A stretch of 64,000 nt of DNA from an uncultured Oscillospiraceae bacterium (GTDB lineage Bacteria; Bacillota; Clostridia; Oscillospirales; Oscillospiraceae), in contig CANQFV010000002.1 of NCBI GenBank assembly GCA_947599875.1, positions 1 through 64,000 of the forward strand, written 5' to 3'. Each line of letters opens with the position of its first letter. The first letter of the stretch is position 1. Shown piece by piece: positions 1 through 64,000 of this stretch. The notes below the pieces were generated by a model. It did not search any database and was not told the DNA's origin. It saw only the letters and a list, made by a program, of their open reading frames with translations. The position numbers and the translations under genes are program-made.

Positions 1-116
1 TTTTTGTTTGCCCCAATCCAGCCTGACAGATGCCGTAATTATAATTTTGGCCTCAAAACTTTCTTACGGGCACCCGTCATTGTCCGCGGGGGCTTTGGCT
101 TATTTTAGCTGCTCTA

Positions 117-5106
<4,990 letters not shown>

Positions 5107-5141
5107 AGGCGGCATTTCCCCCCAAAAATGATCTTTGTCCC

Positions 5142-5170
5142 ATTATACTTCCTTTGGCCCCCGTAGGCAA
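5142..5170 (-). promoter_or_regulatory. Sigma-A promoter of tex
   Basis: Read on the minus strand this is TTGCCT, a 17-base spacer and TATAAT, ending about 36 bases before the tex start. The -10 hexamer is perfect and the -35 matches 4 of 6 positions. Confidence 0.65.
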
Positions 5171-5182
5171 GGGGCAATTCCC

Positions 5183-5217
5183 GCCCCGGGCGAAAGTCCT
5201 GCCCCGGGCGAAAGTCC
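5183..5217. repeat. Two tandem copies of a 17-base GC-rich motif
   Basis: The motif GCCCCGGGCGAAAGTCC occurs at 5183-5199 and again at 5201-5217, in direct orientation with an 18-base period. It sits between the end of the deacetylase gene and the tex promoter. Only two copies are present and no function is evident. Confidence 0.6.
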
Positions 5218-5221
5218 CGGC

Positions 5222-6001
5222 TCAGCCCGGGAACTGCCGCCCCGTGTGATCGATGGTGTACGGCTCCGGCAGGATCAGCCTGGAGATGGGCACGATCTCA
5301 TACCCCTGGGCCAGCAGGTACTTGATGATGTCCTCCAGCGCCTCCGGCGTGTGGAGCGCCGCGTTGTGGAAGAGGATGATGGATCCCGGCCTCACCTTGG
5401 ACGTGACCCTGTCGTAGATCTCCCCGGCGGAAAGCTCCTTCCAGTCCAGAGAGTCCACATCCCACTGGATCGGCTCCATGCCCATCCCCCGGACGGCGGC
5501 CACCACCCGGTCGTTGTATTCCCCGTAGGGCGGGCGGAAAAGCGTGGGCCGCACACCCGTCACCGCCTGGATCTTGTCGGAGCAGGCGTTGATGTTGGCG
5601 GCGATCTCATCCGCCGACAGGGTGTTGAAGTGGGCGTGGTCGTTGGAGTGGTTCATCACTTCGTGTCCCGCGTCGCTGAGGGCCTTTACCGACTCCGGAT
5701 ACTTGTCCACCCAGGCCCCCACCACAAAGAAGGTGACCTTCACGTCATACTTGCCCAGGATGTCAATGAGAGTCTGGGTGTCCTCATTCCCCCAGGCCGC
5801 GTCAAAGGACAGCGACACCATCTTCTGATCCCGCTCCACGCTGTAGATGGGCAGAAGCTTCGTCCCCGCCGCCGCCACCGCCCCGCCGCCGGCCATCAGC
5901 AGGACAATTGCCCCGGCCAGAATTGCCGCCGAGGCCGCAATCATCAGCCGCCTGCGGCGTTTGGGCATATTCCTCAGTTCCTCCGTAAGCTTATTTAGCA
6001 T
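5222..6001 (-). CDS. Polysaccharide deacetylase, PdaB-like (CE4/NodB fold)
   Basis: Predicted membrane-anchored carbohydrate deacetylase acting on peptidoglycan outside the cytoplasm. The 259-residue protein has a basic N-terminus (MPKRRRR), one hydrophobic segment (about 22-45) and a NodB domain. The five CE4 motifs can be traced: SFDAAWG in place of TFDDGP, HSNDH for the metal-binding histidines, RPPYGEYN, DVDSLDW and IILFHN. The SFD-x-WG form of motif 1 is what the sporulation-associated PdaB subgroup shows, so a role in spore cortex maturation is plausible but inferred. I start at 6001 because GAGGTG lies 6 bases upstream; an open reading frame extends 49 codons further but lacks such a site. 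Confidence 0.85.
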   Translation of the reverse strand: MLNKLTEELRNMPKRRRRLMIAASAAILAGAIVLLMAGGGAVAAAGTKLLPIYSVERDQKMVSLSFDAAWGNEDTQTLIDILGKYDVKVTFFVVGAWVDKYPESVKALSDAGHEVMNHSNDHAHFNTLSADEIAANINACSDKIQAVTGVRPTLFRPPYGEYNDRVVAAVRGMGMEPIQWDVDSLDWKELSAGEIYDRVTSKVRPGSIILFHNAALHTPEALEDIIKYLLAQGYEIVPISRLILPEPYTIDHTGRQFPG

Positions 6002-6052
6002 GTACATCACCTCAGGAAAACGTATGTGAGGGAGGGATGGGATATGCCCGCA

Positions 6053-6091
6053 GGAAAATTTGTCTGTCTGAAAGGCGGACAGGAATTTTCC
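6053..6091. other. Hairpin in the leader of the pdaB-like gene
   Basis: The arms GGAAAATT (6053-6060) and AATTTTCC (6084-6091) pair perfectly, and CTGTC (6064-6068) pairs with GACAG (6078-6082) inside them. It lies 52 bases upstream of the deacetylase start, so it would be in its 5' untranslated region. There is no T-tract on either side, so it is not an obvious terminator. Confidence 0.5.
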
Positions 6092-6161
6092 GGAGGAAAA
6101 AAGGTGTCCGCCCGAAGGGCCGTACCCCAGAGCATTCTCTTCGGTCACGGCCCCCTACCGG

Positions 6162-6191
6162 AAAAACCCCCGGGGAGTCCCCCGGGGGTTT
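6162..6191 (-). terminator. Rho-independent terminator after the TPR lipoprotein gene
   Basis: A 12-base-pair stem (6164-6175 with 6180-6191, CCCCCGGGG core) and a 4-base loop, followed on the minus strand by a T-rich tract. It sits about 80 bases past the stop codon at 6274. Confidence 0.8.
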
Positions 6192-6273
6192 CTGGACGAA
6201 TCGGTTGTTGCTGCCACACAGCTGTGTGGCGCGCTCTTTAGACTGAGCGGGGGGATGTTTGGGACGTTTTTTC

Positions 6274-7950
6274 TCACATCTTCCTTGGCAGCTCCACCGG
6301 CACGGCGAAGGTACCGGCGGCGCCGCTGGCCACCTCGTATTTATCAAAGAGGATGGTCACCAGCCCGTCGATGATGGCGAAGTCATAGTCGTCCAGGGTG
6401 TAGTACAGAAGGCCGCTCAGGAACAGATCCTCCCCGCTCCCGCCTGTCTGCCGGAGGAGGCCCTCCGTCACGGCATAGCGCAGTCTCCTGGCGTCCACGT
6501 CCAGCACATCGGAGAGCTTCAGCCGCTCCCCGGTCTCCGCGTCAAAGACGTACCCCGTCTGGCCGGAGTCCGTATTGCCACCGCTCCACCAGGACTGGCT
6601 CACGCAGACGCTGACGATCCTGTCCTCCAGCTCCACGGCGTCCACGTTCAATTCGCTGAAAAACGCCTCTCCGGTGGTGTTCTCCCCGGCGTACTCGAAG
6701 ATGCCCTCCTCCCTGAGGAGATTTTCCTCGTTCTCCCGGAAGAAGTCGTTGATCTTCCGGATCCCCGGCAGGTCAGATTGGAATTCCGGGCGCTGATAAT
6801 AGGCCGTGGCGTCGGCGTCGCTGCGGGGATCGGTGGTGCTGACGATCTCATAGTCCACATCCCGCACGCTGAAATCATCCTGCTTATCCTCCGTCTCCTG
6901 GCACCGGATAAGGAAGGCCAGCAGCTTCTCCGCCTCCACAAGACCCGTGTGGGGGATGCTCACGTCGGAGGCGTGGCCCACGGACGCCGCGGCGGTGAAG
7001 TCCCACTCCTCCGTCCACGCGGTGAAGGCCTCCTCATCCGCCTCAGCCCCGTCGATCTTGTATGTCTCCCCGTCCATAAAGTCCGCCCATGCCTGGGTGA
7101 TCACCTGGTCTGTGATCTCACCGTCCTTCAGAGCCACGACCTTTCCGTCATAGCCCGTTCCGTCCGGGGCGTAGCCGCCCACAAGCGCCCAGCCGTCCCC
7201 CACCGCAAAGGCGGGGTCAAAATCCTCGTACTGCGTCAAGACGCCCTGGGGGAAGTGCCACACGCTGTATCCCCCGGGGAAGCACATCTCCTCCACGGGA
7301 TCCTCCTGATCGGAGATCATCTGGAGAAGGGTGGTCTGTCCCCCGGCGAAGAGCATACCCGGCACGCCGTCCCCGGCGTCAAACAAAGCGGCCTGGCAGT
7401 CCATGTACCAGATCTCCCCGGTCCCCTGCTCCAGCTCGTCCTCCTTGGCGTAGACCTGCTCCATCAGCTCCAACAGCTTCCCGGCCAGCTCCCCGGCGTA
7501 GCGGTCATAGAGGCGGGATTTTTCGCTGTCCCCGATATAGCCCAGCGCCGCCAGCTCCCGGGCAAGCTCCGGGCGCAGGGTCTCCGGCGTCTCCGGATCA
7601 TCCCCCTGCTGATCCCCGTCTTCCTGGCCCTGGGTGAGCTTTTCCAGCCTGCTCCTGATCCGGGCGCTGCCCGTGATCTCCAGCCCCTCCCTCAGCGCCT
7701 CCACGGCGGCGTCAATGTCCCCGGCGCCCTCCAGGGCGTCGGCCAGCCCCAGCCAGGCGCTGACGCTGGTCTCGTCCTCCTCCAGAGCGTCCCGGTAGGC
7801 CCTTTCGGCGCCGGCAAAATCCTGCTCCTCTAAGAGCGCGTCCCCCTCCTCCAGAAGCTCCCGGAGCCTGTCCGGCCCCTTCTCCCTCTCGCAGGAGGCA
7901 AGCGCCAGCACAAGCGTCAGGGCCAGCGCGATGGATATCAACCTTTTCAT
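6274..7950 (-). CDS. Lipoprotein with N-terminal TPR repeats and C-terminal DUF3298/RsiV-like domain
   Basis: A 558-residue exported lipoprotein of unknown function. It opens with MKRLISIALALTLVLALASC, a type II signal peptide with lipobox LASC. Residues 25-100 hold TPR-like helices (AERAYRDALEEDETSVSAW, then a similar unit ending in AVEALREGL), followed by an acidic linker. The C-terminal third (from about 420) resembles the DUF3298 domain seen in RsiV: it contains FFRENEENLL and ends with YEVASGAAGTFAVPV. A plausible role is sensing or binding at the cell surface, by analogy with RsiV. The start was set by GGAGGGG 5 bases upstream. It lies 80 bases downstream of the NagZ-like gene on the same strand and probably shares its promoter. 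Confidence 0.8.
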   Translation of the reverse strand: MKRLISIALALTLVLALASCEREKGPDRLRELLEEGDALLEEQDFAGAERAYRDALEEDETSVSAWLGLADALEGAGDIDAAVEALREGLEITGSARIRSRLEKLTQGQEDGDQQGDDPETPETLRPELARELAALGYIGDSEKSRLYDRYAGELAGKLLELMEQVYAKEDELEQGTGEIWYMDCQAALFDAGDGVPGMLFAGGQTTLLQMISDQEDPVEEMCFPGGYSVWHFPQGVLTQYEDFDPAFAVGDGWALVGGYAPDGTGYDGKVVALKDGEITDQVITQAWADFMDGETYKIDGAEADEEAFTAWTEEWDFTAAASVGHASDVSIPHTGLVEAEKLLAFLIRCQETEDKQDDFSVRDVDYEIVSTTDPRSDADATAYYQRPEFQSDLPGIRKINDFFRENEENLLREEGIFEYAGENTTGEAFFSELNVDAVELEDRIVSVCVSQSWWSGGNTDSGQTGYVFDAETGERLKLSDVLDVDARRLRYAVTEGLLRQTGGSGEDLFLSGLLYYTLDDYDFAIIDGLVTILFDKYEVASGAAGTFAVPVELPRKM

Positions 7951-8030
7951 TTTAACCCCTCCCATAATTTTCGGTTTCCTCTTTTTCCCGTCACTCCCCG
8001 GCGGGACACGGCGTCCTGCCGGGACGTTCT

Positions 8031-9266
8031 TCATTCTATGATGCCAAGGCCGCGCTTCAGCTCCAGGATGCGCCGGACGGATTCGTCGATCCGCTCCACG
8101 GAGAGTCTGCCGCTGTCCACCGCGTCCCTGAGGGCCGAGACGGCCTTGTAGGGCGACGCCGGCATCAGCAGCATGTCGCAGCCGGCCTCCACGCACCGGA
8201 CGGCCAGCTCCCCGGTCTCATAAAGTCCGGTGACGGCGGCCATCTTCAGGCTGTCCGTGATGATCACGCCCTGAAAGCCCAGCTCCTCCCGCAAAAGGCC
8301 CGTCACGATCTGCCGGGAGACCGTCGCGGTCTGTTGAGACAGGGCCGGAACGGTGAGGTGCCCCACCATCACCAGATCTGCCCCCGCCCGGATCCCGGCG
8401 GAGAAGGGCGGCAGCTGGACTGCGCGGATCTCCGCCTCCGTCAGCTCCACCACGGCCTGGCCCGTGTGGGAGTCCGCCGCCGTGTCCCCGTGGCCGGGGA
8501 AGTGCTTCAGGCAGCACAGAACGCCCGCGCTGTGGAAGCCCTCCACCGCCGCGGCCACAAGCTCCGACGCCTCCTCCGGGTCGCCGCTGTAGGCCCTGCG
8601 CCCGATGACCGTGTTCTCCGGGTTAGACCACACATCCGCCACCGGGGCGAAATCCAGGTTGAAGCCCAGGCTCCGGATATCCTCCCCGATAACGGCGGCG
8701 TTGCGCCGCGCCCCGTCCGGCCCCTGGTCCCGATAGTCGTACATGGGGCCGAAGCGCATGACGTCCGGGAGGCCGGAGATCCGGGAGACGCTGCCCCCCT
8801 CCTCGTCCACGCAGGTGAAAAGCGGGATCTTCGCCGCCTCCTGCGCCCCGGCCAGGAGCGCCGTCACCTGCTGCCGGGAGACCACGTTCTTCCGGAACAG
8901 CACAAGTCCGCCCACGGTGTTTTCCGAGAGGACGCCGGCGATGTCACCGGGCGATGTCACCGTCCCGCCGCCTGCCAGATCCTCCGGCGCCGCCACGATG
9001 AGCTGCCAGAGCTTATCCTCCAGGCTCATGGCCGCCATCAGCTCCCCCACCCTGTCCGGCTCCTCCGGTACATCCGGCGTCTCCGGACTGTCCGGCGTCT
9101 CCGGTTCCTCCGGGATCTCCGGAATTTCCGGCACGTTGGGGGCGTCCGTTATCTGGGGCGGCGCCGGCGGGGTCTCCGGCGGAAGCTCCGCCGCAGGCCG
9201 TCCCGCCGGGGCACAGCCGGTCAAAAGCAGGGAAAGCAGGGCCAAAAGCGCCAGGTTTCTCCGCAT
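8031..9266 (-). CDS. NagZ-like beta-N-acetylhexosaminidase lipoprotein (GH3)
   Basis: Predicted to remove N-acetylglucosamine from peptidoglycan fragments at the cell surface. The 411-residue protein begins with a lipoprotein signal (LLLTGC lipobox), then a Pro/Glu-rich linker in which EIPEEPETPDSPETPDVPEEP repeats a short unit, then a GH3 TIM barrel. The NagZ signature KHFPGHGDTAADSH is intact; its Asp-His pair is the acid/base dyad of this subfamily. The usual nucleophile segment follows as GVIITDSLKM. There is no GH3 C-terminal domain, which is normal for NagZ. The promoter at 9287-9315 and a GAGGTGAG site support the start. Confidence 0.9.
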   Translation of the reverse strand: MRRNLALLALLSLLLTGCAPAGRPAAELPPETPPAPPQITDAPNVPEIPEIPEEPETPDSPETPDVPEEPDRVGELMAAMSLEDKLWQLIVAAPEDLAGGGTVTSPGDIAGVLSENTVGGLVLFRKNVVSRQQVTALLAGAQEAAKIPLFTCVDEEGGSVSRISGLPDVMRFGPMYDYRDQGPDGARRNAAVIGEDIRSLGFNLDFAPVADVWSNPENTVIGRRAYSGDPEEASELVAAAVEGFHSAGVLCCLKHFPGHGDTAADSHTGQAVVELTEAEIRAVQLPPFSAGIRAGADLVMVGHLTVPALSQQTATVSRQIVTGLLREELGFQGVIITDSLKMAAVTGLYETGELAVRCVEAGCDMLLMPASPYKAVSALRDAVDSGRLSVERIDESVRRILELKRGLGIIE

Positions 9267-9286
9267 AATCTCACCTCTACAAAATG

Positions 9287-9315
9287 ATTATATCCCCGAA
9301 TCGGGAATTTTGCAA
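9287..9315 (-). promoter_or_regulatory. Sigma-A promoter of the NagZ-like gene
   Basis: On the minus strand TTGCAA, a 17-base spacer, then a perfect TATAAT, about 20 bases upstream of the start codon. Confidence 0.7.
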
Positions 9316-9327
9316 GTATCCCTCCGG

Positions 9328-9365
9328 TCTGTGAGTCTTTTTTTGGTCTGTGAGTCTTTTTTTGG
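9328..9365. repeat. Tandem 19-base duplication
   Basis: TCTGTGAGTCTTTTTTTGG is present twice without interruption (9328-9346 and 9347-9365). It lies between the divergent NagZ-like and LysR-fragment promoters. It may be a slipped-strand duplication. Confidence 0.75.
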
Positions 9366-9393
9366 AAGAATGATTCGTCTTTCGTATGTGATA

Positions 9394-9422
9394 TTGCGTA
9401 AAATGGTTTTTTGTGGTATAGT
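9394..9422 (+). promoter_or_regulatory. Sigma-A promoter of the LysR-fragment gene
   Basis: TTGCGT, a 17-base spacer and TATAGT, about 78 bases upstream of the GTG start at 9500. Confidence 0.5.
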
Positions 9423-9499
9423 TTGTAGGAAATTGGACAGGATTCAAGGGCATTTACGGGCATTTCGGCCCTATCGATAAGAAAAAGGGATGAAAAAGC

Positions 9500-9778
9500 G
9501 TGAAAATTCAAAATATGCGGGAGTTTTTGACTCTCTCAGATGTTAAAAATTTCAATCTGGCGGCGGAAAAGCTCTTCTTGTCCCAGCCCACCCTCTCCCG
9601 CCACATCAAGGAGCTTGAGGAGGAGCTGGGGGTTCAGCTTTTTGAGCGCTCCACAAGGCGCGTGGAGCTTACGGAGTGCGGACAGTACTTCCTCCCCTTT
9701 GCAAAAAAGATCGTAAATGCCGAGAACGAGTACCTCAAGGGCTTTGCGGCCTATCGCCACGCAAACGGCCTGGAGTAG
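9500..9778 (+). CDS. LysR-type regulator reduced to its DNA-binding domain
   Basis: A 92-residue protein that is essentially only the winged helix-turn-helix of a LysR regulator. The reading SDVKNFNLAAEKLFLSQPTLSRHIKELEEELG is a canonical helix-turn-helix, and LFERSTRRVELTECGQ is the wing. Full LysR proteins are about 300 residues; the linker helix is cut off after AENEYLKGFAAY and no effector domain is encoded in any frame downstream. A strong terminator begins 15 bases after the stop. It is either a decayed gene or a free-standing DNA-binding protein that might compete with full-length LysR proteins. The GTG start has AGGGA 9 bases upstream. Confidence 0.75.
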   Translation: MKIQNMREFLTLSDVKNFNLAAEKLFLSQPTLSRHIKELEEELGVQLFERSTRRVELTECGQYFLPFAKKIVNAENEYLKGFAAYRHANGLE

Positions 9779-9792
9779 ATCGTCGCCGGTTC

Positions 9793-9823
9793 GGCGCGGC
9801 CCAGCGGCGGGCCGCGCCTTTTT
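9793..9823 (+). terminator. Rho-independent terminator of the LysR-fragment gene
   Basis: A perfect 10-base-pair GC stem (GGCGCGGCCC with GGGCCGCGCC), a 6-base loop and a run of five T. Confidence 0.9.
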
Positions 9824-9830
9824 GGACGAA

Positions 9831-9876
9831 AATACGGGTCTCCCCACTCGCCCAGGTGGGAAGACCCGTATTTTTT
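9831..9876. terminator. Bidirectional terminator between convergent genes
   Basis: A long stem (AATACGGGTCT with AGACCCGTATT, extended by CCCAC/GTGGG) with a T-run on the plus side and an A-run at its left edge. It can serve both the LysR fragment and the lipoprotein ending at 9901. Confidence 0.8.
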
Positions 9877-9900
9877 GTATGAAGAGGCGTCCTGAAGAGG

Positions 9901-10812
9901 TCAGGTCCCCTCTTCCCCGGGCAAAAAGGACAAGATCTTCCATCCGTCCTCGTCATATTCGATCGTCACCACATCGCCGGTATAATTTGGCTTACTGTAC
10001 AGACATAGTTTTGCGTAACCGGGTACGATCTTATAGTCTTCTATCTTTGTGTATTCATACCACTGGCCTGAGAGTGGAAGAAAGCCAATTCCTACGTCAC
10101 TCACCTGAACAATGAAGCGGTCCTTTTCCGCATCATACTTGAATTCTTCCGCGCCCTTCACCTGATCCCAGGTAATTCTCAGGCACTTGGTGAGGATCCT
10201 GTTCACCTCCGAGGCGTCAACGGAGAAATAGGGCTGCATCGCCCACTGCAAAAACTCCTGCACGGTCATCCCGCGGCTCTCCGCCATAGCGGCGATCTCG
10301 TCATCCCCCAACGGCTCGCTGGGGAAATAGGCGAGGAACTCCGCCAGACTGATCTCCGTTGGGTCAGACCAGTATTCGCCAAACAGGCCGCACAGATAGT
10401 CCGCCGGGTCGTTCCGCGTCCAGGGGCAGCCTTCCGTCTCCGAATACAGGGTAGCCGCCCATTTCGCCAATTCCCTATCGCTCAAACCCGTCTTCTTGAG
10501 GCCATACCAGTGAATATCATCACCCTCCGGCTCCTGCGTATCCTGCGGCTCCTCGTCCTGTTTGCCGTCCTCAGGCTCCTCGCCCTGTTTGCCGTCCTCA
10601 GGTTCCTCGCCCTGCCCGTTGCCGTCCTGCTCCTGAGGATCTTGATCCTCCTGCGTCTGCTGGTCCTCCTGCGTCTGCTGATCCTCCTGCGTCTGCTGAC
10701 CCTCCCCGGTCTGATCCTCACTCCCGGGGGTTCCCTGCTGGCACCCGCCAAGCGCGGCGCCCAGTACCATCGCCACCGCTAAAAGCAGCGATATCCACGC
10801 GGTCTTTTTCAT
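9901..10812 (-). CDS. Lipoprotein with Gln/Glu/Asp-rich repeats, unknown function
   Basis: A 303-residue predicted lipoprotein that I do not recognise. The signal peptide ends in the lipobox LGGC. Residues 35-95 are low-complexity: the unit QTQEDQ occurs about four times, followed by two or three copies of GEEPEDGKQ, giving a very acidic flexible spacer. The globular remainder starts near DDIHWYGLKKTGLSDRELAKW; no family assignment is possible from reading. Its start lies 61 bases after the stop of the amidase-domain gene, with AGGAGG upstream, so both probably come from the promoter at 12531-12560. Confidence 0.7.
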   Translation of the reverse strand: MKKTAWISLLLAVAMVLGAALGGCQQGTPGSEDQTGEGQQTQEDQQTQEDQQTQEDQDPQEQDGNGQGEEPEDGKQGEEPEDGKQDEEPQDTQEPEGDDIHWYGLKKTGLSDRELAKWAATLYSETEGCPWTRNDPADYLCGLFGEYWSDPTEISLAEFLAYFPSEPLGDDEIAAMAESRGMTVQEFLQWAMQPYFSVDASEVNRILTKCLRITWDQVKGAEEFKYDAEKDRFIVQVSDVGIGFLPLSGQWYEYTKIEDYKIVPGYAKLCLYSKPNYTGDVVTIEYDEDGWKILSFLPGEEGT

Positions 10813-10873
10813 TTAATTTTTCCTCCTTTTTCAATTTGCATAACGATAAAAGCGGACAATTTTAAATCCTCTG

Positions 10874-12469
10874 TCAGTACGCTAAAACATAGTAAATCAG
10901 GTACGCCCCCGAATCCGCGTAGCAATTTATTTTATATAAGCCGGCCTTTTCAAACTTGTAGGCGATGCTGCAAGTATTTGTAGAATAAGCTGTATGGCTT
11001 GTCACCTTACCGGTATTCGGGTCGGTGATCTCAATCCCCATGACGGTCACATTATTTGGCACTGAGGCGCTGATCGTTTTTGTCGATCCGGCAGAGAAGG
11101 GACGAAGCATATCGGAGTAGATCATACCTCCCGTCTGGCTTGTTCCACAACGCATAGTGCGGGGGATTATGATTTTAAATGGGTCAGCGTACCGATCCGC
11201 TATCTTTGCGTTCTTCACGTTGGATGTGTGGCCGCAATAATAAATACCCTTCCCGCTGCTGCCCGTGACATCGGTGATCACGATCGCGTGTCCATACAGA
11301 ACTGGATTACCGTCATCATCTCTCCCTGTAGTGTGCGCAATGGCGCCAACCAGACCGTCCAAATCCATACCGCTGATTTGGGAACCCGCCGGAACATGAA
11401 TGATCGTCGCCTGCATTCCTTTGTCCTTCAGCGCATTTGATCCGCCCGTCCCTGTTCCGTCCAAGGCGCCAGTGAGGTAATATCTGAAATATTTGCAGCT
11501 TCTCCAGGATAAAGTATCTGTCCCGTCCCCTTTTTTAGCGCCATACCATTTAAATGTCTCGCCCTCCGTCTTTCCATTATTGTCATCATCCATTGGAAGA
11601 CTATGCAAAAGTATCGATTTAGGCTCTTGGCTGCCATTGAACCCCGCCCAGATACACTGGGAAGCAAAATTCATACAGTCTGAACCATAGCTCTTAAAAA
11701 GTTGATTGTAAAATGAGTCTTTATCAAGTGATGAATCATTTCTCGTGTAGGTATAGGCGTAGGCGGCCGCATTTTTACCATTGTATGCCCTGGTGGTATC
11801 ATCCACAACTATTGGACTGACCTCCGGTCCCGATATAACACAGGGTTCATTTGCCATGATGTTGGCCTCCAGCTCATGAAGAGCGGCCTGGGGGTCAAAA
11901 CTTTCCGTGTCCTTGTTTTCAGCGTCAAACCAGTCGTTGCCCGTGACATCCGCGATCAGCCACCGCCCTGCCAAATCAACCAGATCCACAGTATACTCCG
12001 TTTCTATGTATGTAGGTTCCGTGCAGTCGGTGTATGTAAATTGAGAAATTTCCCGCACCTCTGCTCTGGCCGTACTGCCGTAGACGTTGACGCTGTCAAA
12101 TGCGTATGTAAGCTCCAGGTTCTTTCTGTAAATGTCCTGCATAAGGCGCATACCCTTCCAGTATTCCGCTTTGGCCTGAAGATAAGATATATTATCTTTA
12201 AGCTGAGCGACTGTAGCGACACCGGAGGGAAGGGCGTAGCTCCGGGTCAGTACGTTGATGGGTAAGGCGATTGTCCCATCCGAAACCGTATTTTTGGTCA
12301 GGTCCCGGTCGTCGTAGAGCAGCGTCTGTACGGCGTAATCTCGGAGAAAAGCCTCGACGGTGTCCATGATTTCCGACTTTGTGTTCCTCTCCTCCACAGC
12401 TAAAACGGAGGTGCAGGCGACAGCGGCAATCAGCGCCACTGTCAGGAAAAGGGATACTGTTTTTTTCAT
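10874..12469 (-). CDS. Secreted protein with C-terminal amidase domain (Amidase_6 type)
   Basis: A 531-residue exported protein. The N-terminal 25 residues form a Sec signal peptide ending near VLAVEE. Residues about 30-215 form an N-terminal domain of unknown fold. From about 230 comes the putative amidase domain: YNGKNAAAYAYTYT, then GSDCMNFASQCIWAGF, where Cys is the expected catalytic residue, and later YGHAIVITDVTG with the conserved His. The last 80 residues look like a beta-sandwich. Similar domains occur in secreted wall-associated proteins of Clostridia; the substrate is unknown. The start is set by AGGAGG 9 bases upstream of the ATG at 12469. Base composition is clearly lower in GC than in the flanking housekeeping genes. 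Confidence 0.8.
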   Translation of the reverse strand: MKKTVSLFLTVALIAAVACTSVLAVEERNTKSEIMDTVEAFLRDYAVQTLLYDDRDLTKNTVSDGTIALPINVLTRSYALPSGVATVAQLKDNISYLQAKAEYWKGMRLMQDIYRKNLELTYAFDSVNVYGSTARAEVREISQFTYTDCTEPTYIETEYTVDLVDLAGRWLIADVTGNDWFDAENKDTESFDPQAALHELEANIMANEPCVISGPEVSPIVVDDTTRAYNGKNAAAYAYTYTRNDSSLDKDSFYNQLFKSYGSDCMNFASQCIWAGFNGSQEPKSILLHSLPMDDDNNGKTEGETFKWYGAKKGDGTDTLSWRSCKYFRYYLTGALDGTGTGGSNALKDKGMQATIIHVPAGSQISGMDLDGLVGAIAHTTGRDDDGNPVLYGHAIVITDVTGSSGKGIYYCGHTSNVKNAKIADRYADPFKIIIPRTMRCGTSQTGGMIYSDMLRPFSAGSTKTISASVPNNVTVMGIEITDPNTGKVTSHTAYSTNTCSIAYKFEKAGLYKINCYADSGAYLIYYVLAY

Positions 12470-12519
12470 TTGTTTTATCCTCCTTTTAAATAATTGACAT
12501 CTCACCTCTTGGATTCATT

Positions 12520-12535
12520 ACTATAGTCATATAGT
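12520..12535. promoter_or_regulatory. Palindrome over the start region of the amidase-gene promoter
   Basis: ACTATA-GTCA-TATAGT is a perfect 6-4-6 dyad that overlaps the -10 hexamer and the expected transcription start of the promoter at 12531-12560. Its position suits a repressor operator. No regulator is identified. Confidence 0.35.
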
Positions 12536-12560
12536 ACCATACAGGATAAATATCTGTCAA
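12531..12560 (-). promoter_or_regulatory. Sigma-A promoter of the amidase-domain/lipoprotein operon
   Basis: On the minus strand a perfect TTGACA, an 18-base spacer and TACTAT, about 62 bases upstream of the ATG at 12469. The rest of the tract from 12470 to 12833 holds no gene; it contains this promoter, a dyad at 12696-12715 (GAACATA-6-TATGTTC) and the terminator at 12758-12811. Confidence 0.75.
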
Positions 12561-12757
12561 CTATTAAATTAAGATATTTATCTTTTATATTTGGCTACTT
12601 CGGGAGGCGCGTCCTGCTTTCGCTGGATAAATGTCTAAAGCCATTTGTGCTGTAAGAATCAGAGAAAATCGTACTTACGTCGGCACAGTCGAGAGGAACA
12701 TATCGTTTTATGTTCGGGGAAAATAACACAAAACGACGGGTTCTTTATTGTGATAAA

Positions 12758-12811
12758 GAAAGAGACTGTGGAGAGCGGGGCCGGAGCGGCCCGTTCTTCA
12801 CAGTCTCTTTC
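12758..12811. terminator. Terminator hairpin after the SPFH gene
   Basis: GAAAGAGACTGTG (12758-12770) pairs perfectly with CACAGTCTCTTTC (12799-12811), and an inner GC-rich stem (CGGGGCC/GGCCCG) extends it. It starts 23 bases past the SPFH stop codon, and a short T-stretch follows on the minus strand. Confidence 0.75.
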
Positions 12812-12833
12812 GTCACATTATGGTGCTATTTTG

Positions 12834-13730
12834 TTACTTTTTCACGCTCTCCACGATGCCCTGGGCAAGGCCGGCGAGGCCCTGGATCTCAGAGGGGATG
12901 ATGATCTTTGTGGCCTGGCCGTTGGCGGCGGCGGCGAAGGCCTCCAGGGCGCGGATGCGGATGACGGCGTCGTTGGGGTTGGCGTCGTTCAAGAGCTTCA
13001 GGCCCTCGGCCGTGGCCTGCTGAACCTTCAAAATCGCCTCGGCGCGGCCCTCGGCCTCCAGGATGGCGGCCTGCTTCTTGGCGTCGGCCCGGAGGATGGC
13101 GGACTCCTTCTCGCCCTCGGCGGAGAGGATGGCGGCCCGCTTCTCGCCCTCGGCCTTCAGGATGGCCTCCCGGCGCTCACGCTCGGCCTTCATCTGCTTC
13201 TCCATCGCGGACTGGATCTCCTTGGGCGGCAGGATGTTCTTCAGCTCCACACGGTTGACCTTGATGCCCCAGGGGTCGGTGGCCACGTCCAGGATGGAGC
13301 GCATCTTGGAGTTGATGATGTCGCGGCTGGTCAGGCACTGGTCAAGCTCCAGGTCGCCAATGATGTTACGCAGCGTTGTGGCGCTGAGGTTCTCGATGGC
13401 GGTCATGGGGTTCTCGATGCCGTAGGTGTACAGCTTGGGGTCGGTGATCTCAAAGTACACCACCGTGTCGATCTGCATGGTGACGTTATCCTTTGTGATC
13501 ACGGGCTGGGGCGGGAAGTCCGCCACCTGCTCCTTCAGGGAGACGACCTTCGCCACCCGCTCAATGAAGGGGATCTTGAAATGGAGTCCCACGCCCCAGG
13601 TGGTGGAATAGGCGCCCAGGCGCTCGATAACGTAGGCCCTGGCCTGCTGTACCACCCGGATACTGCGGGCGACAATGACGATGATCAGGAGTACGAGAAG
13701 GATGAGTACAAATTCAAGTGGTCCCGGCAT
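12834..13730 (-). CDS. SPFH/band 7 membrane protein (stomatin/QmcA type)
   Basis: A 298-residue membrane-anchored SPFH protein, a family that forms large oligomeric rings or microdomain scaffolds. It has one N-terminal transmembrane segment (about 5-25), the SPFH core (ERLGAYSTTWGVGLHFKIPF through about 180), and a long Ala/Glu/Lys helix in which AEGEKRAAILSAEGEKE repeats, a coiled coil typical of the family. It ends in a short Ala/Gly-rich tail. The partner upstream on the same strand is an NfeD-like protein, the standard pairing, with 51 bases between them. The cellular role in Clostridia is not established. Confidence 0.92.
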   Translation of the reverse strand: MPGPLEFVLILLVLLIIVIVARSIRVVQQARAYVIERLGAYSTTWGVGLHFKIPFIERVAKVVSLKEQVADFPPQPVITKDNVTMQIDTVVYFEITDPKLYTYGIENPMTAIENLSATTLRNIIGDLELDQCLTSRDIINSKMRSILDVATDPWGIKVNRVELKNILPPKEIQSAMEKQMKAERERREAILKAEGEKRAAILSAEGEKESAILRADAKKQAAILEAEGRAEAILKVQQATAEGLKLLNDANPNDAVIRIRALEAFAAAANGQATKIIIPSEIQGLAGLAQGIVESVKK

Positions 13731-13781
13731 GGAAATTTACCTCCGTTTTGCATTTATTTTTTACCGCACGGCGCGGTGGGA

Positions 13782-14228
13782 TCACGCATCAGTTTGCGCG
13801 GGCGTCTTTACCTCCTCCACAAGGAGCTTTACGCCCTGGATGGAGGCGACGCGCACATATTGGCCCACGGGGATAACGGCGCCGCTCATGCTCCGGGCGG
13901 TCCATTCCTTTCCCCCGGCGCTGACGGCCCCGGAGCCGTGGATATTGTCGATCTCCTCCGTCACGGGGCAGATGATGCCCAGCACCCGGTCGGCGTTTGT
14001 GGGCTTTTGCCGGACGTGCAGGCATCTCCTGGCCAGGGGCCTCAGCGCCGCCAGCGCGATGCCCGAAACGGCCAGAAACACCACGATCTGAACCCAGAAA
14101 TTCGCCCTCAGGGCCGCGGCGATAAGCGCCGCCGCCGAGCCGATGGCGAACCACACGGACACAAGTCCCACCGTGGCGGCCTCCATCGCCAGGAACGCGA
14201 CTGTCACAACGATCCAAAAGGTGATCAC
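13782..14228 (-). CDS. NfeD-like membrane protein
   Basis: A 148-residue protein with three to four hydrophobic segments in the first 85 residues (VVTVAFLAMEAATVGLVSVWFAIG, then AANFWVQ-type and VVFLAVSGIALAALRPLA) and a C-terminal OB-fold (about 90-145) of the NfeD short form, containing GAVSAGGKEWTARSM. NfeD proteins work with SPFH proteins, and the SPFH gene follows directly, so they form an operon. The start codon is GTG with AAGGGGG 9 bases upstream. A -10-like TATACT lies at 14260-14265 on the minus strand but I see no convincing -35. Confidence 0.88.
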   Translation of the reverse strand: MITFWIVVTVAFLAMEAATVGLVSVWFAIGSAAALIAAALRANFWVQIVVFLAVSGIALAALRPLARRCLHVRQKPTNADRVLGIICPVTEEIDNIHGSGAVSAGGKEWTARSMSGAVIPVGQYVRVASIQGVKLLVEEVKTPAQTDA

Positions 14229-14354
14229 AGCAGTTTTCCCCCTTTCTCAGGATAAAATCAGTATATCACAGATCCGTGTAAATTGACAGAGTTTTTTTAT
14301 GAATTTTTTCCCTCGAAAAATCTCCCTCTCCCCCGGGGTGACGCGCAGGCGCGC

Positions 14355-14388
14355 TTCGACACGGTTTGCACGGCATGTCCTGTATAAT
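14355..14388 (+). promoter_or_regulatory. spoIIG promoter with Spo0A box
   Basis: TTCGACA (14355-14361) is an exact Spo0A box (reverse complement TGTCGAA), placed where the -35 would be, 21 bases ahead of a perfect TATAAT at 14383-14388. In Bacillus subtilis the spoIIG promoter has the same layout: 0A boxes at an over-long spacing from the -10, recognised by sigma-A only with phosphorylated Spo0A. A weaker box, CCTCGAA, lies at 14311-14317. The assignment follows from this match and from the gene downstream. Confidence 0.65.
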
Positions 14389-14413
14389 TGCCCTGCGCAA
14401 AGGGGGTGAGGCG

Positions 14414-15250
14414 GTGGTCGTTCTCTACGCCGATCAGCTGTTTTTGGAAAATCTCATCGTGGATTACATACTCCTTCTGGCCACGGCCAAGCTCACCGGC
14501 ATCACCGCCAGGAGGACAAGGATGGGCCTGGCCGCCGGGCTGGGGGCCTTGTACGGGGTGTTCGCTCTGATCGCCGGCGGGTTTTTCACCTCCTGGGCGG
14601 TGAAGATCACCGTGGGGGTGGTGATGGTGATGATCGTCTTCGGCTCCTCCTCCCGGCTTCTCCGGCTGATTCTCATCTTCTTCGGCGTGTCCGCCGCCTT
14701 CGCCGGGGCGGTGATGGCCTCCGCCTTTATCCGGGGGGAGGACCCCTCCCCCCTAAACGCCGGGGACGTGAGCTTCGGCACGCTGCTCCTGGCCTTTGCC
14801 GCCGCCTTCGCCCTGTTCTCCGGCGCCTTCCGGGCCGTCACCCGCCACCGGCTGCGGGGGGAGATCGACCGGCTCACCGTGACGTTCAACGGGGTGAGCG
14901 TGCGCGTGCCGGCCCTGACGGACACCGGGAACGACCTGGCCGAACCCGTCTCCGGCCTGCCCGTGGCGGTCTGCTCCCTGGAGGCCCTGGCGCCCCTGTT
15001 CAGCGATGAGGTGCTGGAGATCCTGCGCTCCGCCCCGGACGCCCCGGCGGCCCTGGAGCGCCTGTACGACCGGGGGATCTTCTCCTTCCGCCTCGTCCCC
15101 TACCGGGCCGTGGGGAAAAAAGAGGGGATGCTCCCCGCCTTCCGCCCGGACTCCCTGCGCCGGGGCGGCCGGGAGCTGACGGCCTTTGTGGCCGTGGACC
15201 GGGCCGGCATGGAGTCCGCCGCCGGATATTCCGCCATTGTGGGCGTATGA
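14414..15250 (+). CDS. spoIIGA: Sporulation sigma-E factor processing peptidase SpoIIGA
   Basis: Membrane aspartic protease that removes the pro-sequence of sigma-E in the mother cell after septation. The 278-residue protein has five hydrophobic segments in the first 150 residues, beginning [21 protein letters not shown], the family's usual N-terminus. The catalytic motif ALTDTGNDL (Asp-Thr-Gly) lies near residue 173. The GTG start at 14414 is preceded by AAGGGGG at 7 bases and gives the normal family start; an ATG 48 bases earlier is in frame but has no ribosome site. Its stop is followed within 25 bases by sigE, as in Bacillus. Confidence 0.95.
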
Positions 15251-15273
15251 GCCTTGCTTTGAAAGGAACCGTT

Positions 15274-15990
15274 ATGAAAAAACTGTTGTTTCGCATCCGT
15301 CTTTTTCTGGCCCGGGCCGCGGGCCGTCTCTTTCCGCCGGAGGGCATCTACTATGTGGGGGGCAGCGACACCCTCCCCCCGCCCCTGAGCCGTGAGGAGG
15401 AGCAGGAGGTTCTCTCCGCCCTGATGGCCGGGGATCCCTCCGCCAGAGCCACGCTTATCGAGCGGAACCTGCGCCTGGTGGTCTACATCGCCAGGCGCTT
15501 TGAGAACACCGGCATCGGCCTGGAGGATCTCACCTCCATCGGGGCCATCGGCCTCATCAAGGCCATCAGCACCTTCGACACCGGGAAGAACATCAAGCTG
15601 GCGACCTACGCCTCCCGCTGTATCGAGAACGAGATCCTCATGTACCTGCGGAAGGTGAACCAGCAGAAGTCCGAGGTCTCCCTGTCCGAGCCGCTGAACA
15701 CCGACTGGGACGGCAACGAGCTGCTGCTCTCCGACATCCTGGGCACGGACAACGACATGGTGATGCGCCCCCTGGAGGACGACGTGGACCGGGAGCTGCT
15801 CCGCCAGGCCCTGGAGAGGCTCAGCCAGCGGGAGAAGACCATCATCTCCCTGCGCTTCGGCCTGGGCGGCGGCCGGGAGTTGACACAAAAGGAGGTGGCC
15901 GACCGGCTGGGCATCTCCCAGTCCTACATCTCGCGCCTGGAAAAAAGGATCATCTCCCGCCTGAGGCGGGAGATGATCCGGAAAATGTGA
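15274..15990 (+). CDS. sigE: RNA polymerase sporulation sigma factor sigma-E (precursor)
   Basis: Mother-cell sigma factor of early sporulation, made as an inactive precursor. The 238-residue protein has a basic amphipathic pro-sequence ([19 protein letters not shown]), then [14 protein letters not shown], the region around the SpoIIGA cleavage site. Region 2 contains [23 protein letters not shown] and region 4.2 the helix-turn-helix [22 protein letters not shown]. It aligns along its whole length with Bacillus SigE from memory. The ATG at 15274 has AAAGGA 8 bases ahead; an ATG at 15247 overlapping the spoIIGA stop is a less likely start. The usual downstream neighbour sigG is absent here. 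Confidence 0.97.
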
Positions 15991-16159
15991 CGTTCTTCGC
16001 AAAGGGGTAAAAGCCGGTTCAATTTTACGTCATATTTTTATGTAAACCTATTTTCGCCCCGTTTCGCCTGTCAGGTGTTGTACAATACTCCCGCGTGTCC
16101 CCGGATTCCGGGGAAAATCCCGCCGGGGACGCGCCAAACACTTGAAAGGATGATGGAAA

Positions 16160-17011
16160 ATGCGAAAATGTCTGCTCCTGTTTACCGCCGCGCTGCTGAT
16201 CCTCACGGCGGCGGGGAGCGCGTCGGCGGAATTCCTGGCCGAGCCGTCCTCCCCGGTCTCCGGGCCGCTCCAGGTCTACTTAGACGGCAAGCCGGTGGAC
16301 ACCTACGGCCTTGCGCAGGTCACGGAGGACGGGATCTTAGTTCCGCTCCGCCCCGTGTCCAACGCCCTGGGGGCCACGGAGGTGAAGTACGACTCCAAGG
16401 ACGTGTCCGCCAGGGTGACGGCCCCGGGGCTGTCCCTGTACGTCCCCTTTGGGAAGCCGTATTTCCAGGCCAACGGCCGGTATCTCTACACCAAAAACCC
16501 CATAACCAGCGTAAATCAGCGGTGTCTCGTCCCCTTAGAGGAGCTGGCGGCGGCCTTCGGGGCCGGCGTGGTCTATGACGCCCACCGGAACCGGGCGACC
16601 CTGATCCCCGGCGATAGCCCCATCGAGCCGGGGGATACGTTTTACAACAGCGACGACGTGTACTGGCTCTCCCACATCATCCAGGCGGAGGCGGGGGGCG
16701 AGCCCTTCGCCGGAAAGATCGCCGTGGGCAACGTGGTGCTGAACCGGGTGGCGGATGAGGAGTTTCCCGACACGGTGAAGGAGGTGATCTTTGACCGCAG
16801 GGGCGGCGTCCAGTTCACCCCGGCCTACTCCGGCTCCGTCTACCGGGATCCGTCGGAGGATTCCGTCATCGCCGCCAAGATCGCCCTGGAGGGGGTGATG
16901 ATCGTCCGGGACGGTCTGTACTTCGCCTCCACCCGTGCGGCCAAAACCTGCTGGGCCTCAAGGCATTACCCGGTGGTGGCCGAGATCGGCGGTCATGTGT
17001 TCTTCGGGTGA
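16160..17011 (+). CDS. Exported SleB-like cell wall hydrolase with copper-amine-oxidase N-like domain
   Basis: Predicted secreted peptidoglycan hydrolase of the spore cortex-lytic SleB/CwlJ type (Hydrolase_2). It has a signal peptide cut near SASA (about 23), a substrate-binding-like domain of two repeats of the copper amine oxidase N family (about 38-150, DGILVPLRPVSNALG and RCLVPLEELAAAFG) and the hydrolase domain (about 165-283). The expected catalytic Glu177 lies in HIIQAEAGGEPFAGKIAVGN. It follows sigE by 169 bases, which fits a sporulation or germination role, though I could not find a clear sigma-E or sigma-G promoter in that gap. Its last 19 bases overlap the end of the convergent GH3 gene. 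Confidence 0.88.
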   Translation: MRKCLLLFTAALLILTAAGSASAEFLAEPSSPVSGPLQVYLDGKPVDTYGLAQVTEDGILVPLRPVSNALGATEVKYDSKDVSARVTAPGLSLYVPFGKPYFQANGRYLYTKNPITSVNQRCLVPLEELAAAFGAGVVYDAHRNRATLIPGDSPIEPGDTFYNSDDVYWLSHIIQAEAGGEPFAGKIAVGNVVLNRVADEEFPDTVKEVIFDRRGGVQFTPAYSGSVYRDPSEDSVIAAKIALEGVMIVRDGLYFASTRAAKTCWASRHYPVVAEIGGHVFFG

Positions 17012-19440
17012 TGCCACAGGGCGTTCCCCCGGAGCTTCCAGGCCGTGTCCATTGTGAAGGCGGCGCACCTCTCCGCGTCCTCCCGCTTCAGCGAACCCTC
17101 CCGCAGGGCCTTGAGGGCCGCCTTCCAGTCCGGGGCGGAGCCGGGCATGAACACGTTCCCGGCGGCCACGGAGGGGGCGGAGAGGGCCATGCGGTATTTG
17201 GACTTCCCTCCGCCGGGGCCAACCACCCAGTCGGTCATGATGAGTCCGTCCCAGCCCCACTCCCACCGGAGAAGGCCCTCGCTGAGGTCGGGCCGCTCCG
17301 AGGTGTGGACGCCGTTCAGCAGGTTGTAGGAGGTCATCACCGCCGCGGGGGCGGCGGCGCGGATGCAGATCTCAAAGCCCTTGACGTAGATCTCCCGCAG
17401 GGCGCGCTCGCTCACAAGGCTGTTGGACATGAGGCGGTTCGTCTCCTGGTTGTTGCAGCAAAAATGCTTGACGGTCACGCCGCGGCCCGGCTTTGACTGG
17501 ACGCCCAGGGTGACGGCGGCGGCGGTGAGTCCGGTGAGCAGGGGGTCCTCGGAATAGTACTCAAAATTCCGGCCGCACAGGGGGGAGCGCTGGATATTCA
17601 TGGCGGGGGCAAGCCACAGGTGGACGCCGAAGCGGTCCATCTCCTCCCCCACGATCTCCCCCACCCGGCGGCAAAGCTCCGGATCCCAGCTCTGTGCCAG
17701 GGCCGTGGCGATGGGGACGGCCGTACAGTACTGGTAGAGGATCTCCCCCCGGGGCTTCTTCATCCCAAGCCTGAGCAGGAATTTTTCCGCCCGGCCGATA
17801 AATTCCTCCAGCCCCGCGGGCATGGTGGAGTCCAGGGACACGGCGTCCCCGTTCTTGTCCCGGAAATATCTCTTGGTGAGCCGCAGGCCCGCGGGGCCGT
17901 CGGCCATCACCAGGGGCGGGACATCCCGCACCCCGCCGTATGTCTCCCCCGCCGCGCCGGCCACGCTGACGGAGGACGCGCCGATGACGTTCTCCAGCGG
18001 CCCGCCGGAAAATCTGCCGCAGCACAGGAAGATAAGCTCCTCGTCCGTGAGCTTTTTGGCGCGCTTTACCGCCCGCTCCGACGGCTGGGCCGGCTTGGGA
18101 CTCTCCAGCCCCGAGAAGGCCCCGGCATCCGCCCTCAGTACGGGGACGGAGCGATCCGTCCGCACCTCCCCCCTCTCCGGGGGAGTCCAATCCTCAAAAT
18201 CCGGCTCCCCGCCCACATGGGCCACCGTGCGGGTGGTCACGTCCCGGTCAAGCTCCACCACGGCGGCGGGCCTGGCCCCGGCGCTGTCTGTGCCCACATA
18301 CACGATGTACCGGCCCTTTTCCAGAATGTACGACCCCGACGGCCCGTGGAAGGAGGCAAGGCCCGCCAGATCAAAGGCGGCGGTGACTCTGCCGGCCTCA
18401 CCGGGGGCCAGCTTCTCCGTCTTGGCGTAGGCGGCCAGGACCTTCACGGGCTGGCTCAGCTTCCCCTGGGGCTTTCCCACATAGACCTGCACCGTCTCCC
18501 GGCCGGGGAATCTCCCGGCGTTGAAGACCGGGGTCTCAACGGTGACGGTTCTGCCGTCCAGAGACGCCCGTGAGGCGCCCAGGGCAAAATCCGTGTACCC
18601 CAGGCCGAAGCCGAAGGGGAACAGGGGCTTGACGCCGGCGGCCTCATAATACCGGTAGCCCACAAAGATGCCCTCCCGGTAGCGGGTCTCGTCACAGGTG
18701 CCGAAGTCCCCCACGCTCATCCGGGAGTCCAGGGATGTCCAGGTGGCGGACAGCTTGCCGGAGGGCTGGGAGTAGCCCAGGAGAATGTCCGCCAGCACGG
18801 TGCCCGTCACCACCCCAAGCTGGGACAGGAGCAGGATGTTCTCCACCTCCATGACGGGACTCAGATCCACCGGCGCGCCGGTGTTCAGCACAAGTATGAA
18901 CCGATCGTAGCGCTCCCGGGCGGCCAGGATGTCCTGGATCTCCGACTCCGTCAGGGTGAAGTCCCCGGCGTCGTCCGTCCTGTCGCCCCCCTCCCCGGCG
19001 CAGCGGGAGAGGACGTAGACGGCGGTGTCCCCCTCCCCGTCCAGCTCCAGGTCATACTCCGGCGCGGCCATGACCGCGCCCATGCCCACCACGGCGGCGT
19101 GCCGGTGTTCCCGCCTGGCCCGGGCCTTCACGCCGTTGATAAATTCCTCGTGGGCCTTGTCGTGAGCGGCGTCGTAGGCGTCCAGCCAACGGGTGGTGGT
19201 GATCGTGAAGCCCGCGTCGGACAGGCCCTTCTCCGCCGTCACATAGTACCGGGAATTCACATCCCCGGAGCCTGTGCCGCCCTTCACGGTGTGCCTGGCT
19301 CCGCCGCCGTACAGGGCCAGCTTCCCCGGGGCGGACAGGGGAAAGTCCCCGTTTCGTCTGAGGAAGAGGGCGCACTCCGGCGCCAGAGACCGCAGGGCCG
19401 CGATATGCTCCTGTTCGTACTTCTCCGTTTTTTCCATCAT
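16993..19440 (-). CDS. Circularly permuted GH3 beta-glucosidase
   Basis: Predicted beta-glucosidase of glycoside hydrolase family 3 with its domains in swapped order. The GH3 C-terminal alpha/beta sandwich comes first (about 40-270, with AAVVGMGAVMAAPEYD and SQPSGKLSATW), then a fibronectin-III-like domain (about 290-400, VYVGKPQGKLSQPVKVLAAY), then the catalytic TIM barrel (about 440-815, with WLAPAMNIQRSPLCGRNFEYYSEDP, KHFCCNNQE and the nucleophile Asp737 in LIMTDW). The same permuted order is known from Ruminococcus albus and Butyrivibrio enzymes. No signal peptide is visible, so it is probably cytoplasmic. The start at 19440 has GGAGG 7 bases upstream. Its 3' end overlaps the convergent hydrolase gene by 19 bases. 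Confidence 0.92.
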   Translation of the reverse strand: MMEKTEKYEQEHIAALRSLAPECALFLRRNGDFPLSAPGKLALYGGGARHTVKGGTGSGDVNSRYYVTAEKGLSDAGFTITTTRWLDAYDAAHDKAHEEFINGVKARARREHRHAAVVGMGAVMAAPEYDLELDGEGDTAVYVLSRCAGEGGDRTDDAGDFTLTESEIQDILAARERYDRFILVLNTGAPVDLSPVMEVENILLLSQLGVVTGTVLADILLGYSQPSGKLSATWTSLDSRMSVGDFGTCDETRYREGIFVGYRYYEAAGVKPLFPFGFGLGYTDFALGASRASLDGRTVTVETPVFNAGRFPGRETVQVYVGKPQGKLSQPVKVLAAYAKTEKLAPGEAGRVTAAFDLAGLASFHGPSGSYILEKGRYIVYVGTDSAGARPAAVVELDRDVTTRTVAHVGGEPDFEDWTPPERGEVRTDRSVPVLRADAGAFSGLESPKPAQPSERAVKRAKKLTDEELIFLCCGRFSGGPLENVIGASSVSVAGAAGETYGGVRDVPPLVMADGPAGLRLTKRYFRDKNGDAVSLDSTMPAGLEEFIGRAEKFLLRLGMKKPRGEILYQYCTAVPIATALAQSWDPELCRRVGEIVGEEMDRFGVHLWLAPAMNIQRSPLCGRNFEYYSEDPLLTGLTAAAVTLGVQSKPGRGVTVKHFCCNNQETNRLMSNSLVSERALREIYVKGFEICIRAAAPAAVMTSYNLLNGVHTSERPDLSEGLLRWEWGWDGLIMTDWVVGPGGGKSKYRMALSAPSVAAGNVFMPGSAPDWKAALKALREGSLKREDAERCAAFTMDTAWKLRGNALWHHPKNT

Positions 19441-19504
19441 ATGGCACCCTCCTGTGCGAAATTGTGGTAAGGTATCCCGTTTGATCAAAAGCCCGAATTT
19501 GCTG

Positions 19505-19533
19505 TTTTCCCGGCGGCGTGCGCGCCGGGAAAA
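19505..19533. other. Perfect hairpin in the leader of the GH3 gene
   Basis: TTTTCCCGGCG and CGCCGGGAAAA pair over 11 bases around a 7-base loop. It lies between the promoter at 19561-19589 and the start codon, so it is transcribed in the 5' untranslated region. The A/T-flanked GC stem could act as a weak terminator or stabiliser. Confidence 0.55.
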
Positions 19534-19560
19534 TCCACGCTTCGTTTACTGACAGGCACA

Positions 19561-19589
19561 ATTATACCATCATTTGAGGCGTCCGTCCA
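19561..19589 (-). promoter_or_regulatory. Probable sigma-A promoter of the GH3 gene
   Basis: On the minus strand TGGACG, a 17-base spacer and a perfect TATAAT, giving a leader of about 115 bases. Confidence 0.55.
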
Positions 19590-19619
19590 CCGATTTTGGG
19601 GGGATTTCCATCTTTTTTC

Positions 19620-19648
19620 TTTACTTTCCGGGTCGTTTTTGGTAGAAT
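19620..19648 (+). promoter_or_regulatory. Probable sigma-A promoter of the gene at 19681
   Basis: TTTACT, a 17-base spacer and TAGAAT, with the start codon 33 bases beyond the -10. Confidence 0.5.
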
Positions 19649-19680
19649 GGGGAAAAGCTCTGCGGAAAGGGGGCGAGGGA

Positions 19681-20250
19681 ATGAACGGGAAGTTTTACAA
19701 AAAATGGTGGTTCTGGCTCCTGGCCGTGCTGTTGGCGGTCTCCGTCCCCTTCGCCATAAGGGAGGCCCGCGCCCCGGCGAAGCCGGACTCTCCCCCGTCG
19801 GACGGGGCGGTCTCCCAGCCGGAGGACGGCGCGGGGGAGGACTCCCAGTCCCCGGCACAAACCGGCCCGGAGCAGGAGCAGGAGCCGGACGAGGGGTCTC
19901 AGCCGGAGGAGAAGCCGGAAGCGGAGACAAAACCGGAGGCCGATCCCGAGCCTGGAGCGGAACAGGAGCCGGGGAGCGATCCCGAGCCTGGAGCGGAACA
20001 GGAGCCAGGGAACGATCCGCAAGCCGATCCGGAGGATAAACCGGAGCCTGATCCGGAGCCGGAGGAACCCGGGCCAGAGCCGGGCGACGGTGCGGTCACA
20101 TACGTCCTCAACAAGAATACGAAGAAATTTCACTATCCCACCTGCCGGAGCGTGGCGGAAATTTTGGAGAAGAACCGCCAGGACTTCACCGGAACACGGG
20201 AGGAGGCCATCGCCCTTGGCTACGCCCCCTGCGGGATCTGCAAGCCGTGA
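19681..20250 (+). CDS. Membrane-anchored protein with Pro/Glu repeat spacer and C-terminal Cys/His domain
   Basis: A 189-residue predicted surface protein. After a short basic start (MNGKFYKKW) comes one hydrophobic segment (about 9-25), then a Pro/Glu/Asp-rich spacer of about 100 residues in which GAEQEPGSDPEP-like units repeat. The last 48 residues form a compact domain, VLNKNTKKFHYPTCRSV to GYAPCGICKP. Such tails recur in secreted proteins and nucleases of Firmicutes and resemble the metal-binding Ada-like fold; His, Cys and CGIC are candidate ligands. The function is unknown. The start is chosen at the ATG after GGGGGCGAGGGA rather than one 42 bases earlier that lies within the promoter. 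Confidence 0.75.
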   Translation: MNGKFYKKWWFWLLAVLLAVSVPFAIREARAPAKPDSPPSDGAVSQPEDGAGEDSQSPAQTGPEQEQEPDEGSQPEEKPEAETKPEADPEPGAEQEPGSDPEPGAEQEPGNDPQADPEDKPEPDPEPEEPGPEPGDGAVTYVLNKNTKKFHYPTCRSVAEILEKNRQDFTGTREEAIALGYAPCGICKP

Positions 20251-20354
20251 CCGGCCCACACTTTGAAGAGTTGTACGGATCCCCCCGGGCTTTCCCCCTC
20301 CTCCCCAGGGGATCCGGCCGGATAAAAAAATCGAAGAAAAAAAATAAATTTAGG

Positions 20355-20383
20355 CTTGCAAACCCGGGGGAAGTGTGTTATGA
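20355..20383 (+). promoter_or_regulatory. Promoter of tRNA-Pro
   Basis: TTGCAA, a 17-base spacer and TATGAT, ending 18 bases before the mature tRNA. Confidence 0.75.
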
Positions 20384-20401
20384 TAACGGAGCGCCAAAAG
20401 T

Positions 20402-20478
20402 CCGGGTGTGGCGAAGTTTGGTATCGCGCTTGAATGGGGTTCAAGAGGCCGCTGGTTCGAATCCAGTCACTCGGACCA
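20402..20478 (+). tRNA. tRNA-Pro (anticodon GGG)
   Basis: A complete cloverleaf of 77 bases with encoded CCA. Acceptor CCGGGTG pairs with CACTCGG (one G-T), the D stem is GCGA/TCGC, the anticodon stem CTTGA/TCAAG encloses the loop ATGGGGT (anticodon GGG, reading CCC and CCU), and the T arm is GCTGG-TTCGAAT-CCAGT. Position 1 is C paired to G72 with discriminator A73, the bacterial tRNA-Pro identity pattern. Confidence 0.97.
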
Positions 20479-20483
20479 AGAAA

Positions 20484-20518
20484 AAGCCTTAGAGTCGCAA
20501 CGACTCTAAGGCTTTTTT
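20484..20518. terminator. Bidirectional terminator between tRNA-Pro and the DUF4097 gene
   Basis: A perfect 14-base-pair stem (AAGCCTTAGAGTCG with its complement) and a 3-base loop, with T-runs on both strands. It can end the tRNA transcript and the padR operon. Confidence 0.92.
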
Positions 20519-20542
20519 GTTGTTTTGGGCGGGGTGTTTTTC

Positions 20543-21508
20543 CTATGATATCTCGATTTTAATATCTCCGGTGGATGTTTTGATCTCACATCTACCGCCC
20601 GTTACGGTTTTCGGCACGGAAATTCTTCCGGTGGAGGTCTCGGTCAGGAAGACCTTATCGGAAAGCAGTGTGCCTGTGACGTCTCCCGTGTCCGTTTTGA
20701 CGGATATCCCGGCGGCGTCGCTGCGGTCGAAGGTTATGTCGCCGGTGTCGCTTTCAACGGTAAAGCTCCCTGCCCCGATCACATTCTTTAATGTGATGGA
20801 ACCGGTGTCGCTCTCCGCATAGAGGTCGGTGCAGGCGGTATCCGTAAGCTGTACCCGTCCCGTATCCGTTTTGATCCTGATGTTTGCGCCCACATCCGCC
20901 GTATTTACCTGGATCCGGCCTGTGTCCGTTGTCAGCTTCAGCTCTTGTGCCGCGATCCCTTCCAATCGGATATCGCCGGTACTCAATTTGATCTCCATGC
21001 CGTGTGCAGCGGACGCGGAGCAATTCACACTGGAGGTGTTGCCGTCAATTCTCAGCGTATCAAAGGAAAAATCCTCTGGGATCGCGATGTCGCCCGTATC
21101 CGTCTCTATGGATAGGGAGCCGTACTCCCTGGGCGGCAGATATACGGTCATCTTCGGTTGGCTGAAAGAGAGGGAGAAATGTTCGTACCACTTGCGGGTA
21201 TCGACCGTATCGATCACCAGCGTGCCGTTTTGCACGGAGGCGGAGTGTCTTACCTTTTCATCCTCAAAGAAAACGATCTTGCACTGTCCGTTTCCGGCGG
21301 GGACAAATTCGATCTTGGTCGTATGGACGTCGATGGATATGTTAGTGAAGCCCTCTTCCACCTCACAGGTGTTGGTTGTATAAGTGACCGTACCGACCTT
21401 GTTAAAATCCCAACCGTTTTGGATCATCGTGCCCACAAAGGCAATTGCGCCAAGCGCGATCAGGGCCAGCGCGACGGCCAGCCATATTTTTACCGCATTG
21501 CTCATCAT
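20543..21508 (-). CDS. DUF4097 beta-helix membrane-anchored protein
   Basis: A 321-residue protein with one N-terminal transmembrane segment (about 8-28) and a long repeat region. A motif like TDTGDI or TDTGRI recurs about every 20 residues at least seven times (ETDTGDIAI, LSTGDIRL, TDTGRIQV, TDTGRVQL, SDTGSITL, SDTGDITF, TDTGDVTG, TSTGRISV, TSTGDIKI), the pattern of the DUF4097 family, a predicted right-handed beta-helix likely outside the membrane. Its ATG overlaps the stop of the DUF1700 gene by four bases. The three-gene set with PadR and DUF1700 recurs in Firmicutes; its physiological role is not settled. Confidence 0.85.
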   Translation of the reverse strand: MMSNAVKIWLAVALALIALGAIAFVGTMIQNGWDFNKVGTVTYTTNTCEVEEGFTNISIDVHTTKIEFVPAGNGQCKIVFFEDEKVRHSASVQNGTLVIDTVDTRKWYEHFSLSFSQPKMTVYLPPREYGSLSIETDTGDIAIPEDFSFDTLRIDGNTSSVNCSASAAHGMEIKLSTGDIRLEGIAAQELKLTTDTGRIQVNTADVGANIRIKTDTGRVQLTDTACTDLYAESDTGSITLKNVIGAGSFTVESDTGDITFDRSDAAGISVKTDTGDVTGTLLSDKVFLTETSTGRISVPKTVTGGRCEIKTSTGDIKIEIS

Positions 21509-22092
21509 GCCGCCTCCTTTCCGACGAACAGAGATTTAAACCATAAAGCCGCTCTCCTCGTCAGCCGCAGGATCCCTTTTGTCACCGCCTTGCACCCGAA
21601 GAAGAGGAGAATGGAAAGGCCTGCGCAGCAAAGGCCGGCCGAGAGCATCACGACGCCCCCGGGGCCATGAGCGGTGAAGACCACAACCGCTCCGCTGAGT
21701 GCCACGGCCCAGAGGGACACCTCTGCCGCCCAAAGGGAAAGGACAACCGACCACAGGACAATGTAGACCGCGAGAAGGACGGCAAAGGCGGCGATCAGGA
21801 GAGGAAACCACACCGGAAACCCCAAGACAAGGAGGGTGATCTCCCACGGCCTCATGGATCTTCCCGGCTTGTTTTTCTCCTCCACCGGCCCTGTGGGCGG
21901 TGCGTCCGTCAGAATTTGTGAGACGACATCGTCCACTGTTCCGATCGATCCCACCGCCTCCGTCTCCGAATGCCCCTCCTCCATGCGGTCATCGATCATC
22001 TCACTGTAAAAAATCAGCCGCTCCTCTATGTCGTCCTGCGGCAGGCCGGACAGGCCCAGGCGCAGCCGGGCAAGAAACTCCCGCTTATTCAT
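21505..22092 (-). CDS. DUF1700 (HAAS-type) membrane protein
   Basis: A 195-residue protein of the DUF1700 family. The cytoplasmic N-terminal domain MNKREFLARLRLGLSGLPQDDIEERLIFY is the conserved HAAS helix bundle, followed by acidic helices ending GTVDDVVSQIL. After a Pro-rich linker come two to three long hydrophobic segments (about 88-165). It overlaps padR by eight bases and DUF4097 by four, so the three are translationally coupled. I chose the second of two ATGs because it has AGGGGG 9 bases upstream and the family-like MNK start; the other is at 22101. Confidence 0.85.
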   Translation of the reverse strand: MNKREFLARLRLGLSGLPQDDIEERLIFYSEMIDDRMEEGHSETEAVGSIGTVDDVVSQILTDAPPTGPVEEKNKPGRSMRPWEITLLVLGFPVWFPLLIAAFAVLLAVYIVLWSVVLSLWAAEVSLWAVALSGAVVVFTAHGPGGVVMLSAGLCCAGLSILLFFGCKAVTKGILRLTRRAALWFKSLFVGKEAA

Positions 22093-22405
22093 CTCCGTCA
22101 TCCCCCTTGGTTACAAACCGGTATATGGACAGGATCTCCTCCCATTCGCCCTTGAAATCCTCAATGCGCTTCAGCCCCGCGCCGGTGATATGATAATATT
22201 TCCTCAGGCGGCCGCCGTGTTCTACCGTGCGAACGGTCAGCAGATTTGCCGTCTCCAGGCGTTTCAGAATGGTATACAGGGTCGATTCGGAAAGCTCAAG
22301 ATACGGCTTCATATCTTTTATGATCTGGTAACCGTATGAGTCCTTGCTTTTGATCGCCGCTAAAACACACACGTCCAGCAGACCGCGTTTCAACTGAATA
22401 TCCAC
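22085..22405 (-). CDS. PadR-family transcriptional regulator
   Basis: A 106-residue winged-helix repressor. QLKRGLLDVCVLAAIKSKDSYGYQIIKDM is the PadR signature, the recognition helix region is ELSESTLYTILKRLE, and the wing is VRTVEHGGRLRKYYHIT. It likely represses its own operon with the DUF1700 and DUF4097 genes downstream. The start is GTG with GGAGG 6 bases upstream. An ATAC-N13-GTAT arrangement around the -10 of the promoter at 22430-22458 is the kind of site PadR proteins bind, which supports autoregulation as an inference. Confidence 0.93.
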   Translation of the reverse strand: MDIQLKRGLLDVCVLAAIKSKDSYGYQIIKDMKPYLELSESTLYTILKRLETANLLTVRTVEHGGRLRKYYHITGAGLKRIEDFKGEWEEILSIYRFVTKGDDGDE

Positions 22406-22429
22406 ATCATACCTCCTGTCACGCTATAC

Positions 22430-22458
22430 ATCATATCACGAAGTATTTATCTTGTCAA
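22430..22458 (-). promoter_or_regulatory. Promoter of the padR operon
   Basis: On the minus strand TTGACA, a 17-base spacer and TATGAT. ATAC within the spacer and GTAT just past the -10 form imperfect inverted half-sites, a candidate PadR operator. Confidence 0.8.
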
Positions 22459-22466
22459 TACCCAAT

Positions 22467-22502
22467 AAAAAAGGCGGCAGGTTTATTTCCTGCCGCTTTT
22501 TT
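22467..22502 (-). terminator. Terminator of the sugar-nucleotide synthase gene
   Basis: GCGGCAGG pairs with CCTGCCGC around a 7-base loop, with six A on the left and six T on the right. It lies between the stop at 22529 and the padR promoter. Confidence 0.85.
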
Positions 22503-22528
22503 AGTCTGCCAAAAAACCTAACATCTTT

Positions 22529-24841
22529 TTACGATTCCTGCCGGTCGATCTCCCGGATCCGGCGGGAGTAGCGGGCCGCCAGCTCCCCGGCCTGCTGGGG
22601 GGTGGCGGACTCGGAGCGGAGGACAAGGCAGTTGGAGGCGGCGTCGGGCGTCAGGTGGACGACTCCGGAGCCGGTGCGGGCGGTGAGGCCGGCGGACAGC
22701 TCGGTGGAGAACTCCGCACAGGCGGAGGCCATAAGGCGCATCAGCTCTGCGCGGGAGGCCCTGACGGGGACGCGCTCCTTCTTCACGGCGAAGGGCGGAA
22801 GGTCGTCCAAAAGCCGGGCGAGCTGGGCGTTGTCCCGGGCCATCGCCCGGATCACCAGGGCCGCGGCATAGACGCCGTCCCGGAAATACCGCTGGGCGGC
22901 GTAGAGGGACCGGCCGCGGCTGTCGGACATGGGCAGCAGCTTGCAGCCGTAGCGGGAGGAGACCCGGAGAGCGGCGTCAGGCAGCCACTCCGGGACGGCC
23001 AGGGTCTCCGCGCCCATGCGCATGGCGGCCTGGGCGGTGACGGCGGCGGTGTGCAGGCGGTCAAGCTCCCTGCCCCGCTCGTCCACGGCCGTGAAGTCGA
23101 AGCCCCCCGGCGTCACGGAAAAGCACGGGATCCCCGGGGCGGGTTCCTTGACGCTCACCCCCAGGTCGGCCAGCACACGGCGAAGCGCCCGGTTCTCCGC
23201 GCCGCCGCCTGTGACGGCCACGGCGGGGGTTTTCCAGGCCTCCGGACGGCGCAGCTCCCCCACGATGCCGGAGGTATACGCCCAGGGGGCGCCCTCCAGC
23301 CGGGAGACGCCGCCGATCTTCCGGCTGTCCCAATGGCCCTGGGGGGTCAGGGCGGACTCCAGCTTCCGCCGCGTGGCCGAACCGATGGCCAGGCCCGCGC
23401 CGTCAAAGAAGGTCACCTCCGCCCTCTCCACCGTCACCCGGACGAACACCGTGTGATTTAGGGAGAAGACCCTGGCGCAGTAGGAAAGCTCCGCCTCAAA
23501 GCGGCAGTCCAGGCGCACGCCCTCCCCGCCGGAGGCGGTGACGCCACACAGTATGGCGTCGGCCAGGAGCCTGGCCCCCTCGCCGCCGCAGCAGGCCGCG
23601 CCAACCCGGCCGGCCCTGCCCAGGACGCCGCCCAGGGCCAGGGCCGTCTCCGGGGTCAGGGAGACATTCAATGTCCCCACAAGGCGCCAGTCCTTCTGAA
23701 ATTCCGGTTTCGTCTCCTGGCCGTCGGTGAGGATGTTTCTTGTGACCGTGCGGCCAGCCGGGACGCTTTTGCCGCCGGAGATGTGGACGCCGGGGGCGAT
23801 AAAGCTCCCCCGCCCTATCCCGGCGCCGTCGCCGATGACGCAGCCCTCGCCTGTCCGCACGTTCCGCTCCAGGACGGCGTCCCGGCCCACAACAGTGCCG
23901 TCCACGTCGCACTCCGAGCCGATCCGGCCGCCGTTTATGACGCTCCGCCGGATGACAGCGCCGGAGGAGACGGCGCTTTTGGAGGAGATCACCGTCTCCG
24001 GGCCGATGACGGCCCCGGGTTCCACGGTGCAGTCCCTCCCCACATAGACCGGGGGATTCACGGTGACGCCCTCCAGACTCGTGCCGCTCCAGACGCCCTT
24101 GTTGATCTCCGGGACGTCCAGCTCCACCCCGGTCCTGCCGGTCAGGGCGTCGAGACAGCACCGGCGGTAAGCCTCCGGCGAGCCGATATCGCACCAGTAG
24201 CCTGTACCGGGGAAGGCGTAGACGCCCCTGCCCTCCCGCACCAGGCGCGGGAACAGGTCTTTTCCAAAGTCGTACTCCCGGTTTTCGGGGATGAGGTCCA
24301 CGATGGCCGGCGAGAGGATATAGATGCCGGTATTGATCCTGTCGGTGACCACCCGCTCCCAGCCGGGCTTTTCGGAAAAGCCGGTGATCCTCCCCTCCCC
24401 GTCCGTCAGCACAAGGCCGAAGGCCGTAGGCTCCGGGTGGGCGCAGGTCACGACGGTGGCCTGCGCCCCGCGGCTTTTGTGGAAGTCCAGGGCGGCCGTC
24501 AGGTCATAATTGCACACGGCGTCCCCGGAGAGGATGAGGATGTCCTCGTCCCCGATAAAGTCCCGGCAGGCCCTGACGGATCCCGCCGTGCCAAGGGAGG
24601 CGTCCTCCACAAGGTAGGAGATCTCCGCGTCCTGGGCGCTGCCGTCCCCAAAATATTCCTGTATGACCTCCGGCATATACCGGAGCGTAAAGCGGATGTC
24701 CCGGATGCCGTGGCGCTTTAAATGCTCCACGGCCCGTTCCAGCACGGGCCTGCCGAGAAACTCCACCATCGGCTTGGGCCGGCCCTCGGTGAGAGGCCGG
24801 AGCCGCACTCCCTCGCCCCCGGCCATAACGATTGCTTTCAT
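22529..24841 (-). CDS. Sugar-1-phosphate nucleotidyltransferase fused to a degenerate phosphomutase-like domain
   Basis: A 770-residue fusion. Residues 1-235 are a nucleotidyltransferase of the GDP-mannose pyrophosphorylase type: GGEGVRLRPLTEGRPKPM is the NTP-binding loop, LSGDAVCNYD holds the metal-binding Asp, and FSEKP and NTGIY follow. Residues 245-370 are hexapeptide repeats of a left-handed beta helix (VYVGRDCTVEPGAVIGP). Residues 380-770 resemble phosphomannomutase, but where active mutases have the serine loop TASHNP this protein reads SLNHTVF, and the metal-binding DGD-type loop is not recognisable. The C-terminal part is therefore probably not a working mutase. It is likely cytoplasmic and concerned with surface polysaccharide precursors. 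Confidence 0.85.
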   Translation of the reverse strand: MKAIVMAGGEGVRLRPLTEGRPKPMVEFLGRPVLERAVEHLKRHGIRDIRFTLRYMPEVIQEYFGDGSAQDAEISYLVEDASLGTAGSVRACRDFIGDEDILILSGDAVCNYDLTAALDFHKSRGAQATVVTCAHPEPTAFGLVLTDGEGRITGFSEKPGWERVVTDRINTGIYILSPAIVDLIPENREYDFGKDLFPRLVREGRGVYAFPGTGYWCDIGSPEAYRRCCLDALTGRTGVELDVPEINKGVWSGTSLEGVTVNPPVYVGRDCTVEPGAVIGPETVISSKSAVSSGAVIRRSVINGGRIGSECDVDGTVVGRDAVLERNVRTGEGCVIGDGAGIGRGSFIAPGVHISGGKSVPAGRTVTRNILTDGQETKPEFQKDWRLVGTLNVSLTPETALALGGVLGRAGRVGAACCGGEGARLLADAILCGVTASGGEGVRLDCRFEAELSYCARVFSLNHTVFVRVTVERAEVTFFDGAGLAIGSATRRKLESALTPQGHWDSRKIGGVSRLEGAPWAYTSGIVGELRRPEAWKTPAVAVTGGGAENRALRRVLADLGVSVKEPAPGIPCFSVTPGGFDFTAVDERGRELDRLHTAAVTAQAAMRMGAETLAVPEWLPDAALRVSSRYGCKLLPMSDSRGRSLYAAQRYFRDGVYAAALVIRAMARDNAQLARLLDDLPPFAVKKERVPVRASRAELMRLMASACAEFSTELSAGLTARTGSGVVHLTPDAASNCLVLRSESATPQQAGELAARYSRRIREIDRQES

Positions 24842-24911
24842 TCTTTATCCCCCTGATTGTTTTTCCCGATTAGCTTTTCCGGGGAGACAAAAAATAATTT
24901 GCAGATTGCAC

Positions 24912-24940
24912 TTGTTAACCTCGGAATCATTTGGTATAAT
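24912..24940 (+). promoter_or_regulatory. Promoter of the gdpP operon
   Basis: TTGTTA, a 17-base spacer and a perfect TATAAT, 40 bases before the gdpP start. Confidence 0.65.
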
Positions 24941-24980
24941 GTAAGGGAATGTACGCATTTATCCGTCAAGGAGGGAGCGC

Positions 24981-26993
24981 ATGAACAGAAAAATCAAAAG
25001 CCTCCTCAGCTCCAATATACATCTCTATGTGGTGACGCTGATCCTCTTTGCCATCGCCACCTTTTTCTTCGGTAAATATTCCCTCCAGCTCACGGTGGGC
25101 GAGATCGTGATCATCGCCATGCTCATGGTCTACACCCGCGTCACCAGCCGCCGCCGCAGCCGGGAGATGCTGGGGTATATCGAGTCCGTCACCGCGAACA
25201 TTGACAACGCCACCAGGAACACTCTTCAGAATTTCCCCTTCCCGATGGCCACCTTCACCCTGGATGAGAACGACATCATCTACGCCAACGAGCCGTTCCT
25301 GGCCGTCACCGGCGGGGAGAGGCTTTTGGCCACGAAGATCTCCACGCTTGTGCCCGGCTTCTCCGCCAGATGGCTGATGGAGGGCAAGTCGGAGTATCCG
25401 GAGCTTGTCACCCTGAACGACAGGCGCTACCGGGTGTTCGGGAACCTGGTGCGCGGCTCCGACGCCCCCGGGGTGAAAAACTATGTGGCCACCACCTACT
25501 GGGTGGACGAGACGGAGTACGCCCTGATCCGGGACGAGTTCGCCAGCTCCCGCCCGGTGTTCTCCATCATCCTGCTGGACAACTACGACGAGATCATCTC
25601 CGGCATGAGCGAGAAGGACAAGTCCATGCTCATCTCCTCCATCGACGACAAGCTCACGGCCTGGAGCCGGGACAAGGGGGGCTATATCACCCGCTCAGAC
25701 CGGGACCGGTACATCTTCATCTTTGAGGAGCGGTACATGTCCGATTATGTGGACTCCAAGTTCGCCATCTTGGACTCCGTCCGGGAGCTGACCACCCCCA
25801 AGGGGATGCGCCCCACCGTCAGCATCGGCATGGGCGTGGACGGCAAAAACCTGGCGGAGAGCTACCAGTTCGCGGCCCTGGCCCTGGAGATGGCCCTGAG
25901 CCGCGGCGGGGACCAGGCGGTGATCAAAAACCGGTACAACTTTGAGTTCTACGGTGGGAAGACAAGCGGCGCGGAGAAGCGCACCAAGGTGAAAAGCCGC
26001 GTGATGGCCAGCTCCCTGGGGGAGCTGATGCGCTCCGCCTCCCGGATCTTTATCATGGGCCACAAGTTCGCGGATTTGGACTCCGTTGGCTCGGCGGTGG
26101 GCCTCTGCTGTGCCGCCAGGAGCTTAGGCCGGCAGGCGAACATCGTCATCGACATGGAGACCCAGGTCAGCCAGCCCCTGATCAACCGGGTCCTGACGCT
26201 GCCGGAGTACCGGGAGGTGTTTGTCAACCCCCAGGAGGCGCTGCTCCAGATGGACGGCTCCACCCTGCTGATCATTGTGGACACAAACAGGCCCGACCAG
26301 GTGGAGAGCCTGCCGCTGCTCCAGTCCTGCAACCGGGTGGCGGTGATCGACCACCACAGGCGGGCGGCGGATTACATCCAGAACGTGGCCCTCTCCTTCC
26401 ACGAGCCTTACGCCTCCTCCGCGTCGGAGCTGGTGACGGAGCTTTTGCAGTACATGGTGGAGCAGTCGGATATCCTGCGCATTGAGGCGGAGGCGCTTCT
26501 GGCCGGGATCGTGCTGGACACCAAGAATTTCACCCTGCGCACCGGCGGGCGGACGTTTGACGCCGCCGCGTTTCTGCGCAGAGCCGGGGCGGACACCACG
26601 GATGTGAAACACCTGCTCCAGTCCGACTTCAAATCCGCCGTCGCCAAATACTCCATCGTCCAGAAGGCGCGGATCTACAAGTCCGGCATCGCCATTGCCG
26701 CCGCGGAAAATGTGGACAGCAAGGTCACGGCCGCTCAGGCCTCCGACGAGCTTTTGAATATCTCCGGCATCCAGGCGTCCTTTGTGGTGTTCCCCCTGGG
26801 GGACACGGTGAATATCTCCGCCAGGAGCCTGGGCGATATCAACGTCCAGGTGATCCTGGAGCGCCTGGGCGGGGGCGGGAACAAGTCCACCGCCGGCGCC
26901 CAGATCTCCGGCAAGAGCCTGAAGGACGTGGTGACGGAGCTTCTCACGGCCATCGACAAATATTTGGAGGACTACTCCATCGGGGAGGAATGA
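24981..26993 (+). CDS. gdpP: Cyclic-di-AMP phosphodiesterase GdpP
   Basis: Membrane-bound enzyme that hydrolyses c-di-AMP, a signal controlling osmolyte and wall homeostasis. The 670-residue protein has two transmembrane segments (about 12-52), a PAS-like domain (about 85-150), a degenerate GGDEF domain (about 180-320, lacking the GGDEF motif) and DHH/DHHA1 domains. The catalytic motifs are MGHKFADLDSVG (359-370), VDTNRP and DHH (457-459), with GGGGNKSTAG near the end for nucleotide binding. It is followed by rplI and dnaB as in Bacillus and many Clostridia. The ATG has AGGAGGGAG upstream. Confidence 0.96.
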   Translation: MNRKIKSLLSSNIHLYVVTLILFAIATFFFGKYSLQLTVGEIVIIAMLMVYTRVTSRRRSREMLGYIESVTANIDNATRNTLQNFPFPMATFTLDENDIIYANEPFLAVTGGERLLATKISTLVPGFSARWLMEGKSEYPELVTLNDRRYRVFGNLVRGSDAPGVKNYVATTYWVDETEYALIRDEFASSRPVFSIILLDNYDEIISGMSEKDKSMLISSIDDKLTAWSRDKGGYITRSDRDRYIFIFEERYMSDYVDSKFAILDSVRELTTPKGMRPTVSIGMGVDGKNLAESYQFAALALEMALSRGGDQAVIKNRYNFEFYGGKTSGAEKRTKVKSRVMASSLGELMRSASRIFIMGHKFADLDSVGSAVGLCCAARSLGRQANIVIDMETQVSQPLINRVLTLPEYREVFVNPQEALLQMDGSTLLIIVDTNRPDQVESLPLLQSCNRVAVIDHHRRAADYIQNVALSFHEPYASSASELVTELLQYMVEQSDILRIEAEALLAGIVLDTKNFTLRTGGRTFDAAAFLRRAGADTTDVKHLLQSDFKSAVAKYSIVQKARIYKSGIAIAAAENVDSKVTAAQASDELLNISGIQASFVVFPLGDTVNISARSLGDINVQVILERLGGGGNKSTAGAQISGKSLKDVVTELLTAIDKYLEDYSIGEE

Positions 26994-27065
26994 GCCTCCC
27001 CCCAAATCCCGTCCCGGTCTGCCGGACAATCCCCGGCGGGGACGGAAACAGAAAGGATCACAGCT

Positions 27066-27509
27066 ATGAAAGTCATTTTACAGCAGGATGTGCGGGATCA
27101 CGGGAAGAAGGGGCAGCTGGTGGACGTCTCCGACGGATACGCCCGGAATTATCTGTTCCCCAGGAAGCTGGCCGTCCCCGCCACGGCCGACGCCATGAAC
27201 ACCATGAAGCTCAAGGAGAAGGCCCGCATCCGCCAGATGGAGGAGGAGAAGGCCCAGGCGCTGGAGAACGTCAAGCGGCTTGACTCCTGCGTGGTGAAGA
27301 TCTCCGCCCGCGCCGGGGAGAACGGAAAGCTCTTCGGCGCCATCACCAACAAGGACATATCCGACGCCCTGGCCGCCCAGTACGGCATCAACGTGGAAAA
27401 GGGGCGGATCGTTATCGCCGACCCCATCAAGTCCTACGGCCCCTACGATATCAAGTGCAAGTTCGGGTACGAGATCTCCGGGACCATTCATCTGCTTGTC
27501 ACCGAGTGA
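27066..27509 (+). CDS. rplI: 50S ribosomal protein L9
   Basis: A 147-residue L9, the normal length, binding 23S rRNA at the base of the L1 stalk. The N-terminal signature MKVILQQDVRDHGKKGQLVDVSDGYARNYL is intact, the connecting helix follows (about 40-75) and the C-terminal domain begins at VVKISARAGENGKLFGAIT. It lies between gdpP and dnaB, 72 and 38 bases away, all on one strand. GAAAGGA precedes the start. Confidence 0.98.
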   Translation: MKVILQQDVRDHGKKGQLVDVSDGYARNYLFPRKLAVPATADAMNTMKLKEKARIRQMEEEKAQALENVKRLDSCVVKISARAGENGKLFGAITNKDISDALAAQYGINVEKGRIVIADPIKSYGPYDIKCKFGYEISGTIHLLVTE

Positions 27510-27547
27510 GGATCCCCCTCTCGGCGAAACTGTAAGGAGGGCCTGAT

Positions 27548-28888
27548 ATGCCCGATCTGCTCACGGCGCGGCAGCTCCCCCACAGCGTGGAGGCGGAGCA
27601 GGCCGTCCTTGGCTCCATGATCATAGATTCCCGTTGCGTCGCCGACGTGGTGGGCGCCCTTCGCGGGGAGGATTTTTACTCCGACGTGAACCGGAATATC
27701 TATGAGGCCATCTACACCATGTTCAACTACTCCATGACCATCGACCCCGTTACGGTCATCGAGCAGCTGCGCAAATCCGGCACATACACGGAGGGTTCCG
27801 GGGACTACATCCTGAAGCTGATGGAGATCACCCCCACCGCCGCCAATGTCACGGAATATGTGAATATCGTCCGGGACAAGTCCCTCCTCCGGCGCATCTC
27901 CGACGCGGGGAGCGAGATCAACGCCCTGGCTATGGAATCCCAGGGCACGGCGGACGGCATCCTGGAGCTGGCGGAGCAGCGCATCTACGCCATTCGCCAG
28001 GGGCGGGGCATCACCGGACTGGAGCCGGTGTCCAAGGTTCTGGTGGACGTATACACCCAGCTGCAGGAGGCCTCGAAGAGCGGCAGCCGGATCCCGGGCC
28101 TCTCCACGGGGCTTTACGATCTGGACAGCGCCATTATGGGGCTGAACAAGTCCGATCTCATCCTCATCGCCGCCCGTCCAGGTATGGGCAAGACGAGTAT
28201 CGCTTTGAATATCGCCCTGAATGTGGCCAAGGACTCCGGCAAGACGGTGGCCATCTTCTCCCTGGAGATGAGCCGGGAGCAGCTGTGCTTCAGCCTCCTC
28301 TCCTCCGAAAGCCAGGTGGACAGGAAGAAGCTCCAGTCCGGGGCCCTGACGGACGAGGACTGGCGCCGGGTCTCCGACGCCTCCGTGGCTATCGGGGGCA
28401 TGGACATCCGCCTGGACGACAACCCCATGCTCACCGTGGCGGACATCAACGCCGCCTGCCGGAGGGTGAAGGATCTGGGCCTTGTGGTCATCGACTATTT
28501 ACAACTGATGACCTCCGCCGGGGGCACGCCCAAATACGGGGAGAACCGCACAACCATTGTCTCGGACATTAGCCGGATGCTGAAGATCATGGCCAAGGAG
28601 CTGAACGTGCCGGTGATCTGCGCCTCCCAGCTCAGCCGCGCCAATGAAAAGCGGGAGGAGAAGCGGCCCATGCTCTCCGACCTCAGGGAGTCCGGCGCCA
28701 TTGAGCAGGACGCGGACATCGTGCTGGCCCTGTACCGCGACGATTACTACAACAAGGACACGGAGCGGCCCAACATCGCCGAGTGTATCATTTTGAAAAA
28801 CCGCCGGGGCGAGACCGGCACCGTGGAGCTGCAGTGGCAGCCGGAATTCACCTCCTTCCGCTCCCTGGAGAGAAGGCACGGTGAGTGA
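27548..28888 (+). CDS. dnaB: Replicative DNA helicase DnaB
   Basis: Hexameric 5'-3' helicase of the replication fork (named dnaC in Bacillus subtilis). The 446-residue protein has the N-terminal dimerisation domain (PHSVEAEQAVLGSMIID) and a RecA-like C-terminal domain with Walker A ARPGMGKTS (209-217), Walker B LGLVVIDYLQLM and the arginine-finger segment KNRRGETGTVEL. No intein interrupts it. It overlaps the region just before tilS, whose ATG begins two bases past its stop. GTAAGGAGG precedes the start. Confidence 0.98.
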   Translation: MPDLLTARQLPHSVEAEQAVLGSMIIDSRCVADVVGALRGEDFYSDVNRNIYEAIYTMFNYSMTIDPVTVIEQLRKSGTYTEGSGDYILKLMEITPTAANVTEYVNIVRDKSLLRRISDAGSEINALAMESQGTADGILELAEQRIYAIRQGRGITGLEPVSKVLVDVYTQLQEASKSGSRIPGLSTGLYDLDSAIMGLNKSDLILIAARPGMGKTSIALNIALNVAKDSGKTVAIFSLEMSREQLCFSLLSSESQVDRKKLQSGALTDEDWRRVSDASVAIGGMDIRLDDNPMLTVADINAACRRVKDLGLVVIDYLQLMTSAGGTPKYGENRTTIVSDISRMLKIMAKELNVPVICASQLSRANEKREEKRPMLSDLRESGAIEQDADIVLALYRDDYYNKDTERPNIAECIILKNRRGETGTVELQWQPEFTSFRSLERRHGE

Positions 28889-28890
28889 GC

Positions 28891-30288
28891 ATGACCCTCC
28901 GGGAAAAAATTTCGGATTTTTGTCTACAATATAATATGTTGGAGCCGGGAGTTCCCGTCATCGCCTGCGTCTCCGGGGGGATGGACTCCATGTTCCTGCT
29001 GCACTGTCTCTGTGAGGCGGCGCGGGAGCGCGGGTTCCCCCTTTTTGCCGCCCACTTCAACCACCGGCTGCGGGGGGCGGAGTCCGACGGGGACGAGGCC
29101 TTTGTCCGGGAGCGGTGCGCGGCGCTGAATGTCCCGCTTCGTGTGGGGTCCGGTGACGTGGCCGGCCAGGCCAAAAGGCGCGGCGCCGGCATCGAGGAGA
29201 CGGCAAGGCAGATGCGCTACGCCTTCTTCCGGGAGCTGTCCCGGGAGCTTGGGGACGCCAAGATCGCCACGGCACACAACGCCGACGACAACCTGGAGAC
29301 GGTGCTGATGCGCATCGCCCGGGGATCCGGTCTGCGGGGCCTGGGGGGGATCCCCCCGGTAAACGGCCCGGTGATCCGGCCCATTCTGTGCCTGACGCGG
29401 GGGGAGATCCAGGAATACTGCCGGGAGAGGGGCATACCCCACCGGGAGGACTCCTCCAACGCCTGTGAGGACTACACCAGGAATCTGGTGCGCCACAAGA
29501 TCCTGCCGGTGATGCGCAGGATCAATCCCTCTCTCAATGTGACGGAGCTGACCGGGCTTCTCCGGGAGGACGAGGCGTATCTGGACAGCCTGGCCAGGGA
29601 TTTCCTGGCGCAGCGGGAGGAGCCGGGAGGCGCACTTCCGGTGAGGGAGCTTTTGGCACTCCCCAGGCCCGTCTCCTCCCGGGTGATCCGGCACTTTTGC
29701 GGCACACAGCTCACCGCCGCCCATGTGGACAGCGTCTTTGCCCTGCTGGAAAGCCCCGATCCCGGGGGAAGTCTCGACCTGCCGGGCCTGACCCTCCGGC
29801 GGGAGTACGGATCTCTCCTCCGTGGAAAGCCGCGGTTTGCCTCCTTCAGCCCAAAGAGGCTTGGGGTTGACAGCCCTGTTATAATTGAGGAGGCAAATAT
29901 CGGTATTTTCTGCCGGGAGACGGTGTGGGACGGAGAGTTTAACAATTCCTTAACTTCTTACCCCATAAAACAGGATAAAATCAAAGGCGAGCTTACGGTT
30001 CGCCCCCGTGCGCCGGGGGATGTGATACGCCTGGCGGCGGGATCCCGCACGCTGAAGAAGCTCTTTATTGACCGGCACATCCCCAGAGACATACGGGGAC
30101 TTGTCCCGGTGATCGCCGACAGCCGCGGCGTTGTGGCGGTGTGCGGCGTGGGCGCGGACAGAGACCTGCTGGCGCGTTTGGGGGAACGGGCCATTGTGAT
30201 CGAGGCAAGGCCCCTACCGTCCGGGGAGAGCAGACCCTCTGCGCGGGATATTCAGACCCACAACTCCCCTGACTTTTGGCGGGGATAA
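28891..30288 (+). CDS. tilS: tRNA(Ile)-lysidine synthase
   Basis: Converts the wobble C34 of tRNA-Ile(CAU) to lysidine using ATP and lysine. The roughly 465-residue protein has the PP-loop SGGMDSMFLLH near residue 30, the motifs HFNHRLRG and ATAHNADDNLET in the N-terminal domain, a central helical TilS domain and a C-terminal domain (RPRAPGDVIRLAAGSRTLKKLFID). It is followed by hpt and ftsH, the conserved Firmicutes order. I chose the ATG at 28891 because GGTGAG lies five bases upstream; a GTG at 28885 overlapping the dnaB stop is possible. Confidence 0.96.
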   Translation: MTLREKISDFCLQYNMLEPGVPVIACVSGGMDSMFLLHCLCEAARERGFPLFAAHFNHRLRGAESDGDEAFVRERCAALNVPLRVGSGDVAGQAKRRGAGIEETARQMRYAFFRELSRELGDAKIATAHNADDNLETVLMRIARGSGLRGLGGIPPVNGPVIRPILCLTRGEIQEYCRERGIPHREDSSNACEDYTRNLVRHKILPVMRRINPSLNVTELTGLLREDEAYLDSLARDFLAQREEPGGALPVRELLALPRPVSSRVIRHFCGTQLTAAHVDSVFALLESPDPGGSLDLPGLTLRREYGSLLRGKPRFASFSPKRLGVDSPVIIEEANIGIFCRETVWDGEFNNSLTSYPIKQDKIKGELTVRPRAPGDVIRLAAGSRTLKKLFIDRHIPRDIRGLVPVIADSRGVVAVCGVGADRDLLARLGERAIVIEARPLPSGESRPSARDIQTHNSPDFWRG

Positions 30289-30303
30289 CGGAGGAAGAGA
30301 GAC

Positions 30304-30843
30304 ATGCTGGAAAGAGATATTGACCGGGTTTTTTTCTCAGCCCAGGAGCTTCAGGACAGGGTCGCGGAGCTGGGGCGTCAGATCACTGCCGACTATGACG
30401 GCAAAAGCCCCCTGTTCGTGGGGGTTTTGAAGGGCTCCTTCGTCTTTATGGCGGATCTGATGCGCTGCGTGGACACATACTGCGACATCGACTTCATGGC
30501 GGTGTCCTCCTACGGCTCCGGAACCACCACCACGGGCGCGGTAAAGATCAACAAGGATCTGTCCTACGACGTGGAGGGGCGGCATGTCCTCCTGATCGAG
30601 GACATCCTGGACTCCGGCGTGACCCTCTCCTATCTCAAGAAATTTATTGAGGGCAGGAAACCGGCCTCCGTGTCCATCTGCACCCTGCTTGACAAGCCCG
30701 CCCGCAGGAAGGCGGACATCCGAGCCGACTATGTGGGCTTTGAGTGCCCCGACGCCTTTATCGTGGGCTACGGGCTGGATTACGCCGAGCGCTACCGCAA
30801 TCTCCCCTACATCGGCGTGCTGAAGCCTCAGATCTATCAGTAG
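30304..30843 (+). CDS. hpt: Hypoxanthine phosphoribosyltransferase
   Basis: Purine salvage enzyme that makes IMP or GMP from hypoxanthine or guanine and PRPP. The 179-residue length is standard. The PRPP-binding motif is [16 protein letters not shown] (about 98-113), and [15 protein letters not shown] and the catalytic-loop [11 protein letters not shown] are intact. It sits 15 bases after tilS with GGAGGAAGAG as ribosome site and 108 bases before ftsH. A small GC hairpin (CCCCTCC/GGAGGGG at 30852-30868) separates it from ftsH but has no T-run. Confidence 0.97.
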
Positions 30844-30951
30844 TTTTTCTCCCCTCCCCCGGAGGGGAAATCAAGCCGGGCGCCGTCCCCGTACCATCCG
30901 TGAGGACAGCGCCGCGGCACCCATGACGACGAAGAAAGAAGTGATCCATTT

Positions 30952-32937
30952 TTGAACAAGAAGCCTACCCGCCGGCCGGATATCGGTTTTTATTTCTTCA
31001 TCCTGATCATACTGGTGGCGGCCATCTATCTGCTCAGCTCTCCGGAGGACACGTCCAGAGGTCTGGAGTATTCCGAGATGCGTCAGCAGTTTGTAGACGA
31101 GAACGTCCAGTACTTCACCATCGAGGACGGCGTCGTCTACATGGAGCTGAAAAAGCCCATCGACGAGGATTCCGGCACCAGCGTCTATCACGAGCTGAGG
31201 AACGAGTCCATCTTCTACAACGATCTGAACGAGGTGATCACCGACCAGTGGGAGCGTGGGATCCTGAAGTATGATCTGAAGCGGGACTATGCCACTCCCT
31301 GGTGGGTCACCATCATCCCCTATGTGATCATTATGATCGTCATGGTCATCGTCTGGTATGTGATGATGAACCGGATGGGCGCCGGAAACGGCGGCAATGC
31401 GGCGGGGCGCTTCGGTCACGCCCGCACCCGTCTGGCCTCCGAGGACAAGAAGAGGGTCACCTTCAACGATGTAGCCGGTGCCGACGAGGAGAAGGCGGAG
31501 CTTGAGGAGATCGTGGACTTTTTAAAGGATCCCCACAAGTACACGGCTCTGGGCGCCCGTATCCCCAAGGGCGTGCTGCTTGTCGGCCCTCCGGGCACAG
31601 GAAAGACGCTGCTGGCCAAGGCCGTGGCGGGGGAGGCAAACGTCCAGTTCCTCTCCATCTCCGGCTCGGACTTTGTGGAGCTTTATGTCGGCGTGGGCGC
31701 GTCCCGTGTGCGCGATCTTTTTGATCAGGCCAAGAAGCTGGCCCCCGCCATCATTTTCATTGACGAGATCGACGCGGTAGGCCGCCAGCGCGGCTCCGGT
31801 CTTGGCGGCGGTCACGACGAGCGGGAGCAGACCCTGAACCAGCTCCTGGTGGAGATGGACGGCTTTAACACAAACGAGGGCGTTATCGTCATGGCGGCCA
31901 CGAACCGGGCCGATATCCTGGACTCCGCCCTTCTCCGCTCAGGCCGCTTTGACAGGCAGGTCTTTGTGGGGATGCCTGACGTCAAGGGCCGTGAGGCCAT
32001 TTTGAGGATCCACTCCCGCGGCAAATCCCTGGGGGACGACGTGGACCTGGGGAGCATCGCCCGGGGCACCCCCGGCTTCTCCGGGGCGGATCTGGAGAAC
32101 CTGATGAACGAGGCGGCGCTTCTGGCCGCACGGGAGAACAAACCCTTTATCACCATGCCGGATGTGGACGAGGCCATTTTGAAGGTTCAGATGGGGCCGG
32201 AGAAGAAGTCCCGGAAGATGTCCGACAAGGCCCGGCGGCTCACGGCCTATCACGAGTCCGGCCACGCCATCACCGGCCTGTTCCTGAAGCATGTGGATCC
32301 GGTCCACTTCATCACCATCATCCCCCGCGGCCAGGCGGGCGGGTACACCCTGTTCAGGCCGGAGGAGGATCTGGAGAATTACCAGTCCCGTTCCGAGATG
32401 TTTGAAGACATCGTGGTGGATCTGGGCGGCAGGACGGCGGAGCGGCTGTTTTTGGACGATATCTCCACCGGAGCATCCGGGGATATCCAGGCCGCCACCA
32501 ACGTGGCGCGCTCTATGGTCACCCGCTACGGCATGAGCGACCGTCTGGGGCCCATCAGCTACGACAGCTCCGACCACTCCATCTTTATCGGCCGGGACTT
32601 CGGAACCACCAAGTCCTACTCCGAGGAGACGGCGGCCATGATCGATGAGGAGGTCAAGCACATCTTCGACGACGCCGCCAAGAAGTGCGAGGAGATCCTG
32701 ACCGAGCATAAGGACGCCCTGATCCGCTGCGCCGAGTACCTTCTGGAGCATGAGTCCATGACCGGCGAGGAGTTTAAGGCGCTGGCCCTGGACGGGGTCT
32801 ATCCCCAGGCCGGCCAGGGCGAGGAGCAGACCCCTGCGCCTGCCGCCCCGGAGGAGGACAGCCAGATCATGCGCGAGATCCGGGCCGAGGCCCTGGAGGA
32901 CGCCCGCCGCACAGAGATGGAAGAAAAACAAAAATAA
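30952..32937 (+). CDS. ftsH: ATP-dependent zinc metalloprotease FtsH
   Basis: Membrane-anchored AAA+ protease for quality control and regulated proteolysis. The 661-residue protein has two transmembrane segments (about 12-28 and 119-140) around an extracytoplasmic domain, then the AAA module with Walker A GPPGTGKT (212-219), Walker B IIFIDEID and the SRH containing ATNRAD, then the M41 protease with HESGH (434-438) as zinc site. The start appears to be TTG at 30952, giving [10 protein letters not shown], a normal N-terminus; the ribosome site is weak. It ends the gdpP-to-ftsH run and is followed by a terminator. Confidence 0.97.
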
Positions 32938-32948
32938 ATGTCTGGCGA

Positions 32949-32990
32949 AAAAGGTGTGCGGTTTCTCCGAGGAGAAACCGCACACCTTTT
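32949..32990 (+). terminator. Terminator of ftsH
   Basis: A perfect 20-base-pair inverted repeat (32949-32968 with 32971-32990) with a 2-base loop, four A at one end and four T at the other. It begins 11 bases past the ftsH stop. Confidence 0.85.
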
Positions 32991-33016
32991 CCTGCCAAGG
33001 GGGGACGGAGGCTGGC

Positions 33017-33188
33017 TTGGAAGGCCTGAAGGCCTTCCAATGCCAAGGGGATGCGTGCGAGAAAATGCCCATGAATTCTGCGGAATTCATGGGCATTTTC
33101 CCTGCTGCCGCGCTGTGCGACCAGTCTGCGGACTGGACACTTGCGCGGCAAGAGGAATTTTTTCCAAGGCGCATGTCCTTGGAAAAAA
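33017..33188 (+). ncRNA. Multi-hairpin structured element, copy A
   Basis: Four hairpins occur in a row. hp1 is 33017-33026 with 33031-33040 (loop TGAA). hp2 is 33061-33078 with 33083-33100 (18 pairs, loop TGCG). hp3 is an outer stem TGCCGCGC (33106-33113) with GCGCGGCA (33143-33150) enclosing CCAGTC-TGCG-GACTGG. hp4 is TTTTTTCCAAGG with CCTTGGAAAAAA around CGCATGT (33158-33188). The linker CAAGGGGATGCGTGCG, the joint TTTTCCCTGC and the single-stranded ACACTTGCG are shared with copy B at 48165-48331, while all stems differ and still pair. No coding frame or promoter is apparent. It may be an RNA gene, an RNA part of a longer transcript, or a mobile structured repeat; the strand is a guess. 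Confidence 0.6.
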
Positions 33189-33220
33189 TATTTGAAATGG
33201 GGGGACGAGGGACGGGGCAG

Positions 33221-33700
33221 TTTCCGTTATACGGAAGCTTTCACCCGGCGTTACAGAGGGACGGTTCTTTAGTCCCACCTGCGGTGGTACAAAAAAACCG
33301 TCCCTCAAGTCCCGCCTTTTACGGGGGCCTGGAGACGGCATACCGGGGCCCCACGCAATCGTGATTGCGTGGGGAGAGGAGGAGCGAAGTCTGCGAGTGA
33401 GCCGCGCCGCCTGCGGCGCGGGGAGCTATCGCGACTTCCGCGACGACGAAAGGAACCGTCCCCGTCGTGAGGCAATGGAGGCGCTCAGTTATCGCGGCAC
33501 GGGCCGATGAGGTCATCGGCCCCTACAAGGGGGTCCCTTACAGACTGTAGGGGCCGCCTCTCGATTTTGCACCATTGTCCGAATCACGGCATTTGGACTA
33601 TGTAGGGGCCGACGACCTCGTCGGCCCGTGTTTCGATATCCACCGAGCATCGATTCAACGCAGCTCAAACAGCACGGGCCTCCGTAGGCGGAGGCCCGTA
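33221..33700. repeat. Cluster of palindromic REP-like repeats, no gene
   Basis: This noncoding tract is packed with hairpins. Three related palindromes share the edge ACGGGCC/GGCCCGT: 33501-33522 (GGGCCGATGA-GG-TCATCGGCCC), 33606-33627 (GGGCCGACGA-CC-TCGTCGGCCC) and 33674-33699 (ACGGGCCTCCG-TAGG-CGGAGGCCCGT). The first two, with outer CCTACA/TGTAGG, are in opposite orientation. Other hairpins are at 33256-33306 (AGGGACGGTT arms with an inner CCACC/GGTGG), 33349-33374 (CCCCACGCAATC) and 33402-33421 (CCGCGCCGC). The remainder to 33785 shows no open frame with a ribosome site. Such clusters resemble REP or MITE-derived intergenic repeats. Confidence 0.7.
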
Positions 33701-33785
33701 CAGATTGGATTTACGGTAACGTTCTTTTTTCGTTCCTCTGAGGAGGTGTACAGCGGGGAGGATTCTTCGTAGGGCGCCGGGGAAT

Positions 33786-35924
33786 TTACCTTATTTGCAG
33801 GCCGAGTCTTGTTCCCAGGCCGCTGAGGAGGTCGTTTGTGATCGTCCCGGCCAGCTTGGCAAGCTCCGGGGCGGTGATCTCCTCCTGGCCGTCCCGTCCG
33901 ATGAGGGTTGCCGTATCGCCGGGGGCCACGTCCGGAATGTCCGTGACATCCACGGCCATCTGATCCATGCACACGGCTCCCGCCACCGGGGCCTTGCGGC
34001 CGTGGAGCAGGACATAGCCCACGCCGCCGGACAGCTCCCGGAGATACCCGTCGCCGTAGCCGATGGGGAGGATGGCGATCCGCCGGGGGCCAGGCTGCCG
34101 GAAGGGGCCGCCGTAGCCCACCCCCTCCCCCTCCGGGATCCGGCGCACAAGCGCCACCCGGGCGTAAAGGGACAGGGCGGGACGGAGGGCCGGCGTGAGG
34201 ATCGTCTGATCCTCCGGGTCGGACAGGACGCCGTAGATCCCCAGGCCCACCCGGACATACCCCGCGGTAAGCTCCGGGTAATTCAGCATCCCGTATGTAC
34301 TCTGGATATGGACGGCGGGGGGCGTTATGCCCCGCTCACGAAGCGCCCGGGCCACAGCGGCAAACCGTCTGCCCTGCTCCACGGTGAAGGCGGCGTCCGC
34401 CGCCTCCCGGCTCTCCGAGCAGGCCAGGTGGGTGAACATGCCCGTAATACGCAGGTTCTTTAAACCGAAGACCCCGGCAATATCCTCTGTGTCGTCCCAG
34501 GGGATCCCCAGGCGGTGCATCCCGGTGTCGATCTTCAGGTGGACGCGAAGGGGCACACCCCGCCGGTTCAGGGCATCCGCGTGTTCCCGGCTCACCACCG
34601 TCTGGGTCAGGCGATACTTTTTCAGCTCCCCGGCCCGGCCGGGGTCGGTATAGCCCAAAACCAAAATTTCCCCGTGGATGCCGTATCTGCGCAGGGCGAT
34701 CCCCTCGTCGGCTGTGGCCACGGCCCAAGCCCGGACGCCGTCCCGCTCCAGAAGGCGGGCCAGCTCCAGATCCCCGTGGCCGTAGGCGTTGGCCTTCACC
34801 ACCGCCATGAGAGAGCTTCCCTCCGGCAGGAGCTTGCGAAGCTCCGCCACGTTGGAGGTGACGGCCCCGGCGTCAACCACCCGCCAGGCCCGGCAGGTCT
34901 CCCGATCCGGCCCGGGGCGTCTCATCCGCTCCAGCAGCACGGCCGCCGGGAGGGATACGGCCGCCGTGGCGGCACAGACAGCCAGGAAGTGTATGAGGTT
35001 GTTCTCCACCAGAAGTTCCCACAGCCCCAGGGGCCTTGCCACGAGGCGGATCCCCAGGATCGCCAGGGGGTGGAGGATATAGACCAGGGTGGCGAAGGAG
35101 CGGGCGGTCTTGTGCCGCGGGCCGCGGAATGAGCGGAGAAGGTCAAAGAGGAAGAAGGCGCAGGCCGGGAGCGTCAGGTACATGGTGTAGTATCTGGCCC
35201 AATCCAGGCGCCTTAAAAGCAGGGCCTCCGCCCCCATGAGGACAAGGCTGACGGCCAGCCCCGCCCCAGAGGCAAGGGGCCTGGGCATCTTTCCCCCGTC
35301 CCGGGCACGGGCGCCCAGCACGAAGAACAGCGGCGCGAAAAAGAGGCCGTTTCTCGTCCTGTCCATGCACTGGAACAGGAGGGAATAAAAGCCGGAGAGG
35401 CCGGGGACGGAGCGGACGGCCCCGTACCAGCTGTCCCCAAAGACGCCGACGAGGTAGAGCAGCCCCGTCACGGCGAAGGCGGCGGGATAGTCATACCGCC
35501 GAATCAGATACCAGGCGATCACCGCCCCCAGCGCCGCGGCGGGCATGTACCACAGGTGATACATAGTCCCGTCAACCGCCAGATCCCGCAGAAGGCCCGG
35601 GAGGGTGAAGGAGTCCGTGAAATAGCCGTTATAGATGTTCACCGGCAGGTACAAAACCACTGCCAGCAGGTAAACGCTCACCGTGCGGCCCACAAACTTC
35701 CACAGCCGCCGACTGTCGGCGGCGTACCGTGTGACGGTGAAGAAGCCGCTTGTCATAAAGAAGAAGGGCACCGCCACCCTGGCGGCCACGCTGACCAGGA
35801 GGAAATCCCCGTCGGCGGTGAGCTTTGCCAGGGGCGAGACGTGGATGGCCGCCACAAGGAAGGCCGCCGCCACGCGGAAAATGTCGATCCCGGGGTATCC
35901 TCTCCCCCGCTCCTCCCCGCTCAC
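33786..35924 (-). CDS. vanT: VanT-like membrane serine/alanine racemase (acyltransferase-racemase fusion)
   Basis: A 712-residue two-domain protein. Residues 1-335 form an acyltransferase-3-type membrane domain with about ten hydrophobic segments; residues 345-712 are a fold-type III PLP racemase with the PLP lysine Lys377 in AVVKANAYGHG and the second-base tyrosine in GYGGPF. This combination is the hallmark of VanT, which supplies D-Ser in vanC/E/G-type systems. Near the C-terminus TITNDLL has Asn (697) where ordinary alanine racemases have Tyr (TISYE); an Asn there is, as I recall, characteristic of VanT. The GTG start overlaps the stop of the vanG-like ligase by four bases. It could still act mainly as an alanine racemase. 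Confidence 0.8.
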   Translation of the reverse strand: MSGEERGRGYPGIDIFRVAAAFLVAAIHVSPLAKLTADGDFLLVSVAARVAVPFFFMTSGFFTVTRYAADSRRLWKFVGRTVSVYLLAVVLYLPVNIYNGYFTDSFTLPGLLRDLAVDGTMYHLWYMPAAALGAVIAWYLIRRYDYPAAFAVTGLLYLVGVFGDSWYGAVRSVPGLSGFYSLLFQCMDRTRNGLFFAPLFFVLGARARDGGKMPRPLASGAGLAVSLVLMGAEALLLRRLDWARYYTMYLTLPACAFFLFDLLRSFRGPRHKTARSFATLVYILHPLAILGIRLVARPLGLWELLVENNLIHFLAVCAATAAVSLPAAVLLERMRRPGPDRETCRAWRVVDAGAVTSNVAELRKLLPEGSSLMAVVKANAYGHGDLELARLLERDGVRAWAVATADEGIALRRYGIHGEILVLGYTDPGRAGELKKYRLTQTVVSREHADALNRRGVPLRVHLKIDTGMHRLGIPWDDTEDIAGVFGLKNLRITGMFTHLACSESREAADAAFTVEQGRRFAAVARALRERGITPPAVHIQSTYGMLNYPELTAGYVRVGLGIYGVLSDPEDQTILTPALRPALSLYARVALVRRIPEGEGVGYGGPFRQPGPRRIAILPIGYGDGYLRELSGGVGYVLLHGRKAPVAGAVCMDQMAVDVTDIPDVAPGDTATLIGRDGQEEITAPELAKLAGTITNDLLSGLGTRLGLQIR

Positions 35925-36967
35925 AGAACCGTCTCCAAGATCCTGGAGACGACCTGGCGGAAGTCCAGGCCGATCCCGCGCATCATGCCCGGGAAACGGC
36001 TGTGGCCGGTGAAGCCGGGGATGGTGTTCACCTCGTTAAACACGATCTCCCCCTCCGGCGTCAGGAACATGTCCACACGGGCAAAGCAGGCGCAGTCCAG
36101 CGCCCGATAGATAGTCCGGGCCGCCTGGGTGATCCGCTCCTCCGTCTCCGGGGAGATGCGGGCGGGCATCAGGATCTCCGCCGTGTCGGTGTTGTACTTC
36201 TCCTGGAAGTCAAAGAACCCGCCGTGAAGCAGGATCTCGTCCACGCGGCCGACGGTCAGCTCCTCCGTACCCATGACGGCGCAGCCTACCTCAAAGCCCT
36301 CCACGGCCTTTTCGGCCAGGGCGCGGGTGTCGTAGCGCAGGGCCTCGTCCATCGCGGCTTCCAGCTCCGCCGGATCCTCCACCCGGGTGACGCCGAAGGA
36401 GGAGCCGGCCCGGACGGGCTTGACAAACAGGGGGAAGCCGATCTCATCCGGGATGCGCACCAGGGCAGCCGCCTTGCTGCGGGCGTCAAACTCCACCGAC
36501 TCCGGCACGGCGATCCCGGCGGCCTGGACCAGGGTGTGGGCGCGGGACTTGTCCATGCACAGGGCGGAGGACAGCGCGCCGCAGCCGACAACGGGGATCC
36601 CCGCCAGCTCCAGCATTCCCTGGACGGTGCCGTCCTCCCCGTTGCGGCCGTGGAGAACCGGGAACACCGCGTCCACCTCCACACGGCGGACGCCCTGCCC
36701 GATCAGCTCCACAAGGCCCCGCTGGGAGCGGCTGACGCAGACGGTCACCGGGGTGAGCAGGGCGGGATCCTGATGCCACTTGTCCTCCGGGATCAGCTCC
36801 AGGGGGCCGGAATAGCGATACCAGTCCCCCTCCCGGGTGATGCCCACGGGGATCACGTCGTATTTTTCCGTGTCAATGGCGCAGATGACGGCGTGTCCGG
36901 ACTGAAGGGACACCCCATATTCACTGGACATTCCGCCGAAAAGGACGGCGACAGTCTTTTTCTTCAT
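35921..36967 (-). CDS. vanG: VanG-like D-alanine-D-serine (or D-Ala-D-Ala) ligase
   Basis: ATP-grasp dipeptide ligase of 348 residues making the terminus of the peptidoglycan stem peptide. Motifs include LFGGMSSEYGVSLQS, VFPVLHGRNGEDGTVQG, LFVKPVRAGSSFGV and FNEVNTIPGFTGHSRFP. Features I associate with VanG rather than housekeeping Ddl are GITREGDWYRYSG, GCGALSSALCMDKSRAH and GFFDFQEKYNTDTAEILMPARI. The protein resembles enterococcal VanG over its length from memory, including the same size. It is followed in an overlapping operon by the VanT-like racemase. No vanXY, vanRS or vanW gene is nearby. The start was taken at the ATG giving MKKKTVAVLFGG; GGAGG is 12 bases upstream. Confidence 0.8.
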   Translation of the reverse strand: MKKKTVAVLFGGMSSEYGVSLQSGHAVICAIDTEKYDVIPVGITREGDWYRYSGPLELIPEDKWHQDPALLTPVTVCVSRSQRGLVELIGQGVRRVEVDAVFPVLHGRNGEDGTVQGMLELAGIPVVGCGALSSALCMDKSRAHTLVQAAGIAVPESVEFDARSKAAALVRIPDEIGFPLFVKPVRAGSSFGVTRVEDPAELEAAMDEALRYDTRALAEKAVEGFEVGCAVMGTEELTVGRVDEILLHGGFFDFQEKYNTDTAEILMPARISPETEERITQAARTIYRALDCACFARVDMFLTPEGEIVFNEVNTIPGFTGHSRFPGMMRGIGLDFRQVVSRILETVL

Positions 36968-37061
36968 TGGTAAAAATCGCCTCCGGCTAAATTTTTGCCG
37001 CGGGCGGGCTTTTTTCGGCAAAGGGCCGGTTCGGAAGCCGCGCCACGGCGTTTTTTGTCTC

Positions 37062-37092
37062 AAAAACCCCCGGACGGCGGACCCGTCCGGGG
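37062..37092 (-). terminator. Terminator of lysA
   Basis: CCCCGGACGG pairs with CCGTCCGGGG around a 5-base loop, followed on the minus strand by G then five T. It begins 17 bases past the lysA stop and separates lysA from the vanG-like gene. Confidence 0.85.
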
Positions 37093-37108
37093 CGTGCTGA
37101 TGGTTTGC

Positions 37109-38347
37109 TCAGAAAATCACGGTGGCAAAGTAATCGTCAGGTGTCTCCGCACGGCGGATCAGCTCGCTTGAGCCGTCCTCCTTCAGAAGCACCTCCGCGG
37201 AGCGGAGCTTGCCGTTGTAGTTGTAGCCCATAGCGTGGCCGTGGGCGCCGGTGTCGTGGATGACAAGCAGGTCGCCGGTGTCGATCTCCGGAAGCTCCCG
37301 GTCGATGGCGAACTTGTCGTTGTTCTCGCAAAGCCCGCCCACCACGTCGTAAAGGTGGTCGTGGGGCGCGTCCTCCTTGCCCAGAACGGTTATGTGGTGA
37401 TAGGCCCCGTACATGGCCGGGCGCATCAGGTTGCAGGCGCATGCGTCAACGCCGATGTACTCCTTGTAGATGTGCTTTTCGTGGATGGCGCGGGTCAGCA
37501 GGCAGCCGTAAGGCCCCAGCATGTAGCGGCCCAGCTCCGTGAAGATCTTCACGTCCCCCATGCCGGCGGGGACGAGGATCTCGTTGTACGCCTCCCGGAC
37601 GCCGTTGGCGATGACCTGGATGTTGGGGGCGATCTGGTCGGGATAATAGGGGATCCCGATGCCGCCGGACAGGTTCACAAAGCTGATGTGGGCGCCGGTG
37701 GCCTTGTGAAGCTCCACCGCCAGGGTGAAAAGCTGCCGGGCCATCATGGGGTAATACTCATTGAAGATGGCGTTGGACACAAGAAAGGCGTGGATGCCGA
37801 AGTTCTTGGCGCCCAGGGCCATCAGATCCCGGTAGGCGCTTTTCATCTGGCCGCGGGTCATGCCGTATTTGGCGTCCCGGGGGTTATCCATGATCTGGTT
37901 GGCCACGGAGAAGACCCCGCCGGGGTTGAAGCGGCAGCAGACGGTGGAGGGGATCCCGCACAGGTCGCTGAGGAACTTCACATGGGTGTAGTCGTCCAGG
38001 TTGATCAGGGCCCCCAGCTCCTTTGCCTTGCACATATCGGCCTGGGGCGTCTCATTGGAGGAGAACATGATGTCCTCCCCGCTAAAACCGCACCTCTCGC
38101 TCATCATAAGCTCGGTGAGGCTGGAGCAGTCCACGCCGCAGCCCTCCTCCTTCAAGATCCTGAGGATCTTGGGGGTGGGGGTGGCCTTCACCGCGAAATA
38201 TTCCTTATAGCCGGGATTCCAGGAAAACGCCTGGTAGAGGCGGCGGGCATTTTCCCGGATGCCCTTCTCGTCGTAGACGTACAGAGGGGTGCCGTAACGG
38301 GCGGCCAGCTCCTCAAACTTTTCCTTAGAGGCAAAGGTTTTCTTCAT
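37109..38347 (-). CDS. lysA: Diaminopimelate decarboxylase
   Basis: PLP enzyme converting meso-diaminopimelate to lysine, the last step of lysine synthesis. The 412-residue protein has the fold-type III barrel with the PLP lysine Lys54 in YFAVKATPTP, VDCSSLTEL, the glycine loop LSGGIGIPYY and a C-terminal beta domain where VDACACNLMRPAMYGAYH supplies the second active-site Cys/substrate residues. Other family members such as carboxynorspermidine decarboxylase are less likely given VKATPTPK and GVDCSS. The start has GGAGG 9 bases upstream and a good promoter at 38381-38409. The 34-base leader leaves no room for a lysine riboswitch. Confidence 0.9.
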   Translation of the reverse strand: MKKTFASKEKFEELAARYGTPLYVYDEKGIRENARRLYQAFSWNPGYKEYFAVKATPTPKILRILKEEGCGVDCSSLTELMMSERCGFSGEDIMFSSNETPQADMCKAKELGALINLDDYTHVKFLSDLCGIPSTVCCRFNPGGVFSVANQIMDNPRDAKYGMTRGQMKSAYRDLMALGAKNFGIHAFLVSNAIFNEYYPMMARQLFTLAVELHKATGAHISFVNLSGGIGIPYYPDQIAPNIQVIANGVREAYNEILVPAGMGDVKIFTELGRYMLGPYGCLLTRAIHEKHIYKEYIGVDACACNLMRPAMYGAYHHITVLGKEDAPHDHLYDVVGGLCENNDKFAIDRELPEIDTGDLLVIHDTGAHGHAMGYNYNGKLRSAEVLLKEDGSSELIRRAETPDDYFATVIF

Positions 38348-38380
38348 CGCGATAACCCTCCAAAGTGAGAATACATATTC

Positions 38381-38409
38381 ATTTTAAACCATTTTCCAGG
38401 TCATTGCAA
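38381..38409 (-). promoter_or_regulatory. Promoter of lysA
   Basis: On the minus strand TTGCAA, a 17-base spacer and TAAAAT. Confidence 0.65.
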
Positions 38410-38503
38410 CTGTTTCGCGCAAAGAATATTACACCTAATTTTATGGGCCCGGCAGGGCTTTTTTATCCTTTTCGACAAAAAATCCGTTCTTCCCCGTTTC
38501 CCC

Positions 38504-38533
38504 TTGACGGTTTGCCATTTTCAGTGCTATATT
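38504..38533 (+). promoter_or_regulatory. Promoter of uraA
   Basis: TTGACG, an 18-base spacer and TATATT, 48 bases before the start codon. No PyrR attenuator fits between it and the gene. Confidence 0.65.
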
Positions 38534-38580
38534 TTCCCCAGCAAATGTCGAAAAACATACCGGAGAGGATGGAAACAAGC

Positions 38581-39906
38581 ATGAATCTTACTTACAACAT
38601 CAAAGACAAACCCGGATTCGGCAAAACCGTAGTCTTCGCCCTCCAGCAGCTGCTGGCCATCATGGCCGCCACCATCGCAGTGCCGGGCGCCGTGGGCAAC
38701 GGCATGAGCCAGACCGCCGCCCTGTTCGGGGCCGGCGTGGGCACCCTTGTGTATCTCCTTTTCACCCGCTTCAAAAGCCCCGTGTTCCTGGGCAGCTCCT
38801 TCGCGTTCCTTGGCTCCATGAACGCCGCCTTCGCGGGGGCCGTCTCCGTGCAGATCGGCTACGCCGGGCTGATCATCGGCGCGCTGTTCGCCGGCCTTGT
38901 CTATGTGTTCCTGGCGGTCATCGTAAAGCTGGTGGGCGTCAAGTGGATCGACAAGCTCATGCCCCCTGTGATCATCGGGCCCACCGTGGCTATCATCGGG
39001 CTCTCCCTGGCCGGGAACGCCGTCCGTGACATGCTGGGCACCTCCGGGGCCGTGGCCGCCGGGACCTCCACCTATGTGTGCATCGTCTGCGGCCTTGTGA
39101 CTCTGGCCGTCACGATGATCTGCTCCGTCTACGGCAAGAAGATGCTGCGGATGATCCCCTTCATCATCGGCATCCTGGCCGGGTATCTTGTGGCGCTGTG
39201 CTTCACCCTGATCGGCAGGGCCACCGACAGCGCCGCCCTGACGGTCATTGACTTTGGCAAGTTCTCCTCCATGACCTGGATCCCCGATTTCACCTTCCTC
39301 ACCGCCGCCAAGGGCCTCTCCGGTGTGACCGGGTCGTATCTGGCCACTCTGGCCGTGGCGTATGTGCCTGTGGCCTTCGTGGTCTTTGCCGAACACATCG
39401 CCGACCACAAGAACCTCTCCTCCATCATCGGCATCGAGCTGCTGAAGGACCCCGGCCTTGACCACACCCTGCTGGGCGACGGCGTGGGCTCCATCGCCGG
39501 CGCACTCTTCGGCGGCTGCCCCAACACCACCTACGGCGAGAGCGTGGGCTGCGTGGCCATCTCCGGCAACGCCTCCGTCGTCACCATCCTGTACACCGCC
39601 ATTCTGGCTATGCTCATCAGCTTCTTCGGCCCCTTCGCCACCTTCCTGGCCACCATCCCCAGCTGCGTCATGGGCGGCGTCTGCGTGGCGCTCTACGGCT
39701 TCATCGCCGTCTCCGGACTGAAGATGATCCAGGCCGTGGATCTCAACGACAACCACAACCTGTTTGTGGTCTCCGTGATCCTCATCGCCGGCGTGGGCGG
39801 GATGACCCTCTCCTTCGGCAAGGTCACCATCACCGAGGTCGCCTGCGCCCTGATCCTGGGCATCCTGGCCAACACCCTGCTGTCCCGGAAAAAGGCCGAT
39901 CGGTAA
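38581..39906 (+). CDS. uraA: Uracil permease (NCS2 family)
   Basis: Proton-coupled nucleobase importer in the cytoplasmic membrane, most like UraA/PyrP. The 441-residue protein has the expected hydrophobic pattern of about 14 segments. Signature stretches are LAIMAATIAVPGAVGNGM in helix 1, FLGSSFAFLGSM in the unwound helix 3, VVFAEHIADHKNLSSIIG with the substrate-binding Glu, and GCPNTTYGESVG with the second Glu. These are the uracil-type motifs, so uracil is favoured over xanthine. The start gives MNLTYNIKDKPG; an in-frame ATG 12 bases earlier sits directly on the GGAGAGG ribosome site and is less likely. Confidence 0.93.
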   Translation: MNLTYNIKDKPGFGKTVVFALQQLLAIMAATIAVPGAVGNGMSQTAALFGAGVGTLVYLLFTRFKSPVFLGSSFAFLGSMNAAFAGAVSVQIGYAGLIIGALFAGLVYVFLAVIVKLVGVKWIDKLMPPVIIGPTVAIIGLSLAGNAVRDMLGTSGAVAAGTSTYVCIVCGLVTLAVTMICSVYGKKMLRMIPFIIGILAGYLVALCFTLIGRATDSAALTVIDFGKFSSMTWIPDFTFLTAAKGLSGVTGSYLATLAVAYVPVAFVVFAEHIADHKNLSSIIGIELLKDPGLDHTLLGDGVGSIAGALFGGCPNTTYGESVGCVAISGNASVVTILYTAILAMLISFFGPFATFLATIPSCVMGGVCVALYGFIAVSGLKMIQAVDLNDNHNLFVVSVILIAGVGGMTLSFGKVTITEVACALILGILANTLLSRKKADR

Positions 39907-39922
39907 ACCCCTGTAAACCGGC

Positions 39923-39957
39923 TTTCCCCTCCCCGCCCGGGGAGGGGAAATTTTTTT
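39923..39957 (+). terminator. Terminator of uraA
   Basis: A perfect 13-base-pair stem (TTTCCCCTCCCCG with its complement), a 2-base loop and seven T. Confidence 0.95.
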
Positions 39958-39988
39958 ATTCGATTTGGGCGGATTGGGAAATTTATCC

Positions 39989-40017
39989 TTGACAGTTAAG
40001 TTGTATTATGATATAAT
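39989..40017 (+). promoter_or_regulatory. Consensus promoter of the lipoprotein/ABC-2 operon
   Basis: TTGACA, exactly 17 bases, then TATAAT: a perfect sigma-A consensus. It stands 126 bases ahead of the first gene of the operon. Confidence 0.9.
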
Positions 40018-40028
40018 AAAGATAATTT

Positions 40029-40048
40029 AAATATGTCGATTCATATTT
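40029..40048. promoter_or_regulatory. Operator-like dyad just downstream of the operon promoter
   Basis: AAATATG-TCGATT-CATATTT is a perfect 7-6-7 dyad starting about 11 bases past the -10, over or just after the expected transcription start. This is a good position for a repressor. A very strong promoter with an operator would fit tight control of the downstream operon. The regulator is not in view. Confidence 0.4.
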
Positions 40049-40142
40049 ACAGGGAACGTCACTCCCCTGATACTTTCATTCCGCTTATTGCTCCCCGGGG
40101 CCTCCGGGGTGTAATAAAATATTTTTTAAAGGAGAAATTCCC

Positions 40143-40574
40143 ATGAAAAAAAGTGTCAAGCTTCTCACCTGCGTGTCCGTTGCGGTCGTTCTGGTATGTC
40201 TGTTGGCCGTATCCGCCTTTGCGCTTAACAAGAAGGGGCATTTCACCGTAAACATTCTCGGAGCGGATTTTACAGGGGACTATAGCGCATCGCTGCTTGT
40301 TCACTCAGCCTACACGGACGCCTCCTTTGAGGTCACAAATTACACCGGTTTTTATGATGACGGGGGTGACGCTGTGATCGACGGCCATCTGTATGGTGTA
40401 TATGAAGATGGATCCACTAATGAAATTGCCCCGATTTATAACAGAGGCGCATTTAGTTGCAGTAGAAGCCTTATTTACACCTTAAGTTCGGGAACATATA
40501 CCAGTGTAAAAGCTACCTGTAATTATAATTTCTTTGCTACAATTTGCACCTTGGAAGACAGCGCCTCACTTTAA
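40143..40574 (+). CDS. Small exported protein, unknown function
   Basis: A 143-residue predicted secreted protein that I do not recognise. Residues 1-27 are a signal peptide ending VSAFA, so the mature part starts near LNKKGHF. The mature region of about 115 residues is rich in Tyr, Thr, Ser and Asn (YNRGAFSCSRSLIYTLSSGTYTSVKATCNYNFFATICTL), looks all-beta, and has three Cys. It is the first gene after the perfect promoter at 39989 and lies 53 bases before the first of three lipoprotein genes, so it is probably exported with their products. GGAG lies 8 bases before the ATG. Confidence 0.75.
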   Translation: MKKSVKLLTCVSVAVVLVCLLAVSAFALNKKGHFTVNILGADFTGDYSASLLVHSAYTDASFEVTNYTGFYDDGGDAVIDGHLYGVYEDGSTNEIAPIYNRGAFSCSRSLIYTLSSGTYTSVKATCNYNFFATICTLEDSASL

Positions 40575-40627
40575 CAGGTTTAAAGTGAAACCAAAAAGCA
40601 TGTCAACTGTCCTATTGGAGGTGCGGT

Positions 40628-42055
40628 ATGAAAAAAACAATAGCTCTACTCTTGGCGGCCATTCTGCTGGCCGGCTCACTGACCTCCTGTGAGCTTTTTA
40701 TCTCCGGAGAACAGGACAGGCTTTCTCCTCAGTCCCCCACCGGGGGGCCTGAGGAGGAGCCGCCAGACGACACGGACGACACGGGCGAAACGGACCCCAC
40801 CGTGGACGAATACGGATTCACGCTGTTCCCGGAGGGGAATTATCTGGCAGACCCCCGGTTTGACACAGAGGAATTTTTGCCAGACTACGACGCGGATCCC
40901 TCCTTCATCCATTATTTATCAACAGCGATTAATTATTTATGCGTCACCGACACCACGATCTACACCTACATCAAGCCCTCCTCCCAGTCCGACCAGTCCG
41001 ATCAAATAAGCAGGATCCTCTACACGGACAAGGGGACCGGCATCACCCTGCCCCTGTGCGGGAAGCCGGAGTGCCGCCATAACGACGAAAACTGCAATGC
41101 GTACATAGCTAATCCACACGGTATGTTCGGCATGTCCATATATGACGGAAAGCTGTGTTGGTTCAATGCGAGCGCCAATTCGATTTACAGCGCCACCCTG
41201 GACGGAGCAAACAGGGAAACGCTCTGCAAAACCCCCACTGACTTTGTCACCTATGCATCATCTCCGTGCTGTCTGTTTCACCGGGGATATTATTATTTTT
41301 CAACTCCAGTCAATATAGTCAGCGACGGCATCCCCGCCGTCAGCTTAGAGATAAAGGTTCAGGCACTGGACGGGAGCGAGTCGTTCTCCCTCCTGAAAAA
41401 GACAGCCCCCGCCGACACGAATGCGGACATGATGCTCTATCCCTACGGGAACGATCTCTATATTCTCATTCTCTACACCCTTGCCGACGAAAGCGCTCCA
41501 ACGTACAGTTATGTTCTTGAGCTTTACCGCTGGGACAGCAAGACGAGGAAGGGCGAACAGTTGCTCTCCACCACGGTGGGCGAAGACGACGAGGAGTACC
41601 TATCCAACAGAAGCTTTAAATGCGTGCCGGGCGACGGGCTGTATTACACCATTTTCCAGGAGCTGTCCCACACGGACAGCGGAAATTATCTCTGGAGAAC
41701 GATGGTCATGAAATACTCCCTGGAGACAGGCGAGACGCAGGTCGTTTTCCAGCTTGACGACGATGAAGAGACACAAGTCAGTGGTGATAATATCTATTAC
41801 GTCCGGGATCGGATCATTGTGGAGATCAACAGGCGTGAGGCAGACGGAAGTTTAAAACGCAGCGTAAACCTCTATTCCTATGACGGGGAGCTGCAGGGCA
41901 GTCTGGATATGGGGGATCTGTCCTTCAGCTGCTTTTTAGGCGCTGACCAGGAGTATCTTTACAGCTGGTATTCGGGCAACACAGGTGATTTTTACTTTGC
42001 CCTGCCCCTGGACGGCGGCGACCCCATTATCATTAACGCCATCGAGCAAGAATAA
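40628..42055 (+). CDS. Lipoprotein with Cys/His motif, tandem copy 1
   Basis: A 475-residue lipoprotein (lipobox LTSC). An acidic Pro-rich linker leads to the segment FPEGNYLADPRFDTEEFLPDYDADPSF, which is shared by the next two genes. At about 138-151 it has LCGKPECRHNDENC, a C-x4-C-x-H-x4-C pattern that could bind metal. The rest is a series of short beta-rich repeats (YDGKLCWFN, DLYILILYTL, YLYSWYSGN), consistent with a beta-propeller and reminiscent of DUF5050-type proteins. The next gene is nearly identical. A role as a substrate-binding or sensing partner of the ABC-2 transporter downstream is inferred from position only. GGAGGTG precedes the ATG. Confidence 0.75.
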   Translation: MKKTIALLLAAILLAGSLTSCELFISGEQDRLSPQSPTGGPEEEPPDDTDDTGETDPTVDEYGFTLFPEGNYLADPRFDTEEFLPDYDADPSFIHYLSTAINYLCVTDTTIYTYIKPSSQSDQSDQISRILYTDKGTGITLPLCGKPECRHNDENCNAYIANPHGMFGMSIYDGKLCWFNASANSIYSATLDGANRETLCKTPTDFVTYASSPCCLFHRGYYYFSTPVNIVSDGIPAVSLEIKVQALDGSESFSLLKKTAPADTNADMMLYPYGNDLYILILYTLADESAPTYSYVLELYRWDSKTRKGEQLLSTTVGEDDEEYLSNRSFKCVPGDGLYYTIFQELSHTDSGNYLWRTMVMKYSLETGETQVVFQLDDDEETQVSGDNIYYVRDRIIVEINRREADGSLKRSVNLYSYDGELQGSLDMGDLSFSCFLGADQEYLYSWYSGNTGDFYFALPLDGGDPIIINAIEQE

Positions 42056-42068
42056 TTGGAGGTGCGGT

Positions 42069-43466
42069 ATGAAAAAAACAATGACTCTACTCCTGGCGGC
42101 CATTCTGCTGGCAGGCTCACTGACCTCCTGTGAGCTTTTTATCTCCGGAGAACAGGACAGGCTTTCTCCTCAGCCCCCCACCGGGGGGCCTGGGGAGGAG
42201 CCGCCAGACGATTCAGACGACGCGGACCCCACCGTGGACGAATACGGATTCACGCTGTTCCCGGAGGGGAATTATCTGGCAGATCCCCGGTTTGACACAG
42301 AGGAATTTTTGCCAGACTACGACGCGGATCCCTCCTTCATCCATTTTTTATCAACAGCGATTAATTATTTATGCGTCACCGACACCACGATCTACAGCTA
42401 CATCAAGCCCTCCGCCTCCCAGCCCATAAGCAGGATCCTCTACACGGACAAGGAGACCGGCATCACCCTGCCCCTGTGCGGGAAGCCGGAGTGCCGCCAT
42501 AACGACGAAAACTGCAATGCGTACATAGCTAATCCACACGGTATGTTCGGCATGTCCATATATGACGGAAAGCTGTGTTGGTTCAATGCGAGCGCCAATT
42601 CGATTTACAGCGCCACCCTGGACGGAGCAAACAGGGAAACGCTCTGCAAAACCCCCACTGACTTTGTCACCTATGCATCATCTCCGTGCTGTCTTTTTCA
42701 CCGGGGATATTATTATTTTTCAACTCCAGTCAATATAGTCAGCGACGGCATCCCCTCCGTCAGCTTAGAGATAAAGGTTCAGGCACTGGATGGGAGCGAG
42801 TCGTTCTCCCTCCTGAAAAAGACAGCCCCCGCCGGTACGAATGCGGACATGATGCTCTATCCCTATGGGAACGATCTCTATATTCTCATTCTCTACACCC
42901 TTGCCGACGGAAGCGCTCCAACGTACAGTTATGTTCTTGAGCTTTACCGCTGGGACAGCAAGACGAGAAAGGGCGAACAGCTGCTCTCCACCACGGCGGG
43001 CGAAGACGACGGGGAGTACCTATCCAACAAAAGCTTTAAGTGCGTGCCGGGCGACGGGCTGTATTACACCGTTTTCCAGGAGCTGTCCCACACGGACAGC
43101 GGCAATTACCTCTGGAGAACGATGGTCATGAAATACTCCCTGGAGACGGGCGAGACGCAGGTCGTTTTTCAGCTTGACGACGATGAAGAGACGCAGATCG
43201 ATGATATCTATTATGTCCGGGATCGAATCATTGCGGAGATCAACAGTCGTGAGGCAGACGGAAGCCCAAAGCGCAGTGTAAACCTCTACTCCTACGACGG
43301 GGAGCTGCGGGGCAGTCTGGATATGGGGGATCTGTACCTCGGTACCTTTTTGGGTGCTGACCAGGAGTATCTTTACAGCTGGTATTTGGGCAACACAGGT
43401 GATTCTTACTTTGCCCTGCCCCTGGACGGCGGCGACCCCATTATCATCACCCTGGAACAGGAGTAA
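42069..43466 (+). CDS. Lipoprotein with Cys/His motif, tandem copy 2
   Basis: A 465-residue near-duplicate of the preceding gene, starting 14 bases after its stop. It has the same signal peptide and lipobox LTSC, the same N-terminal segment and the same LCGKPECRHNDENC motif. It differs by a shorter linker (DDSDDADPTVDE), a 4-residue shorter loop near 115, a short indel near 380 and scattered substitutions, and its C-terminus is LEQE rather than IEQE. Both copies keep intact frames and ribosome sites, so both are probably expressed. The start is the ATG with GGAGGTGCGGT upstream; upstream in-frame codons belong to the tail of copy 1. Confidence 0.75.
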   Translation: MKKTMTLLLAAILLAGSLTSCELFISGEQDRLSPQPPTGGPGEEPPDDSDDADPTVDEYGFTLFPEGNYLADPRFDTEEFLPDYDADPSFIHFLSTAINYLCVTDTTIYSYIKPSASQPISRILYTDKETGITLPLCGKPECRHNDENCNAYIANPHGMFGMSIYDGKLCWFNASANSIYSATLDGANRETLCKTPTDFVTYASSPCCLFHRGYYYFSTPVNIVSDGIPSVSLEIKVQALDGSESFSLLKKTAPAGTNADMMLYPYGNDLYILILYTLADGSAPTYSYVLELYRWDSKTRKGEQLLSTTAGEDDGEYLSNKSFKCVPGDGLYYTVFQELSHTDSGNYLWRTMVMKYSLETGETQVVFQLDDDEETQIDDIYYVRDRIIAEINSREADGSPKRSVNLYSYDGELRGSLDMGDLYLGTFLGADQEYLYSWYLGNTGDSYFALPLDGGDPIIITLEQE

Positions 43467-43520
43467 ACTGAGCAAGGGTAACTTGTAAAAAATAAAAGCT
43501 CATGGATCGGGAGGCACATG

Positions 43521-44954
43521 ATGAAAAAAATAACAGCGCTTATTCTTCTGCTGACGATGCTGACGGGGGTGTTGGCGTCGTGCGATCAGCCGAATTCTCC
43601 TGGCGGGGAGAAGGATAATCCCCCCTCCTATGTGGGGGACGGGGAACAGGGATCCGGGGATGAGTACGGCCCCTCCGGCCAGGATCAGCCCGATGAGCCT
43701 GAAATGCCGGTGGATCCCTCCCTGGATGAGAACGGCTTTAAGCTGTTCCCCCAGGGGAATTATCTGACGGACCCCACGTTTGACACGGAGGAATACCTGC
43801 CGGACTACGACGCGGACCCGTCCTTTATCTTCGGTTCCTCAAATTCCGTGCGGGACTTCAGCGTTTGCAGCACCGACACGGCGATCTACTCGAGCCTGGC
43901 CGGGAGCGGCAATTCGCGGTATCTGTACCGCACGGACAAGGAGACCGGCGTCAGCGAACCCCTGTGCGCGGATCCGGAGTGCAACCACTTCTTCGTGCAG
44001 GACTGCAGCGCCATCGTATCGCGCAACATCACGGGACTGCAGGTTTACGACGGGAAGCTGTACTGGGTGGATCAGTCAAAATATCAGCTCCGGCGGATCA
44101 ATCTTGACGGGACGGATCCGGAGACGGTATCGACCCTATCACGGGATATCGCCCTCCTCAGGGGCGGCGGCGACTCGGCTTTCATCCACCGGGGCTATCT
44201 GTACATGAGTTCCGCGACTCAGGAGGAGGTAAACGGGCGAAACCTGGCGCGTATCCGCATCGCCGCCCAGTCCCTGGACGGGAAGGACTCCTTCCTCCTG
44301 TTGGATAAATACCTGAATTTGTTCTACTTATACTTCGCGGTGAGGCCCGTGGGCAACAGCCTGTACATCCTGCTGACCAACTCCAACTCCGGCGAACAGG
44401 TCTATTTTGAGCTGTTCCGCTGGGACATCGCCACAAGGGAGGGCCAGCGGCTCTACTCCAACGACGGAGAGGATCCGAACAAGATCCTCTCTTACGGGAG
44501 CTGGAGCTTCCAGGTGGTTCCCGGCGACGGCATCTACTTTACACAGCTTGAGCGGCTTTCCAATCCGGACAACATTGACGGGCGCTTCGTCCAGACGAAT
44601 ATCATGAAGTACGCCTTTGACACCGGGGAGGTCACGGAGGTCTTTCACCTGTACGACGGGCCGTCTTTCAATTACAGCGAGCCGATTTACACCCCGGACT
44701 ATTTGGCCGTCCGGTGCGGGGAATCGGGCAAAAACGATGAGCAGTATATCAATCTGTACTCGTATGACGGGACGCTTATCCGGCAGCTGGATCTGAAGGG
44801 ATACGGCTTCTCCAGCTACTTAGGGATCGACGGCGAGAACATTTACGCACAGTACTTCCCCCCTGCCGAAAACGAAAGCCGGCTCAACTCGCTCCTGGCC
44901 ATACCCCTGGACGGCAGCGATCCCTTTGTGGTGCGGGGGGAGGTCGCAGGATAA
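43521..44954 (+). CDS. Lipoprotein, divergent third paralogue
   Basis: A 477-residue lipoprotein (lipobox LASC) clearly related to the two before it: FPQGNYLTDPTFDTEEYLPDYDADPSF matches their N-terminal segment, and LCADPECNHFFVQDC keeps the C-x4-C-x-H-x5-C pattern. Most other positions have diverged, although the order of repeats (YDGKLYWVD, GNSLYILLTNSN, YSYDGTLIRQLDL) is the same. The third copy is therefore an old duplication and copies 1 and 2 a recent one. It lies 54 bases after copy 2 and 69 bases before the ABC ATPase. The second of two adjacent ATGs is used, 6 bases past GGAGG. Confidence 0.75.
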   Translation: MKKITALILLLTMLTGVLASCDQPNSPGGEKDNPPSYVGDGEQGSGDEYGPSGQDQPDEPEMPVDPSLDENGFKLFPQGNYLTDPTFDTEEYLPDYDADPSFIFGSSNSVRDFSVCSTDTAIYSSLAGSGNSRYLYRTDKETGVSEPLCADPECNHFFVQDCSAIVSRNITGLQVYDGKLYWVDQSKYQLRRINLDGTDPETVSTLSRDIALLRGGGDSAFIHRGYLYMSSATQEEVNGRNLARIRIAAQSLDGKDSFLLLDKYLNLFYLYFAVRPVGNSLYILLTNSNSGEQVYFELFRWDIATREGQRLYSNDGEDPNKILSYGSWSFQVVPGDGIYFTQLERLSNPDNIDGRFVQTNIMKYAFDTGEVTEVFHLYDGPSFNYSEPIYTPDYLAVRCGESGKNDEQYINLYSYDGTLIRQLDLKGYGFSSYLGIDGENIYAQYFPPAENESRLNSLLAIPLDGSDPFVVRGEVAG

Positions 44955-45023
44955 AGGCGGTTATTCCCCATAAATATCAAGCCGGAACGGCTCCGGCAAA
45001 AACAAGTAAAGGAGCGGTGCAAA

Positions 45024-45761
45024 ATGGAACTTGAACTGAAAAATTTAACGAAAACCTATGGCAAGCTCACGGCGCTGAACAACTTCTCCGCTGTTTTTAC
45101 CCCGGGCATCTACGGGATCCTGGGCGCCAACGGAGCGGGAAAAAGCACCATGATGAACCTGATCACGGACAATATCAAGCGGGACAGCGGCTCCATCATC
45201 TTCGACGGCGAGGAGATCCTGCAGATGGGCGACCGTTTCCGCTCCGTGTTGGGGTACATGCCTCAGCAGCAGGGGATCTATGAACACATGACGGCGGAGA
45301 GCTTCGTCACATACATCGGCAGGCTGAAGGGCCTGCGGGGCAAGGCCCTTAGCAGTGAGGTGAACAGCGTCCTGGAGCTGACGAATCTGGACAACGTGCG
45401 GCACAAAAAGGTGGGCGGCTTCTCCGGCGGTATGAAGCAGCGGGTTCTGCTGGCCCAGGCGCTTTTGGGGGATCCCAAGGTGCTGATCCTGGACGAGCCG
45501 ACGGCGGGTCTGGATCCCAGGGAGCGGGTGCGCATCCGCAATTTTATCAAGGAGCTGGCCAAAAACAGGATCGTACTGCTGGCAACGCATATCGTCAGCG
45601 ACATCGAGTCCATCGCGGATGAGGTGCTGCTGATGAAAAAGGGACAGCTGCTGCGGATGGATCCTCCGGCGGAGCTGATCGCCGCCATTCCGGATACCTG
45701 GACACCGGTGGCGTTCCGGCTGAACCTGGAGGACGTGTATCTTTACTTTTTAGGTGAATGA
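45024..45761 (+). CDS. ABC transporter ATP-binding protein (ABC-2 type)
   Basis: A 245-residue ATPase that powers the membrane protein encoded next. Walker A is GANGAGKST (about 32-40), the Q-loop is GYMPQQQGIYEHMT, the signature is FSGGMKQR, Walker B is VLILDEPTAGLDP and the switch His is in LLATHIVSD. The sequence is of the type that drives ABC-2 exporters for lantibiotics, drugs or natural products, not importers. It ends one base before the permease start. AAAGGAG lies upstream of the ATG. Confidence 0.92.
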   Translation: MELELKNLTKTYGKLTALNNFSAVFTPGIYGILGANGAGKSTMMNLITDNIKRDSGSIIFDGEEILQMGDRFRSVLGYMPQQQGIYEHMTAESFVTYIGRLKGLRGKALSSEVNSVLELTNLDNVRHKKVGGFSGGMKQRVLLAQALLGDPKVLILDEPTAGLDPRERVRIRNFIKELAKNRIVLLATHIVSDIESIADEVLLMKKGQLLRMDPPAELIAAIPDTWTPVAFRLNLEDVYLYFLGE

Positions 45762-45762
45762 T

Positions 45763-48102
45763 ATGGGCGAGTGGAAACGTGTATTTACAGATCCCCGCAG
45801 GATCGGGGCTGTGGTGCTGATCCTTCTGCTGTCGGCCGCTTTCTTCCTGGTGGGAAAAATGGATTTCTTCGGCCGCGGCTCCATTACGTCCCTTACGGAC
45901 GGGGAGGCCTACTATTCCCACCTGACGGAAAGGTTCCGGGGGAAGGATCTTGATGAGATCGGCACCATTCTGAATGACGAAGCTGAGCTGTTGAACAGCT
46001 ATCATATGCAGCTTATGGGCGTGGAGGATCTGATGACTTTCCCCCCGGAGGAGGTGGCGGCGTGGATCGCGGAGGATCCCCTTCTCTCCTCCGTCTCCGA
46101 CCTTGACGATGAGCTGAAGCTGAATATCGTCAGAACGCTGGAGAACCGCGTCGCGGAGCTGACGGAGGAGCTGGAGTACATCCAGGGGTACGACGCGTAC
46201 ATTGAGGGCGTCCAGGAGCAGGCGAGGCTCCAGTCCCAGACGGCGCTGTTCAAGGACGAGAACACCTTTGTACATAGGAACCTGGTGAAAACGGCGGAGG
46301 AATTCGCCACGATGCGGGGCATCCAGGTGGAATTTGGCGCCAACCGGGGCATCCAGCAGTGGGTGGAATTTGAGCTGGCGGATTACCTGTATCTGCTGTT
46401 GATCATACTCTTTGTCTTCTCCTTCCTCCAGGAGCGGAAGGCGGGACTCTGGGGAATCATCCGGGACACCAGGGGCGGACGGTGGCGTATGGGCGTCCAC
46501 CGGGCGGCTATATTGGCCGTTGTATCCGTCGGAGGGGTGGCGCTGATCTTCGGCTCCAACCTTCTGATCTCCCTGTCCCTCTCCGGAGGTTGGGAGGACA
46601 TGGGCAGGAGCGTCCAATCCCTGGAGATCTTCCGGACGCTGACCTACCACATCACCGTGGGCGAGTGGATCGCCCAGTACCTGCTGCTGAAGGCGGCGTC
46701 GGGCTTTATGGTGGGGCTTTTCCTGTGGTGCCTGCTGGGGTCTATTTCCAGTGTGCAGTTCTCCCTGTCTGTGCTGTGCGTGACGCTGGCGGCGGAGTAC
46801 GCCCTCTTTGCCTTCCTGCCCGTGCAGAGCATCCTCAACCCGTTGAAGTATTTCAACATTTTCTCCTACATCCGCACATCCAAGCTCTATACTGAGTATC
46901 TGAACATTGACCTGTTCGGCTATCCCTTTGGGAGCAGGCGGCTGGCCCTGATCTGGCTGCCCATCTTCGCGGGGTGCTTCCTGACCTGGGCCATTTTGCT
47001 CCAGCATTTCAGACGGCCCGAGGGAAACAGGAGCCTCCTCCCCTTCCTGGCAAACATGTGGAACAAGTTCCTGGACTTCTTCCGGCGGCATTTCACCATA
47101 GGCGGGTGGGAGCTGTACAAGACCTTGTTCTATCAGAAGGTGCTGATCATCCTCCTGGTCATCCTGGTGGCCAGCGGGTCGTTGAACTTTATCCGATACA
47201 GCAGGACCCTGAGCAATGACAGCTGGTACGACGCGTACATGACGGATCTTCAGGGGCCGCTTGACGACGAGTACACCGATGCCTACCTCACCCTGGCGCG
47301 CTCCAAGGCTGAGGAAAACCCTGAGCTTCTCTCGGCCATTGACCGGGTGGAGGCTCGGGTGGAGACCCTGCGTGACCGGGCGGAGCAGGGCGGATACCAA
47401 CCGTGGATCGTGTCGTCCACAGATCCCTATGACAGCATCATGGGGGATCCCAGTCAGGATCTCCAGCACCTTAATGCGGCCTTCTCAATGGTCTTTATCG
47501 CCCTCTGCTGCGCCGCCATGTGGGCCTATGAGCAGCAGTCGGGCGTGGTGTACATGCTCCGCTCCCTCAAGGGTGGACGCGGGGGCGTCCTCCGCCGGAA
47601 GCTGCTGTGCGCTCTGGTCATGACGGCGCTGGTTTGGGCGGCGGTGTATGTGCGGGAGTTTCAGGCCTTCGCCAAGTTCTTCCACCCCACCGATATTGCC
47701 TCGCCCTTAGGGAATTTCGACAAATTCCAGCGCGCCCCCTTCCCCGGGATGACGATGGGACAACTCATGGCGGTGGTCTATACGGCCAGATTTGTTATGC
47801 TGTTCCTGGTGGCGATGATGGTCATGTTCATCAGTGAACACTCCCCCACGGTGGAGGCATCCTACATCCTGAATCTGGTGATCCTCGGCCTGCCGGCTAT
47901 CCTCTACGCGCTGGGGATCGAATTCCTGGGCTATCTCTCACCGGTGGAGGCCGTCTCCGCCGCCGAGGGCTTCTGGACGCTGGCCACCTCTGGCCAGTAC
48001 AAGGGGCTGATCCCCCTGGCTGTCTGGGCTGTGGTTGGGATCGCGGCGCTGATCCTGAACTGCCGGAAATGGGTGAAAACAGGCTCCGGTGTCCGGGCCT
48101 GA
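45763..48102 (+). CDS. Large two-half ABC-2 permease
   Basis: A 779-residue membrane protein that looks like two fused ABC-2 permease halves. Each half starts with one transmembrane helix (about 14-32 and about 462-480), followed by a large extracytoplasmic domain (about 35-205, with a helical stretch VRTLENRVAELTEELEYIQ; and about 485-590) and then about five more helices. It contains no ATPase and pairs with the ATP-binding protein directly upstream. The cargo is unknown; the lipoproteins in the same operon are candidates for associated factors. The ATG at 45763 has AGGTGA 5 bases upstream; a GTG nine bases earlier is an alternative. Confidence 0.8.
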   Translation: MGEWKRVFTDPRRIGAVVLILLLSAAFFLVGKMDFFGRGSITSLTDGEAYYSHLTERFRGKDLDEIGTILNDEAELLNSYHMQLMGVEDLMTFPPEEVAAWIAEDPLLSSVSDLDDELKLNIVRTLENRVAELTEELEYIQGYDAYIEGVQEQARLQSQTALFKDENTFVHRNLVKTAEEFATMRGIQVEFGANRGIQQWVEFELADYLYLLLIILFVFSFLQERKAGLWGIIRDTRGGRWRMGVHRAAILAVVSVGGVALIFGSNLLISLSLSGGWEDMGRSVQSLEIFRTLTYHITVGEWIAQYLLLKAASGFMVGLFLWCLLGSISSVQFSLSVLCVTLAAEYALFAFLPVQSILNPLKYFNIFSYIRTSKLYTEYLNIDLFGYPFGSRRLALIWLPIFAGCFLTWAILLQHFRRPEGNRSLLPFLANMWNKFLDFFRRHFTIGGWELYKTLFYQKVLIILLVILVASGSLNFIRYSRTLSNDSWYDAYMTDLQGPLDDEYTDAYLTLARSKAEENPELLSAIDRVEARVETLRDRAEQGGYQPWIVSSTDPYDSIMGDPSQDLQHLNAAFSMVFIALCCAAMWAYEQQSGVVYMLRSLKGGRGGVLRRKLLCALVMTALVWAAVYVREFQAFAKFFHPTDIASPLGNFDKFQRAPFPGMTMGQLMAVVYTARFVMLFLVAMMVMFISEHSPTVEASYILNLVILGLPAILYALGIEFLGYLSPVEAVSAAEGFWTLATSGQYKGLIPLAVWAVVGIAALILNCRKWVKTGSGVRA

Positions 48103-48118
48103 GCTTCCGTCATCTGAA

Positions 48119-48153
48119 ACAACCCCCCGCAGGCTTCGCCTGCGGGGGGTTGT
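48119..48153 (+). terminator. Strong hairpin ending the lipoprotein/ABC-2 operon
   Basis: A perfect 16-base-pair stem (ACAACCCCCCGCAGGC with its complement) and loop TTC. The right flank is TTGT rather than a long T-run, so termination strength is uncertain. Its core GCAGGCTTCGCCTGC recurs at 48360-48396. Confidence 0.7.
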
Positions 48154-48164
48154 CAGCCTGTCGA

Positions 48165-48331
48165 AAAAGCCCTGCGGGCTTTTCCGGCAAAGGGGAACGT
48201 GCGGGAAATTTCTCTGAATTTTGCGAAATTCAGAGAATTTTCCCTGCCGTCACGCTGCGCGCACGGCCCGGAGGGCCGTACACTTGCGTGACAAAAGGGA
48301 TTTTTTCCGACGCACATGTCGCCGGAAAAAA
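48165..48331 (+). ncRNA. Multi-hairpin structured element, copy B
   Basis: This copy has the same order of parts as copy A at 33017-33188. hp1 is AAAAGCCC-TGC-GGGCTTTT. The linker is GCAAAGGGGAACGTGCG. hp2 (48203-48221 with 48226-48244) has 18 of 19 positions paired and loop TGCG. The joint TTTTCCCTGC follows. hp3 is an outer stem GTCACGC/GCGTGAC enclosing ACGGCCC-GGA-GGGCCGT and ACACTTGCG. hp4 is TTTTTTCCG/CGGAAAAAA around a CACATGT loop. Stems differ from copy A in sequence but remain paired. It fills most of the 341-base gap between convergent transcription units and is bracketed by two palindromes with the same core. Confidence 0.6.
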
Positions 48332-48359
48332 GTTTGAACTTGCGTTTTTTGACAAACTG

Positions 48360-48396
48360 AACAAACACCCGCAGGCTTCGCCTGCGGGTGTTTGTT
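48360..48396 (-). terminator. Hairpin after the ABC-FtsX gene
   Basis: AACAAACACCCGCAGGC pairs with its complement around loop TTC. It shares the core CCCGCAGGCTTCGCCTGCGGG with the hairpin at 48119-48153. On the minus strand it lies 48 bases past the stop codon at 48444. Confidence 0.65.
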
Positions 48397-48443
48397 ATTG
48401 GATTTTGTTATCGGGGTTTGCCATTATTGATACGGCTTGTTTT

Positions 48444-50918
48444 TTATTCGTACTTTGCCGCGAGTCTGGCGGGAGGCAGGCGGAGGACGGACATCAGCGG
48501 CAGGACGGAGGCGATCAGGAAGAAGACCACGATCCCCAGTACCGTCAGCGCCGCGGCATACCAGGGCAGCAGGATCTGATCGGCCACGGTGGTGAGCAGA
48601 TGGAGCGCCTCCACCGAACCCCAGGTGAGGAGGGCGGCGGGAATGACGGCGGTGAGGGAGGAGAAAAACGCCTCCATCATAAAGATGAAGTACAGCTTCC
48701 TGCCGGGGATGCCCAGCAGACGGTACACGGCCACCAGACCCAGCCGGTCACGAACCTGCGTCCGGCACAAAAGGTAGAGCATGACCATGCACAGAGCCAT
48801 CACCGTGGCGGTGACGATGCTGCGGGCATTCAGGCGGACGGAGGCGGCCTCCTCAAACTGCATACGCTGCTCCCCGTACCTGTCCGTCACCTCAACGATG
48901 ATGGAATTGTCCGGATAATCCCTGGCGAACTTCTGAGCAAAGGCCATCGTGGCGGGCTTATCCTGGCAATAGATCTGGAAGTTGTCAAACAGGACGGTGA
49001 GATAGCGGTAATCGATGCCCTCGTCGCTGAGGATCACCGCGTAGTGGGGGTCGTCGATATGGATCACATCCTTGATGAGATACCGAGGGCCGCTTCCGCC
49101 GGGCCGGTACAGTCCGCCACGGCTGGTCTCCCAGGAGGAGCCGGCGACGGTGGCGTTCAGCAGGCACTCGTCCCTCCCCAGGGTCACGTCGTCGTACTCC
49201 CCGGGGTAGAGGGCCTGCAGCTCTTTCAGGGACAGGATCCTGGCGTTGCCGTTGCACAGGGCCAGCAGGGCGCTCTTGGAGATGTACGCCGTTCTGGCGC
49301 CGCTGTCCGCGACGCCGCAAATGGTCACGGAGTAGGAGCGGTTCATGATCTGGACCTCCGCGCCCACGAAATCCTGAAGCGTCACGACGCCGTTCAGGGC
49401 GATGCTGTCGGATTCCAGCATGATTTCCAGCACCTGACGGTCAACTACCATCTCGTAGTTTTTCTCCGGCATCCGGCCATAGATGAGGGTGGCGGGATCC
49501 AGACGGTCCGCCGACGCCCAGCACATGGCGGAGGGGAACTCCAGGGTGAAATCCTCCAGCTGGAAGAAGAGGTTGGAGGTGTACAGGCATCTTCCGGTGA
49601 TGTGGGGGATGAAGTCCACCTCAAGCCCCTCTTCCTTCAGGGCCTGATCAAAATCCACGGCGAATTGCAGCTCCTGCTCGGTTATCTCCCCGCGTAAGCT
49701 CCCCCCGCGTCTGATGTCCACCATGAGCATGTGGGGGTCGGAGGTGAGGAAGTCCCGGGGATCGATGTTGGCCAGCTTGATATAATCCCCCGCCGTCAAC
49801 AGGATCAGGACGGTGAGCAGGACAAGGAACGCGGCCGTACCCACGCGGCGGATCTTTCCGTCCTTTCTCAGGCGCCAGGCCTCCCGCACCATCATGGGCA
49901 GGGTGATGCCCTTTCCGGGGCGGGCGGGGGCGGCGGGGGCCTCCCGGAACATCTCCATCGTGTCACCCTCCCCGGCCTTGTCCACGTCGGCAAGGTCCAC
50001 GGTGGGTCTCTTCCCCTCCACGAGGGTGGGGACTTCCTCCGGTTTTCCCACGGTGACGGCGCGTTTGTCCGAGATCTTCAGCACGATGCGGTCCCGCAGC
50101 ACCGCCACCGTGAGTTCGGTGGGCGGGGCGCCAGGCTCCCGCAGGACTCTCAGCGTGGCAAGGCCGTTCTCCGGCCGCTCCTCCTCCAGCTCCCCGGTGT
50201 AAATGGTGGATCCGGTGGAGGCCGTAAGGCCGCCCCGCTCCCAGCTGTCCCGGTCGGAGGTGACATACCCGTCGGACAGGGTGATGATCCGGTCGGCAAA
50301 GAACCGGGCGATGCTCTCCTCATGCGTCACCATGACGACCAGGCTCTCCCTGGAGGCGCGGCGCAGAAGGGTGCAGACGGCGCGGGTGTTCTCCTCGTCC
50401 AAGTTCCCCGTTGGCTCGTCGGCGAAGATCACCCGGGGCCTCCTGGCCAGGGCGCGGGCGATAGCCACGCGCTGCTGCTGGCCGCCGGAAAGCTCCTCCA
50501 CCTTGCGGTGGATGTACCGCTCCATATCCACGGCCCGGAGGGCGGTCCTGACCCGCTGGATCTTCTGGGCGTGGGAGAGGCCCAGGCAGTGGAGACCCAT
50601 ATACACGTTGTAGGCCACGCTGTGATCCGGCAGGAGGTAGTAGTTCTGAAAAATGTACCCGAAATTCCGGTCCCGGGCAAGCTCAAAGGCCTTGACGCCG
50701 TACTTTGTCACCGACACGCCGTCCACCGTCAGCCTGCCGCTGTCAAAGGTGTCCAGTCCGCCGATGGCGTTGAGAAGGCTGGTCTTTCCGCAGCCGGAGG
50801 GGCCGAGGATGCACACAAAGCCCCGATCCGGCAGGGTGATCGTCACGTCATGCAGAACGGTATTGGCCGTGCGGGTGCGGCGATCGTAGGTTTTGGTGAG
50901 TTTGTTTACTTCGATCAT
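48444..50918 (-). CDS. ABC transporter, N-terminal ATPase fused to FtsX-like permease
   Basis: An 824-residue fusion of the MacB type. Residues 1-225 are the ATPase: Walker A GPSGCGKTS (about 40), signature LSGGQQQRVAIARAL, Walker B VIFADEPTGNLD, and H-loop VMVTHEESIA. After a linker comes a transmembrane segment (about 367-385), a large extracytoplasmic domain (about 390-660) and three C-terminal helices with the FtsX pattern (ATVMALCMVMLYLL, PAALLTWGSVEALHLL, LTVLGIVVFFLIASVLPL). Its start overlaps the stop of the similar gene upstream by four bases, so the two probably form one heterodimeric transporter. Relatives move peptides or lipoproteins, or act as mechanotransmission machines. The substrate is unknown. 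Confidence 0.85.
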   Translation of the reverse strand: MIEVNKLTKTYDRRTRTANTVLHDVTITLPDRGFVCILGPSGCGKTSLLNAIGGLDTFDSGRLTVDGVSVTKYGVKAFELARDRNFGYIFQNYYLLPDHSVAYNVYMGLHCLGLSHAQKIQRVRTALRAVDMERYIHRKVEELSGGQQQRVAIARALARRPRVIFADEPTGNLDEENTRAVCTLLRRASRESLVVMVTHEESIARFFADRIITLSDGYVTSDRDSWERGGLTASTGSTIYTGELEEERPENGLATLRVLREPGAPPTELTVAVLRDRIVLKISDKRAVTVGKPEEVPTLVEGKRPTVDLADVDKAGEGDTMEMFREAPAAPARPGKGITLPMMVREAWRLRKDGKIRRVGTAAFLVLLTVLILLTAGDYIKLANIDPRDFLTSDPHMLMVDIRRGGSLRGEITEQELQFAVDFDQALKEEGLEVDFIPHITGRCLYTSNLFFQLEDFTLEFPSAMCWASADRLDPATLIYGRMPEKNYEMVVDRQVLEIMLESDSIALNGVVTLQDFVGAEVQIMNRSYSVTICGVADSGARTAYISKSALLALCNGNARILSLKELQALYPGEYDDVTLGRDECLLNATVAGSSWETSRGGLYRPGGSGPRYLIKDVIHIDDPHYAVILSDEGIDYRYLTVLFDNFQIYCQDKPATMAFAQKFARDYPDNSIIVEVTDRYGEQRMQFEEAASVRLNARSIVTATVMALCMVMLYLLCRTQVRDRLGLVAVYRLLGIPGRKLYFIFMMEAFFSSLTAVIPAALLTWGSVEALHLLTTVADQILLPWYAAALTVLGIVVFFLIASVLPLMSVLRLPPARLAAKYE

Positions 50919-53326
50919 GCTTCCGTCGCCTCCTTTTCATCGCCTAAATCAATATCGTGTTCCGCCGTGCCCTGGGGGAAAACCTGCTTGCCCAGAGAAT
51001 CCGCGACCCACACCGCCGCCAGGATCGACAGGGCCATATGGACCGCCACAAGCAGCAGCAGGTACTTAGGCGGCATGAAGCGCATCATCTCCACGATCTT
51101 CTGCACGCCCAGGCTGTGGCATACGGCGATCCCCACGGCGCCAATGATCTCCCCCAAAATGGCGAAGACGCCGATCTGGATGCAGACGGAGCGCTTGGCC
51201 GTGGCGCCGGTGAGACCGATGTTGCTGAGGAGCCGGAAGCTCTCGTTCTCCGTGGTAAACAGGGCCTTCAGGATGACCACCTGGAGGACTGCCACGGCCA
51301 GCAGGACGAGGAGGCAGACCCACAGCGTCTGGATCCGCTCCCGGGCCAGCTCGGGATCCTGCTCCGCCGCGCCCTGACGGTACACGGAGGCGGCGGTATA
51401 GCCCATCCTGGCCAGGGCGTTCAGCACCTGATCGGTGTAGGCGTAGTGGTCGATGGTCACGCTGGCCTGATCCCGCGTCTTCCAGGTGAGGATATCAAAG
51501 GTGGGGTAGTCCACCGGCATCTCCCTGGAAAATATCGTAGACTTTGCGAAGATGGCTACGATATGTCCATCATCGTCCAACTCAACCTCATCATATGCGG
51601 GCAAAAGCTGAACCGTCCGGTAATTCCCGTTCTCGTCCGCGTCGTCGCTGCGGAAGGTATAGACCGCCCGCTCCTCCGGCAGTACATCCACTTGCCGGGC
51701 CAGTCGGCTTTCCTTCGGGAACCAGAAGGTCCCCTCCTCCCACACGGGGGTGACGGTCAGGACACCTCTGTGGAACTCGGTTTTGTCCTCGTCTTTCCAC
51801 CACTTTTCAAAGGCCTCTTCAGGGAATTTCTCTTCGGGGATGGGGTTGTTGGGTATGTAGACGTAGCCGTGATCCGTGACGGACTGGGTGCCCATTTCAA
51901 ACAGCTGGCGGCAGAACCGGCCCACATCCTGGTGGAAGAAGAGGCCCGAGCCGTAATCGGTACGGCCCACCACCTGGAAGACCATATCGTAATGGGTAAA
52001 CTGAAGGGCGCTCATCTTCTTCACGTCCCGGATGTAGACCAGGATCACATCCCCGATCTTCAGATCCGGGTCACTGGCGACGACCTCGTAGAAGTTCTCC
52101 GGAAGGCGTCCATCCGTCAAAAATTCCTGTCCCTCCGGCAGACAGGGGATCGTCTGGAGATAGGGGGCGTCCGTCCTCACGTTAGTCCGGATCTCAAGCC
52201 ACTCTTTTGCAACGTCCCCCCCGGGACCGACCTCGTATTTCCTGTCATAGCCGATATCGAAGTCCACCCCCTCCCGGTAGGCGTACTGGACATCCTGCAC
52301 GCACGCCCAAGGCTCCACCGCCTTGGTGTGGGAAATGGACAGGACCCTGGCCATATCCTCATCCGTCAGGCTCTTGCCGTCCCCTCTCCGAAAGACAATG
52401 CGGGTGGGGTCGCCGTTCAGAAAGGCCGACGAGTCATATCTGCGCGTGGTGGTGTCGTCCGTAAAGGCGATGAAAACCCCCAAAAAGGCGAAGACCGCAA
52501 AGGCCGTGGCGGCAAAGAAGACCGCCAGCAGCGCCGTCCACACAGGGCGGCTGACGCACTGAAGCCGCGCCACATAGGGGCTGAGGAAGCGGCGCTTCTT
52601 CTCCCCCACCGTGGGGGCCGGCCCCGGCTCCGGCGTGGGGCGCAGGGCGGTGTCCGCCGCGATGCGCCCATCCTGGATGACCACATGGCGGGTGGCGTAG
52701 TCCTTGGCCTCATCAAACTCGTGGGTGATGAGGATGACAAGCCTCTCCCGGGCCGCGTCGGCAAGGAGCTGTATGATCTTCCCGCTGTTCTCCGCGTCCA
52801 GGTTGCCCGTCGGCTCGTCGGCGATCAGGATGGAGGCGGGCTTGGCCAGGGCGCGGGCGATGGACAGGCGCTGCTTCTGCCCGCTGGACAGCTTGGCCGC
52901 CCGGCGGTTGCGAAGCTCCCACAGATCCACCCGGCGCAGGATGTCCCCGGCGCTCTTCCTGGCCGAGGCCTTGTCCATGCCCACCAGGATCAGGGCGCTC
53001 ATCACATTGCGCATCACCGTGGCCCCCGGGAGGATCCCGTAGCTCTGGGAGATGAAGCTCACGTTGTCCCGGCGGTAGCGCTCCCAGTCCATCCCGCCGT
53101 AGTGGGAGGTGGGATGGCCCTTGTAGCTCATCTCCCCGCTCTCATAGGGCAGGATCCCGCCCAGGATGTGGGCCAGGGTGGATTTGCCGCTCCCACTCTC
53201 ACCGGTGATGGCCACAAACTCCCCCCGCGCAAAGGACAGCGACACGGAGTTGAGGCCCATCACTACCGACTGGGAGCTTGTGTAGTACTTGCTCACATTT
53301 GTCAGTTCCAACAAAACTTCTGCCAT
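50915..53326 (-). CDS. ABC transporter, N-terminal ATPase fused to FtsX-like permease
   Basis: An 803-residue partner of the preceding entry with the same layout. The ATPase has Walker A GESGSGKST, a signature written LSSGQKQRLSIARAL (Ser in place of the first Gly), Walker B ILIADEPTGNLDAEN and ILITHEFDEA. A transmembrane segment (about 270-290) leads into a long extracytoplasmic domain (about 295-635) and three FtsX-type helices (VLLAVAVLQVVILKALF, GVFAILGEIIGAVGIAV, LLLLVAVHMALSILAAVWV). The ATG at 53326 follows GGAGG by 9 bases; a TTG six bases earlier is an alternative. It opens the two-gene operon, separated from proC by a terminator. Confidence 0.85.
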   Translation of the reverse strand: MAEVLLELTNVSKYYTSSQSVVMGLNSVSLSFARGEFVAITGESGSGKSTLAHILGGILPYESGEMSYKGHPTSHYGGMDWERYRRDNVSFISQSYGILPGATVMRNVMSALILVGMDKASARKSAGDILRRVDLWELRNRRAAKLSSGQKQRLSIARALAKPASILIADEPTGNLDAENSGKIIQLLADAARERLVILITHEFDEAKDYATRHVVIQDGRIAADTALRPTPEPGPAPTVGEKKRRFLSPYVARLQCVSRPVWTALLAVFFAATAFAVFAFLGVFIAFTDDTTTRRYDSSAFLNGDPTRIVFRRGDGKSLTDEDMARVLSISHTKAVEPWACVQDVQYAYREGVDFDIGYDRKYEVGPGGDVAKEWLEIRTNVRTDAPYLQTIPCLPEGQEFLTDGRLPENFYEVVASDPDLKIGDVILVYIRDVKKMSALQFTHYDMVFQVVGRTDYGSGLFFHQDVGRFCRQLFEMGTQSVTDHGYVYIPNNPIPEEKFPEEAFEKWWKDEDKTEFHRGVLTVTPVWEEGTFWFPKESRLARQVDVLPEERAVYTFRSDDADENGNYRTVQLLPAYDEVELDDDGHIVAIFAKSTIFSREMPVDYPTFDILTWKTRDQASVTIDHYAYTDQVLNALARMGYTAASVYRQGAAEQDPELARERIQTLWVCLLVLLAVAVLQVVILKALFTTENESFRLLSNIGLTGATAKRSVCIQIGVFAILGEIIGAVGIAVCHSLGVQKIVEMMRFMPPKYLLLLVAVHMALSILAAVWVADSLGKQVFPQGTAEHDIDLGDEKEATEA

Positions 53327-53384
53327 ATTCAACCCTCCTTGTGGGAATTATTCCTAATTAAATCGTTAAATTAAAAGCGTGTAG

Positions 53385-53424
53385 AAAAAAGGGCGGGCTT
53401 TCTCACCCAAAAGTGGAAGCCCGC
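53385..53424 (-). terminator. Terminator of the proBAC operon
   Basis: GCGGGCTT (53393-53400) pairs with AAGCCCGC (53417-53424), and six T follow on the minus strand. It lies about 135 bases past the proC stop and just upstream of the ABC-FtsX operon. The gap 53327-53560 holds nothing else I can name. Confidence 0.8.
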
Positions 53425-53560
53425 GCCGCATGGGATCTATTTTCCGCACCGCTACCGGGTTACCAGGTATTTTACCACATTTTCCATGGCCTGTCAATCC
53501 CCGATTTTCCCTGATTTGGCCTTTTTTCCGTTTTTTCTGGAAATTCTCCTCCGGGGGCGG

Positions 53561-54367
53561 TCAATGCCCCCTGCCCAGCTCCACCGTGCGGTCAAAGGAG
53601 GCGCGGACGGCCTTCCTCACCTCCTGGGCAAAGGGGCCGCGGTTCAAGCTGTTGACGCCCTCGATGGTGGAGCCGCCGGGAGAGCAGACCTGGTCGCGGA
53701 GCGTCCCCGGGTCCTCCTCGGACTCCACCGCCAGCCTGGCGGCGCCCAGCACCGTCTGGGCGGCCAGCTTCAGCGCCGTGTCCGGGGCGAGGCCCACGTC
53801 CTTTCCGGCGTCGGCCAGGGCCAGGATGAACTGGTACACAAAGGCCGGGCCGCAGCCGGACACGGCGCAGCCGGCGTCTATCAGCCTCTCCGGCGTCTCC
53901 ACCAAAAGGCCGGTGGGGGCCAGGGCCTTTAAGATCTCCTCCCGGCGGGAGGGGTCCAGGGCCGCGTTGGAGGCGTAGAGCATACAGCCCGCGCCAACGG
54001 CGGCGGGGGTGTTGGGCATGATCCGCAAAATCGGCGGGGTGAAGCCCAGCATACGGCACAACGTCTGGGTGGTAACACCGGCGGCCATCGTCACCAGGGC
54101 GCACTCGGGGCGCTGTCTCAGGATCGGGCCGATGTCCGCCGCCAGCTCCTCCATATTCTGGGGCTTCACCCCCAGGAAGATGGTGCGGCAGCTCTCCGCC
54201 AGCTCCCGGACGCCCAGGGCCGCGCAGCCCTTTCCCGCCGCGTACAGCTTGGCCTTCCCCGGCTCGGCGTCGCAGGCGGCGCACCGGGAGCCGCCCACGG
54301 AGGCGATGACAGCGTTGGCCAGCGTGGCGCCCATGTGGCCCACGCCGATGAATCCGTAATCGTACAT
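53561..54367 (-). CDS. proC: Pyrroline-5-carboxylate reductase
   Basis: Last enzyme of proline synthesis, reducing pyrroline-5-carboxylate with NAD(P)H. The 268-residue protein has the Rossmann start YDYGFIGVGHMGATLA, FLGVKPQNMEEL, IMPNTPAAVGAGC and the C-terminal signature QVCSPGGSTIEGV. The ATG at 54367 follows AAGGAGAG and gives the normal N-terminus; a longer open frame upstream lies inside the proA-proC gap and is not used. It is the third gene of proB-proA-proC, 29 bases after proA. Confidence 0.96.
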   Translation of the reverse strand: MYDYGFIGVGHMGATLANAVIASVGGSRCAACDAEPGKAKLYAAGKGCAALGVRELAESCRTIFLGVKPQNMEELAADIGPILRQRPECALVTMAAGVTTQTLCRMLGFTPPILRIMPNTPAAVGAGCMLYASNAALDPSRREEILKALAPTGLLVETPERLIDAGCAVSGCGPAFVYQFILALADAGKDVGLAPDTALKLAAQTVLGAARLAVESEEDPGTLRDQVCSPGGSTIEGVNSLNRGPFAQEVRKAVRASFDRTVELGRGH

Positions 54368-54396
54368 GTTAACTCTCCTTCTCCTCCGCGGCCGGG

Positions 54397-55653
54397 TCAT
54401 CTCACCTGGCCGTCGCCGCGGATCACATATTTGTAGGTGGTCAGCTCCGCCAGGCCCACGGGGCCGCGGGCGTGAAGCTTCTGGGTGGAGATGCCCATCT
54501 CGCACCCCAGGCCGAACTCTCCCCCATCGGTGAAGCGGGTGGAGGCGTTGACGTACACCGCCGCGCTGTCCACGCCGCGGACGAAAAGCTCCTGATTCTC
54601 CCGGCTCTCCGAGACGATGGCCTCCGAGTGGCGGGTGGAGTGGGCCGCGATGTGGGCGACGGCCTGCTTCACGCTGTCCACCACCTTCACAGCCAGGATG
54701 TAGTCCAGAAACTCCGTGTCAAAGTCCCGCTCCCCCGCCGGCGTGCCGGGGATGACCGCCGCCGCCCGGGGATCCAGCCTCAGCTCCACGGGGGTGAGGC
54801 CGTCTCGGATCCTGTCGTCCACCAGGGCCTTTTTCAGCATTGGCAGGAACTGCCCCGCCGCCTTTTCGTGGACGAGGCAGACCTCCTCCGCGTTGCACAC
54901 CGATGGGCGGCTGGTCTTGGCGTTGACGATGATCTTCACCGCCTTGTCAAGGTCGGCAAATTCGTCCACATAGACGTGGCAGATGCCCGTCCCCGTCTCC
55001 AGGCACGGCACCGTGGCGTTCTCCACGCAGGCGCGGATCAGCCCCGCGCCGCCCCGGGGGATGAGCAGGTCTACATAACCCGATGCGGTCATCAGCTCAT
55101 TCGCGGAATTCCTGGTCGTGTCCTCAATTAAGTTTACATAATTCTCATTCAGTTCCAGGCGGGACAGGCCGCGCCGCAGCGCCTGCACAATGGCGTTGGC
55201 GCTGTTCCACGCCTCCTTCCCGGAGCGGAGGACGCACACGTTGCCGGACTTGAAGGCCAGGACGGCGGCGTCGGAGGTGACGTTGGGGCGGGACTCGTAG
55301 ATGATGGCGATGACCCCCAGGGGCACCGCCACCTTGGCAAGCTCCAGCCCGTTGGGGAGGCGGGTTTGGGACAGTGTGGCCCACACGGGGTCAGGGAGCC
55401 TGGCCACGCTGCGCATCCCCTCTGCCATCGCCGCGACGCGCTTTTCGTCCAGCCGGAGCCTGTCCAGCATGACCTCGCTGATGCGGCCGCGGGCGGCCTC
55501 CATGTCCTTTGCGTTGGCCTCCAGGATGCTGGGGGTACTGTTCTCCAGCTCCCCCGCCATCTCCAGGATCGCCTGATTTTTCCGCTCCGTGGACAGCTCC
55601 GCCAGAGACGGCGCCGCCGCCTTGGCGCGCTTTAAGATGTCAAGTGTGGTCAT
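54397..55653 (-). CDS. proA: Gamma-glutamyl phosphate reductase
   Basis: Reduces gamma-glutamyl phosphate to glutamate semialdehyde in proline synthesis. The 418-residue length is standard for the aldehyde-dehydrogenase-like family. Signature stretches are [29 protein letters not shown] and [16 protein letters not shown], which contains the catalytic Cys. The ATG follows GGAGAG by 4 bases. It stands between proB and proC in one operon, 59 bases after proB. Confidence 0.97.
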
Positions 55654-55712
55654 AATACTCTCCCCAATCGTCCATGCAGTCAGTTGACATAATTCCGTAT
55701 CGCTCTCCACCG

Positions 55713-56477
55713 TTACCGGCCGATGAACCGGGTGCCCACGCTGCGGCCCTCCACCACGTCGTAGAGGCGCTCAGGCTTTTTCCCGTTCATAATGATCAGA
55801 TCCACGCCGGCTTCCGTGGCGATCTGGGCCGCGTGGAGCTTTGTTTTCATGCCGCCGGTGCCCAGGGCCGTGCCGCTGTCCCCCGCCAGCTCCAGGATCG
55901 CCGGGGTCAGCTCCGCCACGGTCTCGATGATCTCCGCCCTGTCGTCCCTCCGGGGATCGGCGGTGTACAGGCCGTCAATATCACTCATCAGCACAAGCAC
56001 ATCGGCGCTCACGGAGACGGCCACCACGGCGGCCAGGGTGTCGTTGTCGCCGATGACGATCTCCTCCGTGGCCACGGTGTCGTTCTCATTCACCACGGGG
56101 ATCGCCCCGATCTCCAAAAGCCGCAGGATGGTGTTTTTAAAGTTCTCGTGCCGGCGCTCGTCCTCGATATCCGCCGCCGTCAGGAGGATCTGGGCCACGG
56201 TGTGGCTGTACTCGGAGAAGAGCTTGTCGTAGGTGTACATCAGCTCACACTGGCCCACCGCCGCGGCGGCCTGCTTGCCGGGGATGTCCTCCGGGCGCTT
56301 TGTCAGTCCCAGCTTCCCCACGCCCATCGCGATGGCCCCGGAGGAGACGAAGATCACCTCGTGCCCGGCGTTTTTCAGGTCGCTGAGGACCCGGACAAGG
56401 CTCTCCACGCGCCTGATGTTCATTCTCCCCGTGGGGTAGCTCAGCGTGGAGGAACCCACTTTTATGACGATCCGCAT
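55713..56477 (-). CDS. proB: Glutamate 5-kinase, short form without PUA domain
   Basis: Phosphorylates glutamate in the first step of proline synthesis. The 254-residue protein is a complete amino-acid kinase domain with [49 protein letters not shown] and [15 protein letters not shown]. The C-terminal PUA domain of many ProB proteins (about 365 residues) is absent, as in some other bacteria. Proline feedback works through the kinase domain, so regulation may be retained. It is first of proBAC and starts 17 bases after the broken gene upstream. Confidence 0.95.
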
Positions 56478-56494
56478 TGTTTACCCTCCGATCT

Positions 56495-57139
56495 TCAGCC
56501 CAGCAGCCACTTCTCGCCGTTGGGTATGAGCTGTATGTCCCCCGGTTGGCAGGAGAGCTGGTCCCCGTCTAAGTTCCGTACTACGATCTCCTCCCAGCAG
56601 CGGTAAGAATCCCCTTCGCCCTCCTCGTTCCAGCGGCTCATCCAAAGCTCGTCGCCGTCCCGGAAGCGGAAGGTCTCCCGCTCCTGAAGCCTGACGCGCC
56701 GCCGCTCCGGCCAGAGAATCTCCAGAATGTCCGCCTGGCGGGTCAGCATCAGGGGCGCCGTTTTCAGGGACAGGTTATAGCAGTCCTCGACCTCCGTCAG
56801 CGGAAATGTGGCGTGGACGTGGGCATTCTCCAGGGGGCCGTCCAGCTTCAAGATTTATATCTCCCCCGCCGGGAAATCCGCCAGCAGGGCGTAGACGCCC
56901 CCGTCAAAATAAACAGGCCGGCCGAAATACTGCCCCGGCGCGGCCTTCATAGGCTCCGTGACCTGGCCGGAGGGGTACTTCACAAGGATGAGCCTGTCCG
57001 GTTTCAGGCTCCCGCCGTCCCGAAAAAGCTCCTCGGCCTCGTAAAGGTCGCCGTGGGGCGCCCCCGTGCCGAAAAACAGGTCATCTGTGCCCTCAAGGGG
57101 CGTCAAGCCGGATATCCCGCCGGTTGGGATGTACTTCAT
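56495..57139 (-). pseudogene. Unknown gene interrupted by one in-frame TAA
   Basis: Two pieces, 57139-56855 (94 codons, MKYIPTGGISGLTPL) and 56851-56495 (118 codons), lie in the same reading frame and are separated only by TAA and one ATC codon. Reading through gives PAGEI-stop-ILKLDGPLENAHVH. Without the stop the product would be about 214 residues, mainly beta with an N-terminal GTG motif (DDLFFGTGAPHGD) and no signal peptide or membrane segment. I do not recognise a named family. The second piece has a TTG codon 9 bases after GGGGGAG, so it could be translated separately. The stop could be a real nonsense mutation (AAA to TAA is one step), a genuine split gene, or a sequencing error. Confidence 0.6.
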
Positions 57140-57168
57140 CGGTTTACCTCTTTAAACAGAGCGATTTC

Positions 57169-57195
57169 AAAAGGGGGCCGGCGCTTGACCGGCCC
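57169..57195 (-). terminator. Probable terminator after the hexapeptide-protein gene
   Basis: GGGCCGG (57175-57181) pairs with CCGGCCC (57189-57195), with four T shortly after on the minus strand. It lies just past the stop at 57202. Confidence 0.55.
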
Positions 57196-57201
57196 GGTTT
57201 A

Positions 57202-57861
57202 TTATGTTCTCGGTACGATGTGGTCCCTATCCTTCCAGATGTGGTTTTCCGGCACGACGCCCCGGACACAGCTGGTGGGATAGACGCTCACGCCCCGGCC
57301 CAGAACCGTTCCGGGGTTCAGGACGCTGTTGCACCCCACCTCCACCAGATCCCCCAGCATGGCGCCGAATTTTTTAAGGCCGGTCTGGATCGTCTCCCCG
57401 CCGTCCCTCACCGCCACCGGGGTCTTGTCGGACTTGACGTTGGAGGTGATGGAGCCGGCGCCCATGTGGGACTTATAGCCTAAAATGGAGTCCCCCACAT
57501 AGTTGTAGTGGGGCACCTGGACGTTGTCGAAGAGGATCACGTTTTTCAGCTCCGTGGAGTTGCCCACCACGCAGTCATCGCCCACGATGGCGGCGCCGCG
57601 GATAAAGGCGCAGTGGCGAACCTGCGTCCTGTGGCCGATGATGCAGGGGCCGTCGATCCAGGCGCTGGGGCAGACCAGGGCGTCCCGGGCGACCCAGATG
57701 TTCTCCCCCCGCTTTTCGTACTCCTCCGGGGGGAGGGTCTCCCCGATCCTGACACACCACTGGGCGATCTCCTTCAGGGCCTGCCAGGGGTACTCACACC
57801 CGGAGAGCAGCTGCCCCGCCAGGGAGCGGTCAAGGGAAAAAAGCTCCGCCGTCTTAATCAT
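57202..57861 (-). CDS. Left-handed beta-helix protein of the GlmU C-terminal type
   Basis: A 219-residue hexapeptide-repeat protein. Residues about 55-190 show isoleucine/valine-rich repeats typical of a left-handed beta helix (VARDALVCPSAWIDGPCIIGHRTQV, AAIVGDDCVVGNSTELKNVILFDNVQVPHYNYVGDSILG), with GSITSNVKSDKTPVAVRDG resembling the acetyl-CoA-binding end of GlmU. There is no pyrophosphorylase domain. It overlaps the 3' end of glmM by eight bases, so a role next to glmM in UDP-N-acetylglucosamine formation (acetylation of glucosamine-1-phosphate) is a reasonable inference. A full-length GlmU may lie elsewhere. Confidence 0.75.
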   Translation of the reverse strand: MIKTAELFSLDRSLAGQLLSGCEYPWQALKEIAQWCVRIGETLPPEEYEKRGENIWVARDALVCPSAWIDGPCIIGHRTQVRHCAFIRGAAIVGDDCVVGNSTELKNVILFDNVQVPHYNYVGDSILGYKSHMGAGSITSNVKSDKTPVAVRDGGETIQTGLKKFGAMLGDLVEVGCNSVLNPGTVLGRGVSVYPTSCVRGVVPENHIWKDRDHIVPRT

Positions 57862-59203
57862 GCTTTGCGTACCCCTTTCCCTCTAAAACGTCCACGATAT
57901 GGCCCACGGCCCGGCCGCACTCCTCCTGAGTGGGGGCCTCGGCCATCACGCGGATGAGGGGTTCCGTGCCGCTCTTGCGCAGGAGGATCCGGCCGTTGGA
58001 GCCAAGGGCCTCCTTGGCCTCCCCCTCGGCGCGGCGCACATCCGGGTCGTTCAGAGCCGCCTCCATGTCCTCCACCCGCACGTTCCGGAGAACCTGGGGG
58101 TAGATGGTCACAGGCTCGGCCAGCTTGGACAGGGGCAGCTTCCGGTCCAGCATGGCCTGCATAAGCTTGATGGCCGTGAGGACGCCGTCGCCGGTGGTGG
58201 CGTATTTGCCGAAGATGATGTGCCCGGACTGCTCGCCGCCCAGCCGGTTGCCGGTGCGGCGCATGTTCTCCCACACATACTTATCGCCCACGTCCGTGAT
58301 CTCGTAGCCGATGCCGATGGCGTCAAAGGCCTTGTACAGGCCGATGTTGGACATCACCGTGGTGACCACCTTGGTGCCCTCCAGCTTGCCCCGCTCGTGC
58401 ATGTGGCGGCCGTAGATGTACAAAATCTTGTCCCCGTCCACGATCTGCCCCTTCTCGTCCACGGCCAGGCACCTGTCCGCGTCCCCGTCAAAGGCGAAGC
58501 CCACGTCCAGGCCGTTGCCCACCACCAGGCGCTGAAGGCCCTCGATGTGGGTGGAGCCGCAATTTTGGTTGATGTTCAGACCGTTGGGGTTGGAGTTGAT
58601 CACATAGGTGTCCGCCCCCAGGGCGTCAAAAACGCTCTTGGCGATCATCCAGGTGGAGCCGTTGGCGCAGTCCAGGCCCACCTTTTTCCCGCTGTAGGAG
58701 TGGGTGGCCAGGGAGATGAGATAGCCGATGTACCGGTTGCGCCCGGCGGAGTAGTCGATCGTCCGGCCGATCTCCGACCGCTGGGCGTAGGGAAGCTGGG
58801 CGGGGTCGCCGTCCAGGTACTTCTCGATCTGGGCAAGGACGGACTCCTCCATCTTCTCCCCGCCGCCGTTTAAGAGCTTGATGCCGTTGTCGTAATAGGG
58901 GTTGTGGCTGGCGGAGATCATGATCCCGCAGTCAAAATCGTCGATCCGGGTGATGTAGCTCACCGACGGCGTGGTGGTCACATGGAGCAGATACACGTCC
59001 GTCCCCGACGCCGTAAGCCCGGCGGTGAGGGCCGCCTCGTACATATAACTGGAACGGCGGGTGTCCTTTCCAATGACGACCCGGCAGCGGTGATCCCTGC
59101 CGAAATACCAGCCGATGAATCTGCCGATCTTAAAGGCGTGATCCACCGTGAGTCCCACGTTGGCTTCGCCCCGAAATCCGTCCGTACCGAAATACTTTCC
59201 CAT
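57854..59203 (-). CDS. glmM: Phosphoglucosamine mutase
   Basis: Interconverts glucosamine-6-phosphate and glucosamine-1-phosphate on the way to peptidoglycan precursors. The 449-residue protein is standard. GKYFGTDGFRGEAN opens it, the active-site phosphoserine is in MISASHNPYYDNGIK (about 100), the metal loop is FDGDADRC, the sugar loop is GGEQSGH, and SGTEPLIRVM binds phosphate. The ATG at 59203 follows GGAGG by 6 bases; the open frame extends further but includes the promoter at 59277-59305. Confidence 0.96.
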   Translation of the reverse strand: MGKYFGTDGFRGEANVGLTVDHAFKIGRFIGWYFGRDHRCRVVIGKDTRRSSYMYEAALTAGLTASGTDVYLLHVTTTPSVSYITRIDDFDCGIMISASHNPYYDNGIKLLNGGGEKMEESVLAQIEKYLDGDPAQLPYAQRSEIGRTIDYSAGRNRYIGYLISLATHSYSGKKVGLDCANGSTWMIAKSVFDALGADTYVINSNPNGLNINQNCGSTHIEGLQRLVVGNGLDVGFAFDGDADRCLAVDEKGQIVDGDKILYIYGRHMHERGKLEGTKVVTTVMSNIGLYKAFDAIGIGYEITDVGDKYVWENMRRTGNRLGGEQSGHIIFGKYATTGDGVLTAIKLMQAMLDRKLPLSKLAEPVTIYPQVLRNVRVEDMEAALNDPDVRRAEGEAKEALGSNGRILLRKSGTEPLIRVMAEAPTQEECGRAVGHIVDVLEGKGYAKHD

Positions 59204-59276
59204 ACATGCCCTCCAGAAAATCCGCAAGATGATAACCTGACCCTCAAAGGGAACCAAAACCATAATTATCTTATGT

Positions 59277-59305
59277 AGTTTATCCTTTTTCGTGCCTTCT
59301 GTCAA
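59277..59305 (-). promoter_or_regulatory. Promoter of glmM
   Basis: On the minus strand TTGACA, a 17-base spacer and TAAACT, 73 bases before the start codon. Confidence 0.7.
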
Positions 59306-59398
59306 GGCGTACCCGGCCAAATCCGGCGGCGGAGGCGGGTTTTCTTTTGTATAATCGGCCCGCTCCGGGCAATACTGATGAAAAAAGGGGGACTTGCC

Positions 59399-60079
59399 GT
59401 GGGCGTCAGCTTTGTCAGGACAGTGATCGTATTTTTCCTTCTCATCGGTTCCATCCGCATCATGGGCAAACGCCAGCTGGGGGAGCTGGAGCCGTTGGAG
59501 CTGGTAGTCGCGGTGCTTATCTCAAATCTGGCCTCCCAGCCCCTCCAGGACACGGGGACGCCCCTGATCTACGGGATCGTGCCGGTGCTGACGCTCCTGG
59601 CCTGTCAGCTTCTCATCTCCGCCCTCAGCGTCCGGAGCCCCGATTTCCGCCGGGTCGTCTCCGGGAAGCCCAGTATCCTCATTGACAACGGGGTCATCGT
59701 CCAGTCGGAGATGAAAAAGTGCCGCCTGTCCGTGGATGAGCTGTATGTGGAGCTGCGCATCAACGGCGTGACGGACATCTCCCAGGTCAGGCACGCCATT
59801 TTGGAGACGGACGGCACCCTCTCCGTCCTCCCCTACGCCAAATTCTCCCCCGCCACGCCGGAGGAGCTGAATATCAGCGCCCCCGACGGGGGTCTGCCCG
59901 TGTCCGTGATCAACGAGGGGCGGGTGATGAGGGAGAACCTGGATCTTTTAGGGAAGACGGAGAAGTGGCTGATGGGAGAGATCCGGAAAAGGGGCGCCTC
60001 CTCCCCCAAGGAGGTCTACACCATGACGGTGGACAGCCAGGGCCGGATCTACTACGCCATGAAGGAGGGAAAGCGGTGA
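59399..60079 (+). CDS. DUF421 (YetF-type) membrane protein
   Basis: A 226-residue protein with three N-terminal hydrophobic segments (about 6-80) and a cytoplasmic alpha/beta DUF421 domain. Family motifs are GKRQLGELEPLELVVAVLISNLAS in the membrane part, and KPSILIDNGVIV, DELYVELRINGVTDISQV and VLPYAKFSPAT in the soluble part. Such proteins occur in spore-formers, some with spore roles, but the biochemical function is unknown. The GTG at 59399, 6-7 bases past AAGGGGGA, is preferred over an ATG 21 bases earlier that contains this ribosome site. It overlaps the DUF4363 gene by four bases. Confidence 0.85.
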   Translation: MGVSFVRTVIVFFLLIGSIRIMGKRQLGELEPLELVVAVLISNLASQPLQDTGTPLIYGIVPVLTLLACQLLISALSVRSPDFRRVVSGKPSILIDNGVIVQSEMKKCRLSVDELYVELRINGVTDISQVRHAILETDGTLSVLPYAKFSPATPEELNISAPDGGLPVSVINEGRVMRENLDLLGKTEKWLMGEIRKRGASSPKEVYTMTVDSQGRIYYAMKEGKR

Positions 60080-60456
60080 AAAAGGAGATCTTTGCCGCCC
60101 TGCTTTTGGCGCTGCTGCTGTCGCTCTCCGTGGTGAACACCCATGTCATCGACTCCCTGTGCAATCAGCTCTCCCAGGGCGTCGCCAGCGCGGGGCAGGC
60201 CGCCCAGCGTGGGGACTGGGAGGGGAGTGTCCAGGCGCTGCGGGAGACCATGTCCTGGTGGGAGGAGCGGGAGACTTACGCCCGGATCGTCCTGCGCCAC
60301 ACGGATATCGAGACCCTGACCGATGATTTTTATGAGCTGGCCGAACACATCTACACCAGGGACGCCGGCGCGGTGAAGAGCGCCGTGGAGCTTGTGACGG
60401 AGCATCTGCGCGGCATCGCCCAGATGGAGGCCATCAACCTGGGCAGCATTTTCTGA
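60076..60456 (+). CDS. DUF4363 protein
   Basis: A 126-residue protein with an N-terminal hydrophobic segment (about 5-22, FAALLLALLLSLSVV) and a helical remainder (QLSQGVASAGQAAQRGDW, LRETMSWWEERETYARIVLRH), the pattern of DUF4363, which accompanies DUF421 genes in Clostridia. The GTG start overlaps the stop of the preceding gene (GTGA) with GGAGGGA upstream. It is probably extracytoplasmic and membrane-anchored. Function unknown; the coupling implies work with its partner. Confidence 0.8.
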   Translation: MKKEIFAALLLALLLSLSVVNTHVIDSLCNQLSQGVASAGQAAQRGDWEGSVQALRETMSWWEERETYARIVLRHTDIETLTDDFYELAEHIYTRDAGAVKSAVELVTEHLRGIAQMEAINLGSIF

Positions 60457-60457
60457 T

Positions 60458-60491
60458 AAAAAAAGGACGGACGGGTTCGACCCGTCCGTCC
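60458..60491 (-). terminator. Terminator of nrdR
   Basis: A perfect 11-base-pair stem (GGACGGACGGG with its complement), a 5-base loop and seven T on the minus strand. It begins eight bases past the nrdR stop and could also slow transcripts arriving from the DUF4363 gene. Confidence 0.9.
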
Positions 60492-60498
60492 GGAAGCG

Positions 60499-60948
60499 TC
60501 ACCGCTCCAGAAGAAGCTTGTTCAGTTCCTCCATAAAGGTGTTGATGTCCTTAAATTGCCGGTAGACGGAGGCGAAGCGCACATACGCCACCTCGTCCAG
60601 CTGCTTTAGGTGGCGCATGACCAGCTCCCCGATGTAGCTGGAGGGGATTTCCCGCTCCGGGTAGCTCTGGGCCTCCTGCTCGATCTCGTTGGCCACTGCC
60701 TCGATCTCCGACAGGCCCACCGTCCGCTTTTCGCAGGCGTGAAGCATGGAGTTGATGATCTTCACCCGGTCAAAGGCCTGGCGGCTGCCGTCCTTCTTGA
60801 TGACCACAATGGGCATCCTCTCCACGGACTCATAGGTGGTGAAGCGGCGCTGGCAGGACATGCACTCACGGCGTCGGCGGATATTGTCGTCCGTGGGACG
60901 GGAGTCTACAACTTTGCTCTCTGTAAAACCGCAGTATGGACATTTCAT
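60499..60948 (-). CDS. nrdR: Transcriptional repressor NrdR
   Basis: Zinc-finger/ATP-cone repressor of ribonucleotide reductase genes. The 149-residue protein has the zinc ribbon [19 protein letters not shown] and [12 protein letters not shown], then the ATP-cone ([24 protein letters not shown] to about 140), all of normal length. No ribonucleotide reductase gene is nearby. A TATAAT with extended TG and two direct repeats lie upstream (60974-61002). Confidence 0.97.
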
Positions 60949-60973
60949 CGGTCGGCACCCCCAGGTATCCAGC

Positions 60974-61002
60974 GATATAAATCAAGATATAAATCGATTA
61001 TA
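60974..61002 (-). promoter_or_regulatory. nrdR promoter with two direct repeats
   Basis: On the minus strand TGCTATAAT is an extended -10 (60997-61002 is the hexamer). GATTTATATC then appears twice, at 60986-60995 and 60974-60983, with a 12-base period, covering the expected transcription start. The repeats do not match the NrdR box as I know it, so another regulator, or none, may use them. Confidence 0.5.
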
Positions 61003-61109
61003 GCAAAAGGCATTGAAAATGTACACCATAAAATGAAAAAAATCTGGAAGAATTTTTGCGTTGCGTTCTCCCCGCCCGGCCTTTAAAATAGGGGCAGGGG
61101 GTGGGAGAG

Positions 61110-61367
61110 ATGAGATCCGGAAAAAAGCGGGGCTTCATCCCGTCACGAGAGAGGCTCACGAAGCCCGCGTATCTTCTGATCCGGCTGGGGATGGTGCTGT
61201 CCTGCCTCATTCTGGCCGGGTGTCTGCTCTACGGGGTGTACATAGGGGAGCTGAACGCTCACAGCGTGGCGCTCCACCGGCTCCTGGCCGACATCTACCG
61301 GCTGCCCCTGGGGATCCTGCCCGTCACGGCCCTGGGGGCGCTGATCGCGGAGGACGCGGTCAGATGA
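61110..61367 (+). CDS. Small membrane protein, unknown function
   Basis: An 85-residue protein with a basic N-terminus (RSGKKRGFIPSRERLTK) and two hydrophobic segments (about 25-45 and about 60-78, the latter LPLGILPVTALGALIAEDA). No family is recognised. It has a G-rich ribosome site (GGGGGTGGGAGAG) directly before the ATG and ends by overlapping the last eight bases of the convergent rnmV gene. Codon use fits its neighbours, so it is probably real, but the evidence is limited to an open frame and hydrophobicity. Confidence 0.55.
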   Translation: MRSGKKRGFIPSRERLTKPAYLLIRLGMVLSCLILAGCLLYGVYIGELNAHSVALHRLLADIYRLPLGILPVTALGALIAEDAVR

Positions 61368-61944
61368 GCTTCTCCAGCTCCTCCCGGGTGTAGAGGCCGG
61401 ACAGCACCTGAAAAAGCCCCTGGCCGCTGAGGCGCTGGGGCAGGCCGAGCCTGCGCTTCAGCTCCTCCCGGCGTGCCCCGCTGTCCGGGGCGCCGGTGAG
61501 GCCCAGCTCATAGTAGTCCGCTCTCGTTATCCCTCCGGGCGCCTGCCCGGGGGGATCTTCGTCTTCAAAGGTGGCTCCGGCGGCCCGGACGGCCTTTAGA
61601 ATGACGGACGGCCCCACGCCCTCCACCCCCAGCTTCCCCTCCCGGGAGGGGGCGGATTTCCGCCGCTCCTTCCCCGGGATGTCCGGGATGTAGGCGTGCT
61701 TCACCGTGCCGTCGGGGACGGCCCCCCGGATCCGGTTCCGGATGAGAAAGCCCGCGGAATCGGAGTCGGTGAGGACGATGACCCCGCGTTTTACCGCCGC
61801 CGCCCGGATGAGCCGGAGCTTCTCCCTGTCCGAGAAGAGGCCAAAGCCCTCCGTCTCAAGGATCAGGGTGTCCAGCACCTGGCTCACGGCGTTTTTGTCG
61901 TAGCGGCCCTCCACCACCACGGCCTCCTTGATCCTGTACTTCAT
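61360..61944 (-). CDS. rnmV: Ribonuclease M5
   Basis: TOPRIM nuclease that matures the ends of 5S rRNA. The 194-residue protein has the TOPRIM motifs VVEGRYDKNAV (Glu) and LTDSDSAGF (Asp-x-Asp), then HAYIPDIPGK and GVGPSVILKAV, and a C-terminal DUF4093-like part with LTGAPDSGARREELKRRLGL. It resembles Bacillus RnmV over its length. The ATG overlaps the stop of holA by four bases, with AGGATCCTGGCG upstream. The alternative, a primase-related TOPRIM protein, is less likely given the length. Confidence 0.9.
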   Translation of the reverse strand: MKYRIKEAVVVEGRYDKNAVSQVLDTLILETEGFGLFSDREKLRLIRAAAVKRGVIVLTDSDSAGFLIRNRIRGAVPDGTVKHAYIPDIPGKERRKSAPSREGKLGVEGVGPSVILKAVRAAGATFEDEDPPGQAPGGITRADYYELGLTGAPDSGARREELKRRLGLPQRLSGQGLFQVLSGLYTREELEKLI

Positions 61945-62987
61945 GCCGCCAGGATCCTCACCGCCAGGTCCGCAAGCAGCTCCCCCTCGTCCCGGGAGGA
62001 GCTGTTGAGCCTGTAGGCCGTATCCGCCGCCATCCGGCAGAAGGCGGCACACTTCTCCCCCGTCAGCCGGGCCGCGGCGTCCAGAAGCGCCCGGGCCTGA
62101 AAATCAAAGCGCAGGCCGGCCAGCTCCATAAATTCCTTCCGGGAGGCCCGGGCATCCAGACAGATCCTGGCGATCAGCAGCTGGCGGAGCTTCAGGGACA
62201 CGCCGTAAAGCAGCTTGTGCGCCGCCTCGTTCATTTTCAAAAGCTCCGACAGCCTCTCCAGGGCCGTGTCGCTCTTCCCGGCGATCAGGGCATCCGTCAG
62301 CTCCCAGGCGGCCGCCTCCGGGACGGGGACGACGACGGCCTCCACATCGGCCACGTCCACCGCGTCCCCCCCGGTGTAGGAGATGAGCTTCTCCAGCTCC
62401 GCCCGGAGTCCGGTCATCAGCCCGCCGGTCATGGCGATAAGGCGCTGGACGGCGGGGCGGGTGATCCGCTTCCCGGCGGAGGCCAGGATCTTCACCGTCC
62501 AGCTTGTCAGCACTCTCTCGCTCTGGGGGGTGAATTCCACGGCGGTGAACAGCTTCTTCAGCTCCTGGTTGGCCTTTGTCCGGCCGTCCAGCTTATACTC
62601 CACGGTGTCAAAGATAAACACCACCGTGGCGTAATCCGGCACGTCGGACAGCATCGCCGTGAGCCGTCCCCGGTCCCCCTCCCCAAGGCGGCCAAGGTCA
62701 CAGTCCGTGACCTCCGTCAGCGTCCGCTCCGAAAAGGCCGGGAGGGCGTCGATGGCGTCGGCCAGGTCGTTAAGGTCAAGATCCTTCCCCTCCAGCCGGT
62801 GGTGGTTAAATTCCCCCGTTCCCTCGGGGATCATGGTCCGGAGACGCCGGACGGCGTCCTCCAAAAGATACCGCTCCTCCCCGTAAAAGACGTACACCCG
62901 GCGGGGGGCGCCGTTTTTCAGGTCGTCCCGGAGCTGATCGTACTCCGGATTCCCCTCCCTGTCCCGGTTTTTGCCGTAGCCGGCCAT
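61941..62987 (-). CDS. holA: DNA polymerase III delta subunit
   Basis: Clamp-loader subunit that opens the sliding clamp. The 348-residue protein has the N-terminal P-loop-like region (VYVFYGEERYLLEDAVRRL), LPAFSERTLTEV, the lid domain and the C-terminal collar helices (RARALLDAAARLTGEKCAAF). Length is normal. It starts four bases after the comEC stop with AGGTGAG close by and overlaps rnmV, giving comEC-holA-rnmV on one strand, a frequent Firmicutes arrangement for comEC-holA. Confidence 0.94.
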   Translation of the reverse strand: MAGYGKNRDREGNPEYDQLRDDLKNGAPRRVYVFYGEERYLLEDAVRRLRTMIPEGTGEFNHHRLEGKDLDLNDLADAIDALPAFSERTLTEVTDCDLGRLGEGDRGRLTAMLSDVPDYATVVFIFDTVEYKLDGRTKANQELKKLFTAVEFTPQSERVLTSWTVKILASAGKRITRPAVQRLIAMTGGLMTGLRAELEKLISYTGGDAVDVADVEAVVVPVPEAAAWELTDALIAGKSDTALERLSELLKMNEAAHKLLYGVSLKLRQLLIARICLDARASRKEFMELAGLRFDFQARALLDAAARLTGEKCAAFCRMAADTAYRLNSSSRDEGELLADLAVRILAA

Positions 62988-62991
62988 ATGC

Positions 62992-64000
62992 TCACCTCGA
63001 TGTAATGGTTATATTTCCGTTTTGATCCGTGCGCAGGATCTCGATCCCCCTGGCCGTCAGCCTGTCCAGCACCTCCTGCGTGGGATGGCCGTAGCTGTTC
63101 TCCCCCACGGAGATGACGGCGACCTCCGGCGTCACCGCGTCCAGCAGGTTGTCCGTGGTGCTGGTTCTGGAGCCGTGGTGGGCGGCGACAAGGCACTCGA
63201 TATCCGGAAGGTCATACCTGGCCGCCAGCTGCCGTTCGATATACCCCGGCATGTCGCCCAGGACAAGGGTCTCAAACTCCCCGTCGTCCACAAGGGCGGC
63301 TATTCCCCGCTCGTTCTCCGTCTCCATGCCCATCGGCGGGTAGAGGGTGATTTGGGTCTCCCCCAGGGCAAGGCCGGTGACCTCCGTCACAAAAAGCACC
63401 TGGCATCCGGCCCTGTCGGCGGCGGCCAGAACCGCCTCGTCAAGGCCGCTCTCCTCAAACCGCGGCTCCGGCACGATGAGGGCGGAGACATCCAGGGCGG
63501 CCAGGAGCCGCTCCGCCCCGTTGGCGTGGTCGGCGTGGTAGTGGGTGAGGATCAGGGCGTCCACATGGCCCCGCCCCAGCGCCCGGATATACCGCTCCGC
63601 CAGCTCCCCCGCATCCTCCCAGCCGGAGGTGCCACAGTCGATGACGGCCGTGCCGTCCCCGGAGGAGACGACGATGCACTCCCCCTGCCCCACATCCAGC
63701 ACCGTCATAGTGTATCCCGGGGCGGCGCTGAGATTCCGGATAAGGAAGATGCCGCACAGGGAGATGACGGCCAGGGATCCCACATAGAGGAGCCGCCGGG
63801 CGGGCATTTTCAAAAGGAAGACGGCCGCCGTGGCCACATAGACGGCCACAAACCACCAGAGGGCCGCCCCGTCAAGGGTGACGCAGGCCAGAAACGGGCT
63901 CGCCAGCCTGTCCGCGGCGAAGAGGATGAACCGGGCGCACCAGGAGGCGTAGACGGCGAGGAACCTCCCCAGGGGGAGCCACAAAAACGCCGTCCCCACC
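62992..64000 (-). CDS. comEC: ComEC/Rec2 competence protein, C-terminal part (runs off the window)
   Basis: The C-terminal part of a DNA-uptake channel protein. The visible 335 residues begin in the membrane competence domain (several hydrophobic segments up to about 110), then a metallo-beta-lactamase-like domain: VLDVGQGECIVVSSGDGTAVIDCG, the metal motif LTHYHADHANG, LGDMPGYIERQL and AAHHGSRTSTTDNLL. The reading frame continues past the right edge, so the true start is outside the window. This domain is thought to degrade the non-transported strand. A stand-alone hydrolase is unlikely because of the membrane segments. Confidence 0.92.
   Translation of the reverse strand, partial: VGTAFLWLPLGRFLAVYASWCARFILFAADRLASPFLACVTLDGAALWWFVAVYVATAAVFLLKMPARRLLYVGSLAVISLCGIFLIRNLSAAPGYTMTVLDVGQGECIVVSSGDGTAVIDCGTSGWEDAGELAERYIRALGRGHVDALILTHYHADHANGAERLLAALDVSALIVPEPRFEESGLDEAVLAAADRAGCQVLFVTEVTGLALGETQITLYPPMGMETENERGIAALVDDGEFETLVLGDMPGYIERQLAARYDLPDIECLVAAHHGSRTSTTDNLLDAVTPEVAVISVGENSYGHPTQEVLDRLTARGIEILRTDQNGNITITSR

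Follow-up and report, generated by a model that had tools for sequence, protein, structure and literature searches.

A hairpin-rich repeat of Oscillospiraceae, probably a MITE moved by IS1182-family transposases, lies between duplicated terminator stem-loops

Introduction

The closest described counterparts of the arrangement reported here are found in the IS1182 family of mobile elements. IS1272 and TnSha1 from Staphylococcus rely on an IS1182-family transposase, possess inverted-repeat ends (TIRs) of about 16 bp and target inverted-repeat stem-loops including terminators without any sequence consensus (PMC5678879, PMC4923244). Insertion of IS1272, the best-studied IS1182 member, removes the stem-loop and leaves no target duplication (PMC5678879, PMC4923244). 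A different outcome is contained in hypothetical pathway b of Figure 13 in Wan et al. (2017), in which the entire stem-loop would become duplicated if joining took place at the 5' foot (PMC5678879). Some IS1182 members were reported to target palindromes by Siguier et al. (2015), as cited in PMC4923244, and this target preference is therefore already known. When the literature was searched for IS1182 in combination with palindrome, MITE, terminator or cruciform, only the IS1272 papers proved relevant; for some IS1182 members, long direct repeats may already be recorded in ISfinder.

A second group for comparison is provided by small bacterial repeats. MITEs such as Correia, RUP, BOX and QMITE (PMC10969869) resemble the element studied here in being short, intergenic and present in high copy number, in lacking a transposase and in having TIRs and secondary structure. 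They differ in their short target-site duplication of fixed length, whereas in our case a terminator hairpin of 17-40 bp is duplicated whole, and the present element is also set apart by its four individual hairpins, joined by conserved linkers, and by its heavy covariation. The MITE review (PMC10969869) makes no mention of the word IS1182. SPRITEs are likewise small interspersed repeats linked to terminators (per PMC10969869), but going by their description they are themselves terminator-like, while the element analyzed here inserts into terminators.

The DNA considered in this work, termed the window, comprises the first 64,000 nucleotides of contig CANQFV010000002.1 from an uncultured Oscillospiraceae bacterium (GCA_947599875.1). 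An initial annotation had drawn attention to a noncoding four-hairpin element occurring twice in this stretch and had put forward a small RNA, a 3'-UTR RNA or a structured mobile repeat as explanations. The last of these options is borne out by TIRs, target duplications, high copy number and an IS family with matching ends. We conclude that the element is very probably a non-autonomous DNA transposon (MITE) that is moved in trans by IS1182-family DDE transposases and has the palindrome of terminators as its target.

Results

Both copies, each with four hairpins and conserved linkers, are present where they had been placed, and a covariance model derived from 30 copies of the same genome recovers them on the plus strand at 33014-33188 (copy A, 152.2 bits) and 48160-48331 (copy B, 207.8 bits). 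Their folds have stability z-scores of -8.9 (copy A) and -4.5 (copy B), with none of 200 shuffled sequences being equally stable. The statement that the element occurs twice is correct inside the window but not genome-wide, as the covariance model search detects at least 150 copies in the 2.73-Mb genome. The full unit of copy B exceeds the borders originally given, reaching out to TIRs (48154, 48359) and to duplicated terminator hairpins beyond them.

Copy B is a complete MITE of 206 bp on the plus strand (48154..48359, left TIR to right TIR), as judged from its TIRs, the flanking duplications and the covariance model match. Of the 15 bases of the left TIR CAGCCTGTCGAAAAA (48154..48168, plus strand), 12-14 recur in the TIRs of those IS1182 copies that were used for comparison, and the right TIR TTTTTTGACAAACTG (48345..48359, minus strand; reverse complement CAGTTTGTCAAAAAA) is identical in 15 of 15 positions with both ends of the IS1182 copy at locus L277. 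Adjoining the TIRs are two complete terminator stem-loops without assigned strand, AACAACCCCCCGCAGGCTTCGCCTGCGGGGGGTTGT on the left (48118..48153) and AACAAACACCCGCAGGCTTCGCCTGCGGGTGTTTGT on the right (48360..48395, terminator-like by score). Both comprise 36 bp, 32 of which are identical, and the four differences represent two compensating pairs. Within the element, all on the plus strand, hairpin 1 (48159..48189; RNAalifold and covariance model structure) overlaps the left TIR and is followed by hairpin 2 with its strongly conserved tip TGAATTTTGCGAAATTCA (48201..48247), the nested hairpin 3 with the outer stem GTCACGC/GCGTGAC (48249..48292) and hairpin 4 with the CATGT loop region (48301..48331), the latter three being defined by structure and covariation. 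According to the ORF list, a membrane-protein gene for a putative ABC-transporter permease (45754..48102, plus strand) ends just before copy B, and a convergent ABC transporter ATPase/permease gene (48444..50918, minus strand) ends just after it.

Copy A (33014..33188, plus strand; covariance model match and flanks) is diverged and resides downstream of ftsH (30952..32937, plus strand; ORF list), a gene whose 3' terminator site has been entered by the element and by IS1182 in sister species. Fold and covariance model place its hairpin 1 at 33014..33044, hairpin 2 at 33061..33100, the nested hairpin 3 at 33106..33150 and hairpin 4 at 33158..33188, all on the plus strand. The flanks of copy A contain no recognisable TIR and no flanking duplication, which counts against the favoured explanation, and its right side is joined to other repeats. 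At 33257-33463 a second repeat with the inverted bounds GGGACGGTTC / GAACCGTCCC is apparent, parts of which (33345-33450) recur many times in genomes of the same genus; it is probably another small mobile repeat family. On the other side, the stretch 32942-33050 contains an extra module resembling hairpin 1 (CTGGCGAAAAAGG...CCTTTTCCTGCCAAGGGG) ahead of copy A's own hairpin 1, a doubling that suggests decayed tandem or nested insertions. Self-nesting was also encountered at locus L002, where one copy is located inside the apparent hairpin 1 of another, diverged copy and is accompanied by the duplication AGGCCGCAAAGCGGCCT.

The closest matches to copy B are 98%, 97% and 96% identical and lie at unlinked places, and spread of the element was therefore recent. 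In a survey of 60 genomes (E<=0.001), matches were obtained from 31, nearly all of the same genus, and most species of this genus carry the element; where matches carry a name, they belong to uncultured Oscillospiraceae of the 'Lapin' metagenome series. A survey of 295 genomes of the order yielded matches in 28 genomes representing 15 of 148 genera. These distant relatives are mostly shorter and have kept parts resembling hairpins 1, 3 and 4, behind which there is often another hairpin together with a right end that is related, and hairpin duplication is present in a distant relative too (L417). The initial annotation could not assign the element to an RNA class, and in fact no Rfam family covers it at either gathering or relaxed thresholds; for the whole window, Rfam returned only a tRNA elsewhere and chance-level matches. 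A plasmid collection contained no match to the element, and a phage collection gave a single partial match of 60 bp in an unannotated record.

When copies were aligned together with their flanks, similarity began at CAGCCTGTCGAAAAA and ended at TTTTTTGACAAACTG, which are imperfect inverted repeats of one another; intact copies bear the TIRs TCAGCCTGTCGAAAAA / TTTTTTGACAAACTGA. The 15-bp TIRs of copy B and other intact copies, the lack of a transposase gene and a length of 206 bp, well below 1 kb, are all features of MITEs, as is the target-site duplication that is recognizable as flush direct repeats in 41 of 216 copies (copy A not among them). Outside the TIRs, a terminator hairpin is found that is the same on both sides of a given locus and differs between loci. 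Flanking direct repeats with a score of at least 14 occur in 17.1% of 216 distinct copies compared with 0.17% of mismatched pairs, for which left and right flanks were taken from different copies. Complete stem-loops (hairpins of at least 7 pairs) make up 38 of the 41 flush repeats, as opposed to 1.6% in shuffled repeats; the repeat edges are usually 0-3 nt off the hairpin feet, and the duplications span 17-40 bp (median, 30 bp). In a few copies the duplication is short and forms no hairpin (for example GACATGTT in L186 and GATAAGGAGGAAA in L027). A detectable duplication is kept in only about one fifth of the copies, which counts against the favoured explanation. At L246, L254 and L358, and possibly at L259, the loops of the two flanking hairpin copies are reverse complementary to each other, suggesting that palindromes in these genomes undergo fold-back or inversion events during or after insertion.

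Transposases of the IS1182 family are encoded in 12 of 34 genomes of the same genus, and those from L270, L277 and L276 attain 380-440 bits against NF033551 (cut-off 270; E 1e-113 to 1e-131). All seven IS1182 copies from this genus with resolved borders duplicate a whole palindrome of 21-31 bp, for example TGGCGGCTCCCCTCTCCGAGGGGAGCCGCCA (L270) and ACAGGTCCGGCATTTCAAATGCCGGACCTGT (L277); the remaining copies in the genus are shortened or gave unclear borders. A MITE shares its ends with an autonomous element, and the IS1182 elements of sister species provide such ends with up to 15 of 15 identical TIR positions. This similarity is confined to the terminal 15 bp or so, which counts against the favoured explanation. 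Stem-loops of 22-35 bp are also duplicated by IS1182 copies belonging to other families (L349, L350, L353, L374) and by one of the same family in another genus (L358). Where the ends of IS1182 copies are different (L359, L362, L364, L377), the duplications are non-palindromic and 7-9 bp long. The whole-stem-loop mode is therefore that of a subgroup whose ends start with CAG or CAA. In the 89-contig draft genome from which the window derives, no IS1182 transposase was detected, whether the query was PF13751, NF033551 or the transposase of L277, and this counts against the favoured explanation; its copies are therefore perhaps now immobile, or the IS may have been lost in assembly gaps. A search of this genome for an IS with such ends, using the right TIR, gave matches of which those inspected could be explained as MITE termini, as shortened derivatives or as chance similarity within genes.

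An empty site is available for the IS itself. Locus L428 (genome G017) has one hairpin where L277 has hairpin, IS and hairpin, and the aligned flank is 97% identical. Insertion of the IS into hairpin loops, to which inverted flanks had pointed, was ruled out by longer flanks showing complete hairpins on both sides. The 3' end of ftsH carries just one terminator in several species (L320, L321, L332), while L334 has a terminator-MITE-terminator arrangement and L333 (genome G005) has the same succession with an IS1182 left end after it. In L333, this IS1182 end directly abuts the second terminator copy made by the MITE, and duplicated hairpins can therefore serve as new targets.

These sites bear on the idea that the paired terminators predate the insertion, one belonging to each convergent gene, with the element having landed between them. 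Copy B lies between convergent genes, both of which require a terminator, and this would agree with the idea, but the hairpins match within a locus, differ between loci and almost never match in mismatched pairs. For the IS, the single hairpin at L428 refutes a pre-existing pair, and the single terminator behind ftsH in several species as against two in L334 also contradicts it, such that we consider this scenario highly unlikely. We attach just as little probability to derivation from another mobile class, that is an IS1272-type stem-loop replacer, a REP/BIME or a group IIC intron. All of these are tied to hairpins or terminators and IS1272 is an IS1182-family member too, yet IS1272 deletes the stem-loop (PMC5678879, PMC4923244) that is duplicated here, and the L277/L428 pair rules out replacement as the main mode. 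REP/BIME elements, hairpins with a GTAG-type motif and a REP-associated tyrosine transposase, were set aside because TIRs plus target duplications do not suit them, and the same combination is unsuited to an intron derivative. Group IIC introns insert after terminator stem-loops without target duplication and have intron RNA domains; here, a target duplication is present and Rfam gave no group II intron match.

Almost all copies with enough flank (171 of 172) reside outside long ORFs. With genes called by ORF length only, which renders the context counts approximate, 48 copies are located between convergent and 20 between divergent genes. Between co-directional neighbours, the plus strand of the element follows the direction of the genes in a ratio of 51:20 (29:11 in the own genome, 22:9 in others). 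Simple insertion into palindromes would not predict this bias, which counts against the favoured explanation; the element may prefer to have hairpin 1 beside the end of the upstream gene.

The compensating stem changes described in the initial annotation are real. Double changes affect 22 of 47 pairs among 30 own-genome copies and 35 of 47 among 101 distinct copies, and in the latter set 97.1% of the cells are paired compared with 82.7% after shuffling and at most 50.7% after sliding. Taking changes on both sides of the stems as a sign of selection for RNA finds no support in the mismatches. True RNA helices accept G.U far more readily than A.C, while compensatory stem changes are likewise expected for a DNA palindrome. 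With the weak inner part of hairpin 3 and one loop-closing pair omitted, the element exhibits 35 G.U and 59 A.C cells (22 versus 23 pair types), whereas RNase P RNA from the same genus, serving as a control, exhibits 73 and 9 (22 versus 5 types). A Fisher test on pair types gives p = 0.007 for element versus RNase P; since the copies are related, cell counts overstate significance and type counts are safer. As G.U is not above A.C, pairing is retained equally on the two strands of the DNA and not as single-strand RNA, that is to say at the DNA level or via a strand-symmetric mutational process. For the internal hairpins, this could mean either that DNA hairpins are under selection or that fold-back template correction takes place.

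A structured RNA family, be it a small RNA or a 3'-UTR RNA, that is repeated by chance and selected on the plus-strand transcript would explain strong covariation, conserved linkers and loop, the fold z-scores and a plus strand that is co-directional with the upstream gene beyond expectation. We nevertheless regard it as improbable: in addition to the G.U to A.C relation, copies A and B were searched for a promoter-like site and neither has one, Rfam has no match, and TIRs and target duplications are transposon features. Given the orientation relative to the upstream gene, an RNA-level effect may exist in some copies. A related proposal, compatible with the element being a MITE, is that it later came under selection for acting at the RNA level, as a 3' end that terminates transcription. 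Location at gene ends, the orientation bias, an A-run/T-run as the stem of hairpin 1 and terminator-like matches in copy B at hairpin 4 (minus strand) and hairpin 2 (plus strand) would all be in line with such a function. However, the number of terminator-like matches inside the element is near shuffle expectation, hairpin 1 itself receives no terminator score and pairing is strand-symmetric, which makes this role rather unlikely, if less so than an RNA family from the outset.

Discussion

The non-autonomous transposon that we favour as an explanation would be mobilized as follows. DDE transposases of the IS1182 family would recognise the 15-bp inverted-repeat ends of the MITE, and what they target would be DNA structure, in the form of an intrinsic terminator's palindrome in an extruded or hairpin-prone state. 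The transposase would join the 3' ends of the element at the 5' foot of each palindrome arm, and gap repair would copy the intervening strand on both sides, with the consequence that the whole stem-loop flanks the insert twice. What the data show are the TIRs, the duplication of entire stem-loops, an IS family with corresponding ends and one pair of empty and occupied sites for the IS; movement of the MITE by an IS1182 transposase and the chemistry at the hairpin feet are what we infer. The element resembles IS1272 and TnSha1 in its presumed IS1182 partner, in TIRs of similar size and in stem-loops or terminators as targets; it differs from them in duplicating the whole stem-loop and in being devoid of a transposase.

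Our loci fit the second pathway of Wan et al. (2017), which, in the available text of that paper, is a drawn possibility without an example (PMC5678879). The natural insertions described here, including one clean pair of empty and occupied sites, provide evidence for whole stem-loop duplication, previously only drawn as an option in the 2017 IS1272 model, and they stem from IS1182 copies of several families as well as from a high-copy MITE. Our contribution lies in whole stem-loop duplication with an empty site, a MITE family using such duplication, and evidence that its covariation is not RNA-like. The findings also suggest how at least 150 copies could be reached with little damage, namely by an element that lands in terminators and has a hairpin on either side afterwards. 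Furthermore, our findings hold a warning for RNA discovery, as palindromic DNA that is repeated can covary very strongly. DNA palindromes can be told from RNA by a simple test, in which the balance of G.U and A.C mismatches is set against that of a true RNA in the same genomes.

A more far-reaching idea can be offered only tentatively, and we would not expect it to be correct in full: a whole branch of IS1182 transposases may read DNA shape instead of sequence and attack the 5' feet of extruded palindromes, and the order-wide MITE family fed by it may have kept its hairpins as working DNA structures. If this were true, each flanking gene would retain a terminator hairpin after duplication of the whole palindrome, the hairpins of the MITE could, for instance, offer sites where later insertions land or serve as substrates of transposition, and the covariation would be a DNA-level signature that current methods would mistake for an RNA family.

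Two minor observations concern the RNase P RNA gene. In several species of the same genus (L396-L402) the RNase P RNA matches are about 100 nt longer than usual (434-457 versus about 335-355 nt), and these extra nucleotides are unaccounted for by the element model. At L391, L393 and L394, copies of the element adjoin the RNase P RNA gene, within about 50 nt of the match.
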